The notes: a model not told the origin generated them from the sequence alone. A DNA stretch of 64,000 nucleotides from Thermoplasmatota archaeon (GCA_023381415.1 JAMCUN010000007.1:1-64000), one strand, 5' to 3'. Positions 1 through 64,000 are shown, counted from the first letter of the stretch. Program-made: numbers and translations.

Positions 1-338
1 TCGCCCATTAAAAGGGATCCTGAGATGGGTTCACTACGTTGCGAGACAGTAGGGTTGCTTCTCCGTGGGAGTGCATTGATGCCTGAAGGGAAGGAGCCTT
101 TAGTACGAGAGGAACGGGGCTTCGTGGTCTCTAGTTTACCGGTTGTCTGACAAGGCATTCGCCGGGCAGCCACGTCATATGCGGATAAGAACTGAAAGCA
201 TCTAAGTTCGAAACCGTCCCTGAAAAGAGGCATCGTCATCAGATCTCTTGTAAAAGACAAGTTTGATAGGATCGGGATGTAAGCGTCAAGCCGCAAGGCG
301 AGACGTTAAGTCCGCGATTACTAACGATCGAAAACCTG
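1..338 (+). rRNA. 23S ribosomal RNA, 3' end (5' part outside window)
   Basis: The sarcin-ricin loop sequence AGTACGAGAGGAAC lies at about 102-115, at the expected distance from the 3' end of a large-subunit rRNA. The following bases match the usual domain VI layout, and the end is placed near 335-340 only approximately. No 5S rRNA or tRNA follows; a protein gene begins at 463. This isolation matches the split rRNA genes known in Thermoplasma and its relatives. The 5' remainder lies before base 1. Confidence 0.93.
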
Positions 339-462
339 TAAAATCCATCAACTAACCCTTGCTGATATATGAGCAATTTTTTTCTTTTGCGTATATTAGA
401 GGGGGCTTTTTGTGGCCATTACACCCATTATATTTATAGTGCATTTCTTCTTATTTATTCCA

Positions 463-885
463 ATGAAAATATTATTCATAGCCGGGTTTGGTCCCATTCC
501 AAACGATTTGGTTCCAAGTAAGAAGTTGTACTCCGAAGATTTAGAAATTAGGTTCAACGAGTATGAGGGCGGGTACATGCACGCTCGGAAAATTGAAGGA
601 TGCAAGGGATTTGCCATTTGGCCTCTTTCTCTGGCAGCTGAAGATTGCTTCGGAACGAAGACTTGGCCAGTAAATATTCCTGTACCTCAATCTTGGCTAG
701 AGTTTGAAGTGGAGGATGTGAAAGAAGCATCAGAAGAGATGAAGAGGAAGGGATATAGGCTTCTGCTTGATTCTTACAAAGAACCCTATGGCCAGATAGT
801 CTCTCGGTTCCTCAGTCCAGAGGGCATTTTATTAGGGCTTGTGTACACCCCTTGGTTGCGGGAACAGGGTATCGATCCACCGTAA
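463..885 (+). CDS. VOC (glyoxalase/bleomycin-resistance) family protein
   Basis: The 140-residue product looks like a single VOC-superfamily module: an N-terminal beta strand, a central WLEFEVEDV strand followed by a helix (EASEEMKRKG), then PYGQIVSRFLSPEGILLGLVY, the usual closing strands with a metal-ligand-like region. Members are metal-dependent lyases, isomerases, dioxygenases or binding proteins, and the substrate cannot be told from sequence. The frame is open from a GTG at 412, but that extension would add a hydrophobic stretch atypical of the family, so the ATG at 463 is preferred. It is a single gene directly after the 23S rRNA. Confidence 0.6.
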   Translation: MKILFIAGFGPIPNDLVPSKKLYSEDLEIRFNEYEGGYMHARKIEGCKGFAIWPLSLAAEDCFGTKTWPVNIPVPQSWLEFEVEDVKEASEEMKRKGYRLLLDSYKEPYGQIVSRFLSPEGILLGLVYTPWLREQGIDPP

Positions 886-1067
886 CCGATACTTACCTTC
901 TCGGAGGCTCCAGGAATTACTGATTTGAACCACTTCTCTTAGTTCAGTTTCTTAAATAGAACCTACCGTTATGAAATGCTCTTACCAAGACGCTCCGTCA
1001 AGGGGTGCAGATCATTGTAGCTCTCAAGCACTCCGTCCAGAATCTATATCCTAGCTCTAGATCAGAA

Positions 1068-2069
1068 CTACTGGCTTTGGACTTTGAATAGGTTTGACAA
1101 CTCACTGATTTCGTCGTCTCCAAGAGTCACCTCTGTGGCTCTTATGTTTTCCTCTAGCTGATGTATTCTCGTTGCCCCAATGATCGGAAATAAATATTTT
1201 CCCTTGTGAATAAGCCAAGATAGTGCTAGCTGGGACATTGTTATTCCTTTTGAGTCGGCCTTATCCCTGAATATCTCCAATTCGTTCTTGTTGGTCGCAT
1301 GCAATTGATTCTTCTCGAACCATTTCTCATATTCCTTCCTTGAGTCTTTCTTGTCTTTCTCGAAGTACCTCCCTGCAAGTACTCCCTGTGCCAGCGGACT
1401 GTAAATCATGGATGCCAGCGAGTTGTCTTCAGCTACCTTTATGTTTGTCTTTTCCAGTCCCCGTTCCAAGAGATTGTATTTGTCCTGGATGAAATCGGGG
1501 GGCTCGAGGGGAGAGAAATACCTCAGGTTTAGGAATTTCACAAGGTCAAGGGCAGAGTGGTTTGAGATGCCGTAATGGAGTATCAACCCATCTTCCTCGA
1601 GCATGTTCATCGTCCTGGAAGTCTGCTCTATGCCGGTGCTTTCATCAGGTCCATGCACTATATAGAAATCAACATATTTCATCTGCAACCTTTCTAGGCT
1701 CCTTGATATTGCGTATCTCATGTGTTTCCTGTTTGAGCCTGAGTCATTGGCAAGGGGGCCCGTTCTTCCAACTACCTTGGTAGAGATTACAAAGCTCTCC
1801 CTATCGTATCCTTTCAATGCCTCTCCCACGATCTTCTCCGCGAGCCCCACATTTTCGTAACTGGCCTTGTCCCTCTCATACACCCCCCTGTACACATCCG
1901 CGGTATCGAAGAAGTTGATTCCCAGGTCGTATGCCTTCCTTATTAGCCTTATGGAATACTGCCTATTCACACTCCTCTTGCCATCAACTACAGAATTTGG
2001 TAGATACCAAGTACCAAGAATCAGTTCCGACACCTTGATTCCAGTCTTTCCAAAGCTCTTGTATTTCAT
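1068..2069 (-). CDS. Aldo/keto reductase (Kv-beta/YghZ-like group)
   Basis: This 333-residue protein is a complete TIM-barrel aldo/keto reductase that should reduce carbonyls with NADPH. The catalytic tetrad is visible: D55 and Y60 in FFDTADVY, K98 in ISTKV and H139 in YIVHGPD. The barrel end carries the nucleotide-binding segment PIIGATRIHQLEEN. The length and the YGISNHSA and SPLAQGVLAGRYF motifs resemble the Kv-channel-beta-like AKRs, whose physiological substrates are mostly unknown. It is a monocistronic gene, divergent from the tRNA-Leu gene that follows. Confidence 0.88.
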   Translation of the reverse strand: MKYKSFGKTGIKVSELILGTWYLPNSVVDGKRSVNRQYSIRLIRKAYDLGINFFDTADVYRGVYERDKASYENVGLAEKIVGEALKGYDRESFVISTKVVGRTGPLANDSGSNRKHMRYAISRSLERLQMKYVDFYIVHGPDESTGIEQTSRTMNMLEEDGLILHYGISNHSALDLVKFLNLRYFSPLEPPDFIQDKYNLLERGLEKTNIKVAEDNSLASMIYSPLAQGVLAGRYFEKDKKDSRKEYEKWFEKNQLHATNKNELEIFRDKADSKGITMSQLALSWLIHKGKYLFPIIGATRIHQLEENIRATEVTLGDDEISELSNLFKVQSQ

Positions 2070-2209
2070 GAGGAAGTTAATCTCAGCTCGTTCATATTCT
2101 TTGAGGAATTATACGCTGACGTCCGTCCTGACAAACCATTAAACATTTTAAGCTGCAACGGGTTGACCCGACAAGGAATTAATAGCGCCTTGTTGATACG
2201 GAAAATCAG

Positions 2210-2294
2210 GCGGAGGTTGTCGAGCTTGGCCAAAGGCACCAGATTCAGGGTCTGGTCCCGCAGGGGTTCGCCGGTTCAAATCCGGCCCTCCGCA
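2210..2294 (+). tRNA. tRNA-Leu (anticodon CAG)
   Basis: A class II tRNA of 85 bases. The acceptor GCGGAGG pairs with CCTCCGC, the anticodon arm is CCAGA-TTCAGGG-TCTGG with anticodon CAG, a long variable arm follows, and the T arm is CCGG-TTCAAAT-CCGG. The discriminator base is A. No intron and no encoded CCA are seen. Confidence 0.95.
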
Positions 2295-2384
2295 TCTGGA
2301 ATTTTTTGCGAACGTGATTCATTCCAATTCACTTGGGGCTGGCTAATGCTGGGCGTTCTGGGACATAATGGTAGAGGGGTAACG

Positions 2385-3104
2385 TTAGAGCAAAAAATGT
2401 TCGATTTCAGGGAGCCTGGATATTGTAAGATATGGCTTCTCGTGCAGATAATTCGGTCTATTAAGTGGATTGATCCATACCCCCATTATGCCGATTGATT
2501 GTGGTGCAATCACATCCCATTCCAGGTTATCTCCTACCATCCATGCCTCTTCTGGAGATATTCCCAGTGCCTCAATAGCTCTGACATAAATTTCAGTCTC
2601 CGGCTTACCGACCTTCTGTTCTCCTTCTATAAGGACGTTGTCGAAAAGTTCGGTCAGTCCAAATTTCTCGATCTTATGCCTCTGGGATGAGGAACTTCCG
2701 TTTGTAACCAACGCCAGTTTGTATCCAGCTTCCCTCAGTTTCATTATTGTCTCTTTAGCTCCTGGAAATACGTAGAGCATTTCTTCCTTCATCTCGGAAT
2801 ATCTATCTGCGATTCTATTTGCAAATTCCACATCATCTACCCCGCAATCCTTAAGAGCAAGAGACACAATCTTTCTCCTGCTACTGACAAGGTCCCCCCG
2901 CCATTCCCTGTGTCTTTCCTTATCAGACCAGAACCATTTCGCCTTGGATGTTATGACTCTTTCAAGATCAGCTATCCCAAGATTTCTTGACTGAGCTGCG
3001 AATTCTTTTGCAGTCATCCTCCAGCACTTCTCGGTAAGCTCATCGAACGCGATAATCGTGTCGTCAAGGTCAAGAAGTATTCCTTTAGGTGATTTTGGTT
3101 TCAT
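2385..3104 (-). CDS. HAD-superfamily hydrolase
   Basis: The 239-residue product has all HAD phosphatase motifs: motif I DLDDT (the first Asp is the nucleophile), a helical cap, motif II LVTNGSS, the motif III lysine in KVGKPETEIY, and motif IV MVGDNLEWDV. Cytosolic phosphatase activity on a small phosphorylated metabolite is likely; the substrate is unknown. It starts 6 bases after the stop of the DUF488 gene on the same strand, so the two are probably co-transcribed. Confidence 0.87.
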   Translation of the reverse strand: MKPKSPKGILLDLDDTIIAFDELTEKCWRMTAKEFAAQSRNLGIADLERVITSKAKWFWSDKERHREWRGDLVSSRRKIVSLALKDCGVDDVEFANRIADRYSEMKEEMLYVFPGAKETIMKLREAGYKLALVTNGSSSSQRHKIEKFGLTELFDNVLIEGEQKVGKPETEIYVRAIEALGISPEEAWMVGDNLEWDVIAPQSIGIMGVWINPLNRPNYLHEKPYLTISRLPEIEHFLL

Positions 3105-3110
3105 GAGAGG

Positions 3111-3452
3111 TTATAGATGTTCCTCCACATATTCCTTCAATGCAACCGCATTGTTCTTCTCGTCCACTTTTGACGAATAGAGGAATATCACATCCTTTTT
3201 TCTGCAGATATCCAGCAGCTGGTGAGTTAAGGGGTTGCGGTCAAGTTCGGAAAAATATCTAGACCGAAACTCACCCCACTTCTCCGGGTCGTGGGAATAC
3301 CACTTTCTGAGCTCATCTGATGGGGCAATTTCCTTCATCCATAAGTCAATCTCAAGTTGGTCCTTGGAAATGCCTCTCGGCCAGAGCCGGTCGACAAGTA
3401 ACCTGTATCCTTCTGCATTCTGTGCTTTGTCATAGACTCTAATAATGGTAAT
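3111..3452 (-). CDS. DUF488 family protein, start codon unresolved
   Basis: The frame encodes a near-complete DUF488 protein: [20 protein letters not shown], then [10 protein letters not shown], then [20 protein letters not shown]. The family is about 115 residues and normally begins just before the IxRVYD strand. In this frame, open from 3488 to the stop at 3111, there is no ATG, GTG or TTG before codon 3338, which lies well inside the conserved domain. The start must therefore be a rare codon (ATT at 3452 is plausible), or the gene is broken or mis-sequenced there. It sits 6 bases ahead of the HAD gene. DUF488 function is not established. Confidence 0.7.
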
Positions 3453-3567
3453 CGTGACAGATATATCTTCGATCGGAAGATAAAGGTTTCATATCTAAGC
3501 TGCTGTGGGTGAAGTGACACATTTTTAACAAGCGAAAATTTATTAAGTATACTTTAAATACTATCAA

Positions 3568-4308
3568 GTGGACTCGCAAATCTCCGTTAGCATCATTACA
3601 GCTACGCTAAACGAGAGAGGCAACGTGAAGCAGTTCGTAGAGAGGGTCCATAAAGTGATGGGAGGAAGCAAGTACGAGATAATTGTGGTTGACGATAACA
3701 GTACAGATGGAACAATAGAGCAACTTGAAAGTGTTGAGAGGGAATATCCATCTCTGACTGTAAAGGCAAATCCTCATAGGGTTGGCCTGCTGAAGTCAAA
3801 TCTCATGGGGATCAAGGAGTCAAGAGGAGAATACAAAATAGTTATGGATGCGGATCTACAGCACCCTCCAGAGAAGATCAAGGATGCCGTGGACAAGCTT
3901 TCTGGCGGTGTTGATTGCGTTGTCATGAGCAGATTCGTAGATGGTAGCAGGGTCGAGCGAAGGGAGCATTACAGGTCAGTTGCTACCTCCATGGCGATAG
4001 CCCTGTGCCACCTGCTTGTACCCCAGACAAAGGATTTCAGAGACCCGATATCAGGCTTCTTCGCCATGGGAAGAAATGTGGAGATACCTTACGATAGGCT
4101 GTTCTCCTGTTTCGGAGGGCATAGGGGGTACAAGGTTCTTGTACCAATAATAGCAAACAATGAAGGCAAAAAGTTCACAGAGCTGCCATACAGTTTCAAC
4201 AGCAGGTACTGGGGAGAATCTAAGATTGGGAGGGAGAATTTGTTGATTCCAAGATATATTACCGAGCTGAGGCAGTACAGGAGCATGTTCAAGGAGCCTG
4301 AGTTCTAA
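3568..4308 (+). CDS. GT2 glycosyltransferase, dolichol-phosphate mannosyltransferase-like
   Basis: A 246-residue soluble GT-A enzyme. It opens with VSIITATLNERGNV, followed by the nucleotide-binding VDDNSTDGT (41-49) and the metal-binding MDADLQHPP (DxD at 94-96). The C-terminal part (TKDFRDPISGFFAMGR, then Y-W-G-E-S-K) matches DPM1-like enzymes that move a sugar from GDP- or UDP-sugar to a polyprenyl phosphate on the cytoplasmic face. No membrane segment is present. The GTG start lies about 28 bases after a TTTATT box. The next gene starts at the base after the stop. It is the first gene of a cell-surface glycan region. Confidence 0.85.
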   Translation: MDSQISVSIITATLNERGNVKQFVERVHKVMGGSKYEIIVVDDNSTDGTIEQLESVEREYPSLTVKANPHRVGLLKSNLMGIKESRGEYKIVMDADLQHPPEKIKDAVDKLSGGVDCVVMSRFVDGSRVERREHYRSVATSMAIALCHLLVPQTKDFRDPISGFFAMGRNVEIPYDRLFSCFGGHRGYKVLVPIIANNEGKKFTELPYSFNSRYWGESKIGRENLLIPRYITELRQYRSMFKEPEF

Positions 4309-4938
4309 ATGGAGTCTGTAAGGGACAGAAAGATAAGGGAAGCAAAGGAATTCTTTTCCAAAATCAACACAAGAAACTCCCTTTTCATTGGAGTGAGTGG
4401 GTCGGTTTCATACGAACCAAGGGACAATGATGATATCGACATTTTCCTCATTGCCAAAACAAACAGATTGTGGACTTCCATACTGGAGGTGCTCCTGTTC
4501 AGGAGGATATATCGTTTCAACGACCTCTGTCTCTCCCTCTGCATGGACGATTCTTATGCAGTCCCCTACTTCACAGACTTGAAGGAGGGCCTTGCAGTGC
4601 AAGATTCAGTAAGAGTGGTCCCAATATCAGGTGAAGAATACTTCAACGGTCTCATAAGGAGATCAAAACTTATACTCAAAGAGTTGAACGAAAATTATGA
4701 ACCAGCTCGGCAGGTGAATTCCCCAAAACGCTCCATATCAAGCCCGATCGAGTTTCTTGCGTTCATATTCGTGGCCTCTTGGATAAATTTCAAGGCTATA
4801 GTGGAAAGCAGGATTAACTCAAAGAGGGGTGAAGGGACTTTCAGCACGGTTTTCTCACTTCACACATGCTACTTCGACACAGAAAAATACAGGGTTCTGA
4901 ACGAGAGATATTTGAAGAATGAAGCGTATACAGAATGA
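4309..4938 (+). CDS. Nucleotidyltransferase-fold protein
   Basis: The 209-residue product starts with a pol-beta-type nucleotidyltransferase core: a helix, then FIGVSGSVSYEPRDNDDIDIF, where GS (31-32) and DxD (D42/D44) are the signature nucleotide and metal positions. The rest is helical and not recognised; it lacks the short length of MNT antitoxins. It begins immediately after the GT2 gene, so translation is probably coupled. A role transferring a nucleotidyl group in glycan or lipid assembly is inferred from context only. Confidence 0.6.
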   Translation: MESVRDRKIREAKEFFSKINTRNSLFIGVSGSVSYEPRDNDDIDIFLIAKTNRLWTSILEVLLFRRIYRFNDLCLSLCMDDSYAVPYFTDLKEGLAVQDSVRVVPISGEEYFNGLIRRSKLILKELNENYEPARQVNSPKRSISSPIEFLAFIFVASWINFKAIVESRINSKRGEGTFSTVFSLHTCYFDTEKYRVLNERYLKNEAYTE

Positions 4939-5000
4939 ATCTATAACCATCTTTCAAATGGATGTGGGGGTGGATCTTCCGCCTTTATTCACACTTCTCA

Positions 5001-6788
5001 TCAACCAGAAAATATGGAGCCGTTCAGAAAGTTGAACCTCTTGTTCTTTGCTATCATTACCATCGTAACTATCACGCTTATTGTGAATGCGCTGACCAGC
5101 GGGAAGATGAAGAGGTTTGAAGAAGTGATCCACGTCCTCAGGGCCTCCTGCTGACCAAGGGGTGATGCAAAATAATTGATAGAAAGTGAAGGGACAACGA
5201 AGTATGTGAAAGAATAATTCAGAAAAGTGAGGAGAAGGGGGTAGAGGGAGAATACCGTGTAGTTCCAAAGATCCCTGTTTATAAGGAAGAGGGGGACGAG
5301 GACGATGAGATACTGTGGGTCTACAAAATTGTAAGTAAGGAAGAAGAACAGGAATTCCATGATGACGTAATTCACCACATCCCCCCTCTTGTAATAGTAG
5401 ACTATGCACAGTGTAATCAGGAAAGGGATGAAGAGGTAGAGGAAGATGGGCGGGAAATGAGGGATCCCTAACCTAGAAATGATGACCTGCCATGACAACC
5501 CCTGAGCGAAAAAAACACCGTTAAATGTCGGCACTGACCTGCTGTAGATCATCACTTCTATCTCTGTCACAAAATTTCCGGAAAAAAGGTAGATCAAGGC
5601 AGCAGGAATGGATGATAACACTGCAATTCCTAGGTCTCGGAGCTTGTTTTTGCTGGAGATAAGAATGAAGGGGAATATGAACACAGGGAATATCTTCACC
5701 CAGAATCCGACCACGGATAGGAGAATCGCCAGATCTGTTCTTTCCTTTTTCATGAAATATATTGAAGAGAGGAGAAATAGAGAAGCAATTATGTCGAGCT
5801 GCCCCCAGACGACGCCTATCAGTATCACAAATGGGCTGAGGAGCCATATCTTTGTCAGGTTGTAGTGAAGTTTGAATTTCTTTAGAAGAAGGTAGTAAAT
5901 CCCGAACACGGACAACACCATGGGGACCTTCGCAAGAAGGTAATAAACAGGCAATGAGCTGGGTATAAAACCAAGCCAGGCATCGTAGTAGTTCCCTATT
6001 CTTACAGCCGGAAAGATCAATGAAGACGGGGACGGCAATGGGGTATGAGTGATCAGTCCGGACAAGAAGTCGGATACAGTGGACCAGACCAAATAATATG
6101 GAGGATAGGACCACTTTAGGGATCCGGGTATGTCAATTGATCTGATGAAGGGATTCACGCCAGAGAGTTTGTGCAAACCTCCTGAGATCATGAAGAACAT
6201 GTCGTATCTCTGCCCGAAGAATGCCGCTAGAACCAGATATGAGATGGCAATCGGCAATATCCACAACCTTGACCTGAAAGGTGCAAAGTATATTCCAGCC
6301 ATCAGAGATGCAAATGAGAGGAGGAGGGTGATCTCACTCCCCATTGGGTCTGGAGAATTCGTGAAAGAAACGGATATGTTCACCAATAGGCCATTGACCG
6401 CTATGTAGTATCTCTCCACCTGAGGGGTTCCAGGGACGCTAAGTCCGAAGTCAAATGAGAGGAAGGAAACATTGTGAAAAGTTTGACTGAATATTGGGTT
6501 TGAAATGTTATTAATCTGAAATACGGAGGCATTTACTGTGCTCACGTTCCTGTCCAGGAACACAGAGACAACTGCCGAAGGACTGTACCAGAGGAAACTG
6601 TGGATGTAAATAACTGAAGGGGATACGGTAAGAGAACCTCCATCGAATGAATAGGAATTCACTTCCTGAGTTTGTCCATTCAATGAGAAGTAGAAAGACA
6701 CGCTGAAAAGCACAATTGCTACTACAATCAGGGCATAGAAGAATTGCCTATGATTTATGTTTCTAGAATTACCGCTATTCATTTTCAC
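5001..6788 (-). CDS. Polytopic membrane protein, probable GT-C glycosyltransferase
   Basis: A 595-residue protein with an N-terminal membrane anchor (about 17-36), an exported beta-rich segment (about 40-150), and then some ten membrane helices. The loop GQRYDMFF (191-198) and the WGQLD motif at the start of a helix (327-331) are typical of GT-C/GT87-like enzymes that use polyprenyl-phosphate sugars on the outer face of the membrane. It has the opposite orientation to the GT2-nucleotidyltransferase pair but lies next to it, and could use the lipid-linked sugar that pair makes. The exact family was not confirmed. Confidence 0.65.
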   Translation of the reverse strand: MKMNSGNSRNINHRQFFYALIVVAIVLFSVSFYFSLNGQTQEVNSYSFDGGSLTVSPSVIYIHSFLWYSPSAVVSVFLDRNVSTVNASVFQINNISNPIFSQTFHNVSFLSFDFGLSVPGTPQVERYYIAVNGLLVNISVSFTNSPDPMGSEITLLLSFASLMAGIYFAPFRSRLWILPIAISYLVLAAFFGQRYDMFFMISGGLHKLSGVNPFIRSIDIPGSLKWSYPPYYLVWSTVSDFLSGLITHTPLPSPSSLIFPAVRIGNYYDAWLGFIPSSLPVYYLLAKVPMVLSVFGIYYLLLKKFKLHYNLTKIWLLSPFVILIGVVWGQLDIIASLFLLSSIYFMKKERTDLAILLSVVGFWVKIFPVFIFPFILISSKNKLRDLGIAVLSSIPAALIYLFSGNFVTEIEVMIYSRSVPTFNGVFFAQGLSWQVIISRLGIPHFPPIFLYLFIPFLITLCIVYYYKRGDVVNYVIMEFLFFFLTYNFVDPQYLIVLVPLFLINRDLWNYTVFSLYPLLLTFLNYSFTYFVVPSLSINYFASPLGQQEALRTWITSSNLFIFPLVSAFTISVIVTMVMIAKNKRFNFLNGSIFSG

Positions 6789-6984
6789 GTACTATAGTCC
6801 CTCTGAAATTCTGTTCAGGAATATGACTGCCATCTAAGATTGATGAAGTTGGACGGCCAGAAACGGAATAATCCGAATATGTTCTTCCATCTCCAATAGC
6901 ATTCAGCATATCGCCAATATTTCTTGGCATCTTCATTATGGAATGCTACAAAAGGAAGTTATTAATCTTTATCAATCTCGCACG

Positions 6985-8091
6985 CTACGACCTGAAGTTG
7001 ACTGCTCCCGTCTTCCTGTAAGCAAAGATGATGTAATCTGAACAGCTCCACAAAATTGGCAAATGTCCCACTGCGGAATCTATACGCTTGATGAAGTCGA
7101 GCTTCGAAGCCATGCTGATCAATTTCTTGTAGTTGTATGGCGGAATTATTGAACAAACACCTGCCATAGAAACCCTCTCCATTCCATCCAATGTATCAAA
7201 AAAGCCTGGTTCCCGGGGAAATGAAAGACTGTTATACCTGCTGTAGTTTGCGGTTAGTTTGCCAGATATCCTCTCACGTACATATCCTCCTCTCCCCTGA
7301 ACAAAATTGAGGAAGAGGTCAAGGAGGCCGTACTTGTTCAAAAACGATCCAATGAAATATCCTCCTTTCTTAAGGTTGTAATTAAGAATATTGACTATCT
7401 TCTTTGGGTCCTCCAAATTTAAGAAACCGTAGGATGAGAATACGATGTCATAAGTTTCGGAAAAGTTTTCATTTCCCTCAACAAGTATCCACTTCACATC
7501 GGCTTCCGCTTTCGGATGCATTTCCTTCGATCTCCTGAGAGAAACTTCAGACGCGTCCACTTCAGTCAGTCTCACCCTTTTACCCAAGGAAAATACCTCA
7601 GAATTTGGGCCGCATCCCAGGTCGATTATACTACAACCATCTGTTGCGTATTCATTCAATAGTCGGGTCGTCTGCTCTCTCATGTACCTCTGAACCCAGT
7701 TTGACTGAATCTCGACTATATAGTCGTCTACTACCCTATCAAATATCTTTCCAAGTATGTCTAGATTGTACTCAGGTTCACCGTCGGTTGGCTGAAAGAC
7801 GACTATGCTCTCGACGCCTTTAAAGTAGCGATCGAAATGCTCCTTCCCGTATTTATCCGTGAAAAGCTTGGCGTAATTTCCTATATTTTCAAAATATGCC
7901 CTCAGATATGTTGAACCAACCTTGGCGAAAGGGTAGATCTTCAGCTCATCTACCCATTCACCAGTTGGTATCACAATGATCTTCCCGTCAGATTCGACGA
8001 AATTCAATCGAAGTTCTCTTTGAAATGGCCCGCCAATGGTCAATCTTATACTACGATCATTATATTTTTCTGAATACAAATAGGGTCTCAT
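6985..8091 (-). CDS. Class I SAM-dependent methyltransferase with unknown N-terminal domain
   Basis: From the ATG at 8091 the protein has 368 residues. About 150 unassigned N-terminal residues precede a Rossmann methyltransferase with IIDLGCGPN (SAM loop, around 155-163), an acidic strand LTEVDAS, and YDIVFSSYGFLNL as motif IV. The frame also offers a TTG at 8130; the ATG is preferred for codon type. Even so it overlaps the upstream methyltransferase gene by 32 bases, so the two are likely co-translated. The acceptor is unknown; glycan or lipid methylation is inferred from the neighbours. Confidence 0.75.
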   Translation of the reverse strand: MRPYLYSEKYNDRSIRLTIGGPFQRELRLNFVESDGKIIVIPTGEWVDELKIYPFAKVGSTYLRAYFENIGNYAKLFTDKYGKEHFDRYFKGVESIVVFQPTDGEPEYNLDILGKIFDRVVDDYIVEIQSNWVQRYMREQTTRLLNEYATDGCSIIDLGCGPNSEVFSLGKRVRLTEVDASEVSLRRSKEMHPKAEADVKWILVEGNENFSETYDIVFSSYGFLNLEDPKKIVNILNYNLKKGGYFIGSFLNKYGLLDLFLNFVQGRGGYVRERISGKLTANYSRYNSLSFPREPGFFDTLDGMERVSMAGVCSIIPPYNYKKLISMASKLDFIKRIDSAVGHLPILWSCSDYIIFAYRKTGAVNFRS

Positions 8092-8881
8092 CTCCAAGTC
8101 GGTTAAACGGCGGAACACTCGTGAAAGCAACTTCCATCTTATTCAGGACGGCCCTTATTTCTGGAGCTTTGATCTTCTCACTAATCGAGGGTATGGCAAA
8201 TATCCCAAGCCCCTGAATGCGCTCAATCCTGAAAGATGGAGGAACGAGTCCTAGAAACTCATAGTTGTAGAAATAGTGAGATTCAATCTTTTGCCCAACA
8301 ACTTCAACAGCCAGGTCTCCACCTATCCTAGCGAAGAGTTTCCTAAACCTGAAGCGTATCAGGTCAACTAAAAACTCGGCAAAGGAAAGCCTATTCCTGA
8401 CGCTCGTGATAAAATACCCTCCAGACTCTACAACTCTTTCCAGGGAGCTAAAGAATTTTTCTAGTTGTGGTTCGTTGTTAAGGGCGCCATTGAATGAATA
8501 CACCATCCCAAACTTGCCGTCAAGAGACTCAACGGACGCTGCTGGCATCTTTACACCTCTGAACTTGTCTCCCAATCCAAATTTCTTAAGCTTCTCTGAG
8601 GAATAGTCTATCATCCCCTTGGAAACATCTATGCAAGTTAGATTACAACCTGTTGCGTTTATAACCTTCCTGGCCTCTTCTCCAGTGCCGCATCCAATTT
8701 CAAGGACGTTCCACCCCTCTTTGTAGCGGCTCACAACTGAATCGACCTCCTTTTCCCTTATACCTACATTTATGAAATTAGCCTGGATTTTCTCGTCGTA
8801 GATCGGAGCAGCAGAGGAAAATATCTTGTCAAGATTGTTGTAATAATCCTCCAGATTGCAATCCACGGAAATTCGAAACAA
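8060..8881 (-). CDS. Class I SAM-dependent methyltransferase
   Basis: The 273-residue product contains VLEIGCGTGEEARKV (SAM loop), the acidic strand LTCIDVSKGMIDY and VYSFNGALNNE, the layout of Ubie-like small-molecule methyltransferases. Its 3' end overlaps the next methyltransferase gene. The annotated start is TTG at 8881; a GTG at 8866 lies about 26 bases after a TTTATTAA box and would suit a leaderless message, so the start is uncertain by five residues. The substrate is unknown. Confidence 0.8.
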   Translation of the reverse strand: MFRISVDCNLEDYYNNLDKIFSSAAPIYDEKIQANFINVGIREKEVDSVVSRYKEGWNVLEIGCGTGEEARKVINATGCNLTCIDVSKGMIDYSSEKLKKFGLGDKFRGVKMPAASVESLDGKFGMVYSFNGALNNEPQLEKFFSSLERVVESGGYFITSVRNRLSFAEFLVDLIRFRFRKLFARIGGDLAVEVVGQKIESHYFYNYEFLGLVPPSFRIERIQGLGIFAIPSISEKIKAPEIRAVLNKMEVAFTSVPPFNRLGDETLFVFRKI

Positions 8882-8942
8882 AAGGCATTAATAAACATTC
8901 GGTCTGGAAATCATTTTTAACTGAGGCTCGCTTAATCATGTA

Positions 8943-9842
8943 GTGGCAAAAGAGACGATACCAGACTACGATTCCATTCAGTTTACGATCAACGAGAAGC
9001 ATGAAGACCTACTCGAGCGGAAGCTTATCTCCACTATTCTGGAAGATGGAAAGTTAGCCGTAGACCTGGGAGGTGGATATGGAAGGCTTACGAACATTCT
9101 CCTCGACCATTTTGACAAAGTGCTGCTCCTTGACTACTCAACCCGCAACCTAGAAAGGGCCTCAAAGAGCCTTGACAAGGATCGGGTACTGTTTGTAAGG
9201 GCAGACATAAGGAATCCTCCAATTCTTAACGGATCGGTAGATTTCATAATGTCAATAAGGGTATTACATCACTATGCGGACATCAGTTTCATAAATTCTA
9301 TCGTCAAAAAACTGAAGAAAGAGGGAAAGTTTCTGTTTAACTTCAATAACATCAGCTCACCAATGATTGCTCTCCACATGATTAGGAGCGCGTTTCTCGC
9401 TAGGAAGATTGAACTAAACATTTTCAATCCATCGGTACAGGGGGTTAAAGACAGTTCTGGTAACAGGGATATATATTTTGCAAGTATGAACAACATCTTG
9501 AGGAAGATCCCCGCGGGCTGCAGTATTGATAGAGTAGTAGGATCAGGTCTCTTCCACAACACGTTAGTTGAGAGAAAAGCGGAAAGCCTGAATCTCCAAA
9601 GGTTGACTGAGGTCGAACTGTTGATTTCAAAAGTGATCAGAAATCCAGAGCTCTATCCTGATGTGTTCTTGTTGTTGAGAAATGAGGTAAGTGCACCCTC
9701 GATTGAAGCCTCTAATCCTTTAGGCATAATCATCTGCACTAGTTGTGGAAACTCACTTCAACCAGCAGGAAACGGTGCGAACTGTTCAAAGTGCGGAAAG
9801 GAGTTCACGTTTTCAAACGGTATTCTGGATACGATAAGCTAG
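8943..9842 (+). CDS. SAM-dependent methyltransferase with C-terminal zinc ribbon
   Basis: This 299-residue protein has a methyltransferase core (AVDLGGGYGRLTN with glycines at 42-45, then LLLDYS, then IMSIRVLHHY). It ends in a four-cysteine ribbon, C265-x2-C268 and C281-x2-C284, followed by F-x-x-NGILD. The ribbon resembles the Trm112-like tail found on several methyltransferases, where it stabilises the enzyme or contacts the substrate. The GTG start lies about 26 bases after a TTTTTAA box. It is divergent from the two methyltransferases on the other strand and is part of the glycan region. Confidence 0.78.
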   Translation: MAKETIPDYDSIQFTINEKHEDLLERKLISTILEDGKLAVDLGGGYGRLTNILLDHFDKVLLLDYSTRNLERASKSLDKDRVLFVRADIRNPPILNGSVDFIMSIRVLHHYADISFINSIVKKLKKEGKFLFNFNNISSPMIALHMIRSAFLARKIELNIFNPSVQGVKDSSGNRDIYFASMNNILRKIPAGCSIDRVVGSGLFHNTLVERKAESLNLQRLTEVELLISKVIRNPELYPDVFLLLRNEVSAPSIEASNPLGIIICTSCGNSLQPAGNGANCSKCGKEFTFSNGILDTIS

Positions 9843-9991
9843 CCATTGTTGAGAAATTTTCAAACTGTAAACATCTCCAAGTTTAGTGTGGTCTTGAAAT
9901 TAGTTGCCACCGGTAGTGTATTCCTTATGCAATAATTTCAAATGAAATGCGATGTTCACAAAACTTAAGAAAAGTGTTGGCGTGAAGATCC

Positions 9992-10960
9992 GTGGAAAGA
10001 AGGACTTCGGCAGGTTTCACGATAGTCATACCGACTCACAACAGGTATGAAAAGCTGATGAATCTGATTGCATCAATAAGCAGAATAAAACTAACAAATT
10101 TGGATGAAGTCATAGTCATAGATGACTCTGACGTGAAACGTGAACTGCCTTCCAAAATGGGAGAAATCAAGATAAGAACAGTCACATCTGACAGGAGGAT
10201 TTACATCAGTGAGGCAAAAAATATAGGAATTTACGAAGCAAAGTCCGAATTTATTTATTTTATTGATGACGATAACGAGGTTGACGAATCAACGTTCGCC
10301 TTTGCCATAAGAGTCCTTGAACATAATGAAGATGTTGGGGCGGTTCTTCCATCTGTACTCTACAAACAGAACAGGGATTTGGTCTGGGTATATGCAACTC
10401 CTTTCAAGAAGGGAAGGTGGGAGCACGAACTGATCGGAAGAAACAAGCCTAGGGACAGCAGTCTGGAAAACAGGGTGGTGGACACTGATGCCCTTCCAAA
10501 CGCATTCCTTGCCAGAAAAGCAGCGTTGCAGGAGGTAGGAGGATTCAGCAAAATTTTACCTATATACAACAGTGCCTATCTGGCTTATTCCCTTAAGACG
10601 AAGGGATGGAAAGTAGTAGCTCACACAGGTTCATTCATCTTTCACGATGTGCTTCTGCCTTCAAAGTTTGGCTACTGGGCAGAGCATCAGATTCCAGATA
10701 AAACGAGGGTGAAAATGGAGGTTAGGGACTGGTATATCTTCATGAAGATTATTCACAAGGATGAAAGACTGTTTACTCTAAAAGCTCTCTCAAGGTCCGC
10801 AAGGTTTCTAGTACCTAACTCAATTGTCTATCTTCTGAATGGCGGCAAACTAAGATTCGCTCTAATCAAGAGTGAAATGGAAGGGGTTGTTGATGGGTTG
10901 AAGGCAAGCCTAGACAAGGAAAGATTGGAACTTGATAGCCAAGTCACATCTTTCCCCTGA
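9992..10960 (+). CDS. GT2 family glycosyltransferase
   Basis: A 322-residue GT-A enzyme: FTIVIPTHNRYEKL at the start, VIVIDDSD for the nucleotide sugar, FIYFIDDDNEVDE with the metal-binding DDD (92-94), and NAFLARKAALQEVGGF before the acceptor-binding region. It resembles rhamnosyl- and galactosyl-type family 2 transferases; donor and acceptor are not predictable. No strong membrane segment is present. The start is GTG. It is the last gene of the 3.5-11 kb glycan cluster. Confidence 0.83.
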   Translation: MERRTSAGFTIVIPTHNRYEKLMNLIASISRIKLTNLDEVIVIDDSDVKRELPSKMGEIKIRTVTSDRRIYISEAKNIGIYEAKSEFIYFIDDDNEVDESTFAFAIRVLEHNEDVGAVLPSVLYKQNRDLVWVYATPFKKGRWEHELIGRNKPRDSSLENRVVDTDALPNAFLARKAALQEVGGFSKILPIYNSAYLAYSLKTKGWKVVAHTGSFIFHDVLLPSKFGYWAEHQIPDKTRVKMEVRDWYIFMKIIHKDERLFTLKALSRSARFLVPNSIVYLLNGGKLRFALIKSEMEGVVDGLKASLDKERLELDSQVTSFP

Positions 10961-11126
10961 TGCGAAGAATTTCAAAAATACTGAGAGAGGGGTTGTTCCA
11001 GGGAGTATTCTGGAGTTATGAGATGTTTTAGCAAACTCCGGTCTATATCGATGCTATTCAACGGCCATTTAGATGGAGTTTAAGATGTTAGGAAACCTAT
11101 AAATATCAACATTCCAATAAGAAAAG

Positions 11127-11585
11127 ATGCCAGAAGTGAAGGAAAGTGGACATAACTTCAGGGCCCTAGGGCTGATTTTCATACTGGCGTTTCTGGTTGC
11201 TTTAACCATTCTTTTCACCGACAAGAATCTCCAAACGGATTTCGGAATTCAACATCCTTACTTTATTCATTGGTATGGAATGCTGACCATAGCGATTGTC
11301 TCATTGATTGCCGGAGCAGTGCTTCTGGTACAAGGGAGAAGAAGCCTCGGCCTTGCAGGTACAATTGGATCATCACTTCTTGCCCTATTCCTTATAGCTG
11401 ACTTGGCAACATATTCGCAGGTCGGGTTCAAATCTGTTTCCCAGTTCGCGACATATCTTTTTGGAGTTATGAAGTATCCTGGCTCGCTCTCCTATATCCC
11501 AGGACTTTATGACCTCCTATTCGCCCTGTTTGTAATAGGAGCAATAGTGGGTGCCATATCCTTGAGGAGTCATAAGAAGGCGTGA
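11127..11585 (+). CDS. Four-helix membrane protein of unknown function
   Basis: The 152-residue product is not recognised. Four hydrophobic segments are clear: about 13-30, 50-69, 75-92 and 128-146. A short polar N-terminus and a KK-rich C-terminal tail suggest both ends are cytoplasmic. The ATG lies about 25 bases after CTATAAATAT, a good archaeal TATA box. The gene stands alone. Confidence 0.6.
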   Translation: MPEVKESGHNFRALGLIFILAFLVALTILFTDKNLQTDFGIQHPYFIHWYGMLTIAIVSLIAGAVLLVQGRRSLGLAGTIGSSLLALFLIADLATYSQVGFKSVSQFATYLFGVMKYPGSLSYIPGLYDLLFALFVIGAIVGAISLRSHKKA

Positions 11586-11867
11586 GAGCTACATACGTTC
11601 CATAAAAAGATTGAGCTAGGGTGGAAGAAATATTGACGCTGCGCTTGCGCTAGTGGAACCGGAATGGCGGGAATGACATCGAAACGAACGATTTCCATGG
11701 CTCAAATACTTTCGTTCAATTCTCAGCAGGATTCTTGGAATTCCCGGATGTAGCGAAGGCGAAATTTCTCTATTAAAATAAAGTCGTTTCGTTACTGAGT
11801 CTCAGTCAATGCTGGTTAGATGATAAGACGTGGGTAGAACAAATGAAGAAGCGAAAAATAAAAAAAT

Positions 11868-12380
11868 CTACTGACTCACGACGACCCCTATGTAAGGCGT
11901 GAATACCTTGGAGTTCAGGTTAAGGCACTGGTTCAGGTTGAATTCAAAAGTAAGGTGTGTCGTTGAAAATGCTCTTACGTTGAATGGATGGTTGAGGAAG
12001 GCTGAATGGGAAGATATGTTAAACGACTCGTTCGTGTCAGCAACAACAACAGATACCGCGGAAACGTAAACCCTGACCATCGTGTAGTTTCCAGCAGGGA
12101 TAGATAGCGATCCAAGGAAGGAAGAGTTGTTAAGAGTCACTCCGTAAATATCCACAGTCCTTGAAGGAATCGTGTAATTCGTCCATCCGGTGGATGTGCT
12201 GTGCAGCGAAATCTCCGAGAAAGTCAGGTAAACTGCGGAAACGTTAGCGTTCACAGGAACATCAGCAGCAGAGAGACTCAATGTGCCATGACCATATGTC
12301 GTAATAGCGGCGTAAGTTCCTGCTCCAGCTATGGCTACAATAGCGATAACAATTACCGCAACCGTGATTTTATTGACCAT
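11868..12380 (-). CDS. Exported DUF4382-like protein
   Basis: The 170-residue product has one N-terminal hydrophobic segment (about 5-27), either a signal or a membrane anchor. An extracellular beta-rich domain follows, with SAVYLTFSEISLHSTSTGW, IPAGNYTMVRVYVSAV and a closing HLTFEFNL. This pattern (an xVxVTIsxIxxH strand, then IPAGxYxxIRL) is that of DUF4382, whose function is unknown. Several NxS/T sites fit surface glycosylation. The gene is convergent with its left neighbour. Confidence 0.7.
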   Translation of the reverse strand: MVNKITVAVIVIAIVAIAGAGTYAAITTYGHGTLSLSAADVPVNANVSAVYLTFSEISLHSTSTGWTNYTIPSRTVDIYGVTLNNSSFLGSLSIPAGNYTMVRVYVSAVSVVVADTNESFNISSHSAFLNHPFNVRAFSTTHLTFEFNLNQCLNLNSKVFTPYIGVVVSQ

Positions 12381-12473
12381 GATTCAAGCATCCCACCACA
12401 CATATCAATCATCTGGTACAATTATCTAATGAAGATTCATGATAACTATCAAAAAGTACTGTAGTTCCAGGAT

Positions 12474-14003
12474 TCAGTTTGCCTTGCTGCCAAGCATTCC
12501 ACGTGCTGCTCCTGGGGCATTTCTAGCCTCTTTCCCCCTGAGCACAGAGAGCACTATTGCAATCAACAGAAGAGCGATTGAAACAACGAGTGCAGTGTGC
12601 ATTCCCCTGATGTATGCCTGGGATAGTGTTCCGCTGATTTTCCCAACTCCAACAAAAATCTGGAATGCAGCAGCCCTTGGTATGGATACAGAAGCAATCA
12701 GCAGGGCTATCGCGAAACTGCTCAGCATTCCCACATTGGCCATTGTCCTCAACAACCCGTTTGTCACTCCATACGCCTTAGGGGGAGCACTCGCCATGAC
12801 TGCGCTGTTGTTCGGAGCAAAGAAAGCACTGTTGCCTGATCCGTATACAACCGCGCCCAGGACCACTACGAAAATAGAAGTACTCAGACCAAAGGTCAGG
12901 TAGATGAGTACTCCGATTATCTGGACAGAGAGACCCATGGTTGACAATACCCTCGCTCCAAACCTGTCTGATAGCCTGCCAGACAAAGGGGCGACCACTC
13001 CTCCCAGTATGTATCCAGGCACAAGAAGAATGGAAGAACTCCATGGAGTGAAACCTCTTGGTCCCTGAAGGTACATAATAATCAGGAAAAGCACAGCGAA
13101 AGTCGCAAGTGACTGGAAGAAGGCAGCGAATATGGATGCAGTGAGTATCCTGCTTCGCAGTATGGAAAGGTCAAGGAGGGGGTGATCTACTCTGCTTTCC
13201 ACGAAAACGAAAGATATGATAAGCAGGAATCCGATCAAAATCTCCAGGCCGAAGGTGTAATCCCATCCTGATCCAGTGATGTTTGAGGTGCCGTACAATA
13301 CGGCAAACAGGCCGGCGCCGAGGAGTACAAGACCTGCATAGTCAAGTTTTTCCTTTACCCTAGGTGACTTCTCCTTAAGCATGTAATATCCGATCAAAGT
13401 AGCTACTATGCCGATAGGGACGTTGATGAAAAATATGTACCTCCAGGTGAAGAAAGTGACGAATGCCCCTCCCACCAGTATCCCGAGAATGGCTCCAAGG
13501 GACCACCCTATGCCATTGTATCCAAATGCCTTCCCTCTCTCCTGTGGAGGGAAGGTATCGGCAAGAATTGCACCGCTGTTTGCAAATATGAACGCCCCTC
13601 CCAGTCCCTGAAATACCCTGAAGAGGATAAGTTCCGAACCGTTCTGGGAAAAACCGCAGAGCAGGGAGAACACAGTGAATAGAGCAAAACCAAGATTGTA
13701 CATCCTGACCCTGCCGAAGATATCACCGAGCCTTCCTACCTGCGTCGTAGCAATTGTCGTTACGAGAAGATAGGCCATTATCACCCAGACCATGCTTATG
13801 AGGTCAGAGTGGAGATCATTCTTCATAACAGGGAGTCCAAGAACGACAGCAGTGGTGTCAATTGCGCTCATTGTTACTCCGGTCATCACCACTGCAACTG
13901 CTACAATCCTGTTCACCTTTTCTTCCCTAGACAGCTGAGGACGGGGCTCAGTGGAATGAAACACAGAGCCCGTTATCGTAGCCGAATTGAAAACACTTTC
14001 CAA
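12474..14003 (-). CDS. MFS drug exporter, DHA2 (14-helix) family
   Basis: The 509-residue product has the DHA2 features: VTMSAIDTTAVVLGLPVM in helix 1 (motif D1), GRLGDIFGRVRM (motif A) after helix 2, FRVFQGLGGAFIFANSGA in helix 4, and WRYIFFINVPIG in the helix 6 region. These transporters use proton motive force to export toxic compounds. The frame starts at a TTG; a start a few codons inside is possible. A perfect 14-base palindrome lies 21 bases upstream, beside the expected transcription start, so a repressor probably controls the gene. Confidence 0.87.
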   Translation of the reverse strand: MESVFNSATITGSVFHSTEPRPQLSREEKVNRIVAVAVVMTGVTMSAIDTTAVVLGLPVMKNDLHSDLISMVWVIMAYLLVTTIATTQVGRLGDIFGRVRMYNLGFALFTVFSLLCGFSQNGSELILFRVFQGLGGAFIFANSGAILADTFPPQERGKAFGYNGIGWSLGAILGILVGGAFVTFFTWRYIFFINVPIGIVATLIGYYMLKEKSPRVKEKLDYAGLVLLGAGLFAVLYGTSNITGSGWDYTFGLEILIGFLLIISFVFVESRVDHPLLDLSILRSRILTASIFAAFFQSLATFAVLFLIIMYLQGPRGFTPWSSSILLVPGYILGGVVAPLSGRLSDRFGARVLSTMGLSVQIIGVLIYLTFGLSTSIFVVVLGAVVYGSGNSAFFAPNNSAVMASAPPKAYGVTNGLLRTMANVGMLSSFAIALLIASVSIPRAAAFQIFVGVGKISGTLSQAYIRGMHTALVVSIALLLIAIVLSVLRGKEARNAPGAARGMLGSKAN

Positions 14004-14326
14004 ACAAGCGATATTCTTAGAATTGTTCCATGGAACAGGGATTTTGGATGGAGGTAATTAAATATAATTATGAAAATATATTAATATCGACCTTCAATAT
14101 TGAAACAGCGATCGAGGTGGATTAGATATTGCGTAAGGTACGTGAGGGGAGAAATGGGAAGGAAACGAATGGGAAGCACATGAGGCATCTGGTAGTCCTA
14201 TCTGAATTCCTGATGGAACTCTTCAGGGATTGAGTGCTCATATGACGAGATGAAACAGGCCACTTATAGCAATGAATCTGAGCTAATCCATATTAACAAG
14301 ATTGTATTTTGTTTCAGTAAAGGACA
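14004..14326. promoter_or_regulatory. Divergent promoter region, MFS exporter / MBL-RqcH operon
   Basis: This 323-base gap has no credible gene. On the exporter side there is an A/T-rich TATA-like stretch around 14055-14070 and a palindrome at 14024-14037. On the MBL side, A/T-rich sequence around 14290-14312 lies about 25 bases before the ATG at 14327. Confidence 0.5.
14024..14037. promoter_or_regulatory. Perfect palindrome TGTTCCATGGAACA, likely operator
   Basis: All 14 bases are self-complementary. The site is 21 bases upstream of the exporter start and about 25-30 bases downstream of its TATA-like box, so a bound repressor would block the transcription start. TetR- or MarR-type regulators commonly use sites like this at drug-exporter genes. 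No regulator gene is adjacent. Confidence 0.5.
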
Positions 14327-15121
14327 ATGCTGATAACTTCATTGGCAAGCGGTAGCTCTGGAAATTCCACCCTTATCTGCGGTGGAAATACGTGCGTGCT
14401 GGTAGACATGGGAATTTCAGTGAGGAAGACTCAGGCAGCCCTCCAGTTGAAGGGGGTTGATTCCAAGAAGATCTCAGCTCTTTTCATAACTCATGGGCAT
14501 TCAGATCACGCATCTGGCGTACACGCCTTCAAGCGAGCTTTCCAGGTCCCCGTTTACGGAACCTACGAAACATCTGATATTTATGTGGAGCAGAGGGGAG
14601 GATATGGGGGGTACCAGGAAATGGGCGTAGAACTGGATAACTTCATCAAAGAGGGGGAGTACAAAGAGATAGGCGACCTTTCCATCGAAGCCGTCAGGAT
14701 ATCTCATGATGCGAGGCATCCTGTTGCTTATTTCATACACAACGGGAACAGGAAGGTCTCTGTCATCACAGACCTGGGGGAATCCAATCCACTCCTTGAG
14801 AAAAGGCTGGGTGAGTGCGACGCCATCTTGATAGAGGCAAACCATGACCCTATCATGCTTCAGAAGGGTCCCTACCCAGATATGCTGAAGAGAAGGATAA
14901 GCGGGGCAAGGGGGCATCTTTCTAACCAGCAGACAGCAAAGGTGCTGAGGAGGGCAGTGAATGAGGAAACTCCAATACTGCTTGCCCATCTTTCCAAGGT
15001 GAACAACACACCTCAGCTGGCCATACAGGCAGTGCACGGAGCGTTGAGGGAAAGCGGTCTCAAGACAGAGAGGATTCACGCACTTTCTCCATACAATGAT
15101 TCTGCGGAGATCCGACTCTGA
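14327..15121 (+). CDS. Metallo-beta-lactamase-fold hydrolase, YycJ/WalJ-like
   Basis: A 264-residue MBL-fold protein. It opens with LASGSSGNST and LVDMGISVRK, typical of YycJ-type proteins, and has the metal motif THGHSDHASGV, then SHDARHPV, TDLGE, and a histidine in the C-terminal LLAHLSKVNN. Bacterial relatives are reported 5'-3' exonucleases; the substrate here is unproven. The stop codon is immediately followed by the ATG of the RqcH-type gene, so the two are translated together. A nuclease role in ribosome rescue or RNA clean-up is an inference from this pairing. Confidence 0.82.
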   Translation: MLITSLASGSSGNSTLICGGNTCVLVDMGISVRKTQAALQLKGVDSKKISALFITHGHSDHASGVHAFKRAFQVPVYGTYETSDIYVEQRGGYGGYQEMGVELDNFIKEGEYKEIGDLSIEAVRISHDARHPVAYFIHNGNRKVSVITDLGESNPLLEKRLGECDAILIEANHDPIMLQKGPYPDMLKRRISGARGHLSNQQTAKVLRRAVNEETPILLAHLSKVNNTPQLAIQAVHGALRESGLKTERIHALSPYNDSAEIRL

Positions 15122-16819
15122 ATGCCAGGTTCGATCTCCTTTGCGGAAATTATGTCCCTCGCCGGATACCTCTCGAGATATGAGGGGGGATTCATAGAGA
15201 AGAATTACCTAAGTGATGAAGGGATATCCTTAAAGTTCAGGAAATCTGGATTGGAATCATCATATCTTCACTTCATGGAAAACAAGTACCTCTTTGTCTC
15301 CCAGGAGAACCAGGTTGAAGGGAGGAAAAATGCACTCCCCATTGAAAACTTGCCTGTTAACAAGGTTAGGCAGCTGGGGACAGACAGGGTTCTCATCGTG
15401 GAAGGTCCAAGGACGATTGTGATTGAACTGATGGGAGGGGGGAACATCTTCATAATTCAGGATGGCCTGATAGTTTACTCCAGGAAACCTGGAAAGAGGG
15501 GCGGAAATACACTCAAGGTTGGGGAGAAGTACGAGTATCCACAGTACATAGATCTCAGGTCTGAAGGGTTCGACTTCGAGGGTGCCATCAGAACATCTTC
15601 CAGCGATCCGATAAGGACACTCGCTGTGAGACTGGGGTTATCGAAGTATGCCAATGAAATTGATTGTGCTCTCGGTCACAGGTTCAGGAGCAACTCGGAT
15701 ATCCTGGCAAGCATGGGGGAGCTAAAGGAAAAGATTTCGGAGATATATTCAGGAGCCAAGGAAGGGAAACTGTACATCTATGGAGACGAGTTCTATGTCT
15801 GGAGAAGTTTCTGCAGGAGCGAGGAGCCGGAGGTACTCGGTATAGAAGATGGCCTCATAAAAGCGTTAAGGAACAACGTCCCGGAGGGTACCGGGAAGAT
15901 AGAGGCGATGAAAAGGAACATGGAGAAGATGACCATTGAGATGGAGAGACTCAGGAATATCGGGGAGTTTATCATGGAGCATCTTGAGGAAATTGATCGC
16001 CTGATAAGAAAGGGTAAAGGCGCAGATCCGGAGAAGTACAAGATAGATTATGAGAAGGGGACCATCTCATTTGTTGAGAGCGGCATGAACATAGAATTGG
16101 ACATGAACAAAACTGCAGGGGAGAATGCCAACGATTACTTTGGCATGAGCAAGAGGATTAAAGACAAATTATCGAGGGTGAGGATAGAACCAGCGGTGGA
16201 AGAGAAGAAGGTTGAAATGAAGAGAGTGAAGAGGGTCTTCACGAACTACAGGTGGTTCATTACAAGTGACGGTAATTTGACTATTGCAGGGAAGGATGCA
16301 GAAACTAACGACTCTGTCGTGAAGAAGTATCTTGGAGATAAGGACATATACTTCCATGCGGATATACACGGAGCACCTTCAGTGGTAATGAAGGTAACCA
16401 ATCCAGTCACTGAAGAAGGGATTGGGGAGGCTGCATCGTTTGCCTGGTGCATGTCCAAGGCCTGGAACTCGAAATTTGAGAATGGCTCAGTCTATTACGT
16501 GACAAGGAGCCAGGTCAGCAAGACACCTGAATCAGGAGAATATCTGGCAAGGGGAGCCTGGATAATCAGGGGGAAGAAGAATTACGTGACTCATGTCAAT
16601 CTGGAGCTTGCAGTCGGCTTCCAGAAGTATGAGAACAGGGATTATGTAGTGGCAGCACCAATCTCATCGGTACATGGGAGAAGGGTAATAATAATCCCGG
16701 GAGAGGAGAAGGAAAGCGTTGTAAAGGAAATTTCCGATTTCCTTGGGGTGGAGAAGGAGTATATCTACCCAGTTTTGCCACCCGGTACCTGCTCGGTTCG
16801 CGAAAGGGTCGTTTCCTGA
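15122..16819 (+). CDS. rqcH: RqcH/NEMF-type ribosome quality-control factor (NFACT family)
   Basis: The 565-residue product has the NFACT layout: an N-terminal NFACT-N domain with the LGTDRVL motif (D88-R89, the pair needed for CAT tailing in homologues), a middle coiled region (about 270-300) and the C-terminal NFACT-R domain with FITSDGNLTIAGKDAETND and DIYFHADIHGAPSVV. RqcH/NEMF binds the split large subunit carrying peptidyl-tRNA and recruits alanyl-tRNA to tag stalled chains. It is slightly shorter than many relatives. Its 3' end overlaps the convergent MFS gene by 55 bases. Confidence 0.88.
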   Translation: MPGSISFAEIMSLAGYLSRYEGGFIEKNYLSDEGISLKFRKSGLESSYLHFMENKYLFVSQENQVEGRKNALPIENLPVNKVRQLGTDRVLIVEGPRTIVIELMGGGNIFIIQDGLIVYSRKPGKRGGNTLKVGEKYEYPQYIDLRSEGFDFEGAIRTSSSDPIRTLAVRLGLSKYANEIDCALGHRFRSNSDILASMGELKEKISEIYSGAKEGKLYIYGDEFYVWRSFCRSEEPEVLGIEDGLIKALRNNVPEGTGKIEAMKRNMEKMTIEMERLRNIGEFIMEHLEEIDRLIRKGKGADPEKYKIDYEKGTISFVESGMNIELDMNKTAGENANDYFGMSKRIKDKLSRVRIEPAVEEKKVEMKRVKRVFTNYRWFITSDGNLTIAGKDAETNDSVVKKYLGDKDIYFHADIHGAPSVVMKVTNPVTEEGIGEAASFAWCMSKAWNSKFENGSVYYVTRSQVSKTPESGEYLARGAWIIRGKKNYVTHVNLELAVGFQKYENRDYVVAAPISSVHGRRVIIIPGEEKESVVKEISDFLGVEKEYIYPVLPPGTCSVRERVVS

Positions 16820-18006
16820 TAGTCCCATCTTCTCCTGGTCAACGGTATTGCAGCTGCCAGGGCAACGCAGATCATCCCTATGAGGCCCCAAAGAAGCAGC
16901 GGGCTATGGTAGAAAAAGGCAAGCATTGATGCATAGACTATTGGAGAGAAAGGGCTAACGAAGTTGCTCAGGAGGGAGAAACCCCCGTAGTATTCACCTC
17001 TTCTTCCCTCGGGTGCAATCCTTCCTATAACCGAGTTCATTGGGGGAGAGATCACATTTTCACCTATCGTGAGGAACACCACATCCAGGAACAGGAGGGG
17101 TATGTTCCTTGTAATCCCAAAAACAGCAAAAGTGGCTGCATATATCAGCAGGCCGATTGCGACCCTCTTCATGTCATCAGTCCTGTAGAAGAGCCTGTTC
17201 ACAGGAAGCTGCAATCCCACCACGACCGCCCCGTTAGTAGCGAACAGTAGCCCTATGACGAAATTGGGAATAAGGTCAATCTTTGACAGGAACTGATTTA
17301 GGATGTAGGCCCACGGGCCGGTTGCGAAGAAAGCGAGGGAAAGCAGAATTGATATCATCAGGAACCTATTATCTCCCCTGGGGAATGAAATAAGGCTTTT
17401 CTCTGCCTGAGGGGGAGCTTCATTGTAGTTTATGTACCTGTAGAACAGGTAGAATCCAATGCTCTCGGAAATCATAGGTATGAGGGGCAGGATTGCATAG
17501 TTGTAAGAAACAACGAAACCAGAGATCGCTGGACCAAGCGAGAACCCCACGTTTGCCCCTATCCTCGTAAGGCTGAATGCATCAATCCTGTCAATATCAT
17601 TGGTCGAATCAGTAACTATAACCATGTCAATTACCGACTGGAGAGATGCAACAGCAGCAAATAGAATGAAAGTGGCATAGATGTAGATGTCAGAAAGGTG
17701 ATAATTGATGCCCAGAAACATGACAAAGAACAGAACAGCAAGCGTAGGAGGCATGAGGAGCGCTATCTTCCTCCTGCCTATTTTGTCCACAAGGTTACCG
17801 CCGAATATGCTGAACGGTATGGAAGCTATGCCAGAAAGAACGAAGAGTATGCCAATTTCAACGTATTGAATGCCCCTGACCTCAAGCAGATATATGGGGA
17901 TGAATACCCATACTCCAGATCTGCCCATCAGCCGCAGCAGCTCAGCTACAGATATGGTGGTCACAATCTTGTTTTGAACGACTTCCCTCGAAATTGGCAG
18001 TTTCAT
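16765..18006 (-). CDS. MFS transporter (12-helix)
   Basis: From the ATG at 18006 the protein has 413 residues and twelve predicted helices. The loop 2-3 motif GGNLVDKIGRRKIALL is present, as are typical glycine-rich helices. The substrate is unknown; the group contains many exporters. A TTTTTATC box lies about 30 bases upstream of the ATG; the frame also has a GTG four codons earlier. The C-terminal codons overlap the convergent rqcH gene by 55 bases. Confidence 0.82.
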   Translation of the reverse strand: MKLPISREVVQNKIVTTISVAELLRLMGRSGVWVFIPIYLLEVRGIQYVEIGILFVLSGIASIPFSIFGGNLVDKIGRRKIALLMPPTLAVLFFVMFLGINYHLSDIYIYATFILFAAVASLQSVIDMVIVTDSTNDIDRIDAFSLTRIGANVGFSLGPAISGFVVSYNYAILPLIPMISESIGFYLFYRYINYNEAPPQAEKSLISFPRGDNRFLMISILLSLAFFATGPWAYILNQFLSKIDLIPNFVIGLLFATNGAVVVGLQLPVNRLFYRTDDMKRVAIGLLIYAATFAVFGITRNIPLLFLDVVFLTIGENVISPPMNSVIGRIAPEGRRGEYYGGFSLLSNFVSPFSPIVYASMLAFFYHSPLLLWGLIGMICVALAAAIPLTRRRWDYQETTLSRTEQVPGGKTG

Positions 18007-18102
18007 CCTGTGAAGCACTTGATTGTCGTCCAGATAAAAAGGTTGGGAAAAGATTCTATTGAACTGAATGAAAGACTGAAATAAAAAAGAAAAAATTTGA
18101 AG

Positions 18103-19506
18103 TTACTTCGAAGTCTCTTCCGTTCGCTTCGGGATGTTCTTGTCCAGGCCGGACAAGCTGAGCGCCTTTGTCTCAAATCCCTTTCTCTGCCATAGTATCG
18201 TCATTGCAAGAGAGATGACGAAGACGACCATCACTATAGCGGCAGAACCGTTGAAGGGGAAGCCGTTGTCCGCAAGAAATGTCAGTAAACCAGTTATTAC
18301 TCCCGCGCTTACCCAGACCACGAATCTGACGACGGATACGTAGGTACCTCTTTTGAGGGTGGGGAAGAGTTCAGGTTCAAGCATCCCCCTTGATGCCCAT
18401 GTGATCTCTCCAGGTATGAACAGGATGGTCATTATTGCCACAAGCAAGAATCCCGTCACCGCTCCAGTTACAGCCTCGTATATCCACAGTATAGCCCAGA
18501 ATCCTACAAGTATCCCGTAGGAGAATATAGTGAACGTCTTCCTGCTGACCCTGTCCACAAACAGCAGTCCAGCAACAACTCCCACAACTGCCATCGTTAG
18601 TCCTCCGATCAGGGGGATGGTCGCCGCCAAAATGCCATTAGTGCCGTAGAAATAGTCGTATCCCACCCCGTAGGAGAAGTAAACGAACGCAACGTCCTGA
18701 GCCACTCCTATGAGTATAAGGATGAGGAATCTCATTGGCAACCCTACTGATACCTTGACTTTTTCAGTATTACCGTCCTGTCCTACCCATGCATCTTCAA
18801 CATCGGAAGTGGTACCCCCCTTTATGGCGGTCCAAGGGGCAGACTCAGACATAAGTCTCCAGGCTATCGCTAGGGCGACCAAAGGGGCAAAGAACAAGAG
18901 TCCCAGTGCTATGTCGGTCGCAGTCATTGAAAAGCCTAGAAGAAGAGGTATGAACGTGATACCTACGCCGATATTTCCGAAATTCTGTACTATCACGAGC
19001 GAACGTCCTCTTTTTTTGGCTGGAACGGCTTCTGCCATCATAGAGAGTATTGGCGTTTCTAGCCCTATTGCCGCCATTCCTATCAGGATGAATGAAATGA
19101 TCAGTGTTACAAGGTAGACAAGTGAGGAATGGGAGGTCATCTGCCCTGCCAGATATATTGCTATGCCGACCACGATCATTGCAGATGTTATCATGAAGGA
19201 GCCCTTTCTTCCAATCCTGTCTGCGAGTCCGCCTGACAGCAAAGCTCCGACTCCTCCTGCGATGTATGGAAGACTCAACCCCAGGAAGGCATACTTAGAC
19301 GGAATTACCCCTCCAATAGCAAACACGGGACCGTAGCTTTCTGCCACGCCGTACACAAGCATTCCCATTGCCAGAGCTACAAAAACCGCCCAGGGGTATT
19401 TCATCCCGCTCTTTTCACCAGAACTCTCAGATAAATTTTGGTTGGATGATGACGTCAATGGTTCTATAGCGGGATTAGAATTATTTACGCTATTTGGTTG
19501 AACCAT
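18103..19506 (-). CDS. MFS transporter
   Basis: The 467-residue product has about 35 polar, Ser/Asn-rich N-terminal residues and then twelve membrane helices. The motif GGLADRIGRKGSFM follows helix 2, and PAKKRGRSLVIVQ lies after the helix 4-5 region, as in sugar and organic-acid porters of acidophilic archaea. The substrate is unknown. The TATA-like TATTTATAACT lies 25-30 bases upstream of the ATG. It is separate from the previous MFS gene by about 100 bases. Confidence 0.83.
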   Translation of the reverse strand: MVQPNSVNNSNPAIEPLTSSSNQNLSESSGEKSGMKYPWAVFVALAMGMLVYGVAESYGPVFAIGGVIPSKYAFLGLSLPYIAGGVGALLSGGLADRIGRKGSFMITSAMIVVGIAIYLAGQMTSHSSLVYLVTLIISFILIGMAAIGLETPILSMMAEAVPAKKRGRSLVIVQNFGNIGVGITFIPLLLGFSMTATDIALGLLFFAPLVALAIAWRLMSESAPWTAIKGGTTSDVEDAWVGQDGNTEKVKVSVGLPMRFLILILIGVAQDVAFVYFSYGVGYDYFYGTNGILAATIPLIGGLTMAVVGVVAGLLFVDRVSRKTFTIFSYGILVGFWAILWIYEAVTGAVTGFLLVAIMTILFIPGEITWASRGMLEPELFPTLKRGTYVSVVRFVVWVSAGVITGLLTFLADNGFPFNGSAAIVMVVFVISLAMTILWQRKGFETKALSLSGLDKNIPKRTEETSK

Positions 19507-19710
19507 CGAGTGATGTATAAGTATAGTTATAAATACGTTTTCTCATACCAAGCATGTGGAAAAAGGAGACATGTTTTACTACCTAAATGACCTATCTAAA
19601 ACAATAATTATTTCAAGCTAAATATTCAATTAAAAAATAATGTTCTACATTTTGCAATCAGTCAATTATCTCGCACAATTTTAATTTAGTTTGTCGCTAT
19701 CCAAACATAG
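19507..19710. promoter_or_regulatory. A/T-rich divergent promoter region
   Basis: This gap separates the MFS transporter (left) from the ABC-PRTase fusion (right). It is strongly A/T-rich. TATTTATAA around 19525-19535 serves the left gene; TTTTAATTTAG around 19678-19690 lies about 25 bases before the ATG at 19711. No ORF is credible here. Confidence 0.45.
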
Positions 19711-21972
19711 ATGAAGGAAGCGGTGAAAATCTCTGATCTTTCCTTTAGGTTTCCCACGATAACAGGCAAGGAGAAGGAGTATACGCTTAAGAAAGTGAAC
19801 CTGAAAGTCATGAGGGGGGAGGTATTTGGGATCACCGGAGGGACGGGTTCAGGGAAGAGCACGCTCTGTTATGTCATTGCAGGACTGATTCCGCATCAGC
19901 TTAAGATACCACAGGACCAGCTGGAGGACCATATAAAAGGGAGTGTCCAGATACTGGGGGAAAGAGTTGTTGGATATTCAGGATCAGGTAAGGAAAGAAG
20001 GATGGAAATCAGGAGCATAAGGGAGGGGACCGTCGGGTTTGTTAAGCAGGAGCCTGACAGTTATTTCTCGAAGAGGCCCGTGATCGAAGAACTCTCCTAC
20101 AATCTCGACAAACTGAATCTTACCCGAAGGCAGAAGGAGGAGAGGATAAAGGAGGCGTTGAGGGTGGTGAAGATGGAAGGAATTTTCAAGCTCGCATCCA
20201 GTCTCACCCCTTCAGAGCTGTCGAATGGGGAGCAGCAGAGGCTCGTAATAGCTAGTTACCTTGCGATGAAACCGGACATCCTAATACTGGATGAACCTAC
20301 GTCTGACCTTGACCCAGTTGGGAAGGGGGAGGTGGTTGACGCCATTCTTGCAATGAAAAAGGACAGCGGTATCACTATCATTTTGGTGGAACAAGACCCG
20401 GAGACACTGATAAAATTAGCAGACAGAGTGGCAGTGATCAATAAAGGGGAGGTAGTCGTCGTTGACGAGCCGTCCAAGGTATATTCCAGAGGGGATATCA
20501 AGAGATTCATAGACGTACCCGAACTGATGGAGCTTATAGGACCAACCGGGGAGATAGGGGAGAGGTTCGCACCAGAGCGAGTGAAAGGGTTCAAGGTCAG
20601 AAGGAGTGAAAAGGAGAAGGGGAAGGTTCAGCTTCAGATAGATGAGGTGGAATACACATACGAGGATGGTACAAAGGCACTGAACAAGATAAGCATGAAA
20701 ATACATGAGGGGGAGTTCCTTTCTCTGGTCGGGCCGAATGGTTCAGGCAAGAGCACATTCTCAAAGATAGTATCCGGAAACCTTTCCGGATGGAAGGGGA
20801 GCGTTAAGTTTGAAGGTCAGGACATATCGAGGAGAGGGAAGCGGGACAGAGGGAGCGATCACATTGGATACGTATTTCAAAACCCGGATCAGCAGGTCCT
20901 GCAGGGAACAGTCAGGGACGAGATATTCTCAAGACTGAGCATGACTAATTTCGAGAGAGGAAGCTTTCAGGAGATAGCAGAGGAGGCCTTGAGACGGGTG
21001 AACCTGAGGGATAGGATGAACGATGACATCAATGCGCTGAGCAGGGGAGAAAAGAGGAGGCTTGCACTTGCCAGCGTTATTGCCACAAAACCTAAGATGC
21101 TCATTGTGGACGAACCTGCGACCGGACAGGATTACAAGGGTTCGACGGAGATAATGGACCTTTTGGTCGAGCTCAACAACGGAGGGGTGACTGTAATGAT
21201 AATAACGCATGACATGAGGCTCGTAGCTGAGTATACAAGGAGAGCGATTGTCATGAAGGAGGGAAGCATAATATTCGACGGTACACCCGAGGAGCTCTTC
21301 CAGAATGACAGGCTGATGGAGGAATCGTCTCTTGCCCCCCCGCAGCTAGTGAGGATCTCGAGGAAGCTCAAGGACACAGGCGTACTTCAGGACATACTTC
21401 TCAATGCAAGAGAGTGGCTGGAGCTGTTCCGTTTCGAGAGCGAGAAAAAGAACTTCGTGGCACTTAAATTTGTGGACCTGAAGAGGTACGCGAGGGAACT
21501 TGCCGCTGACATCCTGAAACGCTTCGGAAGGCCAGAGAGCATAGTCTACATAGAGAGGGGCGGGATGGTCATCGGAAGACTGCTCAGCGATTTTCTATCG
21601 GTGAGGAAGGTATACCCTCTGAGGGCCAGTTATTACAACGACGACGGAATTCCAATGACGCACGTCAGGATAACGGACTTTGAATTCACTCTCTCAAAAA
21701 GCGACGGCTTCATCCTGCTGGTTGACGACATTGCGGATACCGGGAAGACTCTCAAGGCTGCAAGCGAAGAGCTTAAGAAAAGAGGCTCCGCAAAGATCGT
21801 CACTGCAACTGTTGTTTACAAGCCACAGTCCATATTCAAGCCCGATGCTTACGTCTACGAAGTAAGCAACAACACATGGATCGTTTTCGATTACGAAGAG
21901 ATAGAGACCCTCTCAAGGTTCATGAGGAAGAACAACAAGGAAGGTCTCAAGTTCATGCAGGAGAATTTCTAG
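19711..21972 (+). CDS. Two ABC ATPase domains (ECF type) fused to a phosphoribosyltransferase domain
   Basis: The 753-residue protein has three parts. ABC1 (about 1-265): Walker A GGTGSGKST (43-51), Q-loop around 112, signature LSNGEQQR (170-177), Walker B LILDEP (191-196), but Q228 in VEQDP where the H-loop histidine is expected. ABC2 (about 305-545): Walker A GPNGSGKST (341-349), signature LSRGEKRR (443-450), Walker B LIVDEP and an intact H-loop ITHD. C-terminal PRTase (about 575-745): VYIERGGMVIGRLLSD and the PRPP loop ILLVDDIADTGKT (668-680), most like xanthine/hypoxanthine PRTases. The ABC pair resembles EcfA1-EcfA2 of energy-coupling-factor importers. No EcfT or S-component gene is nearby. 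Uptake and phosphoribosylation of a nucleobase by one complex is inferred. Confidence 0.85.
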   Translation: MKEAVKISDLSFRFPTITGKEKEYTLKKVNLKVMRGEVFGITGGTGSGKSTLCYVIAGLIPHQLKIPQDQLEDHIKGSVQILGERVVGYSGSGKERRMEIRSIREGTVGFVKQEPDSYFSKRPVIEELSYNLDKLNLTRRQKEERIKEALRVVKMEGIFKLASSLTPSELSNGEQQRLVIASYLAMKPDILILDEPTSDLDPVGKGEVVDAILAMKKDSGITIILVEQDPETLIKLADRVAVINKGEVVVVDEPSKVYSRGDIKRFIDVPELMELIGPTGEIGERFAPERVKGFKVRRSEKEKGKVQLQIDEVEYTYEDGTKALNKISMKIHEGEFLSLVGPNGSGKSTFSKIVSGNLSGWKGSVKFEGQDISRRGKRDRGSDHIGYVFQNPDQQVLQGTVRDEIFSRLSMTNFERGSFQEIAEEALRRVNLRDRMNDDINALSRGEKRRLALASVIATKPKMLIVDEPATGQDYKGSTEIMDLLVELNNGGVTVMIITHDMRLVAEYTRRAIVMKEGSIIFDGTPEELFQNDRLMEESSLAPPQLVRISRKLKDTGVLQDILLNAREWLELFRFESEKKNFVALKFVDLKRYARELAADILKRFGRPESIVYIERGGMVIGRLLSDFLSVRKVYPLRASYYNDDGIPMTHVRITDFEFTLSKSDGFILLVDDIADTGKTLKAASEELKKRGSAKIVTATVVYKPQSIFKPDAYVYEVSNNTWIVFDYEEIETLSRFMRKNNKEGLKFMQENF

Positions 21973-22045
21973 TTCCGTTGATCCACAACCTTGCTTGGGC
22001 CAGAATGATACGTAAAAATAAAAGTAAAGGTATCAATTACGAAGT

Positions 22046-22936
22046 ATGCCAGAGTTAAAAGGAATAATCACGCCAACGGTGACACCGTGGAAGGGGGACA
22101 CAATTGACTATGATGCAGTTGATGCCCTGATGGATTTCCTCTCGAAGATAGGTGTGTCTGGGGTCTTTCCAATGGGATCGACGGGTGCCACTCCAATCAT
22201 ATCGGTTGAGCAGCACGTGAAGGTGCTTGAATATTTCATGGACAAGAAGAAACCGAACATGTTCTTCATGGGAGGAATAGGGAGGAATGCAGTTGAAGAT
22301 ACCCTCACGATGGGACTTTACGCAAAAGAACTCGGGGTTGATGCAGTCTCTATAGTGACACCATACTATCTCAGGATGTCGCAGGAGTCGATATACAGAT
22401 ACTACGAGAGGCTGCTATCCCAGATTGACATTCCAGTTCTGATATACAACATTCCCCAGAACACAAACAACAGCATTGAACCACAGACAGTCCTAAGACT
22501 GAAGAGACAGTTCAGCCAGGTGGCGGGCATCAAGGACAGCAGCGGGAACTTTTCAAATTTCATGACGATGATAGACGTGGTCGGCAGGGAGATAAAGGTG
22601 CTTCAGGGACAGGATGACCTTCTCCTTCCCTCACTCGCGATGGGAGCGGCCGGGGGAATAAACGGCACATCCAACTTCTCTGATCTGTCCGTGAGAGTGT
22701 TCAACGAATTCCAGAGCGGCAATTTCGCTTCAGCAAGGAAGATCCAGGCAGTTCTCTCGGAACTGAAGAAGCTGACCAATTCCCTGGAGTTCCCTCAGGG
22801 CCCGCTTGCTGGATTCATAGAGATGGTCTACCATAGGGAGACGGAGAGTCCGTACCCGCTGAAGGATATAGACCCGGAATCAAGGAAGAACTTCGGCGCA
22901 AAGGCAATGGAGATTTTGAAAAAGATAGAGACGTAA
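22046..22936 (+). CDS. DapA-family aldolase, probable 2-keto-3-deoxygluconate aldolase
   Basis: The 296-residue TIM-barrel protein has the Schiff-base lysine K163 in GIKDSSG, the catalytic tyrosine Y134 in IYNIPQ, and GSTGAT (44-49) as the substrate carboxylate loop. In Thermoplasma and Picrophilus, proteins of this family are the KDG aldolases of the non-phosphorylated Entner-Doudoroff pathway, which split KDG to pyruvate and glyceraldehyde. That role is preferred over dihydrodipicolinate synthase but is not certain. It starts 73 bases after the fusion gene. Confidence 0.75.
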   Translation: MPELKGIITPTVTPWKGDTIDYDAVDALMDFLSKIGVSGVFPMGSTGATPIISVEQHVKVLEYFMDKKKPNMFFMGGIGRNAVEDTLTMGLYAKELGVDAVSIVTPYYLRMSQESIYRYYERLLSQIDIPVLIYNIPQNTNNSIEPQTVLRLKRQFSQVAGIKDSSGNFSNFMTMIDVVGREIKVLQGQDDLLLPSLAMGAAGGINGTSNFSDLSVRVFNEFQSGNFASARKIQAVLSELKKLTNSLEFPQGPLAGFIEMVYHRETESPYPLKDIDPESRKNFGAKAMEILKKIET

Positions 22937-22967
22937 TCTATAAGTTTTAGGTGGGATATCAGAAGAC

Positions 22968-23225
22968 ATGGAATCATACGGCGAGGCAGACAGGGTGGAG
23001 GATCTGAGGACACTCAACTGCGGAGAGCCGTACATATACATAAAGGGCGCAATCAGGCTCGCTTCCAGGGAGCTGAAACCTGGCCAGATCCTGATGCTGA
23101 TTGTCCCAAAGGAAAAGTGGGTACTTCAGGATGAGACATTCAACACAATCTTGGAAACTAGCAAGTTCGAGGTAGTAGAGAGCAGATACGATCTCAATGT
23201 GGTCCATAAGCTGAGGAAGCAGTAG
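22968..23225 (+). CDS. TusA/SirA-like small protein
   Basis: The 85-residue product has the TusA-like pattern: DLRTLNCGEPYIYIKGAIRL with the single conserved cysteine near the N-terminus, then LKPGQILMLIV, and a closing region without the usual GxxF end. TusA relatives carry sulfur as a persulfide to thiolation or cofactor pathways. A short product follows 2 bases later, suggesting an operon. Similarity is moderate. Confidence 0.6.
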   Translation: MESYGEADRVEDLRTLNCGEPYIYIKGAIRLASRELKPGQILMLIVPKEKWVLQDETFNTILETSKFEVVESRYDLNVVHKLRKQ

Positions 23226-23227
23226 AG

Positions 23228-23542
23228 ATGAGATGCTATCTTTTCATGGTGAGTTTCACTGCGACTGACAGATCGACAATATGCGTGCTAGAGGACAAGA
23301 TAAAGCAGGCTCTCGAGGAGTTCATTGATGTGGACCCATCAGACAGGTGGACAGTAGAAGAGCTTATTTCCAGGTTTGCAAGAAAGGAAGCTGTTACGAA
23401 GGATGACGTGACTGTGGGATACGTGTTGCTATCGTCCCAGGAAAGGTCTGTGGAAGTGAGCCTCAAAGAGGAAGGGGCGGGCAACATCATTGGGGGACTG
23501 AAGGAAATTACTGAGAAGCACGGGTTCAAGTTCTTGAACTGA
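23228..23542 (+). CDS. Small conserved-looking protein of unknown function
   Basis: The 104-residue product is not recognised. It has an alternating strand-helix pattern (YLFMVSFTATDR, a helix around 22-35, VGYVLLSSQERSVEVSLKEE, and a final helix), compatible with a small alpha/beta ferredoxin-like fold. It starts 2 bases after the TusA-like gene and probably belongs with it. Its last 17 bases overlap the convergent HAD gene. Confidence 0.5.
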   Translation: MRCYLFMVSFTATDRSTICVLEDKIKQALEEFIDVDPSDRWTVEELISRFARKEAVTKDDVTVGYVLLSSQERSVEVSLKEEGAGNIIGGLKEITEKHGFKFLN

Positions 23543-24158
23543 ATAAATCTAGCAGGTCATCGAAGCTGTTAGCCACCTCATAATCGCCTTCAAAGTCGAA
23601 GTCACTCTTTTTTCCAAGCCCGAAGCTTACCCATACTGCCATTGTTCCAGCATCCATTGCGCTCCTGACATCGCTCGCTCTGTCCCCTATGTAATACACC
23701 TGATCAGGTTTCCTCCCGGATTCTGCAAGTATGTACTTCAATCCTTCAACCTTGTTCTCAATAGGGAGGTCTCCGCCCACTATGTACTTGAAATGAACAC
23801 CAGGGAAGAATCTCTTAACGATCTCCTCTGTGAGTCCCTTATTCTTAAGGGTAAGAATTCCGAGATCGTTATCCTTCTGCAGTTCTCTGAGGACGGTAGG
23901 GGAGTTGACGATCGGTTTGGTATCGAGTTCAAAGGTATTGAGATAGCAGTCAACGTACTGCCTCATAATGAGAGGCAAATCAGCCTCCTTTACTCCGCTT
24001 CTAACGAGAATCTGCGTCAGCTTTAGAACCCCTATGTACCTGGAAACATCAGATAGACCATAACCTAATTTCCCAGCAGATTCCTCGAGGCATCTGGTTA
24101 TGGACCTCTCGGAGTCTATGAGGGTACCGTCCATGTCAAATACCAGCAGGAATCGCAT
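23526..24158 (-). CDS. HAD-superfamily phosphatase (Gph/PpaX-like)
   Basis: From the ATG at 24158 the protein has 210 residues and begins with FLLVFDMDGTLIDSE (nucleophile Asp in DMDGT). Motif II is LGILTLKNKG, the motif III lysine is in IENKVEGL, and motif IV is YIGDRASDVRSAM. The cap is the small helical type seen in phosphoglycolate and pyrophosphate phosphatases. An upstream ATG at 24188 is open but adds ten residues before the usual start. A TTTAT box lies about 25 bases upstream of the ATG at 24158. Confidence 0.83.
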   Translation of the reverse strand: MRFLLVFDMDGTLIDSERSITRCLEESAGKLGYGLSDVSRYIGVLKLTQILVRSGVKEADLPLIMRQYVDCYLNTFELDTKPIVNSPTVLRELQKDNDLGILTLKNKGLTEEIVKRFFPGVHFKYIVGGDLPIENKVEGLKYILAESGRKPDQVYYIGDRASDVRSAMDAGTMAVWVSFGLGKKSDFDFEGDYEVANSFDDLLDLFSSRT

Positions 24159-24258
24159 GAGACGCAATCCTATTCTATGATAAATCAATACTTGTATCGT
24201 AGAACTGTACTGAAAAGGTTATTAACTTTACTATAATAACCTAAGAAGGTGGAATAAG

Positions 24259-24918
24259 ATGGCTTTACTAAAGGACAAGGATAAGCAGTACCTGAAGGAC
24301 GAATTCGAGAAGAACCTCAAGAATGAGGTGAAATTATACGTGTTTACCTCGGAAGAGGATTGCCAATATTGCGATCAAACTGTAGAGATTGCCAGGGAAC
24401 TCCAGGAAACATCTGACCTGATAAAGGTGGAGAAACTTGGACTGGATTCGGAGAAGGCAAAAAAATGGGGAATAGAAAAGGCACCGACAACAGTCGTTAC
24501 TACAAATGGCGGAACGGAAAACGCGAGGATAAAGTACATTGGTATACCCATGGGCTACGAATTCTCGTCGCTGGTCGAGGACATAAGGAGGATTTCCAGG
24601 AACGATCCAGAACTGGAACCGGCGATCCAGAAAAAGCTGGAGGAGATAGACGAACCGGTTACAATCCGGGTTTTCGTGACTCCCACCTGCCCTTACTGTC
24701 CTAAAGCAGTAGGCACAGCCCACAGGTTTGCGCTTGCTAACAAGAATATAACGGGAGAGATGGTAGAGGCTACTGAGTTCCCCGCATGGGCAGACGAATG
24801 GGGCGTATCTTCAGTGCCACACATCGTGATAAACGGGGACGTCCAGTTCGTTGGAGCGTATCCGGACGAAAACTTCGTCGACTACGTTCTAGAGGCGTAC
24901 AAGAAAAAGAGCAACTGA
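24259..24918 (+). CDS. Protein disulfide oxidoreductase (double thioredoxin fold)
   Basis: The 219-residue product has two thioredoxin-like modules, each with a CxxC site: C35-QY-C38 and C144-PY-C147. The cis-prolines are in KAPTTVV and SSVPHIVI. This is the archaeal PDO layout, which forms, reduces and isomerises protein disulfides in the cytosol together with a thioredoxin reductase. The start is an ATG preceded by a GGTGG ribosome-binding site. Confidence 0.88.
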   Translation: MALLKDKDKQYLKDEFEKNLKNEVKLYVFTSEEDCQYCDQTVEIARELQETSDLIKVEKLGLDSEKAKKWGIEKAPTTVVTTNGGTENARIKYIGIPMGYEFSSLVEDIRRISRNDPELEPAIQKKLEEIDEPVTIRVFVTPTCPYCPKAVGTAHRFALANKNITGEMVEATEFPAWADEWGVSSVPHIVINGDVQFVGAYPDENFVDYVLEAYKKKSN

Positions 24919-24973
24919 ACGGACAGGCGAAAATCGCAAATTTTTAATCCTCCGGAGCATGGAGAGGAAGATA

Positions 24974-25047
24974 GGGGCCGTAGCTTAGCCCGGTAGAGCG
25001 CCTGGCTCATAACCAGGTGGTCATCGGTTCAAACCCGATCGGCCCCA
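24974..25047 (+). tRNA. tRNA with CAT anticodon (elongator Met, or Ile2)
   Basis: A 74-base tRNA. The acceptor is GGGGCCG/CGGCCCC, the anticodon arm is CCTGG-CTCATAA-CCAGG with CAT, and the T arm is ATCGG-TTCAAAC-CCGAT. The discriminator is A. It lacks the three consecutive G:C pairs at the anticodon stem expected of initiator tRNA, so elongator Met is likely, but a modified-C34 tRNA-Ile cannot be excluded. The convergent methyltransferase gene ends inside the tRNA's 3' part. Confidence 0.93.
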
Positions 25048-26174
25048 CTCCCTTTCTTTGCCCTTTTTTTGAAGATGAATATGTATTCGTGCTTGAAGAC
25101 GTAGAATCCCCCGGCAAGCGCACGGTACCTCCACAACTCTTTATTCTCCCTCTTGGCCCTGGTGTCTTCGAAATTCTTCACGACTATTCCAGTCAGGGTG
25201 TACCCTCTCTTCATGACTATTTCCATTGCATAGAAACCGAGAGGAATCCACTCTCCGTTCTGGTATTTGTCTCCCACCACCATAACAAGGAATCTTCCGT
25301 CTTGCAGGACAGGGTATGTGTTATCTACCACCCTTCCGAACCCCTCAAGGAACTCCTCCATTGACTTGGAACCGGAGAGGTCCCCCTTCTTCTTCCCAAA
25401 CCTTATGATGTCGAAATATGGCGGATGCATAATTATCAGTTGAACCTTGCCAGCACCAGCCCTTCTGCAGAGCCGGGAGAAATCTGTCTTGGTGCTGTCT
25501 CCCGGTTCAACCAGGTATTTAGCCCCAAGCGAATTGGGCTCTGTTCGGATAAGTGAAACAGCCTTTTTCAATGTCGTCTGATTAATCTCCACTCCAATCG
25601 AATTCCTTCCAAGTCGAATGCTCTCGATGATGGTAGTGCCACTACCTGAGAATGGGTCCAGTACCCAGTCTCCCATCTTGGTGAATCTTAGTATGACCTG
25701 GCGGGGAATCTGAGGCACAAAATTTCCCCAGTACCATCCAAGATGTGAGCCGGAAGAATCCCTCCTGTCAAATATCCATAAACTGTCAGTAAGTATTTCC
25801 CCGTATTCCTTCCACCTGTTAAGATTGATATCATTTATTCCATTTGTCCTGCTCTCCGTCAGGGATTTCACCAATCTCCTTGCATAATACTTCCCTCTTT
25901 CAAGCGTCTCCGATTCAAGAATCTGTCTCAGGTCATCCTTGAGGTAGGAGTATGGCGAACGTCCATAGGAGAGTGGAAAGGGGATACCGTCAACTTTCCT
26001 TGAGACATCCCTTATCTTCGCTCTGAAACTGTTCCTGTCGTCTAGGGAGAGCGCTTCCAAGAGCGCTTCTACAATGTAATTGCTACCCATTTGGACCCCA
26101 TATCCCTTCTGTTTGCTCTTTCGTCTTCCTTCTCTGGGCATATGAGGCCTCGTTACCATTGCAGGTTTCATCAT
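25029..26174 (-). CDS. DNA methyltransferase (amino-methylating, N6A or N4C)
   Basis: The 381-residue product carries SAM motif I DPFSGSGTT (173-181), with GVEIN as the acidic strand after it, and catalytic motif IV HPPYFD (250-255). The lead-in WGNFVPQIPRQVILRF and the DPFSGSGTT form are typical of DNA amino-methyltransferases. Here motif I comes before motif IV, with a possible target-recognition region in the N-terminal 140 residues. The start is ATG at 26174; ATG at 26090 is an alternative. It lies 89 bases downstream of the DpnI-like gene on the same strand. Its last 19 bases lie within tRNA-Met. Confidence 0.8.
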   Translation of the reverse strand: MMKPAMVTRPHMPREGRRKSKQKGYGVQMGSNYIVEALLEALSLDDRNSFRAKIRDVSRKVDGIPFPLSYGRSPYSYLKDDLRQILESETLERGKYYARRLVKSLTESRTNGINDINLNRWKEYGEILTDSLWIFDRRDSSGSHLGWYWGNFVPQIPRQVILRFTKMGDWVLDPFSGSGTTIIESIRLGRNSIGVEINQTTLKKAVSLIRTEPNSLGAKYLVEPGDSTKTDFSRLCRRAGAGKVQLIIMHPPYFDIIRFGKKKGDLSGSKSMEEFLEGFGRVVDNTYPVLQDGRFLVMVVGDKYQNGEWIPLGFYAMEIVMKRGYTLTGIVVKNFEDTRAKRENKELWRYRALAGGFYVFKHEYIFIFKKRAKKGSGADRV

Positions 26175-26263
26175 TTTCTTCTATTTTATAATATTCCGCT
26201 GTCTCAAACCTGACTGAACTGAAAGGGAGCAGCCTCTGGGATGAATATCATTATTTTCCACGT

Positions 26264-27103
26264 CTAAGGTAAAACCTGCGGGGACAGCGCTGTATCTTTC
26301 TGGTATCTTCCACGCCCGACAAACCTCAGATACCCCCTGTCTCTGAGGATCTGGAGCTGCTGCCTGATCTTTTCCTTTATGTGTCTGTTACCGGGATGGT
26401 TCCTCTCGAAAAAATGTTGAAACGAATAGGCATCTTCAAGTGAAAATGTTGATGGAAGTCTATCGATAACCAGCAGCATGTCTCCAATCCAGCTACGCCT
26501 CTCAAGATCACCTTTCAGTATCGATTCCACAGCTGCCCATCTATACATTACTTCTTCTTTCGGCAGTATTTCTGAGTCGCTTATCATCGGAATCTTTCCC
26601 AAATCAGGAACTGCATCAAGGATAATTTCGGAACCAACCCAGTTATTCCGTATTGCAAGTTGGCTCAATGCCTTTCTCCTAACGATGTTATTCCTGTTGA
26701 AAGACAATCTGTGGATAAACAGGCCGTCTTTCACTTCCTTCTCCCGAAGGCTGTAGTGGAGAAGGATCAGAGATGGAAATGCACCGAGTTCCAAGCTCCT
26801 GATAGTTGTGTAGTATTCTGCACCTATTATCCTATTAGGGAAGCGGTTTCGCGGAAACGACTTCATGCTTTTCAGCTGAAAATCATCCTTGTCATAAGAA
26901 AGCAGCAACAATCTTTTGCTCCTGTGGCTGCAGTAGAAGTCATAGACCTCGGTGTTGTCCTTGTAAGGATGAAGGTGGAGCCCGCACCTGGGGCAGTATA
27001 GATTGTCCCTCGCCCATGATTCAGTGACTTTCCTCGCGATCTGCGACGGACTTTTATAAGTCTCAATAGCCTTCGACAGGTAAGAGGAAATGTCTAGGTC
27101 CAC
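26264..27103 (-). CDS. DpnI-like restriction-endonuclease-fold protein with altered active site
   Basis: The 279-residue product matches DpnI along its length. AIETYKSPSQIARKVTESW and YCPRCG (C37, C40) correspond to the DpnI N-terminus, VYDFYC (D55, C58) to the catalytic Asp and third zinc Cys, and RRKALSQLAIRNNWVGSEI to the middle. HIKEKIRQQLQILRD (241-255) with FVGRGRYQK is almost identical to the DpnI winged helix that reads methylated GATC. The differences matter. The fourth zinc Cys is R61, about ten residues are inserted, and the ExK pair appears as Q76-L-K78. E95 follows 17 residues after K78. The start is GTG. Active restriction is therefore not assured. Confidence 0.82.
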   Translation of the reverse strand: MDLDISSYLSKAIETYKSPSQIARKVTESWARDNLYCPRCGLHLHPYKDNTEVYDFYCSHRSKRLLLLSYDKDDFQLKSMKSFPRNRFPNRIIGAEYYTTIRSLELGAFPSLILLHYSLREKEVKDGLFIHRLSFNRNNIVRRKALSQLAIRNNWVGSEIILDAVPDLGKIPMISDSEILPKEEVMYRWAAVESILKGDLERRSWIGDMLLVIDRLPSTFSLEDAYSFQHFFERNHPGNRHIKEKIRQQLQILRDRGYLRFVGRGRYQKDTALSPQVLP

Positions 27104-27155
27104 ATTACCAAATCATACTTGGATCTAAATGTTTTTATCCACATTGCATGGAAAA

Positions 27156-27228
27156 CGCCGCTGACCGGGCTCGAACCGGTGACCTCCCGGTTAACAGCCG
27201 GGTGCTCTACCAACTAAGCTACAGCGGC
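27156..27228 (-). tRNA. tRNA-Asn (anticodon GTT)
   Basis: A 73-base tRNA on the minus strand. The acceptor is GCCGCTG/CAGCGGC, the anticodon arm is CCCGG-CTGTTAA-CCGGG with GTT, and the T arm is ACCGG-TTCGAGC-CCGGT. The discriminator is G, as usual for Asn. No intron. An AATATTATTA box lies about 30 bases upstream. Confidence 0.95.
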
Positions 27229-27344
27229 TAGAAGCCTTATGAGTAGCTGATAATAATATTTTCCGATGTATCAGGACAGATTAGTAGGAACCAAACAGCA
27301 AAGTATTCACACAATATACACATAACAACTTCTGAGGAGATCTG

Positions 27345-27857
27345 ATGTCTGAGCAAACTATCGAGAATTTCCTTCTCGAGAACGGAAACATAAAGTTCGG
27401 CAAGTTCAAGCTTGCTTCGGGGAAGGAGTCTGATTACTACGTGGACGTGAAGAGCGCTCTTTTGAATCCTTCGTTCCTGAGGGAGATTTCGAAAAGGGCT
27501 GCCCAATTCATAACTGGCGAACGGATTGCCTGTGTAGAGCTTGGGGCGGTACCGCTGGGAGTGGCAGTCTCTCTCGAAACCGGAAAGGAACTGATAATCA
27601 TAAGGAAGGAGAAGAAGGAGCACGGGCTGGAAAAAGTCTACGAAGGAAAGGTGGAGATGGGAGAGACGATAACATTCGTGGAGGATGTTACAACCACTGG
27701 CGGAACATTGATCAGGGCAATAACGAAACTGAATGAGATGCACGTAAGGACGGACAGGGTCGTTGTAGTCGTTGACAGGAAGGAGGGTGCGAGGGAGGCT
27801 CTGGAGTATGAAGGGGTCGAACTGATAAGCCTAGTGGATATAGACAAGTTGCGATGA
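27345..27857 (+). CDS. pyrE: Orotate phosphoribosyltransferase
   Basis: The 170-residue enzyme makes OMP from orotate and PRPP. The family marks are FKLASGKESDYYVDVKSA near the N-terminus, the ELGAVPLGVAV loop, RKEKKEHG (catalytic loop lysines) and the PRPP motif FVEDVTTTGGTL. The length is typical of archaeal PyrE. The start is an ATG. It stands ahead of an HTH regulator gene, separated by 46 bases. Confidence 0.93.
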   Translation: MSEQTIENFLLENGNIKFGKFKLASGKESDYYVDVKSALLNPSFLREISKRAAQFITGERIACVELGAVPLGVAVSLETGKELIIIRKEKKEHGLEKVYEGKVEMGETITFVEDVTTTGGTLIRAITKLNEMHVRTDRVVVVVDRKEGAREALEYEGVELISLVDIDKLR

Positions 27858-27903
27858 GCAAGTACTTAAATATTTGGTTTTTCTTATTCTCTGAGGACAA
27901 GCA

Positions 27904-28848
27904 ATGGACAGGAGACAAGAAATCATTGCCTCAATAATAAGGACTGCCTCGCGAGCTGGCTACAGCACTATATATGCAGACGAGAGTCTATCCTACACTT
28001 TCGACCTGATCCTGCGGAACGAAAGCCAGATAATGGTGGTAAAGGTCATGAATAATGTAGGGGTTTTAACCGAGGAGACATCGAAGGCAGTACTGGCCAT
28101 TTCAAGATTTCTGGATGCCCATCCTCTGATAGTCGGTGTCAACAACAGGGAGGAAAAGATAGAGGATGGTGTTATCTACAGCAGGTATTCTCTGCCGATA
28201 ATCTCACACCAGACCCTGATATCGTATTTGAAGGAAGGGGAAGAGCCCAGGGTGAGGGCTGGGCCAGGAGGGTTCTATGTGGAGATAGACGCCGAGAAGC
28301 TCAAGAGGATAAGGGAATCAAGGGGGATCTCCCTCGGAGATATCGCGAGTGCTATAGGGACCACTAGAAGAACAGTCCTGATGTACCAGTCGGGGATGTC
28401 CGCATCGATAGACATCGCGCTCAAGATGGAAGAATTCCTTGGGGAGGAGGTAATGGACTATGTATCATTCCTGTGGAATGTGGAAGGAGGTCACCTTTCG
28501 ACAGGCTTCAGGAAGATGCGTGAATTCGAGAGGCTAGTAAATCAGGAGATCAGCAAGAAAGGATTTGAGATATACCCAATAAAAAGGTCAATAGTAAACT
28601 TCCTCATGGAAGATTCTGAATCATCGTATCTCGGCGGAATAGAAGAGGAGATTTCAAGAATAGAAAGGAAGATGGAATATCTCAGCGAACTCTCAGAGGT
28701 GTGCAACAAAGAGGGTCTGCTGATAGTCAAGAAGGCCCCCGAGAAACCAAAAGGATATAAGATTCCCGTAATTTCGTACTCAGAGCTCGAACAGTTCGAG
28801 GACAAGGACGAACTGAAGGGAGTGATCGAGGAGAGAAGAAACAGTTGA
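27904..28848 (+). CDS. Archaeal HTH-type (Cro/C1) transcriptional regulator
   Basis: The 314-residue product matches a family of archaeal regulators with three parts. The N-terminal alpha/beta domain (about 1-125) has a PD-(D/E)xK-nuclease-like outline (ESLSYTFDLILRN, then QIMVVKVMNN). A Cro/C1 helix-turn-helix spans about 132-182 (LKRIRESRGISLGDIASAIG, then RTVLMYQSG). A C-terminal helical part follows. It presumably binds DNA near its own operon; the regulon is unknown. It overlaps the next gene by 4 bases. Confidence 0.78.
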   Translation: MDRRQEIIASIIRTASRAGYSTIYADESLSYTFDLILRNESQIMVVKVMNNVGVLTEETSKAVLAISRFLDAHPLIVGVNNREEKIEDGVIYSRYSLPIISHQTLISYLKEGEEPRVRAGPGGFYVEIDAEKLKRIRESRGISLGDIASAIGTTRRTVLMYQSGMSASIDIALKMEEFLGEEVMDYVSFLWNVEGGHLSTGFRKMREFERLVNQEISKKGFEIYPIKRSIVNFLMEDSESSYLGGIEEEISRIERKMEYLSELSEVCNKEGLLIVKKAPEKPKGYKIPVISYSELEQFEDKDELKGVIEERRNS

Positions 28849-29531
28849 GAGCTGATCTCGAAGGAACAGACCGGATAGTGATACTGGGAGTCAATAAGGC
28901 GCTGAGGGAATCCGGCAGGACAGTAGAAGAGGCATTTTCATCCGGGCATTTTGATATCATACTCATCTCCATCACGGAGGAGGAGGTAGATGGGTTGAGA
29001 AAATACATTGAGAACCCTGTAGAGGTGGAGATGGATGACGTTGAGATCATATACGAATATTTCATGAAAAATTTTGGTGATACTTCCATACCGCCCGAGG
29101 CATACATCACAGCGATAAAAATGGCGGACAAGAACGGGGTAGAAGTGAGAGGGATAGACATACCATCAGGGGAATATGAGGACGTCTTTATAGATAACGT
29201 GCAGCTCTCAGATATGCTACTGTTAAGCCTCAGGAGGAGGAGGCTGCTGAAGAAGAGATGGGACCTTTCCGACCTGGATAACTTCATCACCCAGTGGGAT
29301 TCCTATGTTAACAAGGGAGGATACCTCAAGGTGGAGAAGGAGCGTGCGAAGCACATGGCCGCAGAGATAGTGAACAGGAAGAGGGGGAATACCCTGGTTG
29401 TAGTGGAATCAGAGCGCTTCAACGATCTGCTTGAAAGCCTGAGTAGTACTCTCCAAGGATATACACTTCAGGAGAACGTGGGAGGGAAGAGGGCGGTTTC
29501 GTCAGGTGGACTCTCCCAAAGCGTTTCTTGA
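28845..29531 (+). CDS. Uncharacterised protein, possibly TraB-like
   Basis: The 228-residue product begins at a TTG that overlaps the stop of the HTH gene. It is not confidently recognised. The order GHFDIILISITEEEV, then IPPEAYITAIKMADKNGVEVRGIDI vaguely recalls TraB/GumN-type proteins, but the metal-ligand motifs of that family are not evident. The C-terminal 38 codons (29419-29531) overlap the convergent rlmE gene, so one DNA stretch encodes two proteins. Confidence 0.55.
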   Translation: MRADLEGTDRIVILGVNKALRESGRTVEEAFSSGHFDIILISITEEEVDGLRKYIENPVEVEMDDVEIIYEYFMKNFGDTSIPPEAYITAIKMADKNGVEVRGIDIPSGEYEDVFIDNVQLSDMLLLSLRRRRLLKKRWDLSDLDNFITQWDSYVNKGGYLKVEKERAKHMAAEIVNRKRGNTLVVVESERFNDLLESLSSTLQGYTLQENVGGKRAVSSGGLSQSVS

Positions 29532-30027
29532 ATTCTTTCTTCATCTCTTCCGTGAGGTCCCCCTGAAGGGTCTTGACTAGCGCCTTGCCGTTTCTTGTAA
29601 GAACTCTATCGCATATATCAAGGACTCTCTTCACGATGAAGTATGAATTCGCCTGGTCCCTTGACCTGTCGCCGCTTGTGTGCATAAGGATGTCTGAGAG
29701 CACGAGATCGAAGCCTTCTGGAGACAGCTCCAGTACTTTACTCCAGATGTCATCATGAAATATGTCTCCCCTCAGGAAATGGACGTCCTTTATCCTCCCC
29801 ATAAGGGTCAGGTCCAGTGCTACGTTTATCCCATCTCCATTAACCATAGAGCAGTACTGGCTCCACCCGCCTGGAGAAGAACCAAGGTCAAGTATCCTCA
29901 TTCCATTCTGTATGAGTTCGAATTTCTCGTCCATCTGCTTAAGTTTGTATATCGCCCTGCTCCTGAACCCCTCCGTTCTAGCTTTCTTATAATAAGGCTC
30001 TGATCTTCTCCTCTGAATCCACGACAT
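29419..30027 (-). CDS. rlmE: FtsJ/RlmE-type 23S rRNA 2'-O-ribose methyltransferase
   Basis: The 202-residue enzyme begins with PYYKKARTEGFRSRAIYKL, the RNA-binding lead-in of FtsJ proteins, then ILDLGSSPGGWSQY (SAM loop, 46-59). The catalytic K-D-K-E set is represented by the lysine in IYKL, D in DLVLSDILMH, K in ALVKTL and E in SPEVYIL. It methylates a ribose of 23S rRNA (U2552-type site in E. coli). It starts 7 bases after gcvH. Its 3' end overlaps the convergent 28845-29531 gene by 113 bases. Confidence 0.88.
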   Translation of the reverse strand: MSWIQRRRSEPYYKKARTEGFRSRAIYKLKQMDEKFELIQNGMRILDLGSSPGGWSQYCSMVNGDGINVALDLTLMGRIKDVHFLRGDIFHDDIWSKVLELSPEGFDLVLSDILMHTSGDRSRDQANSYFIVKRVLDICDRVLTRNGKALVKTLQGDLTEEMKKEFKKRFGRVHLTKPPSSLPRSPEVYILGEYYSGFQADR

Positions 30028-30034
30028 CTGAAAT

Positions 30035-30409
30035 TTACTTTACCAGTTTTTCGTAAGCCTCTTTCTTCATCAGGCTGTTTACTTCGGAAGGCTTGCTCAT
30101 CTGGAGTTTAACGATCCAGGCATCGTAAGGATTCTTGTTAATCTCCTCAGGTGTCTTTTCAAGGGCCTTGTTAACTTCAATGACCTTGCCTGTAATTGGA
30201 GAATAGAAATCCTCTGCAGATTTCACGCTCTCGACAGTTCCTATTATTTCTCCTGCCTTTATGATTGCCCCAATCTTAGGGAAGTCAACGTATACTATAT
30301 CAGACATTTGATTCTGGGCAAAATCTGTGATACCGACCGATGCTATATCTCCGTCAATCTTGAGCCATTCGTGCGTTTTGGTGTAGTATAGACCGTCTTT
30401 AACGATCAT
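30035..30409 (-). CDS. gcvH: Glycine cleavage system H protein
   Basis: The 124-residue lipoyl protein has THEWLKIDGDIASVGITDFA and the lipoylation site K63 in TVESVKSAED, followed by SPITGKVIEVN. It shuttles the methylamine group between the P, T and L proteins of glycine cleavage, and in some organisms also serves in lipoate assembly. The other glycine cleavage genes are not in the window. It is the first gene of a pair with rlmE. Confidence 0.93.
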   Translation of the reverse strand: MIVKDGLYYTKTHEWLKIDGDIASVGITDFAQNQMSDIVYVDFPKIGAIIKAGEIIGTVESVKSAEDFYSPITGKVIEVNKALEKTPEEINKNPYDAWIVKLQMSKPSEVNSLMKKEAYEKLVK

Positions 30410-30465
30410 AATCCACCGATGTCAAAGGAGGCAAAAAGTTTTGCGGAATAATCTATTTAAAGCAG

Positions 30466-30975
30466 GTGAGAAGTTTCGTTGCAATTAGTCTGAGGCCAAA
30501 CGATATACTTGAAAGTGCAATCCATCAGGTAGGGCAATCAGGAAAATCTGTAGAGGGAAGGAACCTGCACATCACCCTGAAGTTTCTCGGGGAGGTGAAA
30601 GAAATAGAGGAAATAAGAAAGAACCTAGGCAACATAAGGTTCGGCAAATTCACAGTCACACTCAAGGGAATGGGAGCTTTCCCAACGGTCCAGAATGGCA
30701 GGGTCCTTTTCGTCAAGGCGATTCCTGAGGATGTGCTGAAGTCACTTGCGAGAGAAGTTGATTCTATGACGGAGGATATACCTTTGGACCATCCCTTCAC
30801 CCCCCACATCACTCTGCTCAGAGCCAGGTATCGCAGGAATTTCTCGGATATCGTTTCAAGATACGAGAATACCAAGTTCCTGGAACAGGATGTTACCTCA
30901 TTCGCGCTTTTCGAATCTATACTGAAACCGACAGGCCCTATCTACAACGTGATAGAGGAATATCAGCTGATGTAG
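30466..30975 (+). CDS. thpR: RNA 2',3'-cyclic phosphodiesterase
   Basis: The 169-residue 2H-superfamily protein has its two HxTL motifs: HITLKFLGEV and HITLLRARY, with the typical RSFVAISLRP start. It opens 2',3'-cyclic phosphates on RNA ends, and homologues were first seen as 2'-5' RNA ligases; tRNA processing is the likely context. The start is GTG. Its last 13 bases overlap the convergent small gene at 30963. Confidence 0.9.
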   Translation: MRSFVAISLRPNDILESAIHQVGQSGKSVEGRNLHITLKFLGEVKEIEEIRKNLGNIRFGKFTVTLKGMGAFPTVQNGRVLFVKAIPEDVLKSLAREVDSMTEDIPLDHPFTPHITLLRARYRRNFSDIVSRYENTKFLEQDVTSFALFESILKPTGPIYNVIEEYQLM

Positions 30976-31220
30976 TTAACGTCGCCCTTCTCCTGTTTCT
31001 CTTTCTCCTCTGTCTGCTCCAGGACGTCAACATACAGAATTGTGCTTACAGGAATGATCCTAAGTTTCTCGTTCTTCGATGTGCCTATGTTCAAGAGTAT
31101 GGCAGGTTCCTCCCCCATAGTCAGGAAACCTTCGAGTATTCCTTCAGAAACTACATTCTCCTCGGTTGAGCTAGCAGAAAATATCCTGTACCTTGATCCT
31201 TTCGTGAGATGCGTCATCAT
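30963..31220 (-). CDS. Small beta-rich protein, Sm-like in outline
   Basis: The 85-residue product is not recognised by motif. It shows five strand-like segments (KGSRYRIFSA, VSEGILEGFLTM, EPAILLNIG, KLRIIPVSTILYVDVLE) as in small beta-barrel RNA-binding proteins, and an acidic/basic Glu-Lys tail. It starts 2 bases after the upstream winged-helix gene, so they form an operon. Confidence 0.5.
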   Translation of the reverse strand: MMTHLTKGSRYRIFSASSTEENVVSEGILEGFLTMGEEPAILLNIGTSKNEKLRIIPVSTILYVDVLEQTEEKEKQEKGDVNYIS

Positions 31221-31222
31221 TT

Positions 31223-31648
31223 CTAGTCACCAACCATTGCCTGTATGCTTTCCACTCTCTTCCTGTAATTGTCCATCGCCATCTTGACGTTAGATTCCAC
31301 GAAGTTCCATGCAAGGGGGAGTGAATTGTACCTCATCACATACCCCTTCTCCTTCCCCAGCTGCACCTCCTGAATTATCTCAAGACCCTTCAGACGGTTG
31401 AGATGCCTGTATAGGGTCGGCTTCGTCGTATCTAGATACGTCATCATTTCGTTAACTGGCCAGGTCTTGTCCGCCCGTAAGAGGAAAACGTCCTTGAACA
31501 GCCTGAATGGAACGCTCTTCCTCACAGTTTCCAGGCTGAATTCCCCCCTTTCCTCTAAATAACCAATGTCGAAAAGGAACTCAGAAAGGAGTCTATCGAT
31601 GTCATTGCTAACTGAGGGATTTTTGAGTTTGACCTGGAGTTCAAACAT
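31223..31648 (-). CDS. Winged-helix transcriptional regulator (ArsR-like)
   Basis: The 141-residue product has a winged-helix centre: PFRLFKDVFLLRADKTWPVNEMMTYLDTTKPTLYRHLNRLKGLEII, where the recognition helix is KPTLYRHLNRL, followed by a wing (QLGKEKGYVMRY). The C-terminal helix (WNFVESNVKMAMDNY) may dimerise. Targets are unknown. It is the first gene of a two-gene operon with the Sm-like protein. Confidence 0.7.
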   Translation of the reverse strand: MFELQVKLKNPSVSNDIDRLLSEFLFDIGYLEERGEFSLETVRKSVPFRLFKDVFLLRADKTWPVNEMMTYLDTTKPTLYRHLNRLKGLEIIQEVQLGKEKGYVMRYNSLPLAWNFVESNVKMAMDNYRKRVESIQAMVGD

Positions 31649-31998
31649 GGAAACTCTATTTTCTTGATATTCTTATTCTTTTCTTGATTGAATGGGATAG
31701 CGATTTGCAGAGAGACGAGGACCGGATATGGCACAATTCTTAAATAATGCATTTTTCTTTCACAACTTGACCTCTGAGGAGGACTAGTTTAATTTGACCG
31801 AAGGAGAAAACGAAGATTCAGACCCAGGCGGCACGTCCGTTTTGCGTGTCACTTGTTTAGAGTACGTGTTCGGTCCAAGTTCTGTTTTTAAAGAATTAGC
31901 GGACACGAACACATTGAGCACTGTAGAGAGAACAGTCACGAGACAAAAGGGCTATGATGAGCCAGTAGACAGATCGCTGTATTCGGGGGCGGGCACAG
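31649..31998. other. Gene-poor gap upstream of the DUF1611 gene
   Basis: This 350-base stretch has a TATA-like TTCTTAAATAATG near 31738-31747. It also contains a 70-codon TTG frame (31794-32006) with no recognisable features that ends inside the next gene. It may be leader sequence of the DUF1611 operon or a decayed gene; nothing can be supported. Confidence 0.35.
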
Positions 31999-33063
31999 GT
32001 GAGTGAAATGGACAGGGCTGTTATACTCGCGGAGAAGGTGTTTTCCTCCACCTACGGCAAGACGGCTCACGGGCTTGTGAGATATTCCACGCGTTTCAAG
32101 ATCGTCGCGGTTATAGATTCACAGCTTGTAGGGCTCGATGCAGGGGAGTATCTGGAGGGAAGGAACAAGGGGATACCCATTGTGGCTACTCTGGATGATT
32201 CACTCAAGTTCAATCCAAAGTATCTCATCGTTGGTGCGGCTACAGACGGAGGAGTCCTACCTGCAGAATACAGGGAAGTGATAAGGAGGGCGATCGGAAT
32301 GGGGATAGGGATAATCAATGGGCTCCATGATTTTGTTTCTGACGATCCTGAGCTCAACGGACTGGCCCGCGAAAAGAACGTAGAAATCATAGATGTCAGG
32401 AAGATGTTCAGGGACAGGAAAATTCCTTTCACGGGAGAGATTGAGAAAGTAAAATCCTTCAAGATCGCAGTCCTGGGAACTGACAGCGCAATCGGAAAGA
32501 GAACGACAACGATCATGCTCATGAACGAACTGAAGAGAAGGGGTTTCAGCGCCGAGATGGTCGGGACGGGGCAGACATCGTGGATGCAGGGCATAGAGCA
32601 CACTGCAGTCATAGACGCAACTATCAACGATTTTGTCGCAGGAGCAATAGAGAATGAAGTTGTTGGTGTGTGGAAGAAGTATGCCCCTGATTTCATACTT
32701 CTTGAGGGGCAGGGTTCGGTAGTTCATCCAGCATATCCTGGAAGTTTCGAGATTATAGCTGCAGGAAGACCGGATGCAATAATACTTCAGGATGCTCCTG
32801 GAAGAAAGTTCCTCGACGGATTCGAGCGCTATCCTATGCCAGAACCCGGGAAGGTCATTAAGATACTTGAACTGTTATCTGGAAAGAAGGTAATAGCCAT
32901 AACAATTAACACCCAGAATCTCACGGCGCAGGAGGCTCTGCAAGCATCACAGGAGTATGAAATGAAGTACCACATTCCCGCTATCATTCCAATGATAGAC
33001 ATTGAAAGACTAGGAGAACTGGTGGCTGAATTTGCAAGCCAGAAGCAAGTTGTTATCGATTGA
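31999..33063 (+). CDS. DUF1611 (DgcN-like) P-loop protein
   Basis: The 354-residue product has the DUF1611 layout. An N-terminal Rossmann-like part (about 1-130) has KIVAVIDSQLVGLDAG and YLIVGAATDGGVLP. A C-terminal P-loop part has VLGTDSAIGKRTTT (Walker A), then GTGQTSWMQG, DFILLEGQGSVVHP and VIAITINTQN. Some bacterial members (DgcN) act on D-glutamate. It starts at GTG 31999, or ATG 32008. Its 3' end overlaps the start of the next gene, so the two are translationally coupled. Confidence 0.75.
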   Translation: MSEMDRAVILAEKVFSSTYGKTAHGLVRYSTRFKIVAVIDSQLVGLDAGEYLEGRNKGIPIVATLDDSLKFNPKYLIVGAATDGGVLPAEYREVIRRAIGMGIGIINGLHDFVSDDPELNGLAREKNVEIIDVRKMFRDRKIPFTGEIEKVKSFKIAVLGTDSAIGKRTTTIMLMNELKRRGFSAEMVGTGQTSWMQGIEHTAVIDATINDFVAGAIENEVVGVWKKYAPDFILLEGQGSVVHPAYPGSFEIIAAGRPDAIILQDAPGRKFLDGFERYPMPEPGKVIKILELLSGKKVIAITINTQNLTAQEALQASQEYEMKYHIPAIIPMIDIERLGELVAEFASQKQVVID

Positions 33064-34414
33064 AAAAGTAAGATTGCTTGAGCCTGAGCTCCGGAATGAT
33101 CTTATCTCATTGAAATACCTGGTTGACGGCGAAGATATTTCAATATCGTTCAAGTACGACTTCCCAATATCTATAGACAGGCAGGATATCAGACTGCTGT
33201 CCCTCATACCCCTGGTGAACTACTCCCTATTCACTGAGCGCATAGACGCCGAATTTCCTATAACTAAGGAAGACTATGATTTCATCAACAAAATGATGGT
33301 CATCAACAGCAGGGAGATATACGTCAACAAGTTGCTCAAGAGAGGGGAATTCTACAGGGATGAATTCATTCCGACTTCCCCGAACGAAGATGAGGCGAGC
33401 CACTCTCCCCAACTTGACGTAAGAATAGAACAGAATTCAAGGAGTCCTTACAAGAAGGATGGATCAGTTGCTATAATGTCAAGCGGAGGGAAGGACAGTC
33501 TTCTCACCTACGGCATAATGAAGGAGATAGGGGCGAACGTATATCCGATATTCATAAACGAATCCGGGGGGCACTGGAAGACAGCTAGCGTGGCATACGA
33601 CTATTTCAGAGCTAACAACAAGAATACGCTGAGGATATGGACGACAATAGACAGATTCTACAGGAAGATGAATTCAAAGGTAAAGGCGCTAAATGACAGA
33701 GCACTTTCAATGTGGTCTGACACTTATCCTGTGCAGTTGTTCATATTCCCCGTCTACCTGTTTTCCTCTCTTCCCTACTACACGAAATTCGGCATATCAG
33801 GGGTAATGAAGGGTGACGAATTTGATGATCCCAGAGCGTTCGTACCTGAGTTTGGGATCAACCACTATTACGCGATCTACGACCAGACGCAATCTTTCGA
33901 CGTTGCACTAAATGAATACTTCAGGAAGATAGGCTACGACATCAGGTTCTACTCGGCAGTCAGGAACATAACTGGGCTGGTGGAAGAGAGGATACTGTTC
34001 AACAGGTACCCGGAACTTGCGAGGTTACAGAGGTCCTGTCACAGCTGCCATGATGAGAACGGAGAGATAGTTCCGTGCGGCAGGTGCACCAAATGTGACG
34101 GAATACTCCTGTTCCTTACAGCCAATTCATTGGACCCTAGGTTGATCAACTATAAAGAACAGGACGTAAAGGATTTCGAAAACACCTACATGGAAAGAAA
34201 ATTCAGGCTGGACGAGGATGAGAGGGAGCATTGCAAGTATCTGATCTCTAAGGGGACAAGAGGAAGGTACAGCCGGCATATAGAAAAAATTCATGAAGAC
34301 CCGGGTTTCAGCGATAGCAGCCTGATAGACGAAGCGTGGCGCGAGAAGATTATGGCAATACTGAGGGAATATACTGAGGGCACCACTCATCTGGAAAACG
34401 GCGAGTGGGTCTAG
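33032..34414 (+). CDS. PP-loop ATPase, MurL-like
   Basis: The 460-residue product has an N-terminal domain of unknown role (about 1-145) and then a PP-loop ATP-pyrophosphatase domain starting IMSSGGKDSLLTYG. A four-cysteine cluster follows (C-x2-C and C-x2-C-x2-C in SCHSC and CGRCTKC). PP-loop enzymes activate a carbonyl or carboxyl by AMP. Domain order and length recall MurL, the bacterial L-Glu to D-Glu epimerase of UDP-MurNAc-dipeptide; that match is from memory. The start is a TTG (33032 or 33050), overlapping the DUF1611 gene. Confidence 0.65.
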   Translation: MQARSKLLSIEKVRLLEPELRNDLISLKYLVDGEDISISFKYDFPISIDRQDIRLLSLIPLVNYSLFTERIDAEFPITKEDYDFINKMMVINSREIYVNKLLKRGEFYRDEFIPTSPNEDEASHSPQLDVRIEQNSRSPYKKDGSVAIMSSGGKDSLLTYGIMKEIGANVYPIFINESGGHWKTASVAYDYFRANNKNTLRIWTTIDRFYRKMNSKVKALNDRALSMWSDTYPVQLFIFPVYLFSSLPYYTKFGISGVMKGDEFDDPRAFVPEFGINHYYAIYDQTQSFDVALNEYFRKIGYDIRFYSAVRNITGLVEERILFNRYPELARLQRSCHSCHDENGEIVPCGRCTKCDGILLFLTANSLDPRLINYKEQDVKDFENTYMERKFRLDEDEREHCKYLISKGTRGRYSRHIEKIHEDPGFSDSSLIDEAWREKIMAILREYTEGTTHLENGEWV

Positions 34415-34899
34415 AAGTACAATTTCTCTATCTCCAGCACCTCGCCTGAATTTTTTGCCTTTGAGTAGTCATCCAGTGGATTCCTGTTTAGGTTCAGGAA
34501 CTGAATCCCCCAAGAGAATTTTTGGAGGAGTTTCTCCGCAGTTTCTCTCTGTCCTAGGATGTAATAGGACGCAGCGATTGCCTCGACTGTCGAGAGCTTA
34601 TACGGCTTTCCGTAATTCACCGGATTGGCCGCTAGCAAGAATGGCAAGGAACGTGTGGACTCTGGGGGAAAATGATAATTGCCGACGTTCTCCCAGGAAA
34701 CATCTATCGCAACAAGATGTCTGTATGCTGAGTCTGCCGGAGAAAGCCTGATCATGGAGTCAGAGTAGAGGATGACGCTTCTAGAAGGGATCCTGCCGAT
34801 GAAGGCTGCAAGTCCCAGTCTCCTGAGCTTCCTGGCTGAACACTTCTTCGGGTCGTCTTCGTTCTTGTAAAGGATCAGGGGCAGGGTATCCACCATCAC
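34411..34899 (-). CDS. tsr3: Tsr3-type rRNA aminocarboxypropyltransferase
   Basis: The 162-residue product has the Tsr3 signature: DPKKCSARKLRRLGLA, VAIDVSWENV, RSLPFLLAANPVNYGKPYKL and SWGIQFLNLNRNPLDDY. Tsr3 uses SAM to add the acp group to the hypermodified uridine of small-subunit rRNA late in ribosome assembly. The gene is convergent with the PP-loop gene, sharing 4 bases. Confidence 0.9.
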   Translation of the reverse strand: MMVDTLPLILYKNEDDPKKCSARKLRRLGLAAFIGRIPSRSVILYSDSMIRLSPADSAYRHLVAIDVSWENVGNYHFPPESTRSLPFLLAANPVNYGKPYKLSTVEAIAASYYILGQRETAEKLLQKFSWGIQFLNLNRNPLDDYSKAKNSGEVLEIEKLYF

Positions 34900-34951
34900 G
34901 TTTGAAGTATGAATTAAGATAAATCTTTATTCGCATCCTCCATCATCACCC

Positions 34952-36214
34952 ATGTCCAGCTCTAGTATTTCTGGATTCTACAAGCTATCCGTAGAGGAGA
35001 GGAGGGATATTCTGAAAAAGATGGGGAACCTCAGTGAGGACGAGATGACCCTCTTGAGGAATATGGGTAGTCTGGGGGAATCCACAGCTGACCACATGAT
35101 AGAGAATGTAGTTTCAGTTATGGAGATCCCAGTGGGAATTGCAGTTAATTTCCTTGTCAACGATAGGGACTACCTTGTACCTATGGCTATTGAAGAACCA
35201 AGCGTGGTAGCTGCGGCATCAAATGCGGCAAGAATGGCCAGGGTAAAAGGGGGCTTCAGATCTGTTTCAACCGAACCCATTATGATCGGGCAGATTGAAA
35301 TGACAGGGACTTCAGACCCATTCGGAGCGAAGTTCAGAATACTTGAAAAGAAGAAGGAGCTTTTGGATCTGGCAAATTCTCAGGACCCGGTGCTCCTGAA
35401 GGTTGGCGGAGGGGCAAAGGACATTGAAGTGAGGGTCATAGACGAGAAGGAACCTATGGTGGTTGTTCATCTTATAGTCGACGTGAGGGACGCAATGGGC
35501 GCAAACGCTGTCAACACAATGGCGGAATACCTGGCCCCGCACATAGCAGAAATAGCTAAGGGAAACGTTAGATTGAGGATATTAAGCAACCTGGCAACTT
35601 ACAGAATGACAAGGTCGTATGCGGTGTTTGACAGGAAGACAATAGGAGGAGACGATGCAGTCAATGGTATTGTGGAAGCCTACAGGTTCGCAAGCATCGA
35701 CCCGTACAGGGCGACCACGCACAACAAAGGGATAATGAACGGAATAGATGCCGTGTTGATTGCAACAGCAAATGACTGGAGAGCCATAGAAGCCGGGGCG
35801 CATGCGTACGCCGCAATGAACAAGTACACTTCCCTATCAAAGTGGGAGATAAATGACGAAGGGGATCTTGTCGGTTACATAGAGCTTCCACTGGCGGTTG
35901 GAATAGTTGGCGGAGCAACGGCTACACATCCGAAGGCGAAGCTCATGAGGAAGATCCTCGGAATTACGTCTGCAAAGGAGTTTGCAAACGTTCTTGCATC
36001 AGTAGGGCTGGCACAGAACTTCGGGGCAATAAGGGCCCTTGCAATGGAGGGGATTCAGAAAGGCCACATGGAACTGCACGCAAGGAATGTTGCAGTGTCA
36101 GCAGGTGCGAAAGGGGAAGAGATTGATAAATTGGCAGAAATGATGGTCAGGGAGAGGAAAATCAGGGTGGATGTGGCAGGGGAGATGCTTAAGAAGTTGA
36201 GAGGCACTAACTAG
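34952..36214 (+). CDS. mvaA: Hydroxymethylglutaryl-CoA reductase, class II
   Basis: The 420-residue enzyme is the bacterial-type (class II) HMG-CoA reductase. Catalytic residues are visible: E82 in EEPSVVAAAS, K259 in THNKGIMNGID, D275 in ANDWRAIEAG and H376 in ELHARNV. It makes mevalonate for isoprenoid lipids with NAD(P)H. The Thermoplasmatales and Archaeoglobales are known to have replaced the archaeal class I enzyme with this type by transfer from bacteria. The start is an ATG with an A/T-rich box about 25 bases upstream. Confidence 0.92.
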   Translation: MSSSSISGFYKLSVEERRDILKKMGNLSEDEMTLLRNMGSLGESTADHMIENVVSVMEIPVGIAVNFLVNDRDYLVPMAIEEPSVVAAASNAARMARVKGGFRSVSTEPIMIGQIEMTGTSDPFGAKFRILEKKKELLDLANSQDPVLLKVGGGAKDIEVRVIDEKEPMVVVHLIVDVRDAMGANAVNTMAEYLAPHIAEIAKGNVRLRILSNLATYRMTRSYAVFDRKTIGGDDAVNGIVEAYRFASIDPYRATTHNKGIMNGIDAVLIATANDWRAIEAGAHAYAAMNKYTSLSKWEINDEGDLVGYIELPLAVGIVGGATATHPKAKLMRKILGITSAKEFANVLASVGLAQNFGAIRALAMEGIQKGHMELHARNVAVSAGAKGEEIDKLAEMMVRERKIRVDVAGEMLKKLRGTN

Positions 36215-36735
36215 GTACTGGAGCTGAAGGAATTCCCATCATTTTCATCCCAGACATTCCTTTCGGATTCTACATAGATCCCATCCTTTGAGTCGCCCCT
36301 GAACCTAGACGTGACGTTCCAGTACCTGTCCCATATCAGGAGGATGAAATGCTGACTGTCCACCTTCCTGTTTTCCGGATCTCCTCTTATCTTATTTAGA
36401 AAGGCAGTGTCCTCGATGGAGTCATCCGCTATCGTGTCAACGTACTTTTCCATCATAGCCCTCAAGGCTATCCTGCCAAATACCGGGTATTTCTTCAGAA
36501 GTTCAAGTTCCTGAGGTGTCTGGTCGACTATCTCATTCAGGTAAACCTTCCCACCCTCTATCCTCAGTGTCCCAACTTCCCTGTCAGATATGACTATGTT
36601 GACCAATCCATCCTTCTTTTCAGATTCTATTTTGCTCAATAATTCTGCAAACGACTCGTTTTCATACGGTACTTTCATTGAACTTGATATTCCCCTGTAC
36701 ACTACCTTACGTTCCTCATCTTCAGATCTTTCCAT
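36211..36735 (-). CDS. Uncharacterised protein, possibly DUF4388-like
   Basis: The 174-residue product is not firmly recognised. The N-terminal region (FAELLSKIESEKKDGLVNIV, then VGTLRIEGGKVYLNEI) resembles DUF4388-type modules that occur with regulatory systems. The C-terminus is acidic and Ser-rich, ending in NDGNSFSSST. It is convergent with mvaA, overlapping it by 4 bases. The function is unknown. Confidence 0.5.
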   Translation of the reverse strand: MERSEDEERKVVYRGISSSMKVPYENESFAELLSKIESEKKDGLVNIVISDREVGTLRIEGGKVYLNEIVDQTPQELELLKKYPVFGRIALRAMMEKYVDTIADDSIEDTAFLNKIRGDPENRKVDSQHFILLIWDRYWNVTSRFRGDSKDGIYVESERNVWDENDGNSFSSST

Positions 36736-36839
36736 TACTCTAAAGGAAACAGAATCAATAGATAAACATTAATGCAGCAAATGGAGCTAAATATTCAACA
36801 GAAAATGTTAATATAGAGCATTTATCACGTTTGATTGTG

Positions 36840-37010
36840 ATGCAGAAACTAGGAGAGGTCGATGTATATCACGACGGGGAGACATTTAGGGTAGTCATCT
36901 CATATTCGAACGGTGATGAGCTTGTACTGGAAGGTGAGGATCTAGAAGAGATTCTAGATCAACTGGCTACAGAAATGTCCGACAAGTATGGTAAGATACA
37001 GCGGGGATAG
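36840..37010 (+). CDS. Small acidic protein of 56 residues
   Basis: A short gene with an ATG at 36840 (a GTG directly before it is also in frame). The product is MQKLGEVDVYHDGETFRVVI, then SYSNGDELVLEGEDLEEILDQL, and a polar tail. It reads as a compact beta-beta-beta-alpha protein. An A/T-rich box (ATGTTAATATAG) lies about 25-30 bases upstream. The TAG stop at 37008-37010 falls inside the first 10 bases of tRNA-Ser, so the mRNA and the tRNA precursor share sequence. Not recognised; real by composition and context. Confidence 0.5.
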   Translation: MQKLGEVDVYHDGETFRVVISYSNGDELVLEGEDLEEILDQLATEMSDKYGKIQRG

Positions 37011-37081
37011 CCGAGCGGTAAGGCGACGGCCTGCTAAGCCGTTTCCCTTTGGGAGCGGGGGTTCGATTCCCCCTCCCCGCG
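37001..37081 (+). tRNA. tRNA-Ser (anticodon GCT)
   Basis: A class II tRNA of 81 bases. The acceptor is GCGGGGA/TCCCCGC, the anticodon arm is ACGGC-CTGCTAA-GCCGT with GCT, there is a long variable arm, and the T arm is GGGGG-TTCGATT-CCCCC. The discriminator is G. It is followed by a decayed accessory patch with a transposase remnant. Confidence 0.95.
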
Positions 37082-37383
37082 TTCAATTCGGTTCGATTAT
37101 TTCTTGTTCTCATGTTGTCTCACCCTGATTTTCAATACTTTCTTGAAGGACGGCGGAAGCAATCTGGTACTGCTCAGTGCTTCAACTTCCTTAGACCGTA
37201 CTACATACGAAATGGTGGACTTCGACCTCCTAAGCTTTATTCGATTCTATATCGTTGAGTTGGTCTGAGTAGTTACGACATTTTGGTATGTTCCAGGCGT
37301 GCGTTTAGAACTCAGAATCTATGTAAAAGTTGATTGCAATTTCCCTTAGGATAGCTCTACTCCCGCACTTCAAAAAGACTTAA
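37082..37383. other. Gene-free stretch between tRNA-Ser and a transposase remnant
   Basis: This 302-base stretch has no credible frame and no clear duplicate of the tRNA-Ser 3' end that would mark an attachment site. The right boundary is the first in-frame codon after a stop in the transposase remnant. It may hold older decayed element sequence. Confidence 0.4.
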
Positions 37384-37734
37384 AGAAACTTCGAGTATCT
37401 CTCCAAGAGGGGAGTTGAGGCTGTGATTCCCACCATGAGCAACTCCAGATCCCTGTCGAGTGGAGGTTCTTCAGCGAGGGGGAGGATGGTCAGGAGGATA
37501 ATGGAAATTGGTCTGGAGGAATGGAAGAGGGAAGTGGATTATGGCAAGAGGTGGAGGGTGGAGATATTCTTTTCCGCTCTGAAGCGCACTGTGGGAGAGG
37601 TGATCACGGCCAACAAACTCCTCTACCAGATACAGGAGGCAATCATGAAGATATATGCATATTTCCTGATGAGAAAGAACACGGTGGTGAACTTAATGGT
37701 TGTTGTCCACATTTGTTCTTCCAGCTACTGCTAG
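37384..37734 (+). pseudogene. C-terminal remnant of an IS5-type transposase
   Basis: The frame is open from just after a stop at 37381 to 37734. It reads RNFEYLSKRGVEAVIPTM, a Ser/Arg-rich linker, then KRWRVEIFFSALKRTVGEV, in which the Glu is the third acidic residue of a DDE transposase, and EAIMKIYAYFLMRK. The first two catalytic Asp regions and the inverted repeats are absent. There is no proper start codon before the conserved part. It is a truncated, inactive insertion-sequence fragment. Confidence 0.75.
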
Positions 37735-38321
37735 AACATAATTATAGGGAATGTAACAGTGGTCACATAACTGCTGCTCTGTTCATGATAAACCCATAGA
37801 GTTGGAGTGAGGGAGATTGCAACGTTGAAAGTTCCAGTGTAGTTTCCGGGGACGTATTCACCATCGTGGAATGAATTTGGAGGGATCGGGTACGTAAAAT
37901 TATACACAGCTACTATCACACTATTCTGATGATATTGCGATAAATGAAAGTTAATAATAGGGAGCTGGAAAGGTGACGATGAGTTCTCGATATATCCCGA
38001 GATCGCTACGACTCTAAGTCCAAGAGAGAATGGGTCCATGTTTTTGCTCTCACTTATCACGTTAATGTAGAAAAGGTAGGTATACGTAAGACCTGTATCG
38101 ACTACACCTATCCTAAAATTCTTAACCGTTTGTGTGTCACTGTAGATTATCACAGAGGACTTGACACCTGCAACAGTCTCGTTAATGTATGCAGGCGAAT
38201 ATAGTTCGGAGGTTGGATGCGAGATCCCGGGCACGTACGGAACACTGGAATAACTATAATAAGTGAAAATCAAGAAAAGGGAAACAGCAATAGTTGCTAT
38301 GAGTATTATGGCTCTTTTCAT
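37731..38321 (-). CDS. Exported or membrane-anchored protein of unknown function
   Basis: The 196-residue product has one hydrophobic N-terminal segment (about 5-22) after MKR, then a long extracellular beta-rich part with several NxS/T sites (NETV, NSSS, NFTY, NYTG). No domain is recognised. It resembles other single-anchor surface proteins of cell-wall-less archaea. Its stop overlaps the end of the transposase remnant by 4 bases. It has no operon partner. Confidence 0.5.
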   Translation of the reverse strand: MKRAIILIATIAVSLFLIFTYYSYSSVPYVPGISHPTSELYSPAYINETVAGVKSSVIIYSDTQTVKNFRIGVVDTGLTYTYLFYINVISESKNMDPFSLGLRVVAISGYIENSSSPFQLPIINFHLSQYHQNSVIVAVYNFTYPIPPNSFHDGEYVPGNYTGTFNVAISLTPTLWVYHEQSSSYVTTVTFPIIMF

Positions 38322-38637
38322 CTCTCTTTACCACACCTCAATACTGTGCCAGATATATGGGTTCCGTTACTTACCATGACGACATCCCACGCAGCTGCGT
38401 ATTTTAGATTTCCAAATTCAGGGGTTACATTTGGACCGCTGAAAATTAATGAGACGATCCTTAACTAAAATAGCTTATACAGATCGTAGCCACTTTCAAA
38501 TTGTGTTCATCTTAAAGGTATTCTGTATGTGTTTTCACATCTCCAACGGTGGTCCATTGAAAGTTCGGACCATTCTTATTCTTAGAGTGTGACTGTGCAA
38601 TTCAGATTTTCAAATGAATGTTACTCAACAACCTTGA
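38322..38637. other. Gene-poor gap with a small inverted repeat
   Basis: No credible gene lies here. A six-base inverted repeat TGGTCC (38550-38555) / GGACCA (38567-38572) is present. The left end should hold the promoter of the minus-strand surface protein gene. Confidence 0.3.
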
Positions 38638-38979
38638 TCAATTTGCTTTTAGCCCTCTAAAAGCCTTATCCAGTGTTATAAGAACTTCGTCATTGGCAAC
38701 AGATACCCCAGAAATTAAGAGATCGTTAACACTAATCGTATTTCCATTTAGTGCTCAGTATGTTCTGGCAGATGTAATTGTTGACGGGTTATTCTATTGA
38801 TATATTCACAAGTTCTTGACTCCATCACCTAGTCTTTCTATATTTTTGTATTTCAGTAACCCATATTCATTGACAAAAGTACTCGACAACTAGTCATCAT
38901 TTAAGTCATTAACCATTTCCACGATCTTTTGCTTACCTATTAAGTGATATTTGATGATGTTGGTATCAAGTAACGCCAT
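38638..38979 (-). pseudogene. VapC-type PIN-domain toxin with four in-frame stop codons
   Basis: One minus-strand frame of 114 codons matches a whole PIN protein. It begins MALLDTNIIKYHLIG (first Asp at codon 5), contains STFVNEYGLL (Glu at codon 38), SVNDLLISGVSVAND (Asp at codon 86) and VLITLDKAFRGLKAN (Asp at codon 104). All four PIN acidic positions are kept. Codons 30 (TAG), 58 (TGA), 62 (TAG) and 75 (TGA) are stops, and no frameshift is needed. It starts directly after the TAG of the gene at 38980. It is an inactivated toxin of a toxin-antitoxin pair. Confidence 0.8.
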
Positions 38980-39273
38980 CTAATCAAGACCCTTCCACGT
39001 TTGCCAGTCTGTCCTATTAAATCTGACTCTTGAATTTCTCCAGTTCTTCGAAGTCTGAGCTAAACTCACTGTATAACTTTTAAAATTTCCAGTCCCTTTG
39101 GAATCCTTTACAATTTTAAGCACTGCATCCAAAGGTGACATGTTTTCGCCCTCTATTTTAACTAATGCGTTATATGCTGAATTGAAAGCTTGGCTGGTTC
39201 TGTCTATACCTACAGTATGCGTATCTATACCTTGATGTTCGGACTTATAGAGATGGAAATGAAGATCATTCAA
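38980..39273 (-). CDS. Small protein in the antitoxin position ahead of the VapC pseudogene
   Basis: The 97-residue product is intact and not recognised. It is polar and basic (SYTVSLAQTSKNWRNSRVRF near the C-terminus), with a helix in MSPLDAVLKIVKDSK. The stop TAG is followed at once by the ATG of the PIN pseudogene, as in toxin-antitoxin pairs. An A/T-rich box lies about 25 bases upstream. It could be the antitoxin, but no known VapB motif (AbrB, RHH, Phd) is visible. Confidence 0.45.
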   Translation of the reverse strand: MNDLHFHLYKSEHQGIDTHTVGIDRTSQAFNSAYNALVKIEGENMSPLDAVLKIVKDSKGTGNFKSYTVSLAQTSKNWRNSRVRFNRTDWQTWKGLD

Positions 39274-39359
39274 ACTTTATAGAAAAATGAAAGAAAAAAA
39301 TAGAGCGCGCCTTGTTCAAGATTTCATCAGGCCTCTTATGAGGTCAAGATGTGCGTCTT

Positions 39360-39620
39360 TCAAAGAACCCTGCTGACTTCCGTTACTGTGTGTATTGTCG
39401 GGGGGTTAACCTTGGCGAGTAGCTCGGAGAGTGAGGATGAACTAGGGGCTTCCCAGTTGCATATTGCCTTGTTTCTTCCCTTAAGCAGCTGAACTCCCTT
39501 CAATGCAAATCCTGGAGGTAACGTTCCCTTCTTCTGCATCTCTATTATTCCACCGACTACCTTCATCACATTTTCTCCGTCTTCTTTCTTCCACTCATGT
39601 TCAATTATTACTTCAACCAT
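39360..39620 (-). CDS. Small uncharacterised protein, DUF4242/ferredoxin-like fold in outline
   Basis: From the ATG at 39620 the product has 86 residues: MVEVIIEHEWKKEDGENVMK, EMQKKGTLPPGFALKGVQLL, RNKAICNWEAPSSSSLSELL and VTEVSRVL. The strand-helix-strand-helix order and the short length fit small alpha/beta dimeric-barrel proteins. An upstream start at 39713 would run into the divergent gene and is not preferred. It is divergent from the Bat-like gene with about 60 bases between starts. Confidence 0.5.
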   Translation of the reverse strand: MVEVIIEHEWKKEDGENVMKVVGGIIEMQKKGTLPPGFALKGVQLLKGRNKAICNWEAPSSSSLSELLAKVNPPTIHTVTEVSRVL

Positions 39621-39659
39621 TTTTATCAACACTACATTCATGAAAAGGTAATATAATTG

Positions 39660-39679
39660 ATACCGTTCCAGACCGGTAT
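39660..39679. promoter_or_regulatory. Inverted repeat ATACCG-N8-CGGTAT before the Bat-like gene
   Basis: Six-base arms separated by eight bases end directly at the ATG of the plus-strand regulator (39680). The TATA-like TAATATAATTG lies just upstream at about 39650-39659. The site could bind an autoregulator and serve the short divergent promoter region it shares with the minus-strand gene. Confidence 0.3.
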
Positions 39680-40372
39680 ATGGATGAAATTGAGATAGAA
39701 TTGACAAACTCAACTCCTTTTACCCTTCTGTCTAAGGACTTTCCGGACCTGACAATCTTCAGATGGTGCAGTTCAGAAGTAGATTATGTTGAAATGTACG
39801 GACCGAAGGAGAGGGTTGATAGAGCATCGCGGAAGTTGAAGCAGATTACAAAAGAGATCCACAGCTTCGTCGTGATTTCTAATTCTCAGGAAAATCAATC
39901 GTCAACAGCAATATCATGTAGATGCAACATTCATAATTCCACAATCAGACTTGCTGAATCTACCAACCTGCTCTGGGAAGCGCCGGCGGTATACAAAGAA
40001 GGGAAAGAGAGGTTAAGGTTGGTTTCATTTTCCGACAGGGAACTTAGATCGTTCTTTGACAAAGCGTCAGCCTATGGTGAAGTGAATGTAATCAAGAAGA
40101 AGAGAATAGAACCAGGATCATTGAGGGATGTATATAACATTTCATTGAAGCAGCTATTTGGATCCTTATCAAACAAACAAGCGAAATATCTGAGCGAAGC
40201 AATAAGTAGAGGGTTCTTCGATTCTCCAAAGAAAGTGAAACTTGAAGAACTTGCCAGGACACAACGGATCAAGAAATCTACTATGCAGGAGCATGTGAAC
40301 AAAGCTAAGCTAAAACTTGCTACGTCTATTGAACCATATCTCAGTCTGTATATTCTATCGCTTAAAGAATAG
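39680..40372 (+). CDS. Bat-like helix-turn-helix transcriptional regulator
   Basis: The 230-residue product ends in a bacterio-opsin-activator-type HTH: LSNKQAKYLSEAISRGFFDSPKKVKLEELARTQRIKKSTMQEHVNKAK, where KKVKLEELA and KSTMQEHVNKA are the two helices. The N-terminal 150 residues are an unassigned sensor-like domain with four cysteines at most. Bat-type proteins regulate neighbouring genes in response to redox or oxygen; targets here are unknown. It sits just after an inverted repeat that may be its own site. Confidence 0.72.
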   Translation: MDEIEIELTNSTPFTLLSKDFPDLTIFRWCSSEVDYVEMYGPKERVDRASRKLKQITKEIHSFVVISNSQENQSSTAISCRCNIHNSTIRLAESTNLLWEAPAVYKEGKERLRLVSFSDRELRSFFDKASAYGEVNVIKKKRIEPGSLRDVYNISLKQLFGSLSNKQAKYLSEAISRGFFDSPKKVKLEELARTQRIKKSTMQEHVNKAKLKLATSIEPYLSLYILSLKE

Positions 40373-40631
40373 GAAGCGATTAATTCAAACCGTAAGAGGA
40401 ATATATCCCCCCTCCGCTTAACTGATTCAATTGTCCTGGTCAAATTCTAATTGGGCCTTCTATTCAATCGAAATGCCACAGTTACGGATAGCATTTCAAG
40501 TTAAAATTGAATGAGAGTGTAACACAGTTCGCAAAAGTGATCGCAGTAATTTCGGTTATTCTTCCATTTCTTGAAAATGAACTGAGAGGAAGGGCACAAA
40601 ACTAAAGTATGATTAAATCTATATCTTCAGG
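40373..40631. other. Gene-free gap before the lysine-rich ORF
   Basis: This 259-base stretch is A/T-rich. No coding frame is credible. TGATTAAATC around 40611-40620 could be the TATA box of the 29-residue ORF that follows. Confidence 0.35.
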
Positions 40632-40721
40632 ATGCCATCAAAAAAATCTGCGAAGAAGGAACCTAAGAAAAAGGTTGAAAAGAAGAAGGGCAGTGTAAAG
40701 AAGTCAAGCAAGAAGAAGTGA
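40632..40721 (+). CDS. 29-residue lysine-rich peptide
   Basis: A complete short frame from ATG 40632 to TGA 40719-40721. It reads MPSKKSAKKEPKKK, then VEKKKGSVKKSSKKK: 15 of the 29 residues are lysine, with no hydrophobic core. A TATA-like TGATTAAATCTATAT lies about 20-25 bases upstream and a hairpin ending in T-rich sequence follows at 40762, so a short transcript is plausible. The composition recalls histone tails and small nucleic-acid-binding peptides, but a chance frame in A/G-rich DNA cannot be ruled out. Confidence 0.4.
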   Translation: MPSKKSAKKEPKKKVEKKKGSVKKSSKKK

Positions 40722-40761
40722 ATGAAGAAAATAGCAGAAGCTTGCAGAATTTATCTATCAG

Positions 40762-40787
40762 GGTTCCCAAGGGGAACCTCCTTTTAT
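40762..40787 (+). terminator. Hairpin plus T-run, terminator-like
   Basis: The arms GGTTCCC (40762-40768) and GGGAACC (40772-40778) form a seven-base stem with a three-base loop, followed by TCCTTTTATT. It lies 40 bases after the stop of the lysine-rich ORF. Confidence 0.5.
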
Positions 40788-40943
40788 TAGTTGCCTGATT
40801 GCGACAAGATAAGTATCGTTCTCTCCACATTAGTACCAAAAGCCCAAAGAATGAACATTAAAGCAATAATTTTCAGTTTTCAATTGAATTCGCATAATTG
40901 GTCATATCAGAAAAAACAAATAATCCGAACAAAATAGCTATCG

Positions 40944-41453
40944 ATGGCTAGTCTCAGCGAAATGATTGAACAGAAATTTTCTAAATTTCATTCCCAGAAA
41001 TTGGTGGTCCTCAAAATTCTCGAGTATGGGCTGAGGGTTGAAGGTGGTAGAGTTCTGTGCAATGATGTGGAAATAGAACTGCGATCTATTGCCAGGGAAT
41101 GTAAAGTCGATGCAAGGGCTGTAAAAGCAGCTATCAACAATATAGAGCAAGACAAGAAGTTGTCCAATATATTCAAGAACATGAAGTCGACTATCCACCT
41201 GGGCAGGGTCGCTCCTTTCCTTGGGATGGGAGAGATTGTCATAGAACCGTACGATGCCAGAGATTATGGAATAATCTACCAGACGGTGGAGGTCCTATGG
41301 AAGCATAAAGTAAGCATTAGGCAAGCAATAGGGGACGATCCGGAATTTGTAGAAGACCCTAAACTGTACATCATCACCGATTCACCGATTCCCGCTTCAA
41401 TAATACCTGAGCTTAAAAAGTCAAGCAAGATAAAGGGAGTGACGATTTACTGA
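40944..41453 (+). CDS. Archaeal predicted amino-acid-metabolism regulator with ACT domain
   Basis: The 169-residue product matches an archaeal family described as an ACT-domain regulator. The N-terminal half is a winged-helix-like region (SQKLVVLKILEYGL, then VEIELRSIARECKVDARAVKAAI). The C-terminal ACT-like half has APFLGMGEIVIEP, IYQTVEVLWKHKVSIRQAI and PKLYIITDSPIPASIIPEL. It probably binds an amino acid and controls transcription. An APC-type amino-acid permease follows, which fits, but about 400 bases separate them. Confidence 0.75.
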   Translation: MASLSEMIEQKFSKFHSQKLVVLKILEYGLRVEGGRVLCNDVEIELRSIARECKVDARAVKAAINNIEQDKKLSNIFKNMKSTIHLGRVAPFLGMGEIVIEPYDARDYGIIYQTVEVLWKHKVSIRQAIGDDPEFVEDPKLYIITDSPIPASIIPELKKSSKIKGVTIY

Positions 41454-41868
41454 CTAAACACTTTGAACCTACAAACCATATATCACGCATCAGATAGCAT
41501 CTTAGCGGACGAATTTTCTAAATCATCTCTTGAATTTGTTTTAAGGATTAACTTCATTTTCACCAAATCTGCTCCCAAAAAATACACAATTGAGGTTAGC
41601 CTCACCGTTTCAAAAACGCATCTTTCTATAATGGTAATAACAGCTGTTCCAGCAGCACGTATCCTCTGATCTCACCTGAATTTTGTTGCATCTTCTGAAT
41701 TCCCTGGTTGAATTTCCTTTGTATATTCGCTGGATAAGGTTAATATAGTACTATCATCTACCGTAAAGTACATATGACAACTGTAATGCTAAAATTGCTA
41801 CAATATTGTTACAGCCGAAGCATAAGTAGCGATGAAGCCCAGAAGGTGGGAGGATTGGAGATCATCAC
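41454..41868. other. 415-base gap with a promoter-like region ahead of the permease
   Basis: No credible gene lies here; two TTG or ATG frames have no recognisable features. TTAATATAG near 41739-41748 is a TATA candidate, leaving a leader of about 100 bases. The leader contains the ten-base palindrome ACAATATTGT (41800-41809), framed by CTGTAA and TTACAG. Confidence 0.4.
41800..41809. promoter_or_regulatory. Palindrome ACAATATTGT in the permease leader
   Basis: A perfect ten-base palindrome about 60 bases upstream of the permease ATG and 50-60 bases after the TATA candidate. The outer CTGTAA (41781) and TTACAG (41809 onward) form a second, wider inverted pair. A regulator site is possible. 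Confidence 0.25.
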
Positions 41869-43278
41869 ATGACGCAATCAAAGCTCCACATCGGTGCGAT
41901 TGGCCTGCGGAATTCTTTGCTGCAGGGTGTTGCAAGCGCTGCGCCTGCTGGCGCGGCAGTAGCAACATTCACCGGTGCTGCTTTCTTCGCAAGGGGGGCT
42001 CTTCCATTAACAGCTCTCCTAGCGTTCTTCGTAGTCCTGTTGAATGCATTCATAATAAGCCGGATATCACTGAAAGTTTCTGGCTCTGGAGGGTACTACG
42101 AATATGTGAAGGCAGGCCATGGTCCTTCTGTCGCCCTTTTCACTGGATATATGTACATCTTCTACCAGATCATGGCCATTGGTTTCGTGGCCCTGAGTAT
42201 AGCGGTGTTCGTACCAGCTGCTCTCTCCTATGTGTTCAATGTCAACATATCACCGATTTTTGTGGTACCCCTGCTTGCCGTATCTCTGGGATACGGTTTC
42301 GTGGTATCGGTCAGAGGGATCAGGATATCCACTTCTTATACCATGATTATGGCCCTCATAGAGATAGGAGTGATCATAGTGATGGGAATATATGTCCTGG
42401 TTACTCACCCTTCAATCAATACAGCATCCGTGTTCACTCTAAAATACTCATCAAGCGGTTTGACGGGTGTCGCGCTTGGTGTACTCCTGATGTATACGTC
42501 CTTCGCCGGATTTGGGGCTTCCACACCGCTGGGAGAAGAAACAACAAAACCCAAGGTGTCAATTAGCAAGTCTGTAATTTACTCTGTGATAATACTAGGA
42601 ATATTCTACGTCTTCACGGCATACGTTTTCACTGTTGCTTATGGCCCAACTAATATGGCAAGCTATGCAGGGGCCCTGGTCCCAGGAATCTCAATAATGG
42701 GAAGCTATCTCGGTATTGGAGCAGCAATAATAATCACAGTTCTATTCATAAATAGCCTGCTTACTGGACTCGTAGTGCTTACCAATGCCACTTCGCGTGT
42801 GCTCATGGCAATGGGAAGGGACGGTCTGGCGCCGAAACTACTGGCGAAGACCCACGAAAAGAGGATGACTCCTTATGTCGCTGCAGGCGTGATTGCAGTT
42901 TCAGCATTCTTGATATCTTCCGTGGCGGCAGAAATACTGGGTGGGTTTACAGCCTTCATATTTGCAGCCATTGGCGCGACTCTCGGAACTCTGTTCGTAC
43001 ACATTATAATTAACTCCGCATTCCCATCAATAAACAAAAAGTTCACAGGGAATTATGGAGTAAGGAACATAGCTCTGAGCGTGATTTCAATCACCATATT
43101 CCTGTTTATTCTGGGTTCAACGTTCATAGGGGTTAGCAGTCCCGTGGTAATAGGTACTGGCGCATTCATCGTATGGTCTGGTGTAATATTTGTGTTCATG
43201 TACGCCAAGCGCAGAAAGTTAAAGGAGATGAAAGCGGCAGCCCCAGCAGAGCTATCTATGGAAACCGTTGGGAAGTGA
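41869..43278 (+). CDS. APC-family amino acid permease
   Basis: The 469-residue product has about twelve membrane helices. The helix 1 region AIGLRNSLLQGVASAAPAGA, the loop KVSGSGGYYEYVKAGHG after helix 2, and FAGFGASTPLGEETTKPKVSI around helix 6 are typical of the APC superfamily. It imports amino acids or amines by ion symport. The start is an ATG. The downstream UbiD gene is convergent, starting at the next base. Confidence 0.87.
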   Translation: MTQSKLHIGAIGLRNSLLQGVASAAPAGAAVATFTGAAFFARGALPLTALLAFFVVLLNAFIISRISLKVSGSGGYYEYVKAGHGPSVALFTGYMYIFYQIMAIGFVALSIAVFVPAALSYVFNVNISPIFVVPLLAVSLGYGFVVSVRGIRISTSYTMIMALIEIGVIIVMGIYVLVTHPSINTASVFTLKYSSSGLTGVALGVLLMYTSFAGFGASTPLGEETTKPKVSISKSVIYSVIILGIFYVFTAYVFTVAYGPTNMASYAGALVPGISIMGSYLGIGAAIIITVLFINSLLTGLVVLTNATSRVLMAMGRDGLAPKLLAKTHEKRMTPYVAAGVIAVSAFLISSVAAEILGGFTAFIFAAIGATLGTLFVHIIINSAFPSINKKFTGNYGVRNIALSVISITIFLFILGSTFIGVSSPVVIGTGAFIVWSGVIFVFMYAKRRKLKEMKAAAPAELSMETVGK

Positions 43279-44886
43279 TTACAACCTCTTCCCAATTTTT
43301 TTCATTACTACTTCCGGGACTCTGGCGACAGATGGAACCTCCCTATTCGCCATGATGACTATCCTTTCTCTTTCAACCTTTATGTCTCTTTCTGGATTAC
43401 ATCTTGTCGCTAGTGCCCAACCAACCTGTTCTTCATCGCTGACTTCGATGTCACTCGCAAGTATCACGTTGACCTTCTGGTCTTCCCTGTATCTGTGGGT
43501 TATCACCACATTTCCTCCGGGGGATTTGAGATAAACTGAGCCATCATTCTCTTCAATCTCATAGGCTGAATCTTTTGCCTTCGTAAGGAAGGTCACTTTT
43601 CCTGTGTTTCCCTGCTCGTCTCTGGTAGGATCTGAGCTAATGACGAAAGATCCTGGCACAATAATGACATTCCTGGGAGAATATTCATCCAGTTTGGCCA
43701 GATTGCTTAATGCGGTGTTTATATCAAGTCTTGTTGTCCCCGCATTAATAAAAACGATCTTATTCCAAAGCGGGTCAAGTCCTAGAACCGATATACCCAG
43801 CTGTTTCGCCAACCCTATCTCGCAGTTCTCCGCATATCCCAGTGCAAGGAACCTGCCGCCATAATGTGGCCAGATGACCTGATATACAGGTCCTTTTGGG
43901 AGAGCCTCCCTGATCCTGTTCATGACTAACGATGATCTAGGTATCGAAAAGAGGTTCACGTGTTCCATCGAGTTAGATGGCTGGATGTCATAGTATATCG
44001 GATTCCTCTTCATCAGTATAGACTTCACTTCAGCTACAAAGTCAGTCGAATCATATCCCATGTATCCAATATACTCTGCGAATGGTCCCTCTTCAAAATG
44101 TTCTTCAGGCAGGAATTCGGCCTCTATCGCAATCTCCGTATCACTGGGGATGGGGATTGGATTTAGATAACCAGAATCAAAATGAACGTCCAATATCCTC
44201 TGAGCCTTTGCGAACTCGTTGTCTATGAAAGAAGCACCTAAGATGTAGAATATAGGATTGGTCCCGATTATGATTGTCATCTTAAGTCGCTCATTCCTCC
44301 TTCTAGAAATGTCAAGATACTTCCATAGATGACCGCGACTCCCGGCATCGAATGCAAACCTGTTCTTTTCAAAAGGCTGTATCCTGGAAAAACTCAAGTT
44401 AACAGTTTCCTCATTTTCTGGGTCGATGGTTGTCGTCAGGCCACCCGTGACATACCTACCATAACCCCTTCTTGATCCGTCCAGTTCATAGTGCGATGGG
44501 ATTGGAAGGTCGAACAAGTTGACCTTCTCACCAGTAAACGTCTTCTGGAACGAATCGTGGTTTCCAGATGTTGCTATCTTCTCAGATGGCAGGCTGCTGC
44601 TCACAGTAGTCCAATGATCAACAACTTCTCTGATAGAACTGAAGCCAGCGATTCTTGCAAACCTTTCATCGCTTCCGAAGATGTTTGTAACCAAAGAGAA
44701 TCCGCCATAACCCATTATTTTGTTAAACAGCAGAACCTGTTTTCTCTTCCTCAATTTGAGATAATATGCAGTAGTTTCGAATTCAACACTTACGTCATCG
44801 TCAATTTCAAGAATCTCTTCTTGATGATTCAACCTCAGGTCTTCAAGCAGCGACCTGATGGAATATGCACGGGGTTTTGTATTCAA
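43279..44886 (-). CDS. UbiD-family decarboxylase
   Basis: The 535-residue product has the UbiD marks: RYVTGGLTTTIDPENEETVNLSF with R-x-Q downstream (FSRIQPFEK), GSRGHLWKY, and the catalytic EGPFAEYIGYMG segment carrying the Glu of the E-R-E triad. UbiD enzymes use prenylated FMN to decarboxylate aromatic or unsaturated acids. No UbiX gene is in the window. It is longer than the archaeal mevalonate-pathway UbiD-like enzymes, so an aromatic acid is as likely a substrate. Confidence 0.85.
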   Translation of the reverse strand: MNTKPRAYSIRSLLEDLRLNHQEEILEIDDDVSVEFETTAYYLKLRKRKQVLLFNKIMGYGGFSLVTNIFGSDERFARIAGFSSIREVVDHWTTVSSSLPSEKIATSGNHDSFQKTFTGEKVNLFDLPIPSHYELDGSRRGYGRYVTGGLTTTIDPENEETVNLSFSRIQPFEKNRFAFDAGSRGHLWKYLDISRRRNERLKMTIIIGTNPIFYILGASFIDNEFAKAQRILDVHFDSGYLNPIPIPSDTEIAIEAEFLPEEHFEEGPFAEYIGYMGYDSTDFVAEVKSILMKRNPIYYDIQPSNSMEHVNLFSIPRSSLVMNRIREALPKGPVYQVIWPHYGGRFLALGYAENCEIGLAKQLGISVLGLDPLWNKIVFINAGTTRLDINTALSNLAKLDEYSPRNVIIVPGSFVISSDPTRDEQGNTGKVTFLTKAKDSAYEIEENDGSVYLKSPGGNVVITHRYREDQKVNVILASDIEVSDEEQVGWALATRCNPERDIKVERERIVIMANREVPSVARVPEVVMKKIGKRL

Positions 44887-44966
44887 CTAGGGTTTAATCC
44901 ATTCTCAGGATTAAACCTTGTTGCGTCGAAATATCGGCGTCGATTTTGTGAAATAATATAAAAAAA

Positions 44967-45506
44967 TTAGGGATTTGTAAGTTCCATGTGGACATCAATC
45001 TTCACTGTGTCCCCGACCAGAATCCCTCCTCCTTCCAGTACCATGTTCCACGTTAATCCGAAATCCTTCCTTGCGATGGTAGCTGTGCCGTCGAATCCTA
45101 CCCTCTTCTTGCCATATGGATCCGTGATCGGCCCCTGAAGCTCCCCGGATATTGAGACGTCCCTGGTTACATCTCTGATGGTAAGCTTTCCGTCAATTTC
45201 GACCTTGTTGCCATTCTTCCTGATCCTGTCGCTGACGAACTTTACTAAGGGATACTTATCTACAGTCAGGAAGTCAGGGGACTTGAGATGTTTATCCCTG
45301 TCTTCCTCATTTGTGAAAATAGAGGCAGCCTCTATATCAAGCTTGACTGAAGAATTAGTCATGTTGCTAAAGTCCAGCCTGACGTCTCCATCAAATGATC
45401 TGAATCTTCCCCTCACGTTAGATATCATCATGTGCCTAACGGTAAATTCCAGATCACTGTGTGCTTTGTCTATCATCCATCTGTTTTGTGCATCTGCTGT
45501 TTGCAT
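44967..45506 (-). CDS. YceI-family lipid-binding protein
   Basis: The 179-residue product is a YceI lipocalin-like barrel: WMIDKAHSDLEFTVRHMMISNVRGRF, then LDFSNMTNSSVKLDIEAASIFTNEEDRDKHLKSPDFL, and GKLTIRDVTRDVSISGEL. Family members bind isoprenoid quinones or similar lipids. No signal peptide is visible, so it is probably cytoplasmic. It is downstream of nothing on its strand. Confidence 0.9.
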   Translation of the reverse strand: MQTADAQNRWMIDKAHSDLEFTVRHMMISNVRGRFRSFDGDVRLDFSNMTNSSVKLDIEAASIFTNEEDRDKHLKSPDFLTVDKYPLVKFVSDRIRKNGNKVEIDGKLTIRDVTRDVSISGELQGPITDPYGKKRVGFDGTATIARKDFGLTWNMVLEGGGILVGDTVKIDVHMELTNP

Positions 45507-45813
45507 AGATTCCTAATAGCTACTTAATATATAAAAATAACTTAAGAATCATACCTTGGCCTGCCAAATAGAAAAAGAAGGGGAAAGGAATATATTTGTT
45601 GACCCGCCAGAGTTGGTACTAATCACAGACTTCATTACGGACATCATTGCAGCGGTCGTTATGGGACCGGGATGTGTGGCAGCGCAATTGGTGGTTCAAA
45701 CTAATTGGCCTGATATTCACGCTGTTGGATGCAAGGTTTCAATAAGGTTAATTACCCGTTTCTACCCTTCTTGCAGAGGGGTGGAAATCCGGAGGTATAG
45801 ATGAGGTCTGAAT

Positions 45814-46461
45814 TCACTGTTTAGGAGCAGCTGGCGCTGATGAGGCAGGTGCCGGTTTCTGAAGAATGTAAACCTTGTTGTTTATTATCAAGTTGCTAGG
45901 TATTACGACCTTGCTTCCATCATCTTTCTTGACCTCGGTGAACAGAATGCCCACTTCAATCACCAGACCCGTGTCACCAAGTATTGTAACGTAATCGTTA
46001 ATTTTGAATGGCCTAGATATCAAGATGAATAGCCCGGAAATAGCTTGCCCAAGAGGCTGCTGCATCGAGAAACCTATAACTATCCCAAGGAAACCTCCGA
46101 CTGAAACTCCAGCAAGACCTCCTCCAACTTCCCCAGCTATGGTTGTAATGAGGGCACCCACGCCTATCAGGAGAAATATGTTCCTGAATGCTCTAGCTAC
46201 ATCCATAGGATACTTCAGCCTGAGGAATTCCTGGATCACATCAGCAAATGCCCTGACGACCAAGTAACCTAGAAGAAGTGTCAGGGATATGTTTACGTAA
46301 ATGTAGTATCTTGTCAGCACAATGCCGTATCTTGGAAGGAACGAGTCAAAAAGGTACTGAAGCACTGCTGATATTATGATGAAGAATGCAATGTAAATGA
46401 TCAGCTTGATGAGAGCATCGAGATATTTCGATTTTTCAGCGTTGGTTGACTGATTGCTCAT
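45814..46461 (-). CDS. MscS-family mechanosensitive channel
   Basis: From the ATG at 46461 the protein has 215 residues and three or four membrane helices. The pore helix is GGLAGVSVGGFLGIVIGFSM with regular Gly/Ala spacing, followed by ISGLFILISRPFKINDYVTI and the beta-domain segment GDTGLVIEVGILFTEVKKDDG. It releases solutes on hypo-osmotic shock. It is shorter than E. coli MscS (286 residues), with the C-terminal vestibule reduced to an Ala/Pro tail. Confidence 0.87.
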   Translation of the reverse strand: MSNQSTNAEKSKYLDALIKLIIYIAFFIIISAVLQYLFDSFLPRYGIVLTRYYIYVNISLTLLLGYLVVRAFADVIQEFLRLKYPMDVARAFRNIFLLIGVGALITTIAGEVGGGLAGVSVGGFLGIVIGFSMQQPLGQAISGLFILISRPFKINDYVTILGDTGLVIEVGILFTEVKKDDGSKVVIPSNLIINNKVYILQKPAPASSAPAAPKQ

Positions 46462-46726
46462 AAGTAACAATATTGTCTGTGTATTTATCGATTCCTAAAG
46501 CTTGCAGGTGAAACCAGAGTTGATGGGCTGTTACAAAGAGTATTGTCACCTTGATAATTGAAATGAGAACAGACCACTACTCATTCCTTCCTTGTTCGTC
46601 TGTAGTTTCAAGATGTTTGCCTTAAGAACCACGTGAAAACACCGGAAAGAAACTGCAGAAATCTGGAAGAGCCCTCATCGAGCAGGTATGCGTCAGAGAA
46701 GGAGATTGGAAAATTCTGTTAACCCT

Positions 46727-48619
46727 CTATCCCCTGAATATAGGTCTCTTAGAAAGCATCATAGAAAGAGACAGAGGAGCCTTGGGCATCCCCGCAACTG
46801 CCCCAAGGATTTCCTGGGCAAGCTCATCACTTGACCTATCGCTCTGCCCTTGTTTCCCTCTTGTTCTGACTGAAAGTTTATTGGATTCCATCTCCCTGTC
46901 GCCAATAACGCATATGTACGGAACCCAGTTCTGTTCGGCGTTCCTGATCTTCTTGCTCAGGGACGAATCAGTGTCGTCGACATCTGCCCTTATTCCCTTC
47001 TCAGTCATGTATTTGGCCTCTTCTATGCACTTCTTCAGATGCCTGTCAGCCAAGGGGACGAACCTCACCTGAGTGGGGGACAGCCAAAGTGGGAGGGAAG
47101 GGGTCTTCCCTTTCTTCTCATCCTCGGCAGCCTGCTCAAGAAGCGCGTATATCACCCTTTCTATAGCACCACTCGGAGAATCGTGAAGTATGATTGGGAA
47201 CTGCCTGTTGCTGTTCGCATCGATGTAAGTCATATTGTATCTTTTTCCATTCTCGTGATCCATCTGAACAGTCGAAAGGGCGGTCGCCTTTCCCATGGTA
47301 TCGACAACGTTGAATTCGAATTTTGGGTCGAAGTAAGCATACCTGAAGTTCCACATCTCTATCAGGACAGGTTTCCCGAAGGTTTTCACCAGATACCTGA
47401 TGAAATCTCCGTTCTCCTTCCAGAATTCCTCTGTCATCCTTATAGCAGCTTCATAGGACCCTTGCTCTATGCCGATAGAGTCAAGAACATTCATGCAGAA
47501 ATCGAACTGTTTCTTGAATTCTTCCTTGGCCTGGTCTATTCCGGCGCACATAGTATGCATGTCCGGCATCGTGAACGCCCTGAGTCTCTTAAGTCCCGTT
47601 AGCTCTCCACTCAGCTCCCTCCTGAAACTGTATCTGGTAATCTCGTAGAACCTGAATGGCAGCTGCTTGTACGATACTGTGGCATCGCTCATCAACAGGA
47701 ACTGTCCGAAATCTGCTGAAAATCTTAGGAAGAACTCCTTGTCGTCAGATTTAACGATATAATGCCTGGACGGAAACCTGTTCAGGTATTCCTTGAGGGC
47801 GGGATGTCCGTAATCGTACATTATTGGAGTTTCCACCTCTATTGCTCCATAGCTGACTGTCTTCTCAGTGACATACCTCTCAAGCAGGCTCTTTATCAGT
47901 CTCCCGTTGGGATAGAACCGCATGTTCCCCTGGTCAGACCCAGGTTCATAATCCACCAGCTGCAACTTTTGCATTAACTTGATGTGCGGCGGAACTTGCT
48001 GGTATGTTCTGACTTTTGTGATCTCATAGTCGGCGAATTTCTTAAGATTCTCATATCCCTCCTTCCTGAATTCTGCCCTAGGTACGAGCTCCCCCTCCGG
48101 GGTGAGGATGTACCAGGTAGACCTTACCTTCTCCTCCTGCTTGATTGCATCTGATATCTCCTCCTTGGCTGGAGTTCCTCCAGATGAGGCACCCTGAATA
48201 CTCTCACCTACCTTGCCAGAATAGTTCTTTAGCTGCTCTGCAAGAGGATGCCCCTTTATCTTGATGCTCCACTTCTTGTTCCAGCCGAACGGGGCCTTCA
48301 CTACTTCGCAGCTTTCAGATGCAGTCTTCCTCATGAATTCCAGCAAGTCCCTTGCCTCTCTTGGTGATTCAAGCTCCCTGCTGAGGTGCGCAAACGGATA
48401 TATAAGAAGGAGCTTTCTTTTCTGCTTTTTCATGAAACCCAATGTTTCCTGGATGGCCTTTGAAGCGATTTCTTCATTATCCCCCTTTTCCACAGAGATT
48501 AGCATCACGACTGCGTCTTCCACAGAAAACTTCTTCTCTTCACTCTCGTCATACACACTAGTCTCAGGCTCGATCAGCTCATATGACATGTTCTCTACAT
48601 CGAGTTGCAGTACCTTCAT
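46727..48619 (-). CDS. thrS: Threonyl-tRNA synthetase (archaeal type)
   Basis: The 630-residue enzyme has the archaeal N-terminal DTD-like editing domain (about 1-145) that removes serine, then the class II catalytic core (about 210-500) with motif 2 FRFYEITRYSFRRELSGELTG and FTMPDMH, and a C-terminal anticodon-binding domain. The zinc ligands appear as D303 (Cys in most relatives, in LRFSADFGQF), H355 and H479. It charges tRNA-Thr. A small PepSY-like gene lies 93 bases upstream on the same strand. Confidence 0.92.
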   Translation of the reverse strand: MKVLQLDVENMSYELIEPETSVYDESEEKKFSVEDAVVMLISVEKGDNEEIASKAIQETLGFMKKQKRKLLLIYPFAHLSRELESPREARDLLEFMRKTASESCEVVKAPFGWNKKWSIKIKGHPLAEQLKNYSGKVGESIQGASSGGTPAKEEISDAIKQEEKVRSTWYILTPEGELVPRAEFRKEGYENLKKFADYEITKVRTYQQVPPHIKLMQKLQLVDYEPGSDQGNMRFYPNGRLIKSLLERYVTEKTVSYGAIEVETPIMYDYGHPALKEYLNRFPSRHYIVKSDDKEFFLRFSADFGQFLLMSDATVSYKQLPFRFYEITRYSFRRELSGELTGLKRLRAFTMPDMHTMCAGIDQAKEEFKKQFDFCMNVLDSIGIEQGSYEAAIRMTEEFWKENGDFIRYLVKTFGKPVLIEMWNFRYAYFDPKFEFNVVDTMGKATALSTVQMDHENGKRYNMTYIDANSNRQFPIILHDSPSGAIERVIYALLEQAAEDEKKGKTPSLPLWLSPTQVRFVPLADRHLKKCIEEAKYMTEKGIRADVDDTDSSLSKKIRNAEQNWVPYICVIGDREMESNKLSVRTRGKQGQSDRSSDELAQEILGAVAGMPKAPLSLSMMLSKRPIFRG

Positions 48620-48712
48620 CTCTTCACCTAGGTTTCAAATCCTATACTCCGAAGATATAAAAAAACTTAGCACTGGAACAATCATCTCCTGCCATGGCTT
48701 CACAATCCTACC

Positions 48713-48952
48713 CTAGAGCCTCCACTGTGATTCCTTCTGGAAGAGTAGAACATCCCCTGTGTTGGCGTTTATCTCAATCATAGCCTTACTCTGCTTTCCA
48801 CCTGAGGTGAATTCTATGTTGTATCTCCATACCTCTCTCTCGTTTGTCTGATCCTTCTCCTGTTTTGCCATAGTTATGTTAAAATCTTCTATGTTGAATG
48901 CAAGCTTCATATGCTTTTTGACCTTTTCAACGCCCTGAGCGAAATCTAGCAT
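48713..48952 (-). CDS. Small PepSY-like protein
   Basis: The 79-residue product resembles a single PepSY-type module: a helix (GVEKVKKHMKLAFNIEDFN), then a strand set WRYNIEFTSGG and SKAMIEINANTGDVLLFQ. No signal peptide is seen. The function is unknown. It is ahead of thrS with a 93-base gap. Confidence 0.55.
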   Translation of the reverse strand: MLDFAQGVEKVKKHMKLAFNIEDFNITMAKQEKDQTNEREVWRYNIEFTSGGKQSKAMIEINANTGDVLLFQKESQWRL

Positions 48953-49102
48953 GATCTCCCAATTATGTCAATTATGCTAATTTCCTTTTCGATTGGTAGG
49001 ACGGTACAGGAATGGTGGAATAGAAGACGAAAAGAGGAACAATTTTTAATGCCCTTAGATAGTTAAGGTAAGTTAAAATACCAATTTTAGATTTATTTCT
49101 CA
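48953..49102. promoter_or_regulatory. Promoter region of the homogentisate operon
   Basis: TTAAAATA at 49073-49080 lies 27 bases before the ATG at 49103, a good fit for a leaderless archaeal promoter. The repeat GTTAAGGTAAGTTAAAAT just before it could bind a regulator. No gene is present in the remaining bases. Confidence 0.5.
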
Positions 49103-50188
49103 ATGTCAACTGATAATGCTTTCAACTCCATTGATTCAATAGAATTCTACGTTGGTTCTGCAAGACAGTGGGCGTATTTCCACGAGAAAGCGATGGGGTT
49201 CAGGATTATAGGTTATTCCGGGCCTGAAACTGGGGTAAGGGACAGATGCTCATACCTTATGGAACAAGGGGACATCAGGTTGATATTCACCGGATTCCTA
49301 TCAAGGGCCTCAGAGATTTCCAGGCAGGTAGAACTTCACGGTGATGGAGTGAAGGATGTGTCTATAGACGTGAACAACCTGGACGACACCCTCTCGTTCA
49401 TCAGGGATAACGGAGTTGTCAAGCCAGGGCAGATCCAAAAGACGAAGGGGGAAGGAGGGACTCTGTACAGCACAGAGCTGAAAACATTCGGGGAGACAGT
49501 TCACTCTCTGAAGGACTACGGAGAATGGGACTCGGACCTTCCGCCCGGATTTGTTGAAGTTGAATCTGGGGAAAGAAAGATTGTAGTGAGGAAGGTGGAC
49601 CATGTCGTGGGGAATGTCGAGGAGAATAAGATGGATCCCTGGGTGAACTTCTACGTTAAGGGGCTGGGTTTCAGGCAACTTTTGAGTTTTGATGACAAGG
49701 ACATAAGCACTAAGTACTCTGCGCTCAAGAGCAAGGTGGTAGAATATGGCGGACGGAAGATAGTTTTCCCCATAAACGAACCTGCGCTAGGTCTCAAGAA
49801 ATCACAGATCCAGGAGTACCTGGATTACTATGAGTCCCCCGGGGTGCAGCATATCGCTCTTTCTACAGACAACATCGTGGAAACTGTCAGAAAGCTGAAA
49901 CGGAACGGGATACAGTTCCTGGAGACTCCCGGCACTTACTATGACGAACTTGAGGACAGGGTTGGGAAGATAGACGAGGACATGGATGCACTGAGGGAAT
50001 TGAATATCCTCGTGGACAGGGACGATGACGGTTATCTCCTGCAGATATTCACCAAACCGATAGGAGACCGACCAACGTTCTTCTACGAGATAATCCAGAG
50101 AAAGGGTGCAACCTCGTTTGGAAAGGGAAATTTCAAGGCACTATTCGAGAGCATTGAGAAGGAACAGGAGAAGAGAGGAAACCTCTAG
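49103..50188 (+). CDS. hpd: 4-Hydroxyphenylpyruvate dioxygenase
   Basis: The 361-residue enzyme has two VOC halves. The iron ligands are H167 (VDHVVGN), H250 (QHIALSTDN) and E329 (FYEIIQR), and the C-terminal RKGATSFGKGNFKALFESIE is the HPPD signature. It converts 4-hydroxyphenylpyruvate to homogentisate with O2, the second step of tyrosine breakdown. It is the first gene of a four-gene operon, followed after 2 bases by the FAH-family gene. Confidence 0.94.
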   Translation: MSTDNAFNSIDSIEFYVGSARQWAYFHEKAMGFRIIGYSGPETGVRDRCSYLMEQGDIRLIFTGFLSRASEISRQVELHGDGVKDVSIDVNNLDDTLSFIRDNGVVKPGQIQKTKGEGGTLYSTELKTFGETVHSLKDYGEWDSDLPPGFVEVESGERKIVVRKVDHVVGNVEENKMDPWVNFYVKGLGFRQLLSFDDKDISTKYSALKSKVVEYGGRKIVFPINEPALGLKKSQIQEYLDYYESPGVQHIALSTDNIVETVRKLKRNGIQFLETPGTYYDELEDRVGKIDEDMDALRELNILVDRDDDGYLLQIFTKPIGDRPTFFYEIIQRKGATSFGKGNFKALFESIEKEQEKRGNL

Positions 50189-50190
50189 TC

Positions 50191-51054
50191 ATGAAAATCG
50201 CTAGGATCGAAACTGACGGTAAGATACGGAATGCAGTCCTCACGGGGGAAGAGGAGTTCCTACCGATAGATGAATCGATAAACTTCTACGACATCAAAGA
50301 AACCAATCCAGAGGCACATGAGGATAAGCTCCAGAAGTTCGGGCCGAGCGACCTCAGGGTACCCCTCCCGGAAGTGAAGTCCATAAGGGATTTCTACGCA
50401 TTCGAGGATCATGTGAGGAAGGCTAGGGCCAGGAGGGGGCTGGAAATGGTCCAGGAATGGTACGATGTCCCGGCATATTACTACTCCGGCACCTCCATGC
50501 TTTATCCTTCAGGTTCTCAGATTCCACATCCTTCATTTTCAGCAGAGCTAGACTATGAGATGGAGGTGGCAGTCGTGATAGGGAAGGGGGGAATGAACAT
50601 TCGGAGGGAGGAAGCGTTCTCCCACATTCTTGGATTCATGCTTGCAAACGACTGGTCTGCCCGCGACATCCAGAGGAAGGAGATGAAGATCGGCCTTGGT
50701 CCATCGAAATCTAAAGATTTTGCTACCAGCCTGGGTCCTTACATCACCACAACGGACGATCTGGAGGAATTCAGGGAAACAGGGGACAGGTTTGACATGC
50801 CTGTGGAGGCATACGTGAACGGGAAGAGGTATTCCTCAGGAAACGTCAGGGATATGCACTGGTCTTTTTCGGAGCTGATTGAATATGCATCAAATGGGAC
50901 AATGCTGAGGGAAGGGGACGTGATAATGTCGGGCACAGTATCAACGGGATGCATACTGGAACTTGGACCTGAGGAGCATGGCTGGTTGAAGAAGGGAGAT
51001 AATGTATCAATAAGGAGCCCGGCACTCGGTGAGTTGACAAATGAGGTAATTTGA
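50191..51054 (+). CDS. Fumarylacetoacetate hydrolase-family protein
   Basis: The 287-residue protein carries the FAH fold and metal site: DYEMEVAVVIGKGG with the acidic metal ligands, GFMLANDWSARDIQR with Asp, LGPSKSKDFATSLGP and MLREGDVIMSGTVSTG. In the tyrosine pathway FAH splits fumarylacetoacetate into fumarate and acetoacetate. Here it may use fumaryl-, maleyl- or succinylacetoacetate, because no isomerase gene is present. It begins 2 bases after hpd and ends at the base before hmgA. Confidence 0.87.
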   Translation: MKIARIETDGKIRNAVLTGEEEFLPIDESINFYDIKETNPEAHEDKLQKFGPSDLRVPLPEVKSIRDFYAFEDHVRKARARRGLEMVQEWYDVPAYYYSGTSMLYPSGSQIPHPSFSAELDYEMEVAVVIGKGGMNIRREEAFSHILGFMLANDWSARDIQRKEMKIGLGPSKSKDFATSLGPYITTTDDLEEFRETGDRFDMPVEAYVNGKRYSSGNVRDMHWSFSELIEYASNGTMLREGDVIMSGTVSTGCILELGPEEHGWLKKGDNVSIRSPALGELTNEVI

Positions 51055-52194
51055 ATGGTTTACTATGTTAGGCAAGGCAGGATGCCCAGAACAAGGCACA
51101 CATACGAAAGCAGGAATAAATTGCTCAGAGAGGAACTATTTGGGGAGGAGAGCTTCGACGGCTCCTATTCTTTGCTGTACCACAGGAACGAGCCGACTAG
51201 GATCAAGTCTATCAGGGAAGCTAGGAAGGATGAGCCGAAATTTGAAACCCTGAAACTGCACAAGATGATAGATACGGACATACAGAAAAGGCAGGGGAAT
51301 TTCATCAACGGAAGGAAACCGCTGTTCGGCAACGAAACGCTGCACATATTGATTTTGAAACCATCCAGTCGCACGAGTGACCTTTTCAGACATGGGATCA
51401 GGGATCAGCTCTTCTTTGTGCATAGGGGTGACGGGAAATTCAAGACCATTATGGGAGAACTGCCATTCGGAGAGGGGGATTATATCTACGTGCCGAAGGG
51501 GACGATCTACAATCTTGAGCATTCCGAGGATGCTGAATTCCTGCTGATAGAGTCAAGGGACAATATATCTGTACCGCAGAGATATCTGAACAGGTACGGT
51601 CAGATAAAGGAGGGAGTGCCGTATTATTCAAGGGACTTCCGTCATCCTGTGCTGCGGAGGGGGAGGGAAGTGAAGAAAAATTGTGAGGTGTACGTGGATT
51701 TCGACGACAGGTATGTTGTTGAAACCAGGGACGACAGCCCGTTTGACCTAGAAGGTTGGGACGGCTACCATTTTCCGTTCGCTATAAACATCAGAGACAT
51801 TATGCCCATAGTGGGGAAGGTGCATCAGCCTCCACCCGTCCATGAGACGTTCTCTTCGAAGTCGTTTATGGTAGGTACGTTCCTGCCAAGAAAGTATGAC
51901 TTCCACGAGAGGGCAATTCCAATATCATATTACCACAGCAATGTCGACACGGATGAATTCCTCTACTATGCCTCTGGGAATTTCATGAGCAGGAAGGGCA
52001 TCAGGGAAGGGTCAATCACAATCCACGTCAGGGGGATGATCCACGGTCCTCAACCAGGAACTGTCGAGAAGTCACTGGGAAAGGAAGAGACGGACGAAAC
52101 AGGCATAATGGTCGAAAGTTATGAGAGGCTTGGCATATCGGAAGAAGGGAAAAGGTTAGAAAACAAAAATTACATGAAGACATGGTATGAATGA
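51055..52194 (+). CDS. hmgA: Homogentisate 1,2-dioxygenase
   Basis: The 379-residue cupin enzyme opens the ring of homogentisate to maleylacetoacetate. The iron ligands are H294 and E301 in YYHSNVDTDEF and H330 in MIHGPQPG; GDYIYVPKGTIYNLE is a cupin strand pair. It is shorter than animal HGD (445) and matches the prokaryotic form. Its stop overlaps the next start (ATGA), so the pair is translationally coupled. Confidence 0.9.
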   Translation: MVYYVRQGRMPRTRHTYESRNKLLREELFGEESFDGSYSLLYHRNEPTRIKSIREARKDEPKFETLKLHKMIDTDIQKRQGNFINGRKPLFGNETLHILILKPSSRTSDLFRHGIRDQLFFVHRGDGKFKTIMGELPFGEGDYIYVPKGTIYNLEHSEDAEFLLIESRDNISVPQRYLNRYGQIKEGVPYYSRDFRHPVLRRGREVKKNCEVYVDFDDRYVVETRDDSPFDLEGWDGYHFPFAINIRDIMPIVGKVHQPPPVHETFSSKSFMVGTFLPRKYDFHERAIPISYYHSNVDTDEFLYYASGNFMSRKGIREGSITIHVRGMIHGPQPGTVEKSLGKEETDETGIMVESYERLGISEEGKRLENKNYMKTWYE

Positions 52195-53216
52195 TGCAGT
52201 TTAATTTTCTGCCAATAGACATGGTATCAGTAGGAGAGAAGTCAATAGAGGAGATATCGGCACTGATCGGAAAGGATGACCTTAAGGATTCAGCGATAGT
52301 GACAAGCAGGTCAGTGGCCGGAAATGATTTCTTCAGGAGGGCTGTGGAAATGCTAGGAGACCCGAGGGTCTTCAGCGGCATATCGCAGCACTCCCCAATC
52401 GAGGAGATAGACTCAATCGCAGGGGAGATCAAGGGAAAGAATGTGAAGTACCTTATTTCAATTGGAGGTGGCAGCGTCATAGACTCTACCAAGGTGATAA
52501 GGTCAAAGACGGACACGGAGATAAAGCAGATAGCAGTTCCCACAACACTCTCCGCATCTGAATTCTCCCATATAGCTGGGTATACCGAAAACGGCGAGAA
52601 GAAGGGTATCAGGGGGAAGGAGCTGACACCAAGATACATCTTCCTGGATCCTAATGCGACACTTGAAACGCCAACAACGCTCTGGAGGTCTAGCGGAATA
52701 AGGGCGATCGATCACGCTATTGAAGGAACGCTGGGGGAGGGGATGGTCGACTTGAGGGTGGCCTTCTCCAGGCTTTCAGTTGAAAAGATGATGGCTAATC
52801 TTGAAGGGAACTGGACGGACAGGAGGCTTGAATGCCAGGTCGCCTCTTGGTATTCTTACATGGATGTCTATGACAGCCCCATGGGATACAGCCACAGGAT
52901 AGGGAAGATCATCGGTGCCAGGTGGAACATACCGCACGGGATGACATCGTGCATGACCCTTCCTGAGATATTGAGGTACTATTCTGCATCCCCTCCGCCT
53001 GGAATGGCGAAACTGGCATCCTCCATCACGGGAGAAGGGGATGGGTCAAAAGCAATTGAATCCCTTGCAGCCAGACTGGACTCATTCATCCAGGAACTTG
53101 GCTTAAAGAAGAGGTTCTCGGATTATGGAATGAAGGAGGAGGACCTGAAATATATCGAGGACAAGCTTGGAAGCGCAGATGACTTGCTCATAGACCATCT
53201 CCGGAATATGCTCTGA
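52191..53216 (+). CDS. Iron-dependent alcohol dehydrogenase family, maleylacetate-reductase-like
   Basis: The 341-residue product is a group III (iron) dehydrogenase of the maleylacetate reductase type: YLISIGGGSVIDSTKVI (dinucleotide loop), AVPTTLSASEFSHIAGY, IRAIDHAIEG and SHRIGKIIGARWNIPHGMTSC with the metal histidines. Maleylacetate reductases reduce a C=C bond next to a keto group with NAD(P)H. The gene is coupled to hmgA by a four-base overlap. No maleylacetoacetate isomerase is present, so reduction of maleylacetoacetate to succinylacetoacetate is a plausible step; this is inferred. Confidence 0.8.
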   Translation: MMQFNFLPIDMVSVGEKSIEEISALIGKDDLKDSAIVTSRSVAGNDFFRRAVEMLGDPRVFSGISQHSPIEEIDSIAGEIKGKNVKYLISIGGGSVIDSTKVIRSKTDTEIKQIAVPTTLSASEFSHIAGYTENGEKKGIRGKELTPRYIFLDPNATLETPTTLWRSSGIRAIDHAIEGTLGEGMVDLRVAFSRLSVEKMMANLEGNWTDRRLECQVASWYSYMDVYDSPMGYSHRIGKIIGARWNIPHGMTSCMTLPEILRYYSASPPPGMAKLASSITGEGDGSKAIESLAARLDSFIQELGLKKRFSDYGMKEEDLKYIEDKLGSADDLLIDHLRNML

Positions 53217-53227
53217 CCGGATGACGG

Positions 53228-54415
53228 TCACCTGACCGCCAATCTGCTGAGCCTGTTGTGAATGAAAAGCTCCAGATTATCTTCCACTGACTCCGAGTCA
53301 GCCTTCCACATATCGATGTGGTTTACGGTCATGAGAGAGGAAAGGAACTCCCCTGCATCGAGGACAATGGCATCAGTGACCTTGTTCTGCCTTGCCATGG
53401 CCAGGACCCTCTGAGCATTCTTCTCTCCAGTGATGGCCTGAGGGTCAACTTTCTCAGTCCGGGATGAGGTTCTTGCACCGTCAACGAACGTAACGAAGAG
53501 GTATTGGAGGGACTTTGACGTTGTGGTTGATATCCTCCCTGGCTCTCCGATGGGAAGCATCACTACCCTGTTTGGATCCTTGGATGGTTCTATATGGACG
53601 ACTACGTCCTTCACGTCCGGTATTTCACGTAGCACCCTCTCCTCAAGCCAGTCTGATACATCGTGCGCTTCTTCTATCGTAAGCCTGCTGTTCACAGTTA
53701 TGACAACTTCAACAAATATCACAGGGCCAGCCCAGCGGGCCTTGACAGATTTCACACTGGTGATCTCGCCGTTTTCCTTCGAGATATCTTCAATCTTGGG
53801 AACGACACTCCTATCCTTTGGGAGGTCCATGATGCTCGTGACGCTGTCCCTCCCTATCTTGAAGGCGGTGTAGAGAATTCCTATGGCTGCTATGACTATT
53901 GCTATGTAATAGAAGAGCGCGATCTTGGTGACGTAGCTGACCAGCAGACCGGCGCCTACACCCAGCCCGACATAGACATCAGAGTAGTTGTGGTAGCCGT
54001 CCGAAACAAGGGAAGGGGAGTTTACTGCCCTCCCGCCAACTATCTTTACTATCCCTGAGAACAGGAGGGGTACTACCGAAACGAGCTGGAGGATACCTGA
54101 TTGAAGGTTTGACTGGAGGTTGATGGATGGAACAGAGAGAAGAAGGTCCACAGCCGTGAATGCTATGATTATTGCAATAGAAAGCGACACAAGGTCTTCT
54201 ACTCTGAAGAGGCCGTAGGAATATCTCTTGCTGTATCTGCTGTTAGCCAGACGGATAGCGGCAAACACCACAACTGTAACAAGCAGATCCGTGAGGATGT
54301 GGAAACTTTCGAACAGTAGGGCGAAGTTTCTATAAAATACTGCACCCGCAACCCTGATGAAAAACACTGTTACTTGGAGTAACAGGGCTATCGCAATGTA
54401 GCCATTGAGTGTCAA
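53228..54415 (-). CDS. Cation diffusion facilitator with extra C-terminal domain
   Basis: The 395-residue product has six membrane helices with metal-site patterns FESFHILTD in helix 2 and SDGYHNYSD in helix 5, then a cytoplasmic domain (about 200-290: ENGEITSVKSVKARWAGP, VVHIEPS). An additional C-terminal 100 residues (SKSLQYLFVTFVDGAR, then NAQRVLAMARQNKVTDAIVL) resemble the NifX-like iron-molybdenum cofactor-binding domain. CDF proteins export divalent metals such as Zn, Fe, Mn by proton antiport. The extra domain could be a regulatory or metal-sensing part. Confidence 0.83.
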   Translation of the reverse strand: MTLNGYIAIALLLQVTVFFIRVAGAVFYRNFALLFESFHILTDLLVTVVVFAAIRLANSRYSKRYSYGLFRVEDLVSLSIAIIIAFTAVDLLLSVPSINLQSNLQSGILQLVSVVPLLFSGIVKIVGGRAVNSPSLVSDGYHNYSDVYVGLGVGAGLLVSYVTKIALFYYIAIVIAAIGILYTAFKIGRDSVTSIMDLPKDRSVVPKIEDISKENGEITSVKSVKARWAGPVIFVEVVITVNSRLTIEEAHDVSDWLEERVLREIPDVKDVVVHIEPSKDPNRVVMLPIGEPGRISTTTSKSLQYLFVTFVDGARTSSRTEKVDPQAITGEKNAQRVLAMARQNKVTDAIVLDAGEFLSSLMTVNHIDMWKADSESVEDNLELFIHNRLSRLAVR

Positions 54416-54493
54416 TTTGGATGAATTTTTTTTCAGAATTGTTTATCAGGCGAAGAGATAAAAGAATTAGCCTACTTAAATCAGACTTAAAAC

Positions 54494-55087
54494 TCATTTG
54501 TGTAAAGTCAGGATGATGATACCTCGGCTGTGTTTTATCGATTTCTCCACCCCTTCTATATTTAGTGCCTCCCACTCCCCTTCCTCAACGCCGTGGGAAC
54601 TGTCGAAACGCCTTCCAGAATTGTCGTATTCGTATATTGAGATGAAGCCGTGGTCGCTGAGATGGGGAATTATCGATTTTAACGACTGATCTCTGTCAAC
54701 CCAGTGATGGTATGAGAAGGAAGATACGATTGCGTCAAACTTAGCTTCAAATGGGATCGACCTGCTGTTTCCGCTCTTCAGCTCCACCCTGTTAGATAGC
54801 CCCTTCCTGCTAACATTCTTCATGGCTCTCTGGAGCATGTGGGGAGAGGGATCGAGACCGTAGAATTTCTTCGTCTTGTATTTCTCCGCAAGCCTAACTA
54901 GAAGCGCTCCCGTCCCGCATCCGATGTCCAACAGGCTATCAAAATTCTTCGTCTCCAGGTCGTCCTTTATAACTTCATAATACCTGTTCAGGAAGATAGA
55001 CCCGATTCCGAAGAAGAATGACGTAACAGGTCCGAATCGCTCCTCTCCTTCCAGGTAAAGGTCTTCAGTTGTCACAGTTCTTCGCAC
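54494..55087 (-). CDS. Class I SAM-dependent methyltransferase
   Basis: The 197-residue product has LLDIGCGTGALLVRLA (SAM loop), FYGLDPSPHML (acidic strand) and FDAIVSSFSYHHW. It begins with a short helix lead EERFGPVTSFFFGIG. The acceptor is unknown. Its start overlaps the end of the HxlR-type regulator gene by 23 bases, so they form an operon and the regulator may control it. Confidence 0.83.
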   Translation of the reverse strand: MRRTVTTEDLYLEGEERFGPVTSFFFGIGSIFLNRYYEVIKDDLETKNFDSLLDIGCGTGALLVRLAEKYKTKKFYGLDPSPHMLQRAMKNVSRKGLSNRVELKSGNSRSIPFEAKFDAIVSSFSYHHWVDRDQSLKSIIPHLSDHGFISIYEYDNSGRRFDSSHGVEEGEWEALNIEGVEKSIKHSRGIIILTLHK

Positions 55088-55403
55088 TTTGGGCTATCCA
55101 GGTCTGCCCCCAGTTCCTCATCGAGTCCACGACGGCGCTCAGGGACTTGCCCTTCTCCGTCAGTGTGTAGGTTACCCTGACCGGTCTGGATTCGCTCACA
55201 TTCCTGTCAAGTATGTGTTCTTCTTCCAGGAACTTTAGCTTCTCCGATAGCATCCTCGAAGATATCCCTTCGACGGACTTCTTCAGTTGGTTGAATCCCT
55301 TGGATTCTGTACACAGGTCCCTAAGTATCATGAAGGTCCAGACATCTCTGAGGATGTATAACGTCCTTTCCACTGGACACGCAGAATTCTTTCTTGTTTC
55401 CAT
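55065..55403 (-). CDS. HxlR-family transcriptional regulator
   Basis: From the ATG at 55403 the product has 112 residues. It has ACPVERTLYILRDVWTFMILRDL, FNQLKKSVEGISSRMLSEKLKFLEEEHILDR and VTYTLTEKGKSL, the HxlR winged-helix pattern with the single N-terminal cysteine (here in SACPVE). HxlR proteins often sense aldehydes or oxidants through that cysteine. A GTG at 55424 is open but an A/T-rich TTTAAATATA box fits the ATG at 55403 as a leaderless start. Confidence 0.88.
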   Translation of the reverse strand: METRKNSACPVERTLYILRDVWTFMILRDLCTESKGFNQLKKSVEGISSRMLSEKLKFLEEEHILDRNVSESRPVRVTYTLTEKGKSLSAVVDSMRNWGQTWIAQSAKNCDN

Positions 55404-55567
55404 GTCATAGTGGCTGTGCTGCACATACCTATATTTAAACTAAGTTAATATAATTAACCTACACACTTTCCGTGCTCGATAGCACCGCCTATTTCGAACG
55501 GTAGTGTTACGTTACCCTAGTTTTCTACCGCAAAAAACGATTTATGGTCGCACAGGATTAAAGGTAG

Positions 55568-56422
55568 GTGAATTACAGAGGATCCAAAACGATCGACGTC
55601 ATTCTATTTCTAGTTATGTCGTCATCGTGGGCCCTGAACTACTCTTTCCTGAAGTTTGCCCTTGTCTACGAACCTCCGATGGTGGCGCTCCTCTTCAGGG
55701 TCATATTTGCCGCCGTTTTCTCCATCCCGTTTTCATACTCGAGCCTTAGGCTGGTGAAGAGCATAGGCTTGTGGAAGCTGGTCGTAATGAGCCTTCTAAA
55801 CGTTTCTATCTTCATGGGTCTCTGGTTCATCGGGGAGAGGACGGAGAGCGCTTCGATCTCTTCAATACTAGTTTACACCTACCCAATAGTATCCGTATTC
55901 TTCTCCTGGCTCTTCCTGCAGGAAAAGCTGTCCAACTTGAAGATATTGGGCATAGTGGTGGGATTCGCTGGGATAGTAGTGATATTCCTAGACCAGCTAT
56001 CCATCAGTTTCAGCATTGGACTGTTCCTTCTTATTGGGTCCGCAATATCATGGGCAGCGGGGACAATCTACTACAAGAAGTACCTGAGGGAAGCGGACAT
56101 GGGGGTAGTAAATACGTTCCAGTTCCTCCTGGCTCTTCCCGTAGTCTTCATCGTTGCTCTATTTTATGGAGGAATGAGGCCGATCACAGTGAACTTCATC
56201 CTAGTGACCGTATACATGGGGGCCATAGGCTCAGCCGCTGCATACTTCATCTACTGGGGCCTCATCAAAAAATACAGAGTCTCCCACGTGTCACCGTACC
56301 TCTTTTCAGTACCTGCGCTTTCGATACTTTTCAGCGTCTTCCTGAACAACGACAGGCTGACGGCTCTCAGTCTAGGGGGGTTCGCTCTGGTTGCCGCTGG
56401 TATTTTCATAAGTTCAAGGTAG
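55568..56422 (+). CDS. EamA/DMT-family transporter
   Basis: The 284-residue product has ten membrane helices in two EamA halves: FLVMSSSWALNYSFLKFALV at the start and LLIGSAISWAAGTIYYKKYLR in the second half, with TESASISSILVYTYPIVSVFFSW in between. Transporters of this group export metabolites or amino acids. The start is GTG. Substrate unknown. Confidence 0.87.
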   Translation: MNYRGSKTIDVILFLVMSSSWALNYSFLKFALVYEPPMVALLFRVIFAAVFSIPFSYSSLRLVKSIGLWKLVVMSLLNVSIFMGLWFIGERTESASISSILVYTYPIVSVFFSWLFLQEKLSNLKILGIVVGFAGIVVIFLDQLSISFSIGLFLLIGSAISWAAGTIYYKKYLREADMGVVNTFQFLLALPVVFIVALFYGGMRPITVNFILVTVYMGAIGSAAAYFIYWGLIKKYRVSHVSPYLFSVPALSILFSVFLNNDRLTALSLGGFALVAAGIFISSR

Positions 56423-56465
56423 GAGCTCGTCACTTTCGTGTTAGACAAGGCATCCATCACTCCGT

Positions 56466-57596
56466 TCAGGTGGCTGTCTTACTTCTCCCATCCACGGGGA
56501 ATACGAAGAATGCAAGGTAAAGAGTGAACAGGAATGTGGCAAGCATACCTATCATTACAAGCAGGCCTGCGATAGGAAGGATATCAGGTATGTTGAAGAG
56601 AGGGTTTACCAGCGAGCTTGCAGGTATCCCCGTACTGTTGGTGACGACCAGGTACGGATATCTTGAAGTGTTGGAAGTCACCTCAAAGAACATAAAGAGC
56701 AGGTATGAAAGGAAAGCGCCTGCGGGCGCTGCATAACGGGCAGCATCTTCCAGGAGTGATATTATGGAAAGTAAGGCAACGACTGCAGCTAGAACAATGG
56801 AAATTAACACAAACCCCCTTGCGGACATCTGGTGATATACATACTGGGAATATCCGCGGAGCTCAAGCAGCGTCCAGACGATTGTTGCGAGGCTCAGGAA
56901 GGAGAATATCAACGAAAGCGCCCTAGAAGTCCTCATAGTGTGCTGGAACTCATCAGTGAAATCATTCTTCGACCTGAATATCGCAAACGCAAGAACTATG
57001 AACGAGACCAGAGAAATGGAAATGAACCAGGTGTAGAGTGCCAGCGGCAGGAATATTGGGTTGTTTAGCGGGTCAAGGCCGTTAGACCCAAAGAAGGTAA
57101 GTCCCATCGATGAAGTGGTGGAAACACCATAGGGGCAGTACATCATGGCGAGGATGCTGTTCATTCCGAAGGCAACTGCGAGTGCTCCCGCCGACATGAA
57201 CAGCCCAACAGCTATGTGAGTCCTCCTCTTCATGTAGTCCCAGGTATACCAGTAAAGTGCCATGCTTACGATTGCAACCATTATGCCACCCAGTGCAAGG
57301 GAGATAGGATAGAACAGCACGTTTGTGGCTATGTAGAGGAGGGACGGCCAGTAAGATGCAAGGAATACTGTCAGCCAGGTCGCCAGGACCCCAGCGAACA
57401 GGTCGACCCTTATGAGGTACGACGTAAGTCTTCTCGCAAATCTATAGAATTTCTCGTCCTTCCTGATATACCCGATGATTTCGAAAATTGGTATGATCAC
57501 CGAAAGCCCCAGGACAACAGTGACAAAGAAAATGTGGAGGAAGAATGTGGTGCCTATGGTCGCAATCCCCCAGAACACGTTATTGATAGTGAACAC
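56466..57596 (-). CDS. CydA-like second subunit of cytochrome bd-type oxidase
   Basis: The 376-residue membrane protein is a CydA homologue shorter than the gene before it: HIFFVTVVLGLSVIIPIFEIIGYIRKDEKFY, then YLIRVDLFAGVLATWLTVF match helices I-IV, but it lacks the Q-loop and the GWxxxExGRxPW segment. In Thermoplasma-type archaea a second CydA-like protein replaces CydB, giving a CydA-CydA' oxidase. It overlaps the CydA gene by 17 bases, so both chains are made together. The heme-binding set is not traceable with certainty. Confidence 0.75.
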   Translation of the reverse strand: MFTINNVFWGIATIGTTFFLHIFFVTVVLGLSVIIPIFEIIGYIRKDEKFYRFARRLTSYLIRVDLFAGVLATWLTVFLASYWPSLLYIATNVLFYPISLALGGIMVAIVSMALYWYTWDYMKRRTHIAVGLFMSAGALAVAFGMNSILAMMYCPYGVSTTSSMGLTFFGSNGLDPLNNPIFLPLALYTWFISISLVSFIVLAFAIFRSKNDFTDEFQHTMRTSRALSLIFSFLSLATIVWTLLELRGYSQYVYHQMSARGFVLISIVLAAVVALLSIISLLEDAARYAAPAGAFLSYLLFMFFEVTSNTSRYPYLVVTNSTGIPASSLVNPLFNIPDILPIAGLLVMIGMLATFLFTLYLAFFVFPVDGRSKTAT

Positions 57597-59109
57597 CCCC
57601 TCCGTGTTTTGCCTTAAGTTTCTTGAAGAATATCATGTAGATCCCCCAGAGGCCGGCCATCAGTATTCCAATCTCAAGAGCTATGATGGCAGCGGTGAAC
57701 AGGGGCGTTATTGAGTGGGAATTGACAACGTCGTTGTATGTGATGAGACCGTAAACTGTCCAGGGGTGCCTGCCCATCTCCCTGGTGGCCCACCCTGTCA
57801 CGCTTGCGACTATTGAGAGAATGGCCCCTGCAAATGAACCGTAGAGCACGAACGTCTCAACTTTAATCCTGAGTATTCCTTCAACTATCTTCCTCAGGAG
57901 CTTGGAGTAGAGGCCGAAATGCCCGACGGCTATAACTGCCAATATCACCCCTGAGACCACCATAGCATAATACATCAGGTGGAGTATCGGTCCGTAAAGA
58001 TTTGTCGCATTGAGCGTGAGTTGGCCGAGGGAATCATTCTGAGGCAGAAGCGAAGCCAGATAATCCGAGCCCGGAAAGAAATGGCTGGGGTTCCCGTATA
58101 GCAGTATGCTGACTATGGGATCATACCCGCCTCTGGGGGGTATCCCCTCCGTGGCGTTGAATATATTCCTCTGGTACATGTAAAGGAGGCGGCCCTGGTA
58201 ATCGCCGGCAACAGCCTGCAGGAATGTGGCTATTGACGCTATGAAGAAAGAGACCTTCAGTCCCTTCCAGTTGTATGCAGGAAGGCCGTAGCCTCTGATA
58301 ATTTTAAAGGAGAGGTAGGATGCGGCGAGGAATGATGTGACGATGAGCGCAGCAAGAAGGTTGTGGAAATAAGTTGCATTGGATTCCGGGTTGAAGAGTG
58401 CTATCCAGGGGTTAGATGTGAAGTTGGAAAGAAGCTGGAACGCTCCAGGTGAAGAGAGAAGGCTTGAGCCAACGATCGGTAGAACTGTTGCGAGTGTCTT
58501 CAGCTTCGAAGGGTCTATCACAAGAGGACCGAGTGTCGGTACCCAAGGCAGGAAAAACTGAGAGACCATATTCCCAGTTCCCCATGGCACCTGCATCCAT
58601 GCATTCACTGCAAGTATTGCATATGCAGAAAGGTTGCTGCCTATGAGAACTCCAACGCCAATCAGCACGTGGCCGTATCTCCACCTCTTAATCTTGCCGA
58701 ATGTGGTGAGGTAGGTCCCTATGAGGACTATCTCTATGATGAATGCGTAAAGTTCAATGATGAGAGGGGCGGCAGCCATGCTAGCCATCAATGCGATTGT
58801 ACCAGACCATACAACAACCAGACCAAACTCCACAAGGGTCCCTGTAACTGCCCCTGCTGCAAACGTGATGCCCCAGAGTTTGGAAGCATTCCTCGCAAGG
58901 TTGATGTAGTCATCGTCCTTCCTGGCAATTCCAATAGACTCAAGTGTCAGGGCGACGATCGGAAAGCCGACGGCAAAGATAAGGAAGAACGCATGAACGT
59001 AAATTCCAACGATTGTCATGAGCTCTGCCATGTTGGCTGAATTCCAGGTAGAATTGGTGGCAAGATAGCCATCGGCAATCTCATTCAAAAGAACGGAAAA
59101 TAGTATCAT
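57580..59109 (-). CDS. cydA: Cytochrome bd-type quinol oxidase subunit I
   Basis: From the ATG at 59109 the product has 509 residues and about nine helices. HAFFLIFAVGFPIVALTLES lies near the N-terminus with a histidine for heme. GTLVEFGLVVVWSG and the GWATREMGRHPWTVYGLI segment (the E-x-GRxPW motif) are the subunit I signature, and FLQAVAGDYQGRLLY is the start of the quinol-site region. It oxidises quinol and reduces O2 to water. TATATTTAA at 59129-59137 is 26-28 bases upstream. The TTG at 59127 is a less likely start. Confidence 0.87.
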   Translation of the reverse strand: MILFSVLLNEIADGYLATNSTWNSANMAELMTIVGIYVHAFFLIFAVGFPIVALTLESIGIARKDDDYINLARNASKLWGITFAAGAVTGTLVEFGLVVVWSGTIALMASMAAAPLIIELYAFIIEIVLIGTYLTTFGKIKRWRYGHVLIGVGVLIGSNLSAYAILAVNAWMQVPWGTGNMVSQFFLPWVPTLGPLVIDPSKLKTLATVLPIVGSSLLSSPGAFQLLSNFTSNPWIALFNPESNATYFHNLLAALIVTSFLAASYLSFKIIRGYGLPAYNWKGLKVSFFIASIATFLQAVAGDYQGRLLYMYQRNIFNATEGIPPRGGYDPIVSILLYGNPSHFFPGSDYLASLLPQNDSLGQLTLNATNLYGPILHLMYYAMVVSGVILAVIAVGHFGLYSKLLRKIVEGILRIKVETFVLYGSFAGAILSIVASVTGWATREMGRHPWTVYGLITYNDVVNSHSITPLFTAAIIALEIGILMAGLWGIYMIFFKKLKAKHGGGVHYQ

Positions 59110-59127
59110 TTCTTTAGAATGATTCAA

Positions 59128-59425
59128 CTATATTTAACAATTAATATTTTTTATTTGCCATAATTTAAAGAGTGCCTAATAATCTTAAGATAATTGAAGA
59201 ATATTTTCCAGTTAGATGATAGAAATCAGGCCATCTTTGTGGCGAAATAAGGAAGAGATGGTACCTTGACAATTCCACAGGAAGATGTTTCTCGCATCAA
59301 ACGGTCTTTCCGCTCTTGAGATAAGAGGAAAGAAATACTTACTGAATTGCTGTTCCAAAGTCGAAGCAGGTCCGCGATAGGACTATACGCAATACGGACC
59401 CATATCCTCAGTGGCCCTTTGTCCT
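59128..59425. promoter_or_regulatory. Promoter and gene-free gap upstream of cydA
   Basis: The left part holds the A/T-rich cydA promoter, with TATATTTAA at 59129-59137 and a second A/T-rich block to 59170. The right part shows no ORF or motif; it ends at the stop of the 61-residue gene on the minus strand. Confidence 0.45.
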
Positions 59426-59611
59426 CTATTTGATCTCCACTTTCTTTATCTTCGACTTTACCTCGGGTTTGACCATCACAGATTTGCCCGCCTTCATTAT
59501 CTCCTCCGATGCCTTGAGGAAATGATTGAGGGCGCTTCCGACACCGTGGCCCATCGAGGGGACAGTAATCTTTATCTCGATTGTTATCCTGTTTTCATCA
59601 TCTTCTGCCAT
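59426..59611 (-). CDS. Small protein following arsA
   Basis: The 61-residue product reads MAEDDENRITIEIKITVPSM, then GHGVGSALNHFLKASEEIMK, and a Lys-rich strand tail. It is not recognised. It starts 1 base after the arsA-type gene stop, so it is in the same operon and may be a partner of the ATPase. Confidence 0.55.
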   Translation of the reverse strand: MAEDDENRITIEIKITVPSMGHGVGSALNHFLKASEEIMKAGKSVMVKPEVKSKIKKVEIK

Positions 59612-59612
59612 G

Positions 59613-60776
59613 TCACTCCATCTCTATATCAAGAACGCCGTTATTAAATTCTGCCTTAACCGGATTCTTGTCTGAGTATACTGTAGGAAGGTAGAATACC
59701 CTCTTCCAGTTTCCAAGCTGGATTATCAGTTCCCCTCCCTTGTTGTATATATCCAGTTTTTCCTTATCGGCAAAGGGGAGCCTCAGCTTGACGACGTATT
59801 TATTCTTATCCTTAACGAACTGTATGCTCTTCTCCTTAGAGAAAGTGTCTAGGGGATCTGAACTGCCGTATATCAAGTCCGACATCTTCTGGAGTTTTTC
59901 TATACCGATTGGCTCCTCGCTAAGCATCGGTACCTTGAATATTCTCAGGTCTGTGAACGAATCGTGGACGTCCCTTATGATCTCCCCCTGGTTGTTCCTC
60001 CAACCTTCGAAGAAAGACCCAGTGCTCTCGTCGTATATCTTGTTTACGAACACCGAGTCAACCGGATAACCGTAAAGTAGCAGATATGTGAATGCCCTCT
60101 TCGTCTCGCTCAGAGACATCTTGTCGGGGTTCATGACGAGCCTGATTGTCGATATTTTCGGATCAGATAGGATTGACCTGATCCTTTTCAGGTACTCGTA
60201 GAGGCTCTCTACGCTCTTGAACACCTCGTCATCCGGAATGGATACGCTGGATACCGTATTCCATACCGGACGAACAAGCTTCGCTGCAAGCCTGCCCATG
60301 GGGAAAATCTTGTCCATGTACCATGTCATCGCCTCAGGAAATGATAGCAGCTTGAGCGACTCGCCCGTCGGAGCACTGTCTATGACCACGGCATCGTAGG
60401 ACTTCTCGTCGTAATATTGTCTCAGGTAGAGGAGCTGTGAAGCTTCATCGAATCCAGGAAGAGTTGCTATCTCTTCAGCAGATATGGGGTCAAGACCTTC
60501 CGTCTGGAAGAGACCTGTGAGATAACCCTTCAGCTCATTCCAGTGGGTATTGATTGCCTCGTTAACACTCACTTCCTGTGCGTATAGATTCTCCGACATC
60601 TTCCTGGGTTTAGGGCCTATTTCCGTGCCGAAGGCATCCCCAAGACTGTGGGCTGGGTCCGTTGAAATTACAAGAGTCTTCTTCTTCCTCTTGGCCAACG
60701 AACATGCAGTTGATGCAGCTATGCTTGTCTTTCCCACTCCTCCCTTTCCAGTGTACAGGAGAATCCTCTGGCCCAT
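59613..60776 (-). CDS. ArsA/Get3-family ATPase with C-terminal HSP20-like domain
   Basis: The 387-residue product has the deviant P-loop TGKGGVGKTS (9-18), the switch DPAHSLGDAFG, VVIDSAPTGESLKLL and LVMNPDKMSL. The C-terminal 80 residues (KYVVKLRLPFADKEKLDIY, then GNWKRVFYLP) form the small heat-shock-like domain of archaeal ArsA/Get3 proteins. Such ATPases capture tail-anchored membrane proteins or act in metal resistance; no arsenite pump gene is nearby, so the targeting role is favoured. A small gene follows. Confidence 0.85.
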   Translation of the reverse strand: MGQRILLYTGKGGVGKTSIAASTACSLAKRKKKTLVISTDPAHSLGDAFGTEIGPKPRKMSENLYAQEVSVNEAINTHWNELKGYLTGLFQTEGLDPISAEEIATLPGFDEASQLLYLRQYYDEKSYDAVVIDSAPTGESLKLLSFPEAMTWYMDKIFPMGRLAAKLVRPVWNTVSSVSIPDDEVFKSVESLYEYLKRIRSILSDPKISTIRLVMNPDKMSLSETKRAFTYLLLYGYPVDSVFVNKIYDESTGSFFEGWRNNQGEIIRDVHDSFTDLRIFKVPMLSEEPIGIEKLQKMSDLIYGSSDPLDTFSKEKSIQFVKDKNKYVVKLRLPFADKEKLDIYNKGGELIIQLGNWKRVFYLPTVYSDKNPVKAEFNNGVLDIEME

Positions 60777-60897
60777 ACCAGGGTATTGCTTTTAACTAAA
60801 TTTATTCTTCTGATGGTGATGTGATAAAAAGAGGAAGCGTCCGGATTGCCAGTCTTCGAAGCATCTCCTCTGCGTCTTGTTTCCTCTATGGGATGAC

Positions 60898-61071
60898 TTA
60901 GAACACGTTGAAGAAGTTTATGAAATATTTGAAGAAGGCCAAAAAGTGATCCCTTGTGGTGAGCGCGAAATACTTTACTGAAAGGCCGGTCATGTACCAG
61001 ACTCCGAGTGTGACTATGAAAAAAGAGATCAGCAGGAGGAAAAATGACAACCTATTTAGCGAACTCACCAT
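60898..61071 (-). CDS. Single-helix membrane protein of 57 residues
   Basis: A short gene from ATG 61071 to TAA at 60898. The product is MVSSLNRLSFFLLLISFFIV, then TLGVWYMTGLSVKYFALTTR and DHFLAFFKYFINFFNVF, with one membrane helix (about 8-26) and an aromatic, amphipathic tail. A TTTAAATA box lies about 35 bases upstream. It could be a small subunit of a membrane complex; it is not recognised. Confidence 0.5.
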   Translation of the reverse strand: MVSSLNRLSFFLLLISFFIVTLGVWYMTGLSVKYFALTTRDHFLAFFKYFINFFNVF

Positions 61072-61151
61072 TTGTCTTCAATCATCTATACGTAAGTATG
61101 TATTTAAAGCCTCCCAGTGTCTGGAGTAGGTATCTAAAGATTACCTTAGCC

Positions 61152-61760
61152 CTATTTGCTCTCCCTTATTTCCTTGAGCGCCTCCCTGTCCCTGCAGTAA
61201 AGATAAGGCGCGAGATCAAGGGATGGAGGAGACTTTTCAAGTTTGTTCCTGTAGACTAGGCGCAGGTTCTTGTCGACCTCATTGCAGTAGCCCTTCCAGG
61301 TAACTCCCTGTGACTCCACGTACTTCTTCTCTATTCCAGTTGCTATTTCATGTGCATGAGGGTATTCATACCCTATATCAGACATCCATTTTTCAGGCAA
61401 TTCATGATGCAGTCCAATGCTCTCCTCAGTGCTTATTGCCTTTCCTTCCACATTCAGGATCTTCGGAAAGTGTTCGTCAAGGTAAACAGTCTTTCCATCA
61501 AGGGAGTATCCTCCTGTATATTTGATGTCATACTTTGTGCTTACATTCACCTGACTTGCATCCTTTTTCTCGAGAACCGTTCCTATCTCTTTCCGTCCAT
61601 AATACACCTTGTTACCTTCCACACCTATTGATGTGTAATCCTTCGGTTCCTCACTTGCACGGAACCTGACATACTTTGGTTCTCTGAAATCTATACCGAC
61701 TACAAGGTATCCTCCTTCCTTTTTATCCGGGATATGCTCAACAACTTCGAATTCTTCCAT
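61152..61760 (-). CDS. Uncharacterised protein with a conserved-looking HHELPEK motif
   Basis: From the ATG at 61760 the product has 202 residues. The N-terminal half is beta-rich (GGYLVVGIDFREPKYVRF, IGVEGNKVYYGRKEIG). The C-terminal half has VYLDEHFPKIL, ESIGLHHELPEKWMSDIGYEYPHAHEIATGIEKKYVES, where the HE-x3-K and later H-x-H pairs could bind a metal. Similar strings occur in bacterial and phage hypothetical proteins; the function is unknown. Start at 61838 would add 26 residues and is less likely. Confidence 0.5.
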   Translation of the reverse strand: MEEFEVVEHIPDKKEGGYLVVGIDFREPKYVRFRASEEPKDYTSIGVEGNKVYYGRKEIGTVLEKKDASQVNVSTKYDIKYTGGYSLDGKTVYLDEHFPKILNVEGKAISTEESIGLHHELPEKWMSDIGYEYPHAHEIATGIEKKYVESQGVTWKGYCNEVDKNLRLVYRNKLEKSPPSLDLAPYLYCRDREALKEIRESK

Positions 61761-62082
61761 AGAAATTCTAAATGAATCTCGAAGATAAAGTTGGTGATTT
61801 CCAACCTTGAATCTGGAGGGGTTATGGCTAAATAGCAACTGGAATAGAGAAGAAGTTGATATGCTTACTTATGGGGCGCATGGTTGCAGTATCATCAGTA
61901 ACATAACCACGGGATTCCAAGAAATAATATGGATTTTGCAGAAATCGCAGCAACAACCATGACAGATGATTCAACAACAGGTTAAGAAGAGATGATGAGT
62001 CACCAACAATTTATTCCATCTCACAATTACTGGTCCAGAGCTGAAGGGAAGAGAAAATGAGGATCTTGAAAGGGAAGGTGAG

Positions 62083-62832
62083 ATGAGTATGAAGATGGAA
62101 GGCAACACCGTCCTGATTACCGGAGGAGCGACGGGAATAGGTTTGGCCATTGCTGACAGGCTTGCTAAACTCGGCAACGAAGTGATCATATGTGGTAGAC
62201 GGAAAGATAAACTGGATGAAGCTCAGAAAGAGTCTAGCACTCTTCATGCAAGAATCGCGGACATCTCAGATCCACGGAGTAGAAAGGAACTTCTTGATTT
62301 CGTGGTGAATGATTACCCTGCTCTAAACATGCTGATAAACAATGCAGGCATTCAGAGAAAAATCGACCTGGCGTCAGGGGAGGACGCCATAAAGGAAGGG
62401 GACAGAGAGATCGAAATAAATTTCAAATCGCAGGTGCACCTGACGGCCATGTTCCTCCCGTTGCTGCAGAAGCAGGAGAACGCAGCAATAGTGAACGTAA
62501 CCTCTGGCCTGGGGTTGATACCGCTATCAACATTCCCCATATATTCCGCAACCAAGGCAGCAATGCACTCGTACACCCTGTCCCTCAGGCACCAATTGAG
62601 GAACAAAGGGGTGAAAGTATTTGAATTGATCCCTCCAACAGTCCACGACACTGAACTGAAGGGTAAGCCAACTGCGAGGACGGAGTATTCCATTTCTTCA
62701 TCAGAAGTTGCAGATGCACTGGTAGCAGGGATGGCAAAAGACAATCTGGAAATTGGAGCTGGTCCGTCTCTGGGATGGCTAAGAGCATCTGGAGATGAAA
62801 TACAGCAAATTTTCGGCAGGATGAACCATTGA
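62083..62832 (+). CDS. Short-chain dehydrogenase/reductase (DltE-like)
   Basis: The 249-residue product is a classical SDR: VLITGGATGIGLAIADRL (NAD(P) loop), NMLINNAGIQ, the catalytic Ser in IVNVTSGLGL and the Y-x3-K pair in YSATKAAMHSY. The form of the nucleotide loop and ILLxPPxVxT-like LIPPTVHDTEL resemble DltE-type oxidoreductases. The substrate is unknown. The start is an ATG at 62083 (or 62089). Confidence 0.87.
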   Translation: MSMKMEGNTVLITGGATGIGLAIADRLAKLGNEVIICGRRKDKLDEAQKESSTLHARIADISDPRSRKELLDFVVNDYPALNMLINNAGIQRKIDLASGEDAIKEGDREIEINFKSQVHLTAMFLPLLQKQENAAIVNVTSGLGLIPLSTFPIYSATKAAMHSYTLSLRHQLRNKGVKVFELIPPTVHDTELKGKPTARTEYSISSSEVADALVAGMAKDNLEIGAGPSLGWLRASGDEIQQIFGRMNH

Positions 62833-63012
62833 AATCTAACTAGTGCCTTATACCTGCGCCATCAAACAGGAGTGCGAATAATACCCCTCCTCATTTCAGG
62901 GAATATGAACTATTCTGATTCACACCGCATTTGAAAAAGATGGTGGAGACTGGCTGACCACGGATTAATACGTAATTAAAATATTTATACATTAATTATC
63001 ATTACTTTAATT
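62833..63012. promoter_or_regulatory. A/T-rich promoter of the MarR gene
   Basis: The last 60 bases contain several TAATTA palindromes (around 62970-63010) flanking ATATTTATAC, the TATA box. The arrangement fits a MarR-type operator for autoregulation. The rest of the gap shows no ORF. Confidence 0.4.
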
Positions 63013-63471
63013 ATGTTGAAGATCAGAGACTCCTCACTAAGTTTCCAGGATCGAGGAACGGTTGAGGCGATAATGGGCGCTTACCGTGCGATGGACAGGA
63101 GACTGAATGATCTTCTCGCAAGGGACGGCCTCACTAGGCCTCAGTTCCTAGCACTGAAGGCGGTTGCAGAAAATGGAAGTACACCGATGAACAAGATAAG
63201 TGATTGCATGTCAGTAACACCTTCCAACGTCACAGGGATCATCGACAGGCTCGTATCAGTTGGTTATCTAAAACGTGGAGAGAGGGAAGGGGACAGAAGG
63301 AAAATTATGATGGAATTGACGGACAAGGGAATCAGCCTTTACAACAAGGTCTACACCACCTATGAGGAGTTCTTGGAGAGCATTCTCAATCAGATGACTC
63401 AGAAGGAAAGGCGAGAGATAAAGAAACATCTTGCTAAGCTTGAGAAAGCGATAACGAATGCTGACCTTTAG
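63013..63471 (+). CDS. MarR-family transcriptional regulator
   Basis: The 152-residue product has the MarR winged-helix pattern: RPQFLALKAVAENGSTPMNKISDCMSVTPSNVTGIIDRLVSVGYL, with the recognition helix SNVTGIIDRL and the wing KRGEREGDRRKIMMELTDKG. The C-terminal helix serves for dimers. It ends 16 bases before the radical-SAM gene. The SDR gene lies upstream on the same strand. Likely regulated genes are its own and those neighbours. Confidence 0.88.
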   Translation: MLKIRDSSLSFQDRGTVEAIMGAYRAMDRRLNDLLARDGLTRPQFLALKAVAENGSTPMNKISDCMSVTPSNVTGIIDRLVSVGYLKRGEREGDRRKIMMELTDKGISLYNKVYTTYEEFLESILNQMTQKERREIKKHLAKLEKAITNADL

Positions 63472-63487
63472 GGGTTGGTGGTGAACA

Positions 63488-64000
63488 ATGAATGTAGTTT
63501 TCATAAGGCCATCCAACCCCTCCGGAAGCGCCTACCTGACCAAATTCGGGTTCTTGCCCATACCGCTGGGATTGCTGGATCTGGCAGGAGCAATGCTTAC
63601 CCTTGAGGACTCCAAAGTGAAGATAATCGACATGGAAGCGGACAGAAAGATGTCTGTAGAGGAAACGGTCGAGGATACCATGAAGTTTGACCCAGACATT
63701 GTAGGAATGACTATACATGCGACTGCAGCGCACCATACCTCTCTAAGAATCGCATCGAAGATAAAGGAGATGAAGCCAGACACGACAATAGTCGCAGGGG
63801 GGCACCAGGCGACATTCGTCCCTCTTGACCTGCTCAGGGGAGGGTTCGATGTAGTAGTACTCGGAGAAGGGGATAGAGCTATTGTCGAGATTGCTGAGGC
63901 CATCAGAGACAGGAAAAATTTTAGGGAAATCCCCGGAATACTTTTCAATGAGAGGACAGGGGGAAAAACGGAAATCGTTGAAACAAGGCACAGGGAGCTC
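63488..64000 (+). CDS. B12-binding radical-SAM protein, N-terminal part (runs off the window)
   Basis: The first 171 codons are present. The product begins MNVVFIRPSNPSGSAYLTKF, followed by PIPLGLLDLAGAML, KVKIIDMEADRK, FDPDIVGMTIHATAAHHT, IVAGGHQATFVP and VVVLGEGDRAIVEIAEAI, the N-terminal cobalamin-binding fold of the B12-binding radical-SAM family. The CxxxCxxC cluster should lie beyond 64000. It begins 16 bases after marR. Reaction unknown. Confidence 0.8.
   Translation, partial: MNVVFIRPSNPSGSAYLTKFGFLPIPLGLLDLAGAMLTLEDSKVKIIDMEADRKMSVEETVEDTMKFDPDIVGMTIHATAAHHTSLRIASKIKEMKPDTTIVAGGHQATFVPLDLLRGGFDVVVLGEGDRAIVEIAEAIRDRKNFREIPGILFNERTGGKTEIVETRHREL

Follow-up and report, generated by a model that had tools for sequence, protein, structure and literature searches.

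Homogentisate is degraded in the classical pathway by the succession of HPD, HGD, MaiA/GSTZ1 and FAH, and in other organisms the isomerisation step on maleylacetoacetate is performed by a glutathione-dependent enzyme. The hpd-hmgB-hmgA cluster of Bacillus anthracis (BAS0226-0228), which has the order hpd-fah-hmgA, is a described case in which no isomerase gene was found; earlier work on some Bacillus had reported that maleylacetoacetate is hydrolysed directly, and this was suggested for B. anthracis on that basis (PMC4457819). The same literature openly states that no maleylacetoacetate isomerase is known for organisms with HGD and FAH and without glutathione (PMC4457819). A second body of work that bears on the locus described here concerns the maleylacetate reductases (MARs), a metal-free subfamily in which the metal-binding Asp is replaced by Asn or Arg (PMC5125639). 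In one of these enzymes, PcpE, His172 and Lys238 are the two residues essential for catalysis, and LSTPEQ constitutes the NADH motif of the maleylacetate reductases (PMC5741723). Succinylacetoacetate, the compound that would result from reduction of maleylacetoacetate, is a real one, being excreted in human tyrosinaemia type I (PMC2802351). Our search of the literature recovered no named maleylacetoacetate reductase and nothing that deals directly with archaeal homogentisate degradation. From the comparative analysis given below, we consider it somewhat more probable than not that the tyrosine-degradation operon of certain archaea lacking glutathione has a built-in reductase, by which maleylacetoacetate would be converted to succinylacetoacetate and thence to succinate and acetoacetate.

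Gene order and predicted enzymes of the operon

The window, that is the whole stretch of 64,000 nucleotides that was analysed, belongs to a Thermoplasmatales MAG of 1.42 Mb in 32 contigs, which is 81% complete. The MAG 'Thermoplasmatales archaeon A_EUR_01' appears to belong to the same genus, its match being equal to the one obtained for G142. ORF calls on the window delineate four adjoining ORFs at 49103-53216, all on the + strand, in the order hpd-fah-HGD-reductase:

49103..50188, + strand: hpd, 4-hydroxyphenylpyruvate dioxygenase, 361 aa (TIGR01263, 380.7 bits, cut-off 277; 1T47, E 2e-102)
50191..51054, + strand: short FAH-type C-C hydrolase lacking the N-terminal domain, 287 aa (PF01557, 179.9 bits)
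51055..52194, + strand: short-type homogentisate 1,2-dioxygenase (hmgA/HGD), 379 aa (PF20510, 29.0 bits, cut-off 20.2)
52191..53216, + strand: MAR-like reductase of the Fe-ADH fold, proposed maleylacetoacetate reductase, 341 aa (PF00465, 80.1 bits)
52191..52194, + strand: ATGA, start of the reductase gene overlapping the HGD stop codon

The hpd and hydrolase genes are separated by 2 bases and the hydrolase and HGD genes by 0 bases, while the HGD and reductase genes overlap by the 4 bases of the ATGA; the four genes and their spacings lie exactly where the first-pass annotation had placed them. Scans for promoters and terminators gave matches no more numerous than in shuffled sequence.

The first gene product is a clear equivalog of HPD, with 1T47 as its best solved relative, and would convert 4-hydroxyphenylpyruvate to homogentisate. 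The dioxygenase attains only 55.8 bits against TIGR01015, the HGD equivalog model, whose cut-off is 510.75, and scores above the cut-off of HgmA_N (PF20510), for which reasons we class it as a divergent, short HGD. Its alignment with human HGD (1EY2, E 3e-8) spans the iron-ligand region and points to H294, E301 and H330 as putative Fe ligands. Going by its family relationships, this enzyme would open the homogentisate ring to give maleylacetoacetate. The hydrolase likewise falls below the equivalog level of the fumarylacetoacetase model TIGR01266 (84.1 bits, cut-off 375.3). Alignment of an ortholog with the solved FAHs places hydrolase residues D67, H74, E123, E125, D154, R158, K175 and E257 opposite the metal ligands and catalytic residues, His-Glu included, of mouse FAH, and all eight occupy columns that are at least 95% conserved across the archaeal set (f25 excluded). 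By the retention of these eight equivalents the protein is an FAH-like C-C hydrolase, despite a score far under the fumarylacetoacetase cut-off.

The fourth protein matches PF25137 in addition to the Fe-ADH family PF00465, while the 15 NCBIfam models listed for it all stayed well short of their cut-offs. Among solved structures, the top match is 9PH0 'MAR1' (E 2e-37 with the single sequence, 6e-68 with a profile), followed by GraC (3W5S) and HxqD (3JZD). The AlphaFold model of the reductase (pLDDT 92.5) adopts the Fe-ADH fold, and a fold search with this model recovered as nearest structures the maleylacetate reductases together with other Fe-ADHs, including 3HL0, 3W5S and 3JZD, a result that does not discriminate between the two groups. 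At the level of individual residues, Arg171 replaces the metal-binding Asp of alcohol dehydrogenases in 14/14 aligned orthologs, and H175, which is invariant in the ortholog alignment, aligns with PcpE His172. Two more basic residues of the PcpE pocket are matched by H235 and H249, both of which are kept, and the position of PcpE His241 is occupied by K239. A Lys or Arg at this last position is found in 20/20 HGD-linked rows versus 3/37 of the HGD-unlinked Arg/Lys-type relatives, and is a possible specificity mark for the longer C8 substrate. The essential PcpE Lys238 is not conserved, the orthologs having R, Q, A, S or N in its place; the MAR signature LHHKLCHTLGG is absent, the aligned stretch in the window being SHRIGKIIG; and residues 37-42 read VTSRSV where the MARs have their NADH motif. 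On the residues tested, the protein therefore appears MAR-like, yet fails part of the bacterial MAR definition: the maleylacetate-reductase type assigned to it in the first-pass annotation is borne out by the exchange of Asp for Arg171 and the conserved His175, and is not borne out at the essential Lys, the signature or the NADH motif. The HGD-linked reductases form a clade separate from the bacterial MARs, and one genome (G182) has at the place of the reductase a gene whose product is devoid of the catalytic His and Arg.

Phyletic distribution of the reductase and of isomerases

HGD is present in 72/117 genomes of the order Thermoplasmatales. Strong orthologs of the reductase (E below 1e-70) are encoded by 42/117, comprising 42/72 of the HGD-positive genomes and 0/45 of the HGD-negative ones (Fisher p 3e-12, a value that is only a guide, given that the genomes are related). 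A comparison of the surroundings of nearly all Thermoplasmatales HGD matches revealed that the hpd-fah-HGD order is essentially invariant in the loci with enough sequence, and that the reductase gene lies directly 3' of HGD in 39 loci, 37 of which display an overlap of 4-16 bases. Beyond this order, a scan of named genomes yielded one four-gene locus, in Crenarchaeota archaeon 13_1_40CM_3_52_17 (L149). In the class to which this organism belongs (soil Thermoproteota, 257 genomes), HGD occurs in 19 genomes, and the reductase ortholog (here E below 1e-140) in 17/19 of these and in 0/238 of the others, with each copy adjoining pathway genes wherever the contig allows. The clusters of this class have the form hpd-fah-HGD-reductase-proline dehydrogenase (PRODH), though the G240 cluster is rearranged and another is truncated where its contig ends. 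In G233, which is HGD-positive and has no reductase, only 27 residues of the HGD remain, as a fragment at the end of a contig, and in G241 HGD and PRODH are now neighbours, with hpd, fah and the reductase gene all missing from the locus. In one genome from another class of Thermoplasmatota (G519), a gene for this kind of reductase likewise comes after HGD. The maintenance of the trio order across Thermoplasmatales, taken together with the four-gene order in a second phylum, indicates that the arrangement is not due to chance, and the recurrence of the HGD-reductase pairing in the soil Thermoproteota and in G519 shows that the two genes have travelled together over large distances. There is good support for a reductase dedicated to homogentisate degradation.

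The absence of an isomerase, which the first-pass annotation had noted for the operon, extends to the genome level for the known families. Profile searches across 117 Thermoplasmatales genomes, 51 of which are at least 90% complete, recovered at E 0.01 no match (0/117 in each case) to MaiA (TIGR01262), to the general GST N-terminal domain GST_N_3 (PF13417) or to the mycothiol-dependent isomerase domain MDMPI_N (PF11716), with the positive controls detected throughout; MaiA is absent from G222 too. As the MAG containing the window is only 81% complete, the case for this absence rests on its relatives.

The main difficulty is presented by about 30 HGD-positive Thermoplasmatales genomes, a number of which are complete or almost complete, that keep hpd-fah-HGD without the reductase (genera g3, g4, g70, g73, g75, g77, g80 and g82). 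On a tree of HPD and HGD with the soil archaea as outgroup, at least 5 changes between presence and absence of the reductase are required and at least 4 sister clades are without it; if the gene was ancestral at the base, as in the outgroup soil archaea, it has been lost repeatedly. The reductase-less operons have as neighbours genes for an aminotransferase (recognised from sequence), NUDIX, PCC-domain and iron-containing redox-enzyme (Haem_oxygenas_2) proteins. When these neighbours were considered as sources of a replacement, no obvious isomerase emerged among them and none tracked the absence of the reductase. The hydrolase itself is near-identical between reductase-bearing and reductase-less lineages: a weak change of M86 to V or I alone recurs, in four of five groups, and nothing else was found among candidate specificity positions that tracks the reductase, so that no clear substrate switch is visible in this enzyme. 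These genomes imply that the reductase is not indispensable, or that its loss is compensated by something unseen. In the reductase-less clades either the hydrolase can dispense with a preceding reduction, or isomerisation proceeds non-enzymatically or in some way that has gone unrecognised. The archaeal hydrolase probably also accepts the unreduced acyl group, a property which would explain the lineages that lost the reductase. The earlier proposal that reduction removes the need to isomerise is in keeping with the lack of known isomerases but cannot be the whole story, because the above-mentioned sister clades retain the hpd-fah-HGD core with neither the reductase nor a visible replacement.

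Proposed reduction of maleylacetoacetate and alternative routes

In the reductive route, the reductase, acting independently of a metal, would reduce the activated cis C=C bond of maleylacetoacetate with NAD(P)H as hydride donor, and the resulting succinylacetoacetate would be hydrolysed by the FAH-type enzyme to succinate and acetoacetate; a cis-trans isomerase and a thiol cofactor would then be unneeded. FAH enzymes take several 3,5-dioxo acids as substrates. Reduction of maleylacetoacetate appears to be the most economical reading, as it invokes the chemistry of the maleylacetate reductases on a homologous bond in a larger ring-cleavage product. The linkage to HGD, the lack of a known isomerase, the residue pattern and the relationship to 9PH0, taken together, make it the best-supported reading. 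On the strength of the sequence comparisons, we are inclined to the more general view that a dedicated maleylacetoacetate reductase of the Fe-ADH fold stands in for the thiol-dependent isomerase in archaea of at least two phyla that lack glutathione.

The most serious rival, which we nevertheless regard as unlikely, is that the hydrolase needs no preceding reduction, either splitting maleylacetoacetate itself into maleate and acetoacetate or acting on fumarylacetoacetate that arises spontaneously, with the reductase relegated to an accessory role, either relieving an accumulation of reactive maleylacetoacetate or running only under some redox conditions. The persistence of the core trio without the reductase in several clades, with the hydrolase near-unchanged there, is what such a scheme would predict, and it has a precedent in Bacillus, the hpd-fah-hmgA cluster of B. 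anthracis also being without an isomerase gene (PMC4457819). However, the long-term, near-exclusive linkage and translational overlap of the reductase gene in two phyla exceed what would be expected of an optional helper, and the operons show no enzyme that would consume maleate. A reaction in which the hydrolase frees maleate and the fourth enzyme reduces it to succinate would, as a matter of chemical possibility, likewise yield succinate and spare the isomerase; it is the least probable of all the readings considered here, as maleate is without the 3-oxo group that would stabilise hydride addition. To our knowledge, no enzyme of the Fe-ADH fold reduces an unactivated dicarboxylate.

It is also conceivable, but distinctly improbable, that an unrecognised thiol-independent isomerase encoded elsewhere sustains the ordinary path to fumarate, and that the reductase acts on some other enone or keto acid from tyrosine or phenylalanine. 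Such an isomerase would have escaped searches that excluded the known families by profile alone, and small genes for PCC-domain and iron-containing redox-enzyme proteins do recur near the operon; these neighbours, however, are mostly on the opposite strand, do not occur in the genus of the window and do not track the absence of the reductase, and the reductase-like proteins outside HGD loci fall into clades of their own, in which position 239 is occupied by other residues. Finally, the fourth gene could be thought to encode a common iron-dependent dehydrogenase acting on alcohols, glycerol or lactaldehyde, linked by chance or for housekeeping reasons, given that general Fe-ADH models match it and that the fold is common. 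We give this very little credence: the near-exclusive HGD linkage and the failure of the listed NCBIfam models to approach their cut-offs stand against it, as does the Arg found throughout the orthologs at the metal-binding Asp. Action on simple alcohols or glycerol alone had been named in the first-pass annotation as the outcome that would count against its reading, and the predicted loss of the metal ligand argues against such a dehydrogenase.

A dedicated maleylacetoacetate reductase offers one directly testable answer to the isomerase gap in archaea. If it is correct, the product of the pathway would be succinate and not fumarate, succinylacetoacetate, a product of human tyrosinaemia I, would be a normal intermediate, and the Arg-type MAR-like proteins that make up the HGD-linked clade would gain their first function.

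Comparison with described reductases and homogentisate pathways

The archaeal reductase resembles the maleylacetate reductases GraC, PcpE and MacA (cd08177) in combining the Fe-ADH fold and a replaced metal Asp with a retained essential His; the replacement is Asn in GraC and HxqD and Arg in the archaeal protein. A further likeness to the maleylacetate reductases of the hydroxyquinol and chlorophenol pathways is its position beside a ring-cleavage dioxygenase that makes a cis 3-oxo-enoate-type acid. It differs from the bacterial enzymes in being only about 20-23% identical to them in the fold alignment, and in its tie to the cleavage of homogentisate instead of hydroxyquinol. The solved protein closest to it, 9PH0 'MAR1', has the same Arg-type signature (TGMRAVDHAVE, PTTLSAAE, QHSP) and, like the archaeal reductase, is without the PcpE Lys238. 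A literature search revealed no paper behind the name 'MAR1', and we know of no linkage of this protein with homogentisate genes. General models name the Arg-type MAR-like proteins only 'iron-containing alcohol dehydrogenase'.

With regard to the pathway as a whole, the B. anthracis hpd-hmgB-hmgA cluster differs from the archaeal operon in being described without mention of a reductase (PMC4457819). In common with the classical homogentisate pathway, the archaeal operon unites HPD, HGD and an FAH-type hydrolase; unlike the classical version, it includes no isomerase of a known family, has short forms of both HGD and FAH, and incorporates a reductase.

Relatives of the reductase outside the homogentisate context

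The wider maleylacetate reductase (MAR)-like clade probably serves other pathways too, because a more distant member in a genome of the window's genus (G144), which lacks homogentisate 1,2-dioxygenase (HGD), clusters with MmgE/PrpD-like, CoA-transferase-like and acyl-CoA-synthetase-like genes, these neighbours being assigned by sequence only.

L285:5185-6360, the more distant MAR-like protein

Neighbours of the operon

In the soil Thermoproteota operon, a proline dehydrogenase comes after the reductase, an arrangement suggestive of a cluster for amino-acid degradation in general.

L149:7163-8014 and relatives, proline dehydrogenase

A gene for an iron-containing redox enzyme (PF14518) with a haem-oxygenase-like fold, about 230 aa in length, is a repeated neighbour of the operon in many Thermoplasmatales. 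In two genomes belonging to the window's family it is located upstream and co-directional with the operon; elsewhere it is mostly convergent, and the window's genus lacks it at this place.

L140:2982-3677, L109:2868-3587, L016:5762-6457 and others, PF14518 enzyme

Versions with an altered or absent reductase

A different arrangement is seen in class-level relatives of family f25, in which HGD is followed by a gene of ~228 aa and then by the fumarylacetoacetase-family hydrolase (FAH), with LeuCD/aconitase-type genes adjoining HGD. The ~228-aa gene is unassigned: it has no Pfam match, and a PDB match to it is weak and orotate-phosphoribosyltransferase-like (E 0.41). This arrangement may represent a further way of doing without an isomerase, such as direct hydrolysis combined with a maleate hydratase.

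L024:6570-11464, L025:6398-11331, L026:6635-11611, HGD, ~228-aa gene, FAH

In G182 (genus g72), the gene in place of the reductase has lost the PHG motif, the catalytic His and the Arg (SSGLSVMDYTFS); its reading frame is still open, and it is a decayed or repurposed copy.

L105:4339-5376, gene in the reductase position, 25% identical

The single genome G191 (genus g74) contains two hpd-fah-HGD operons (L093 versus L094), one with the reductase and one without, which form a natural pair for comparison of the two versions.
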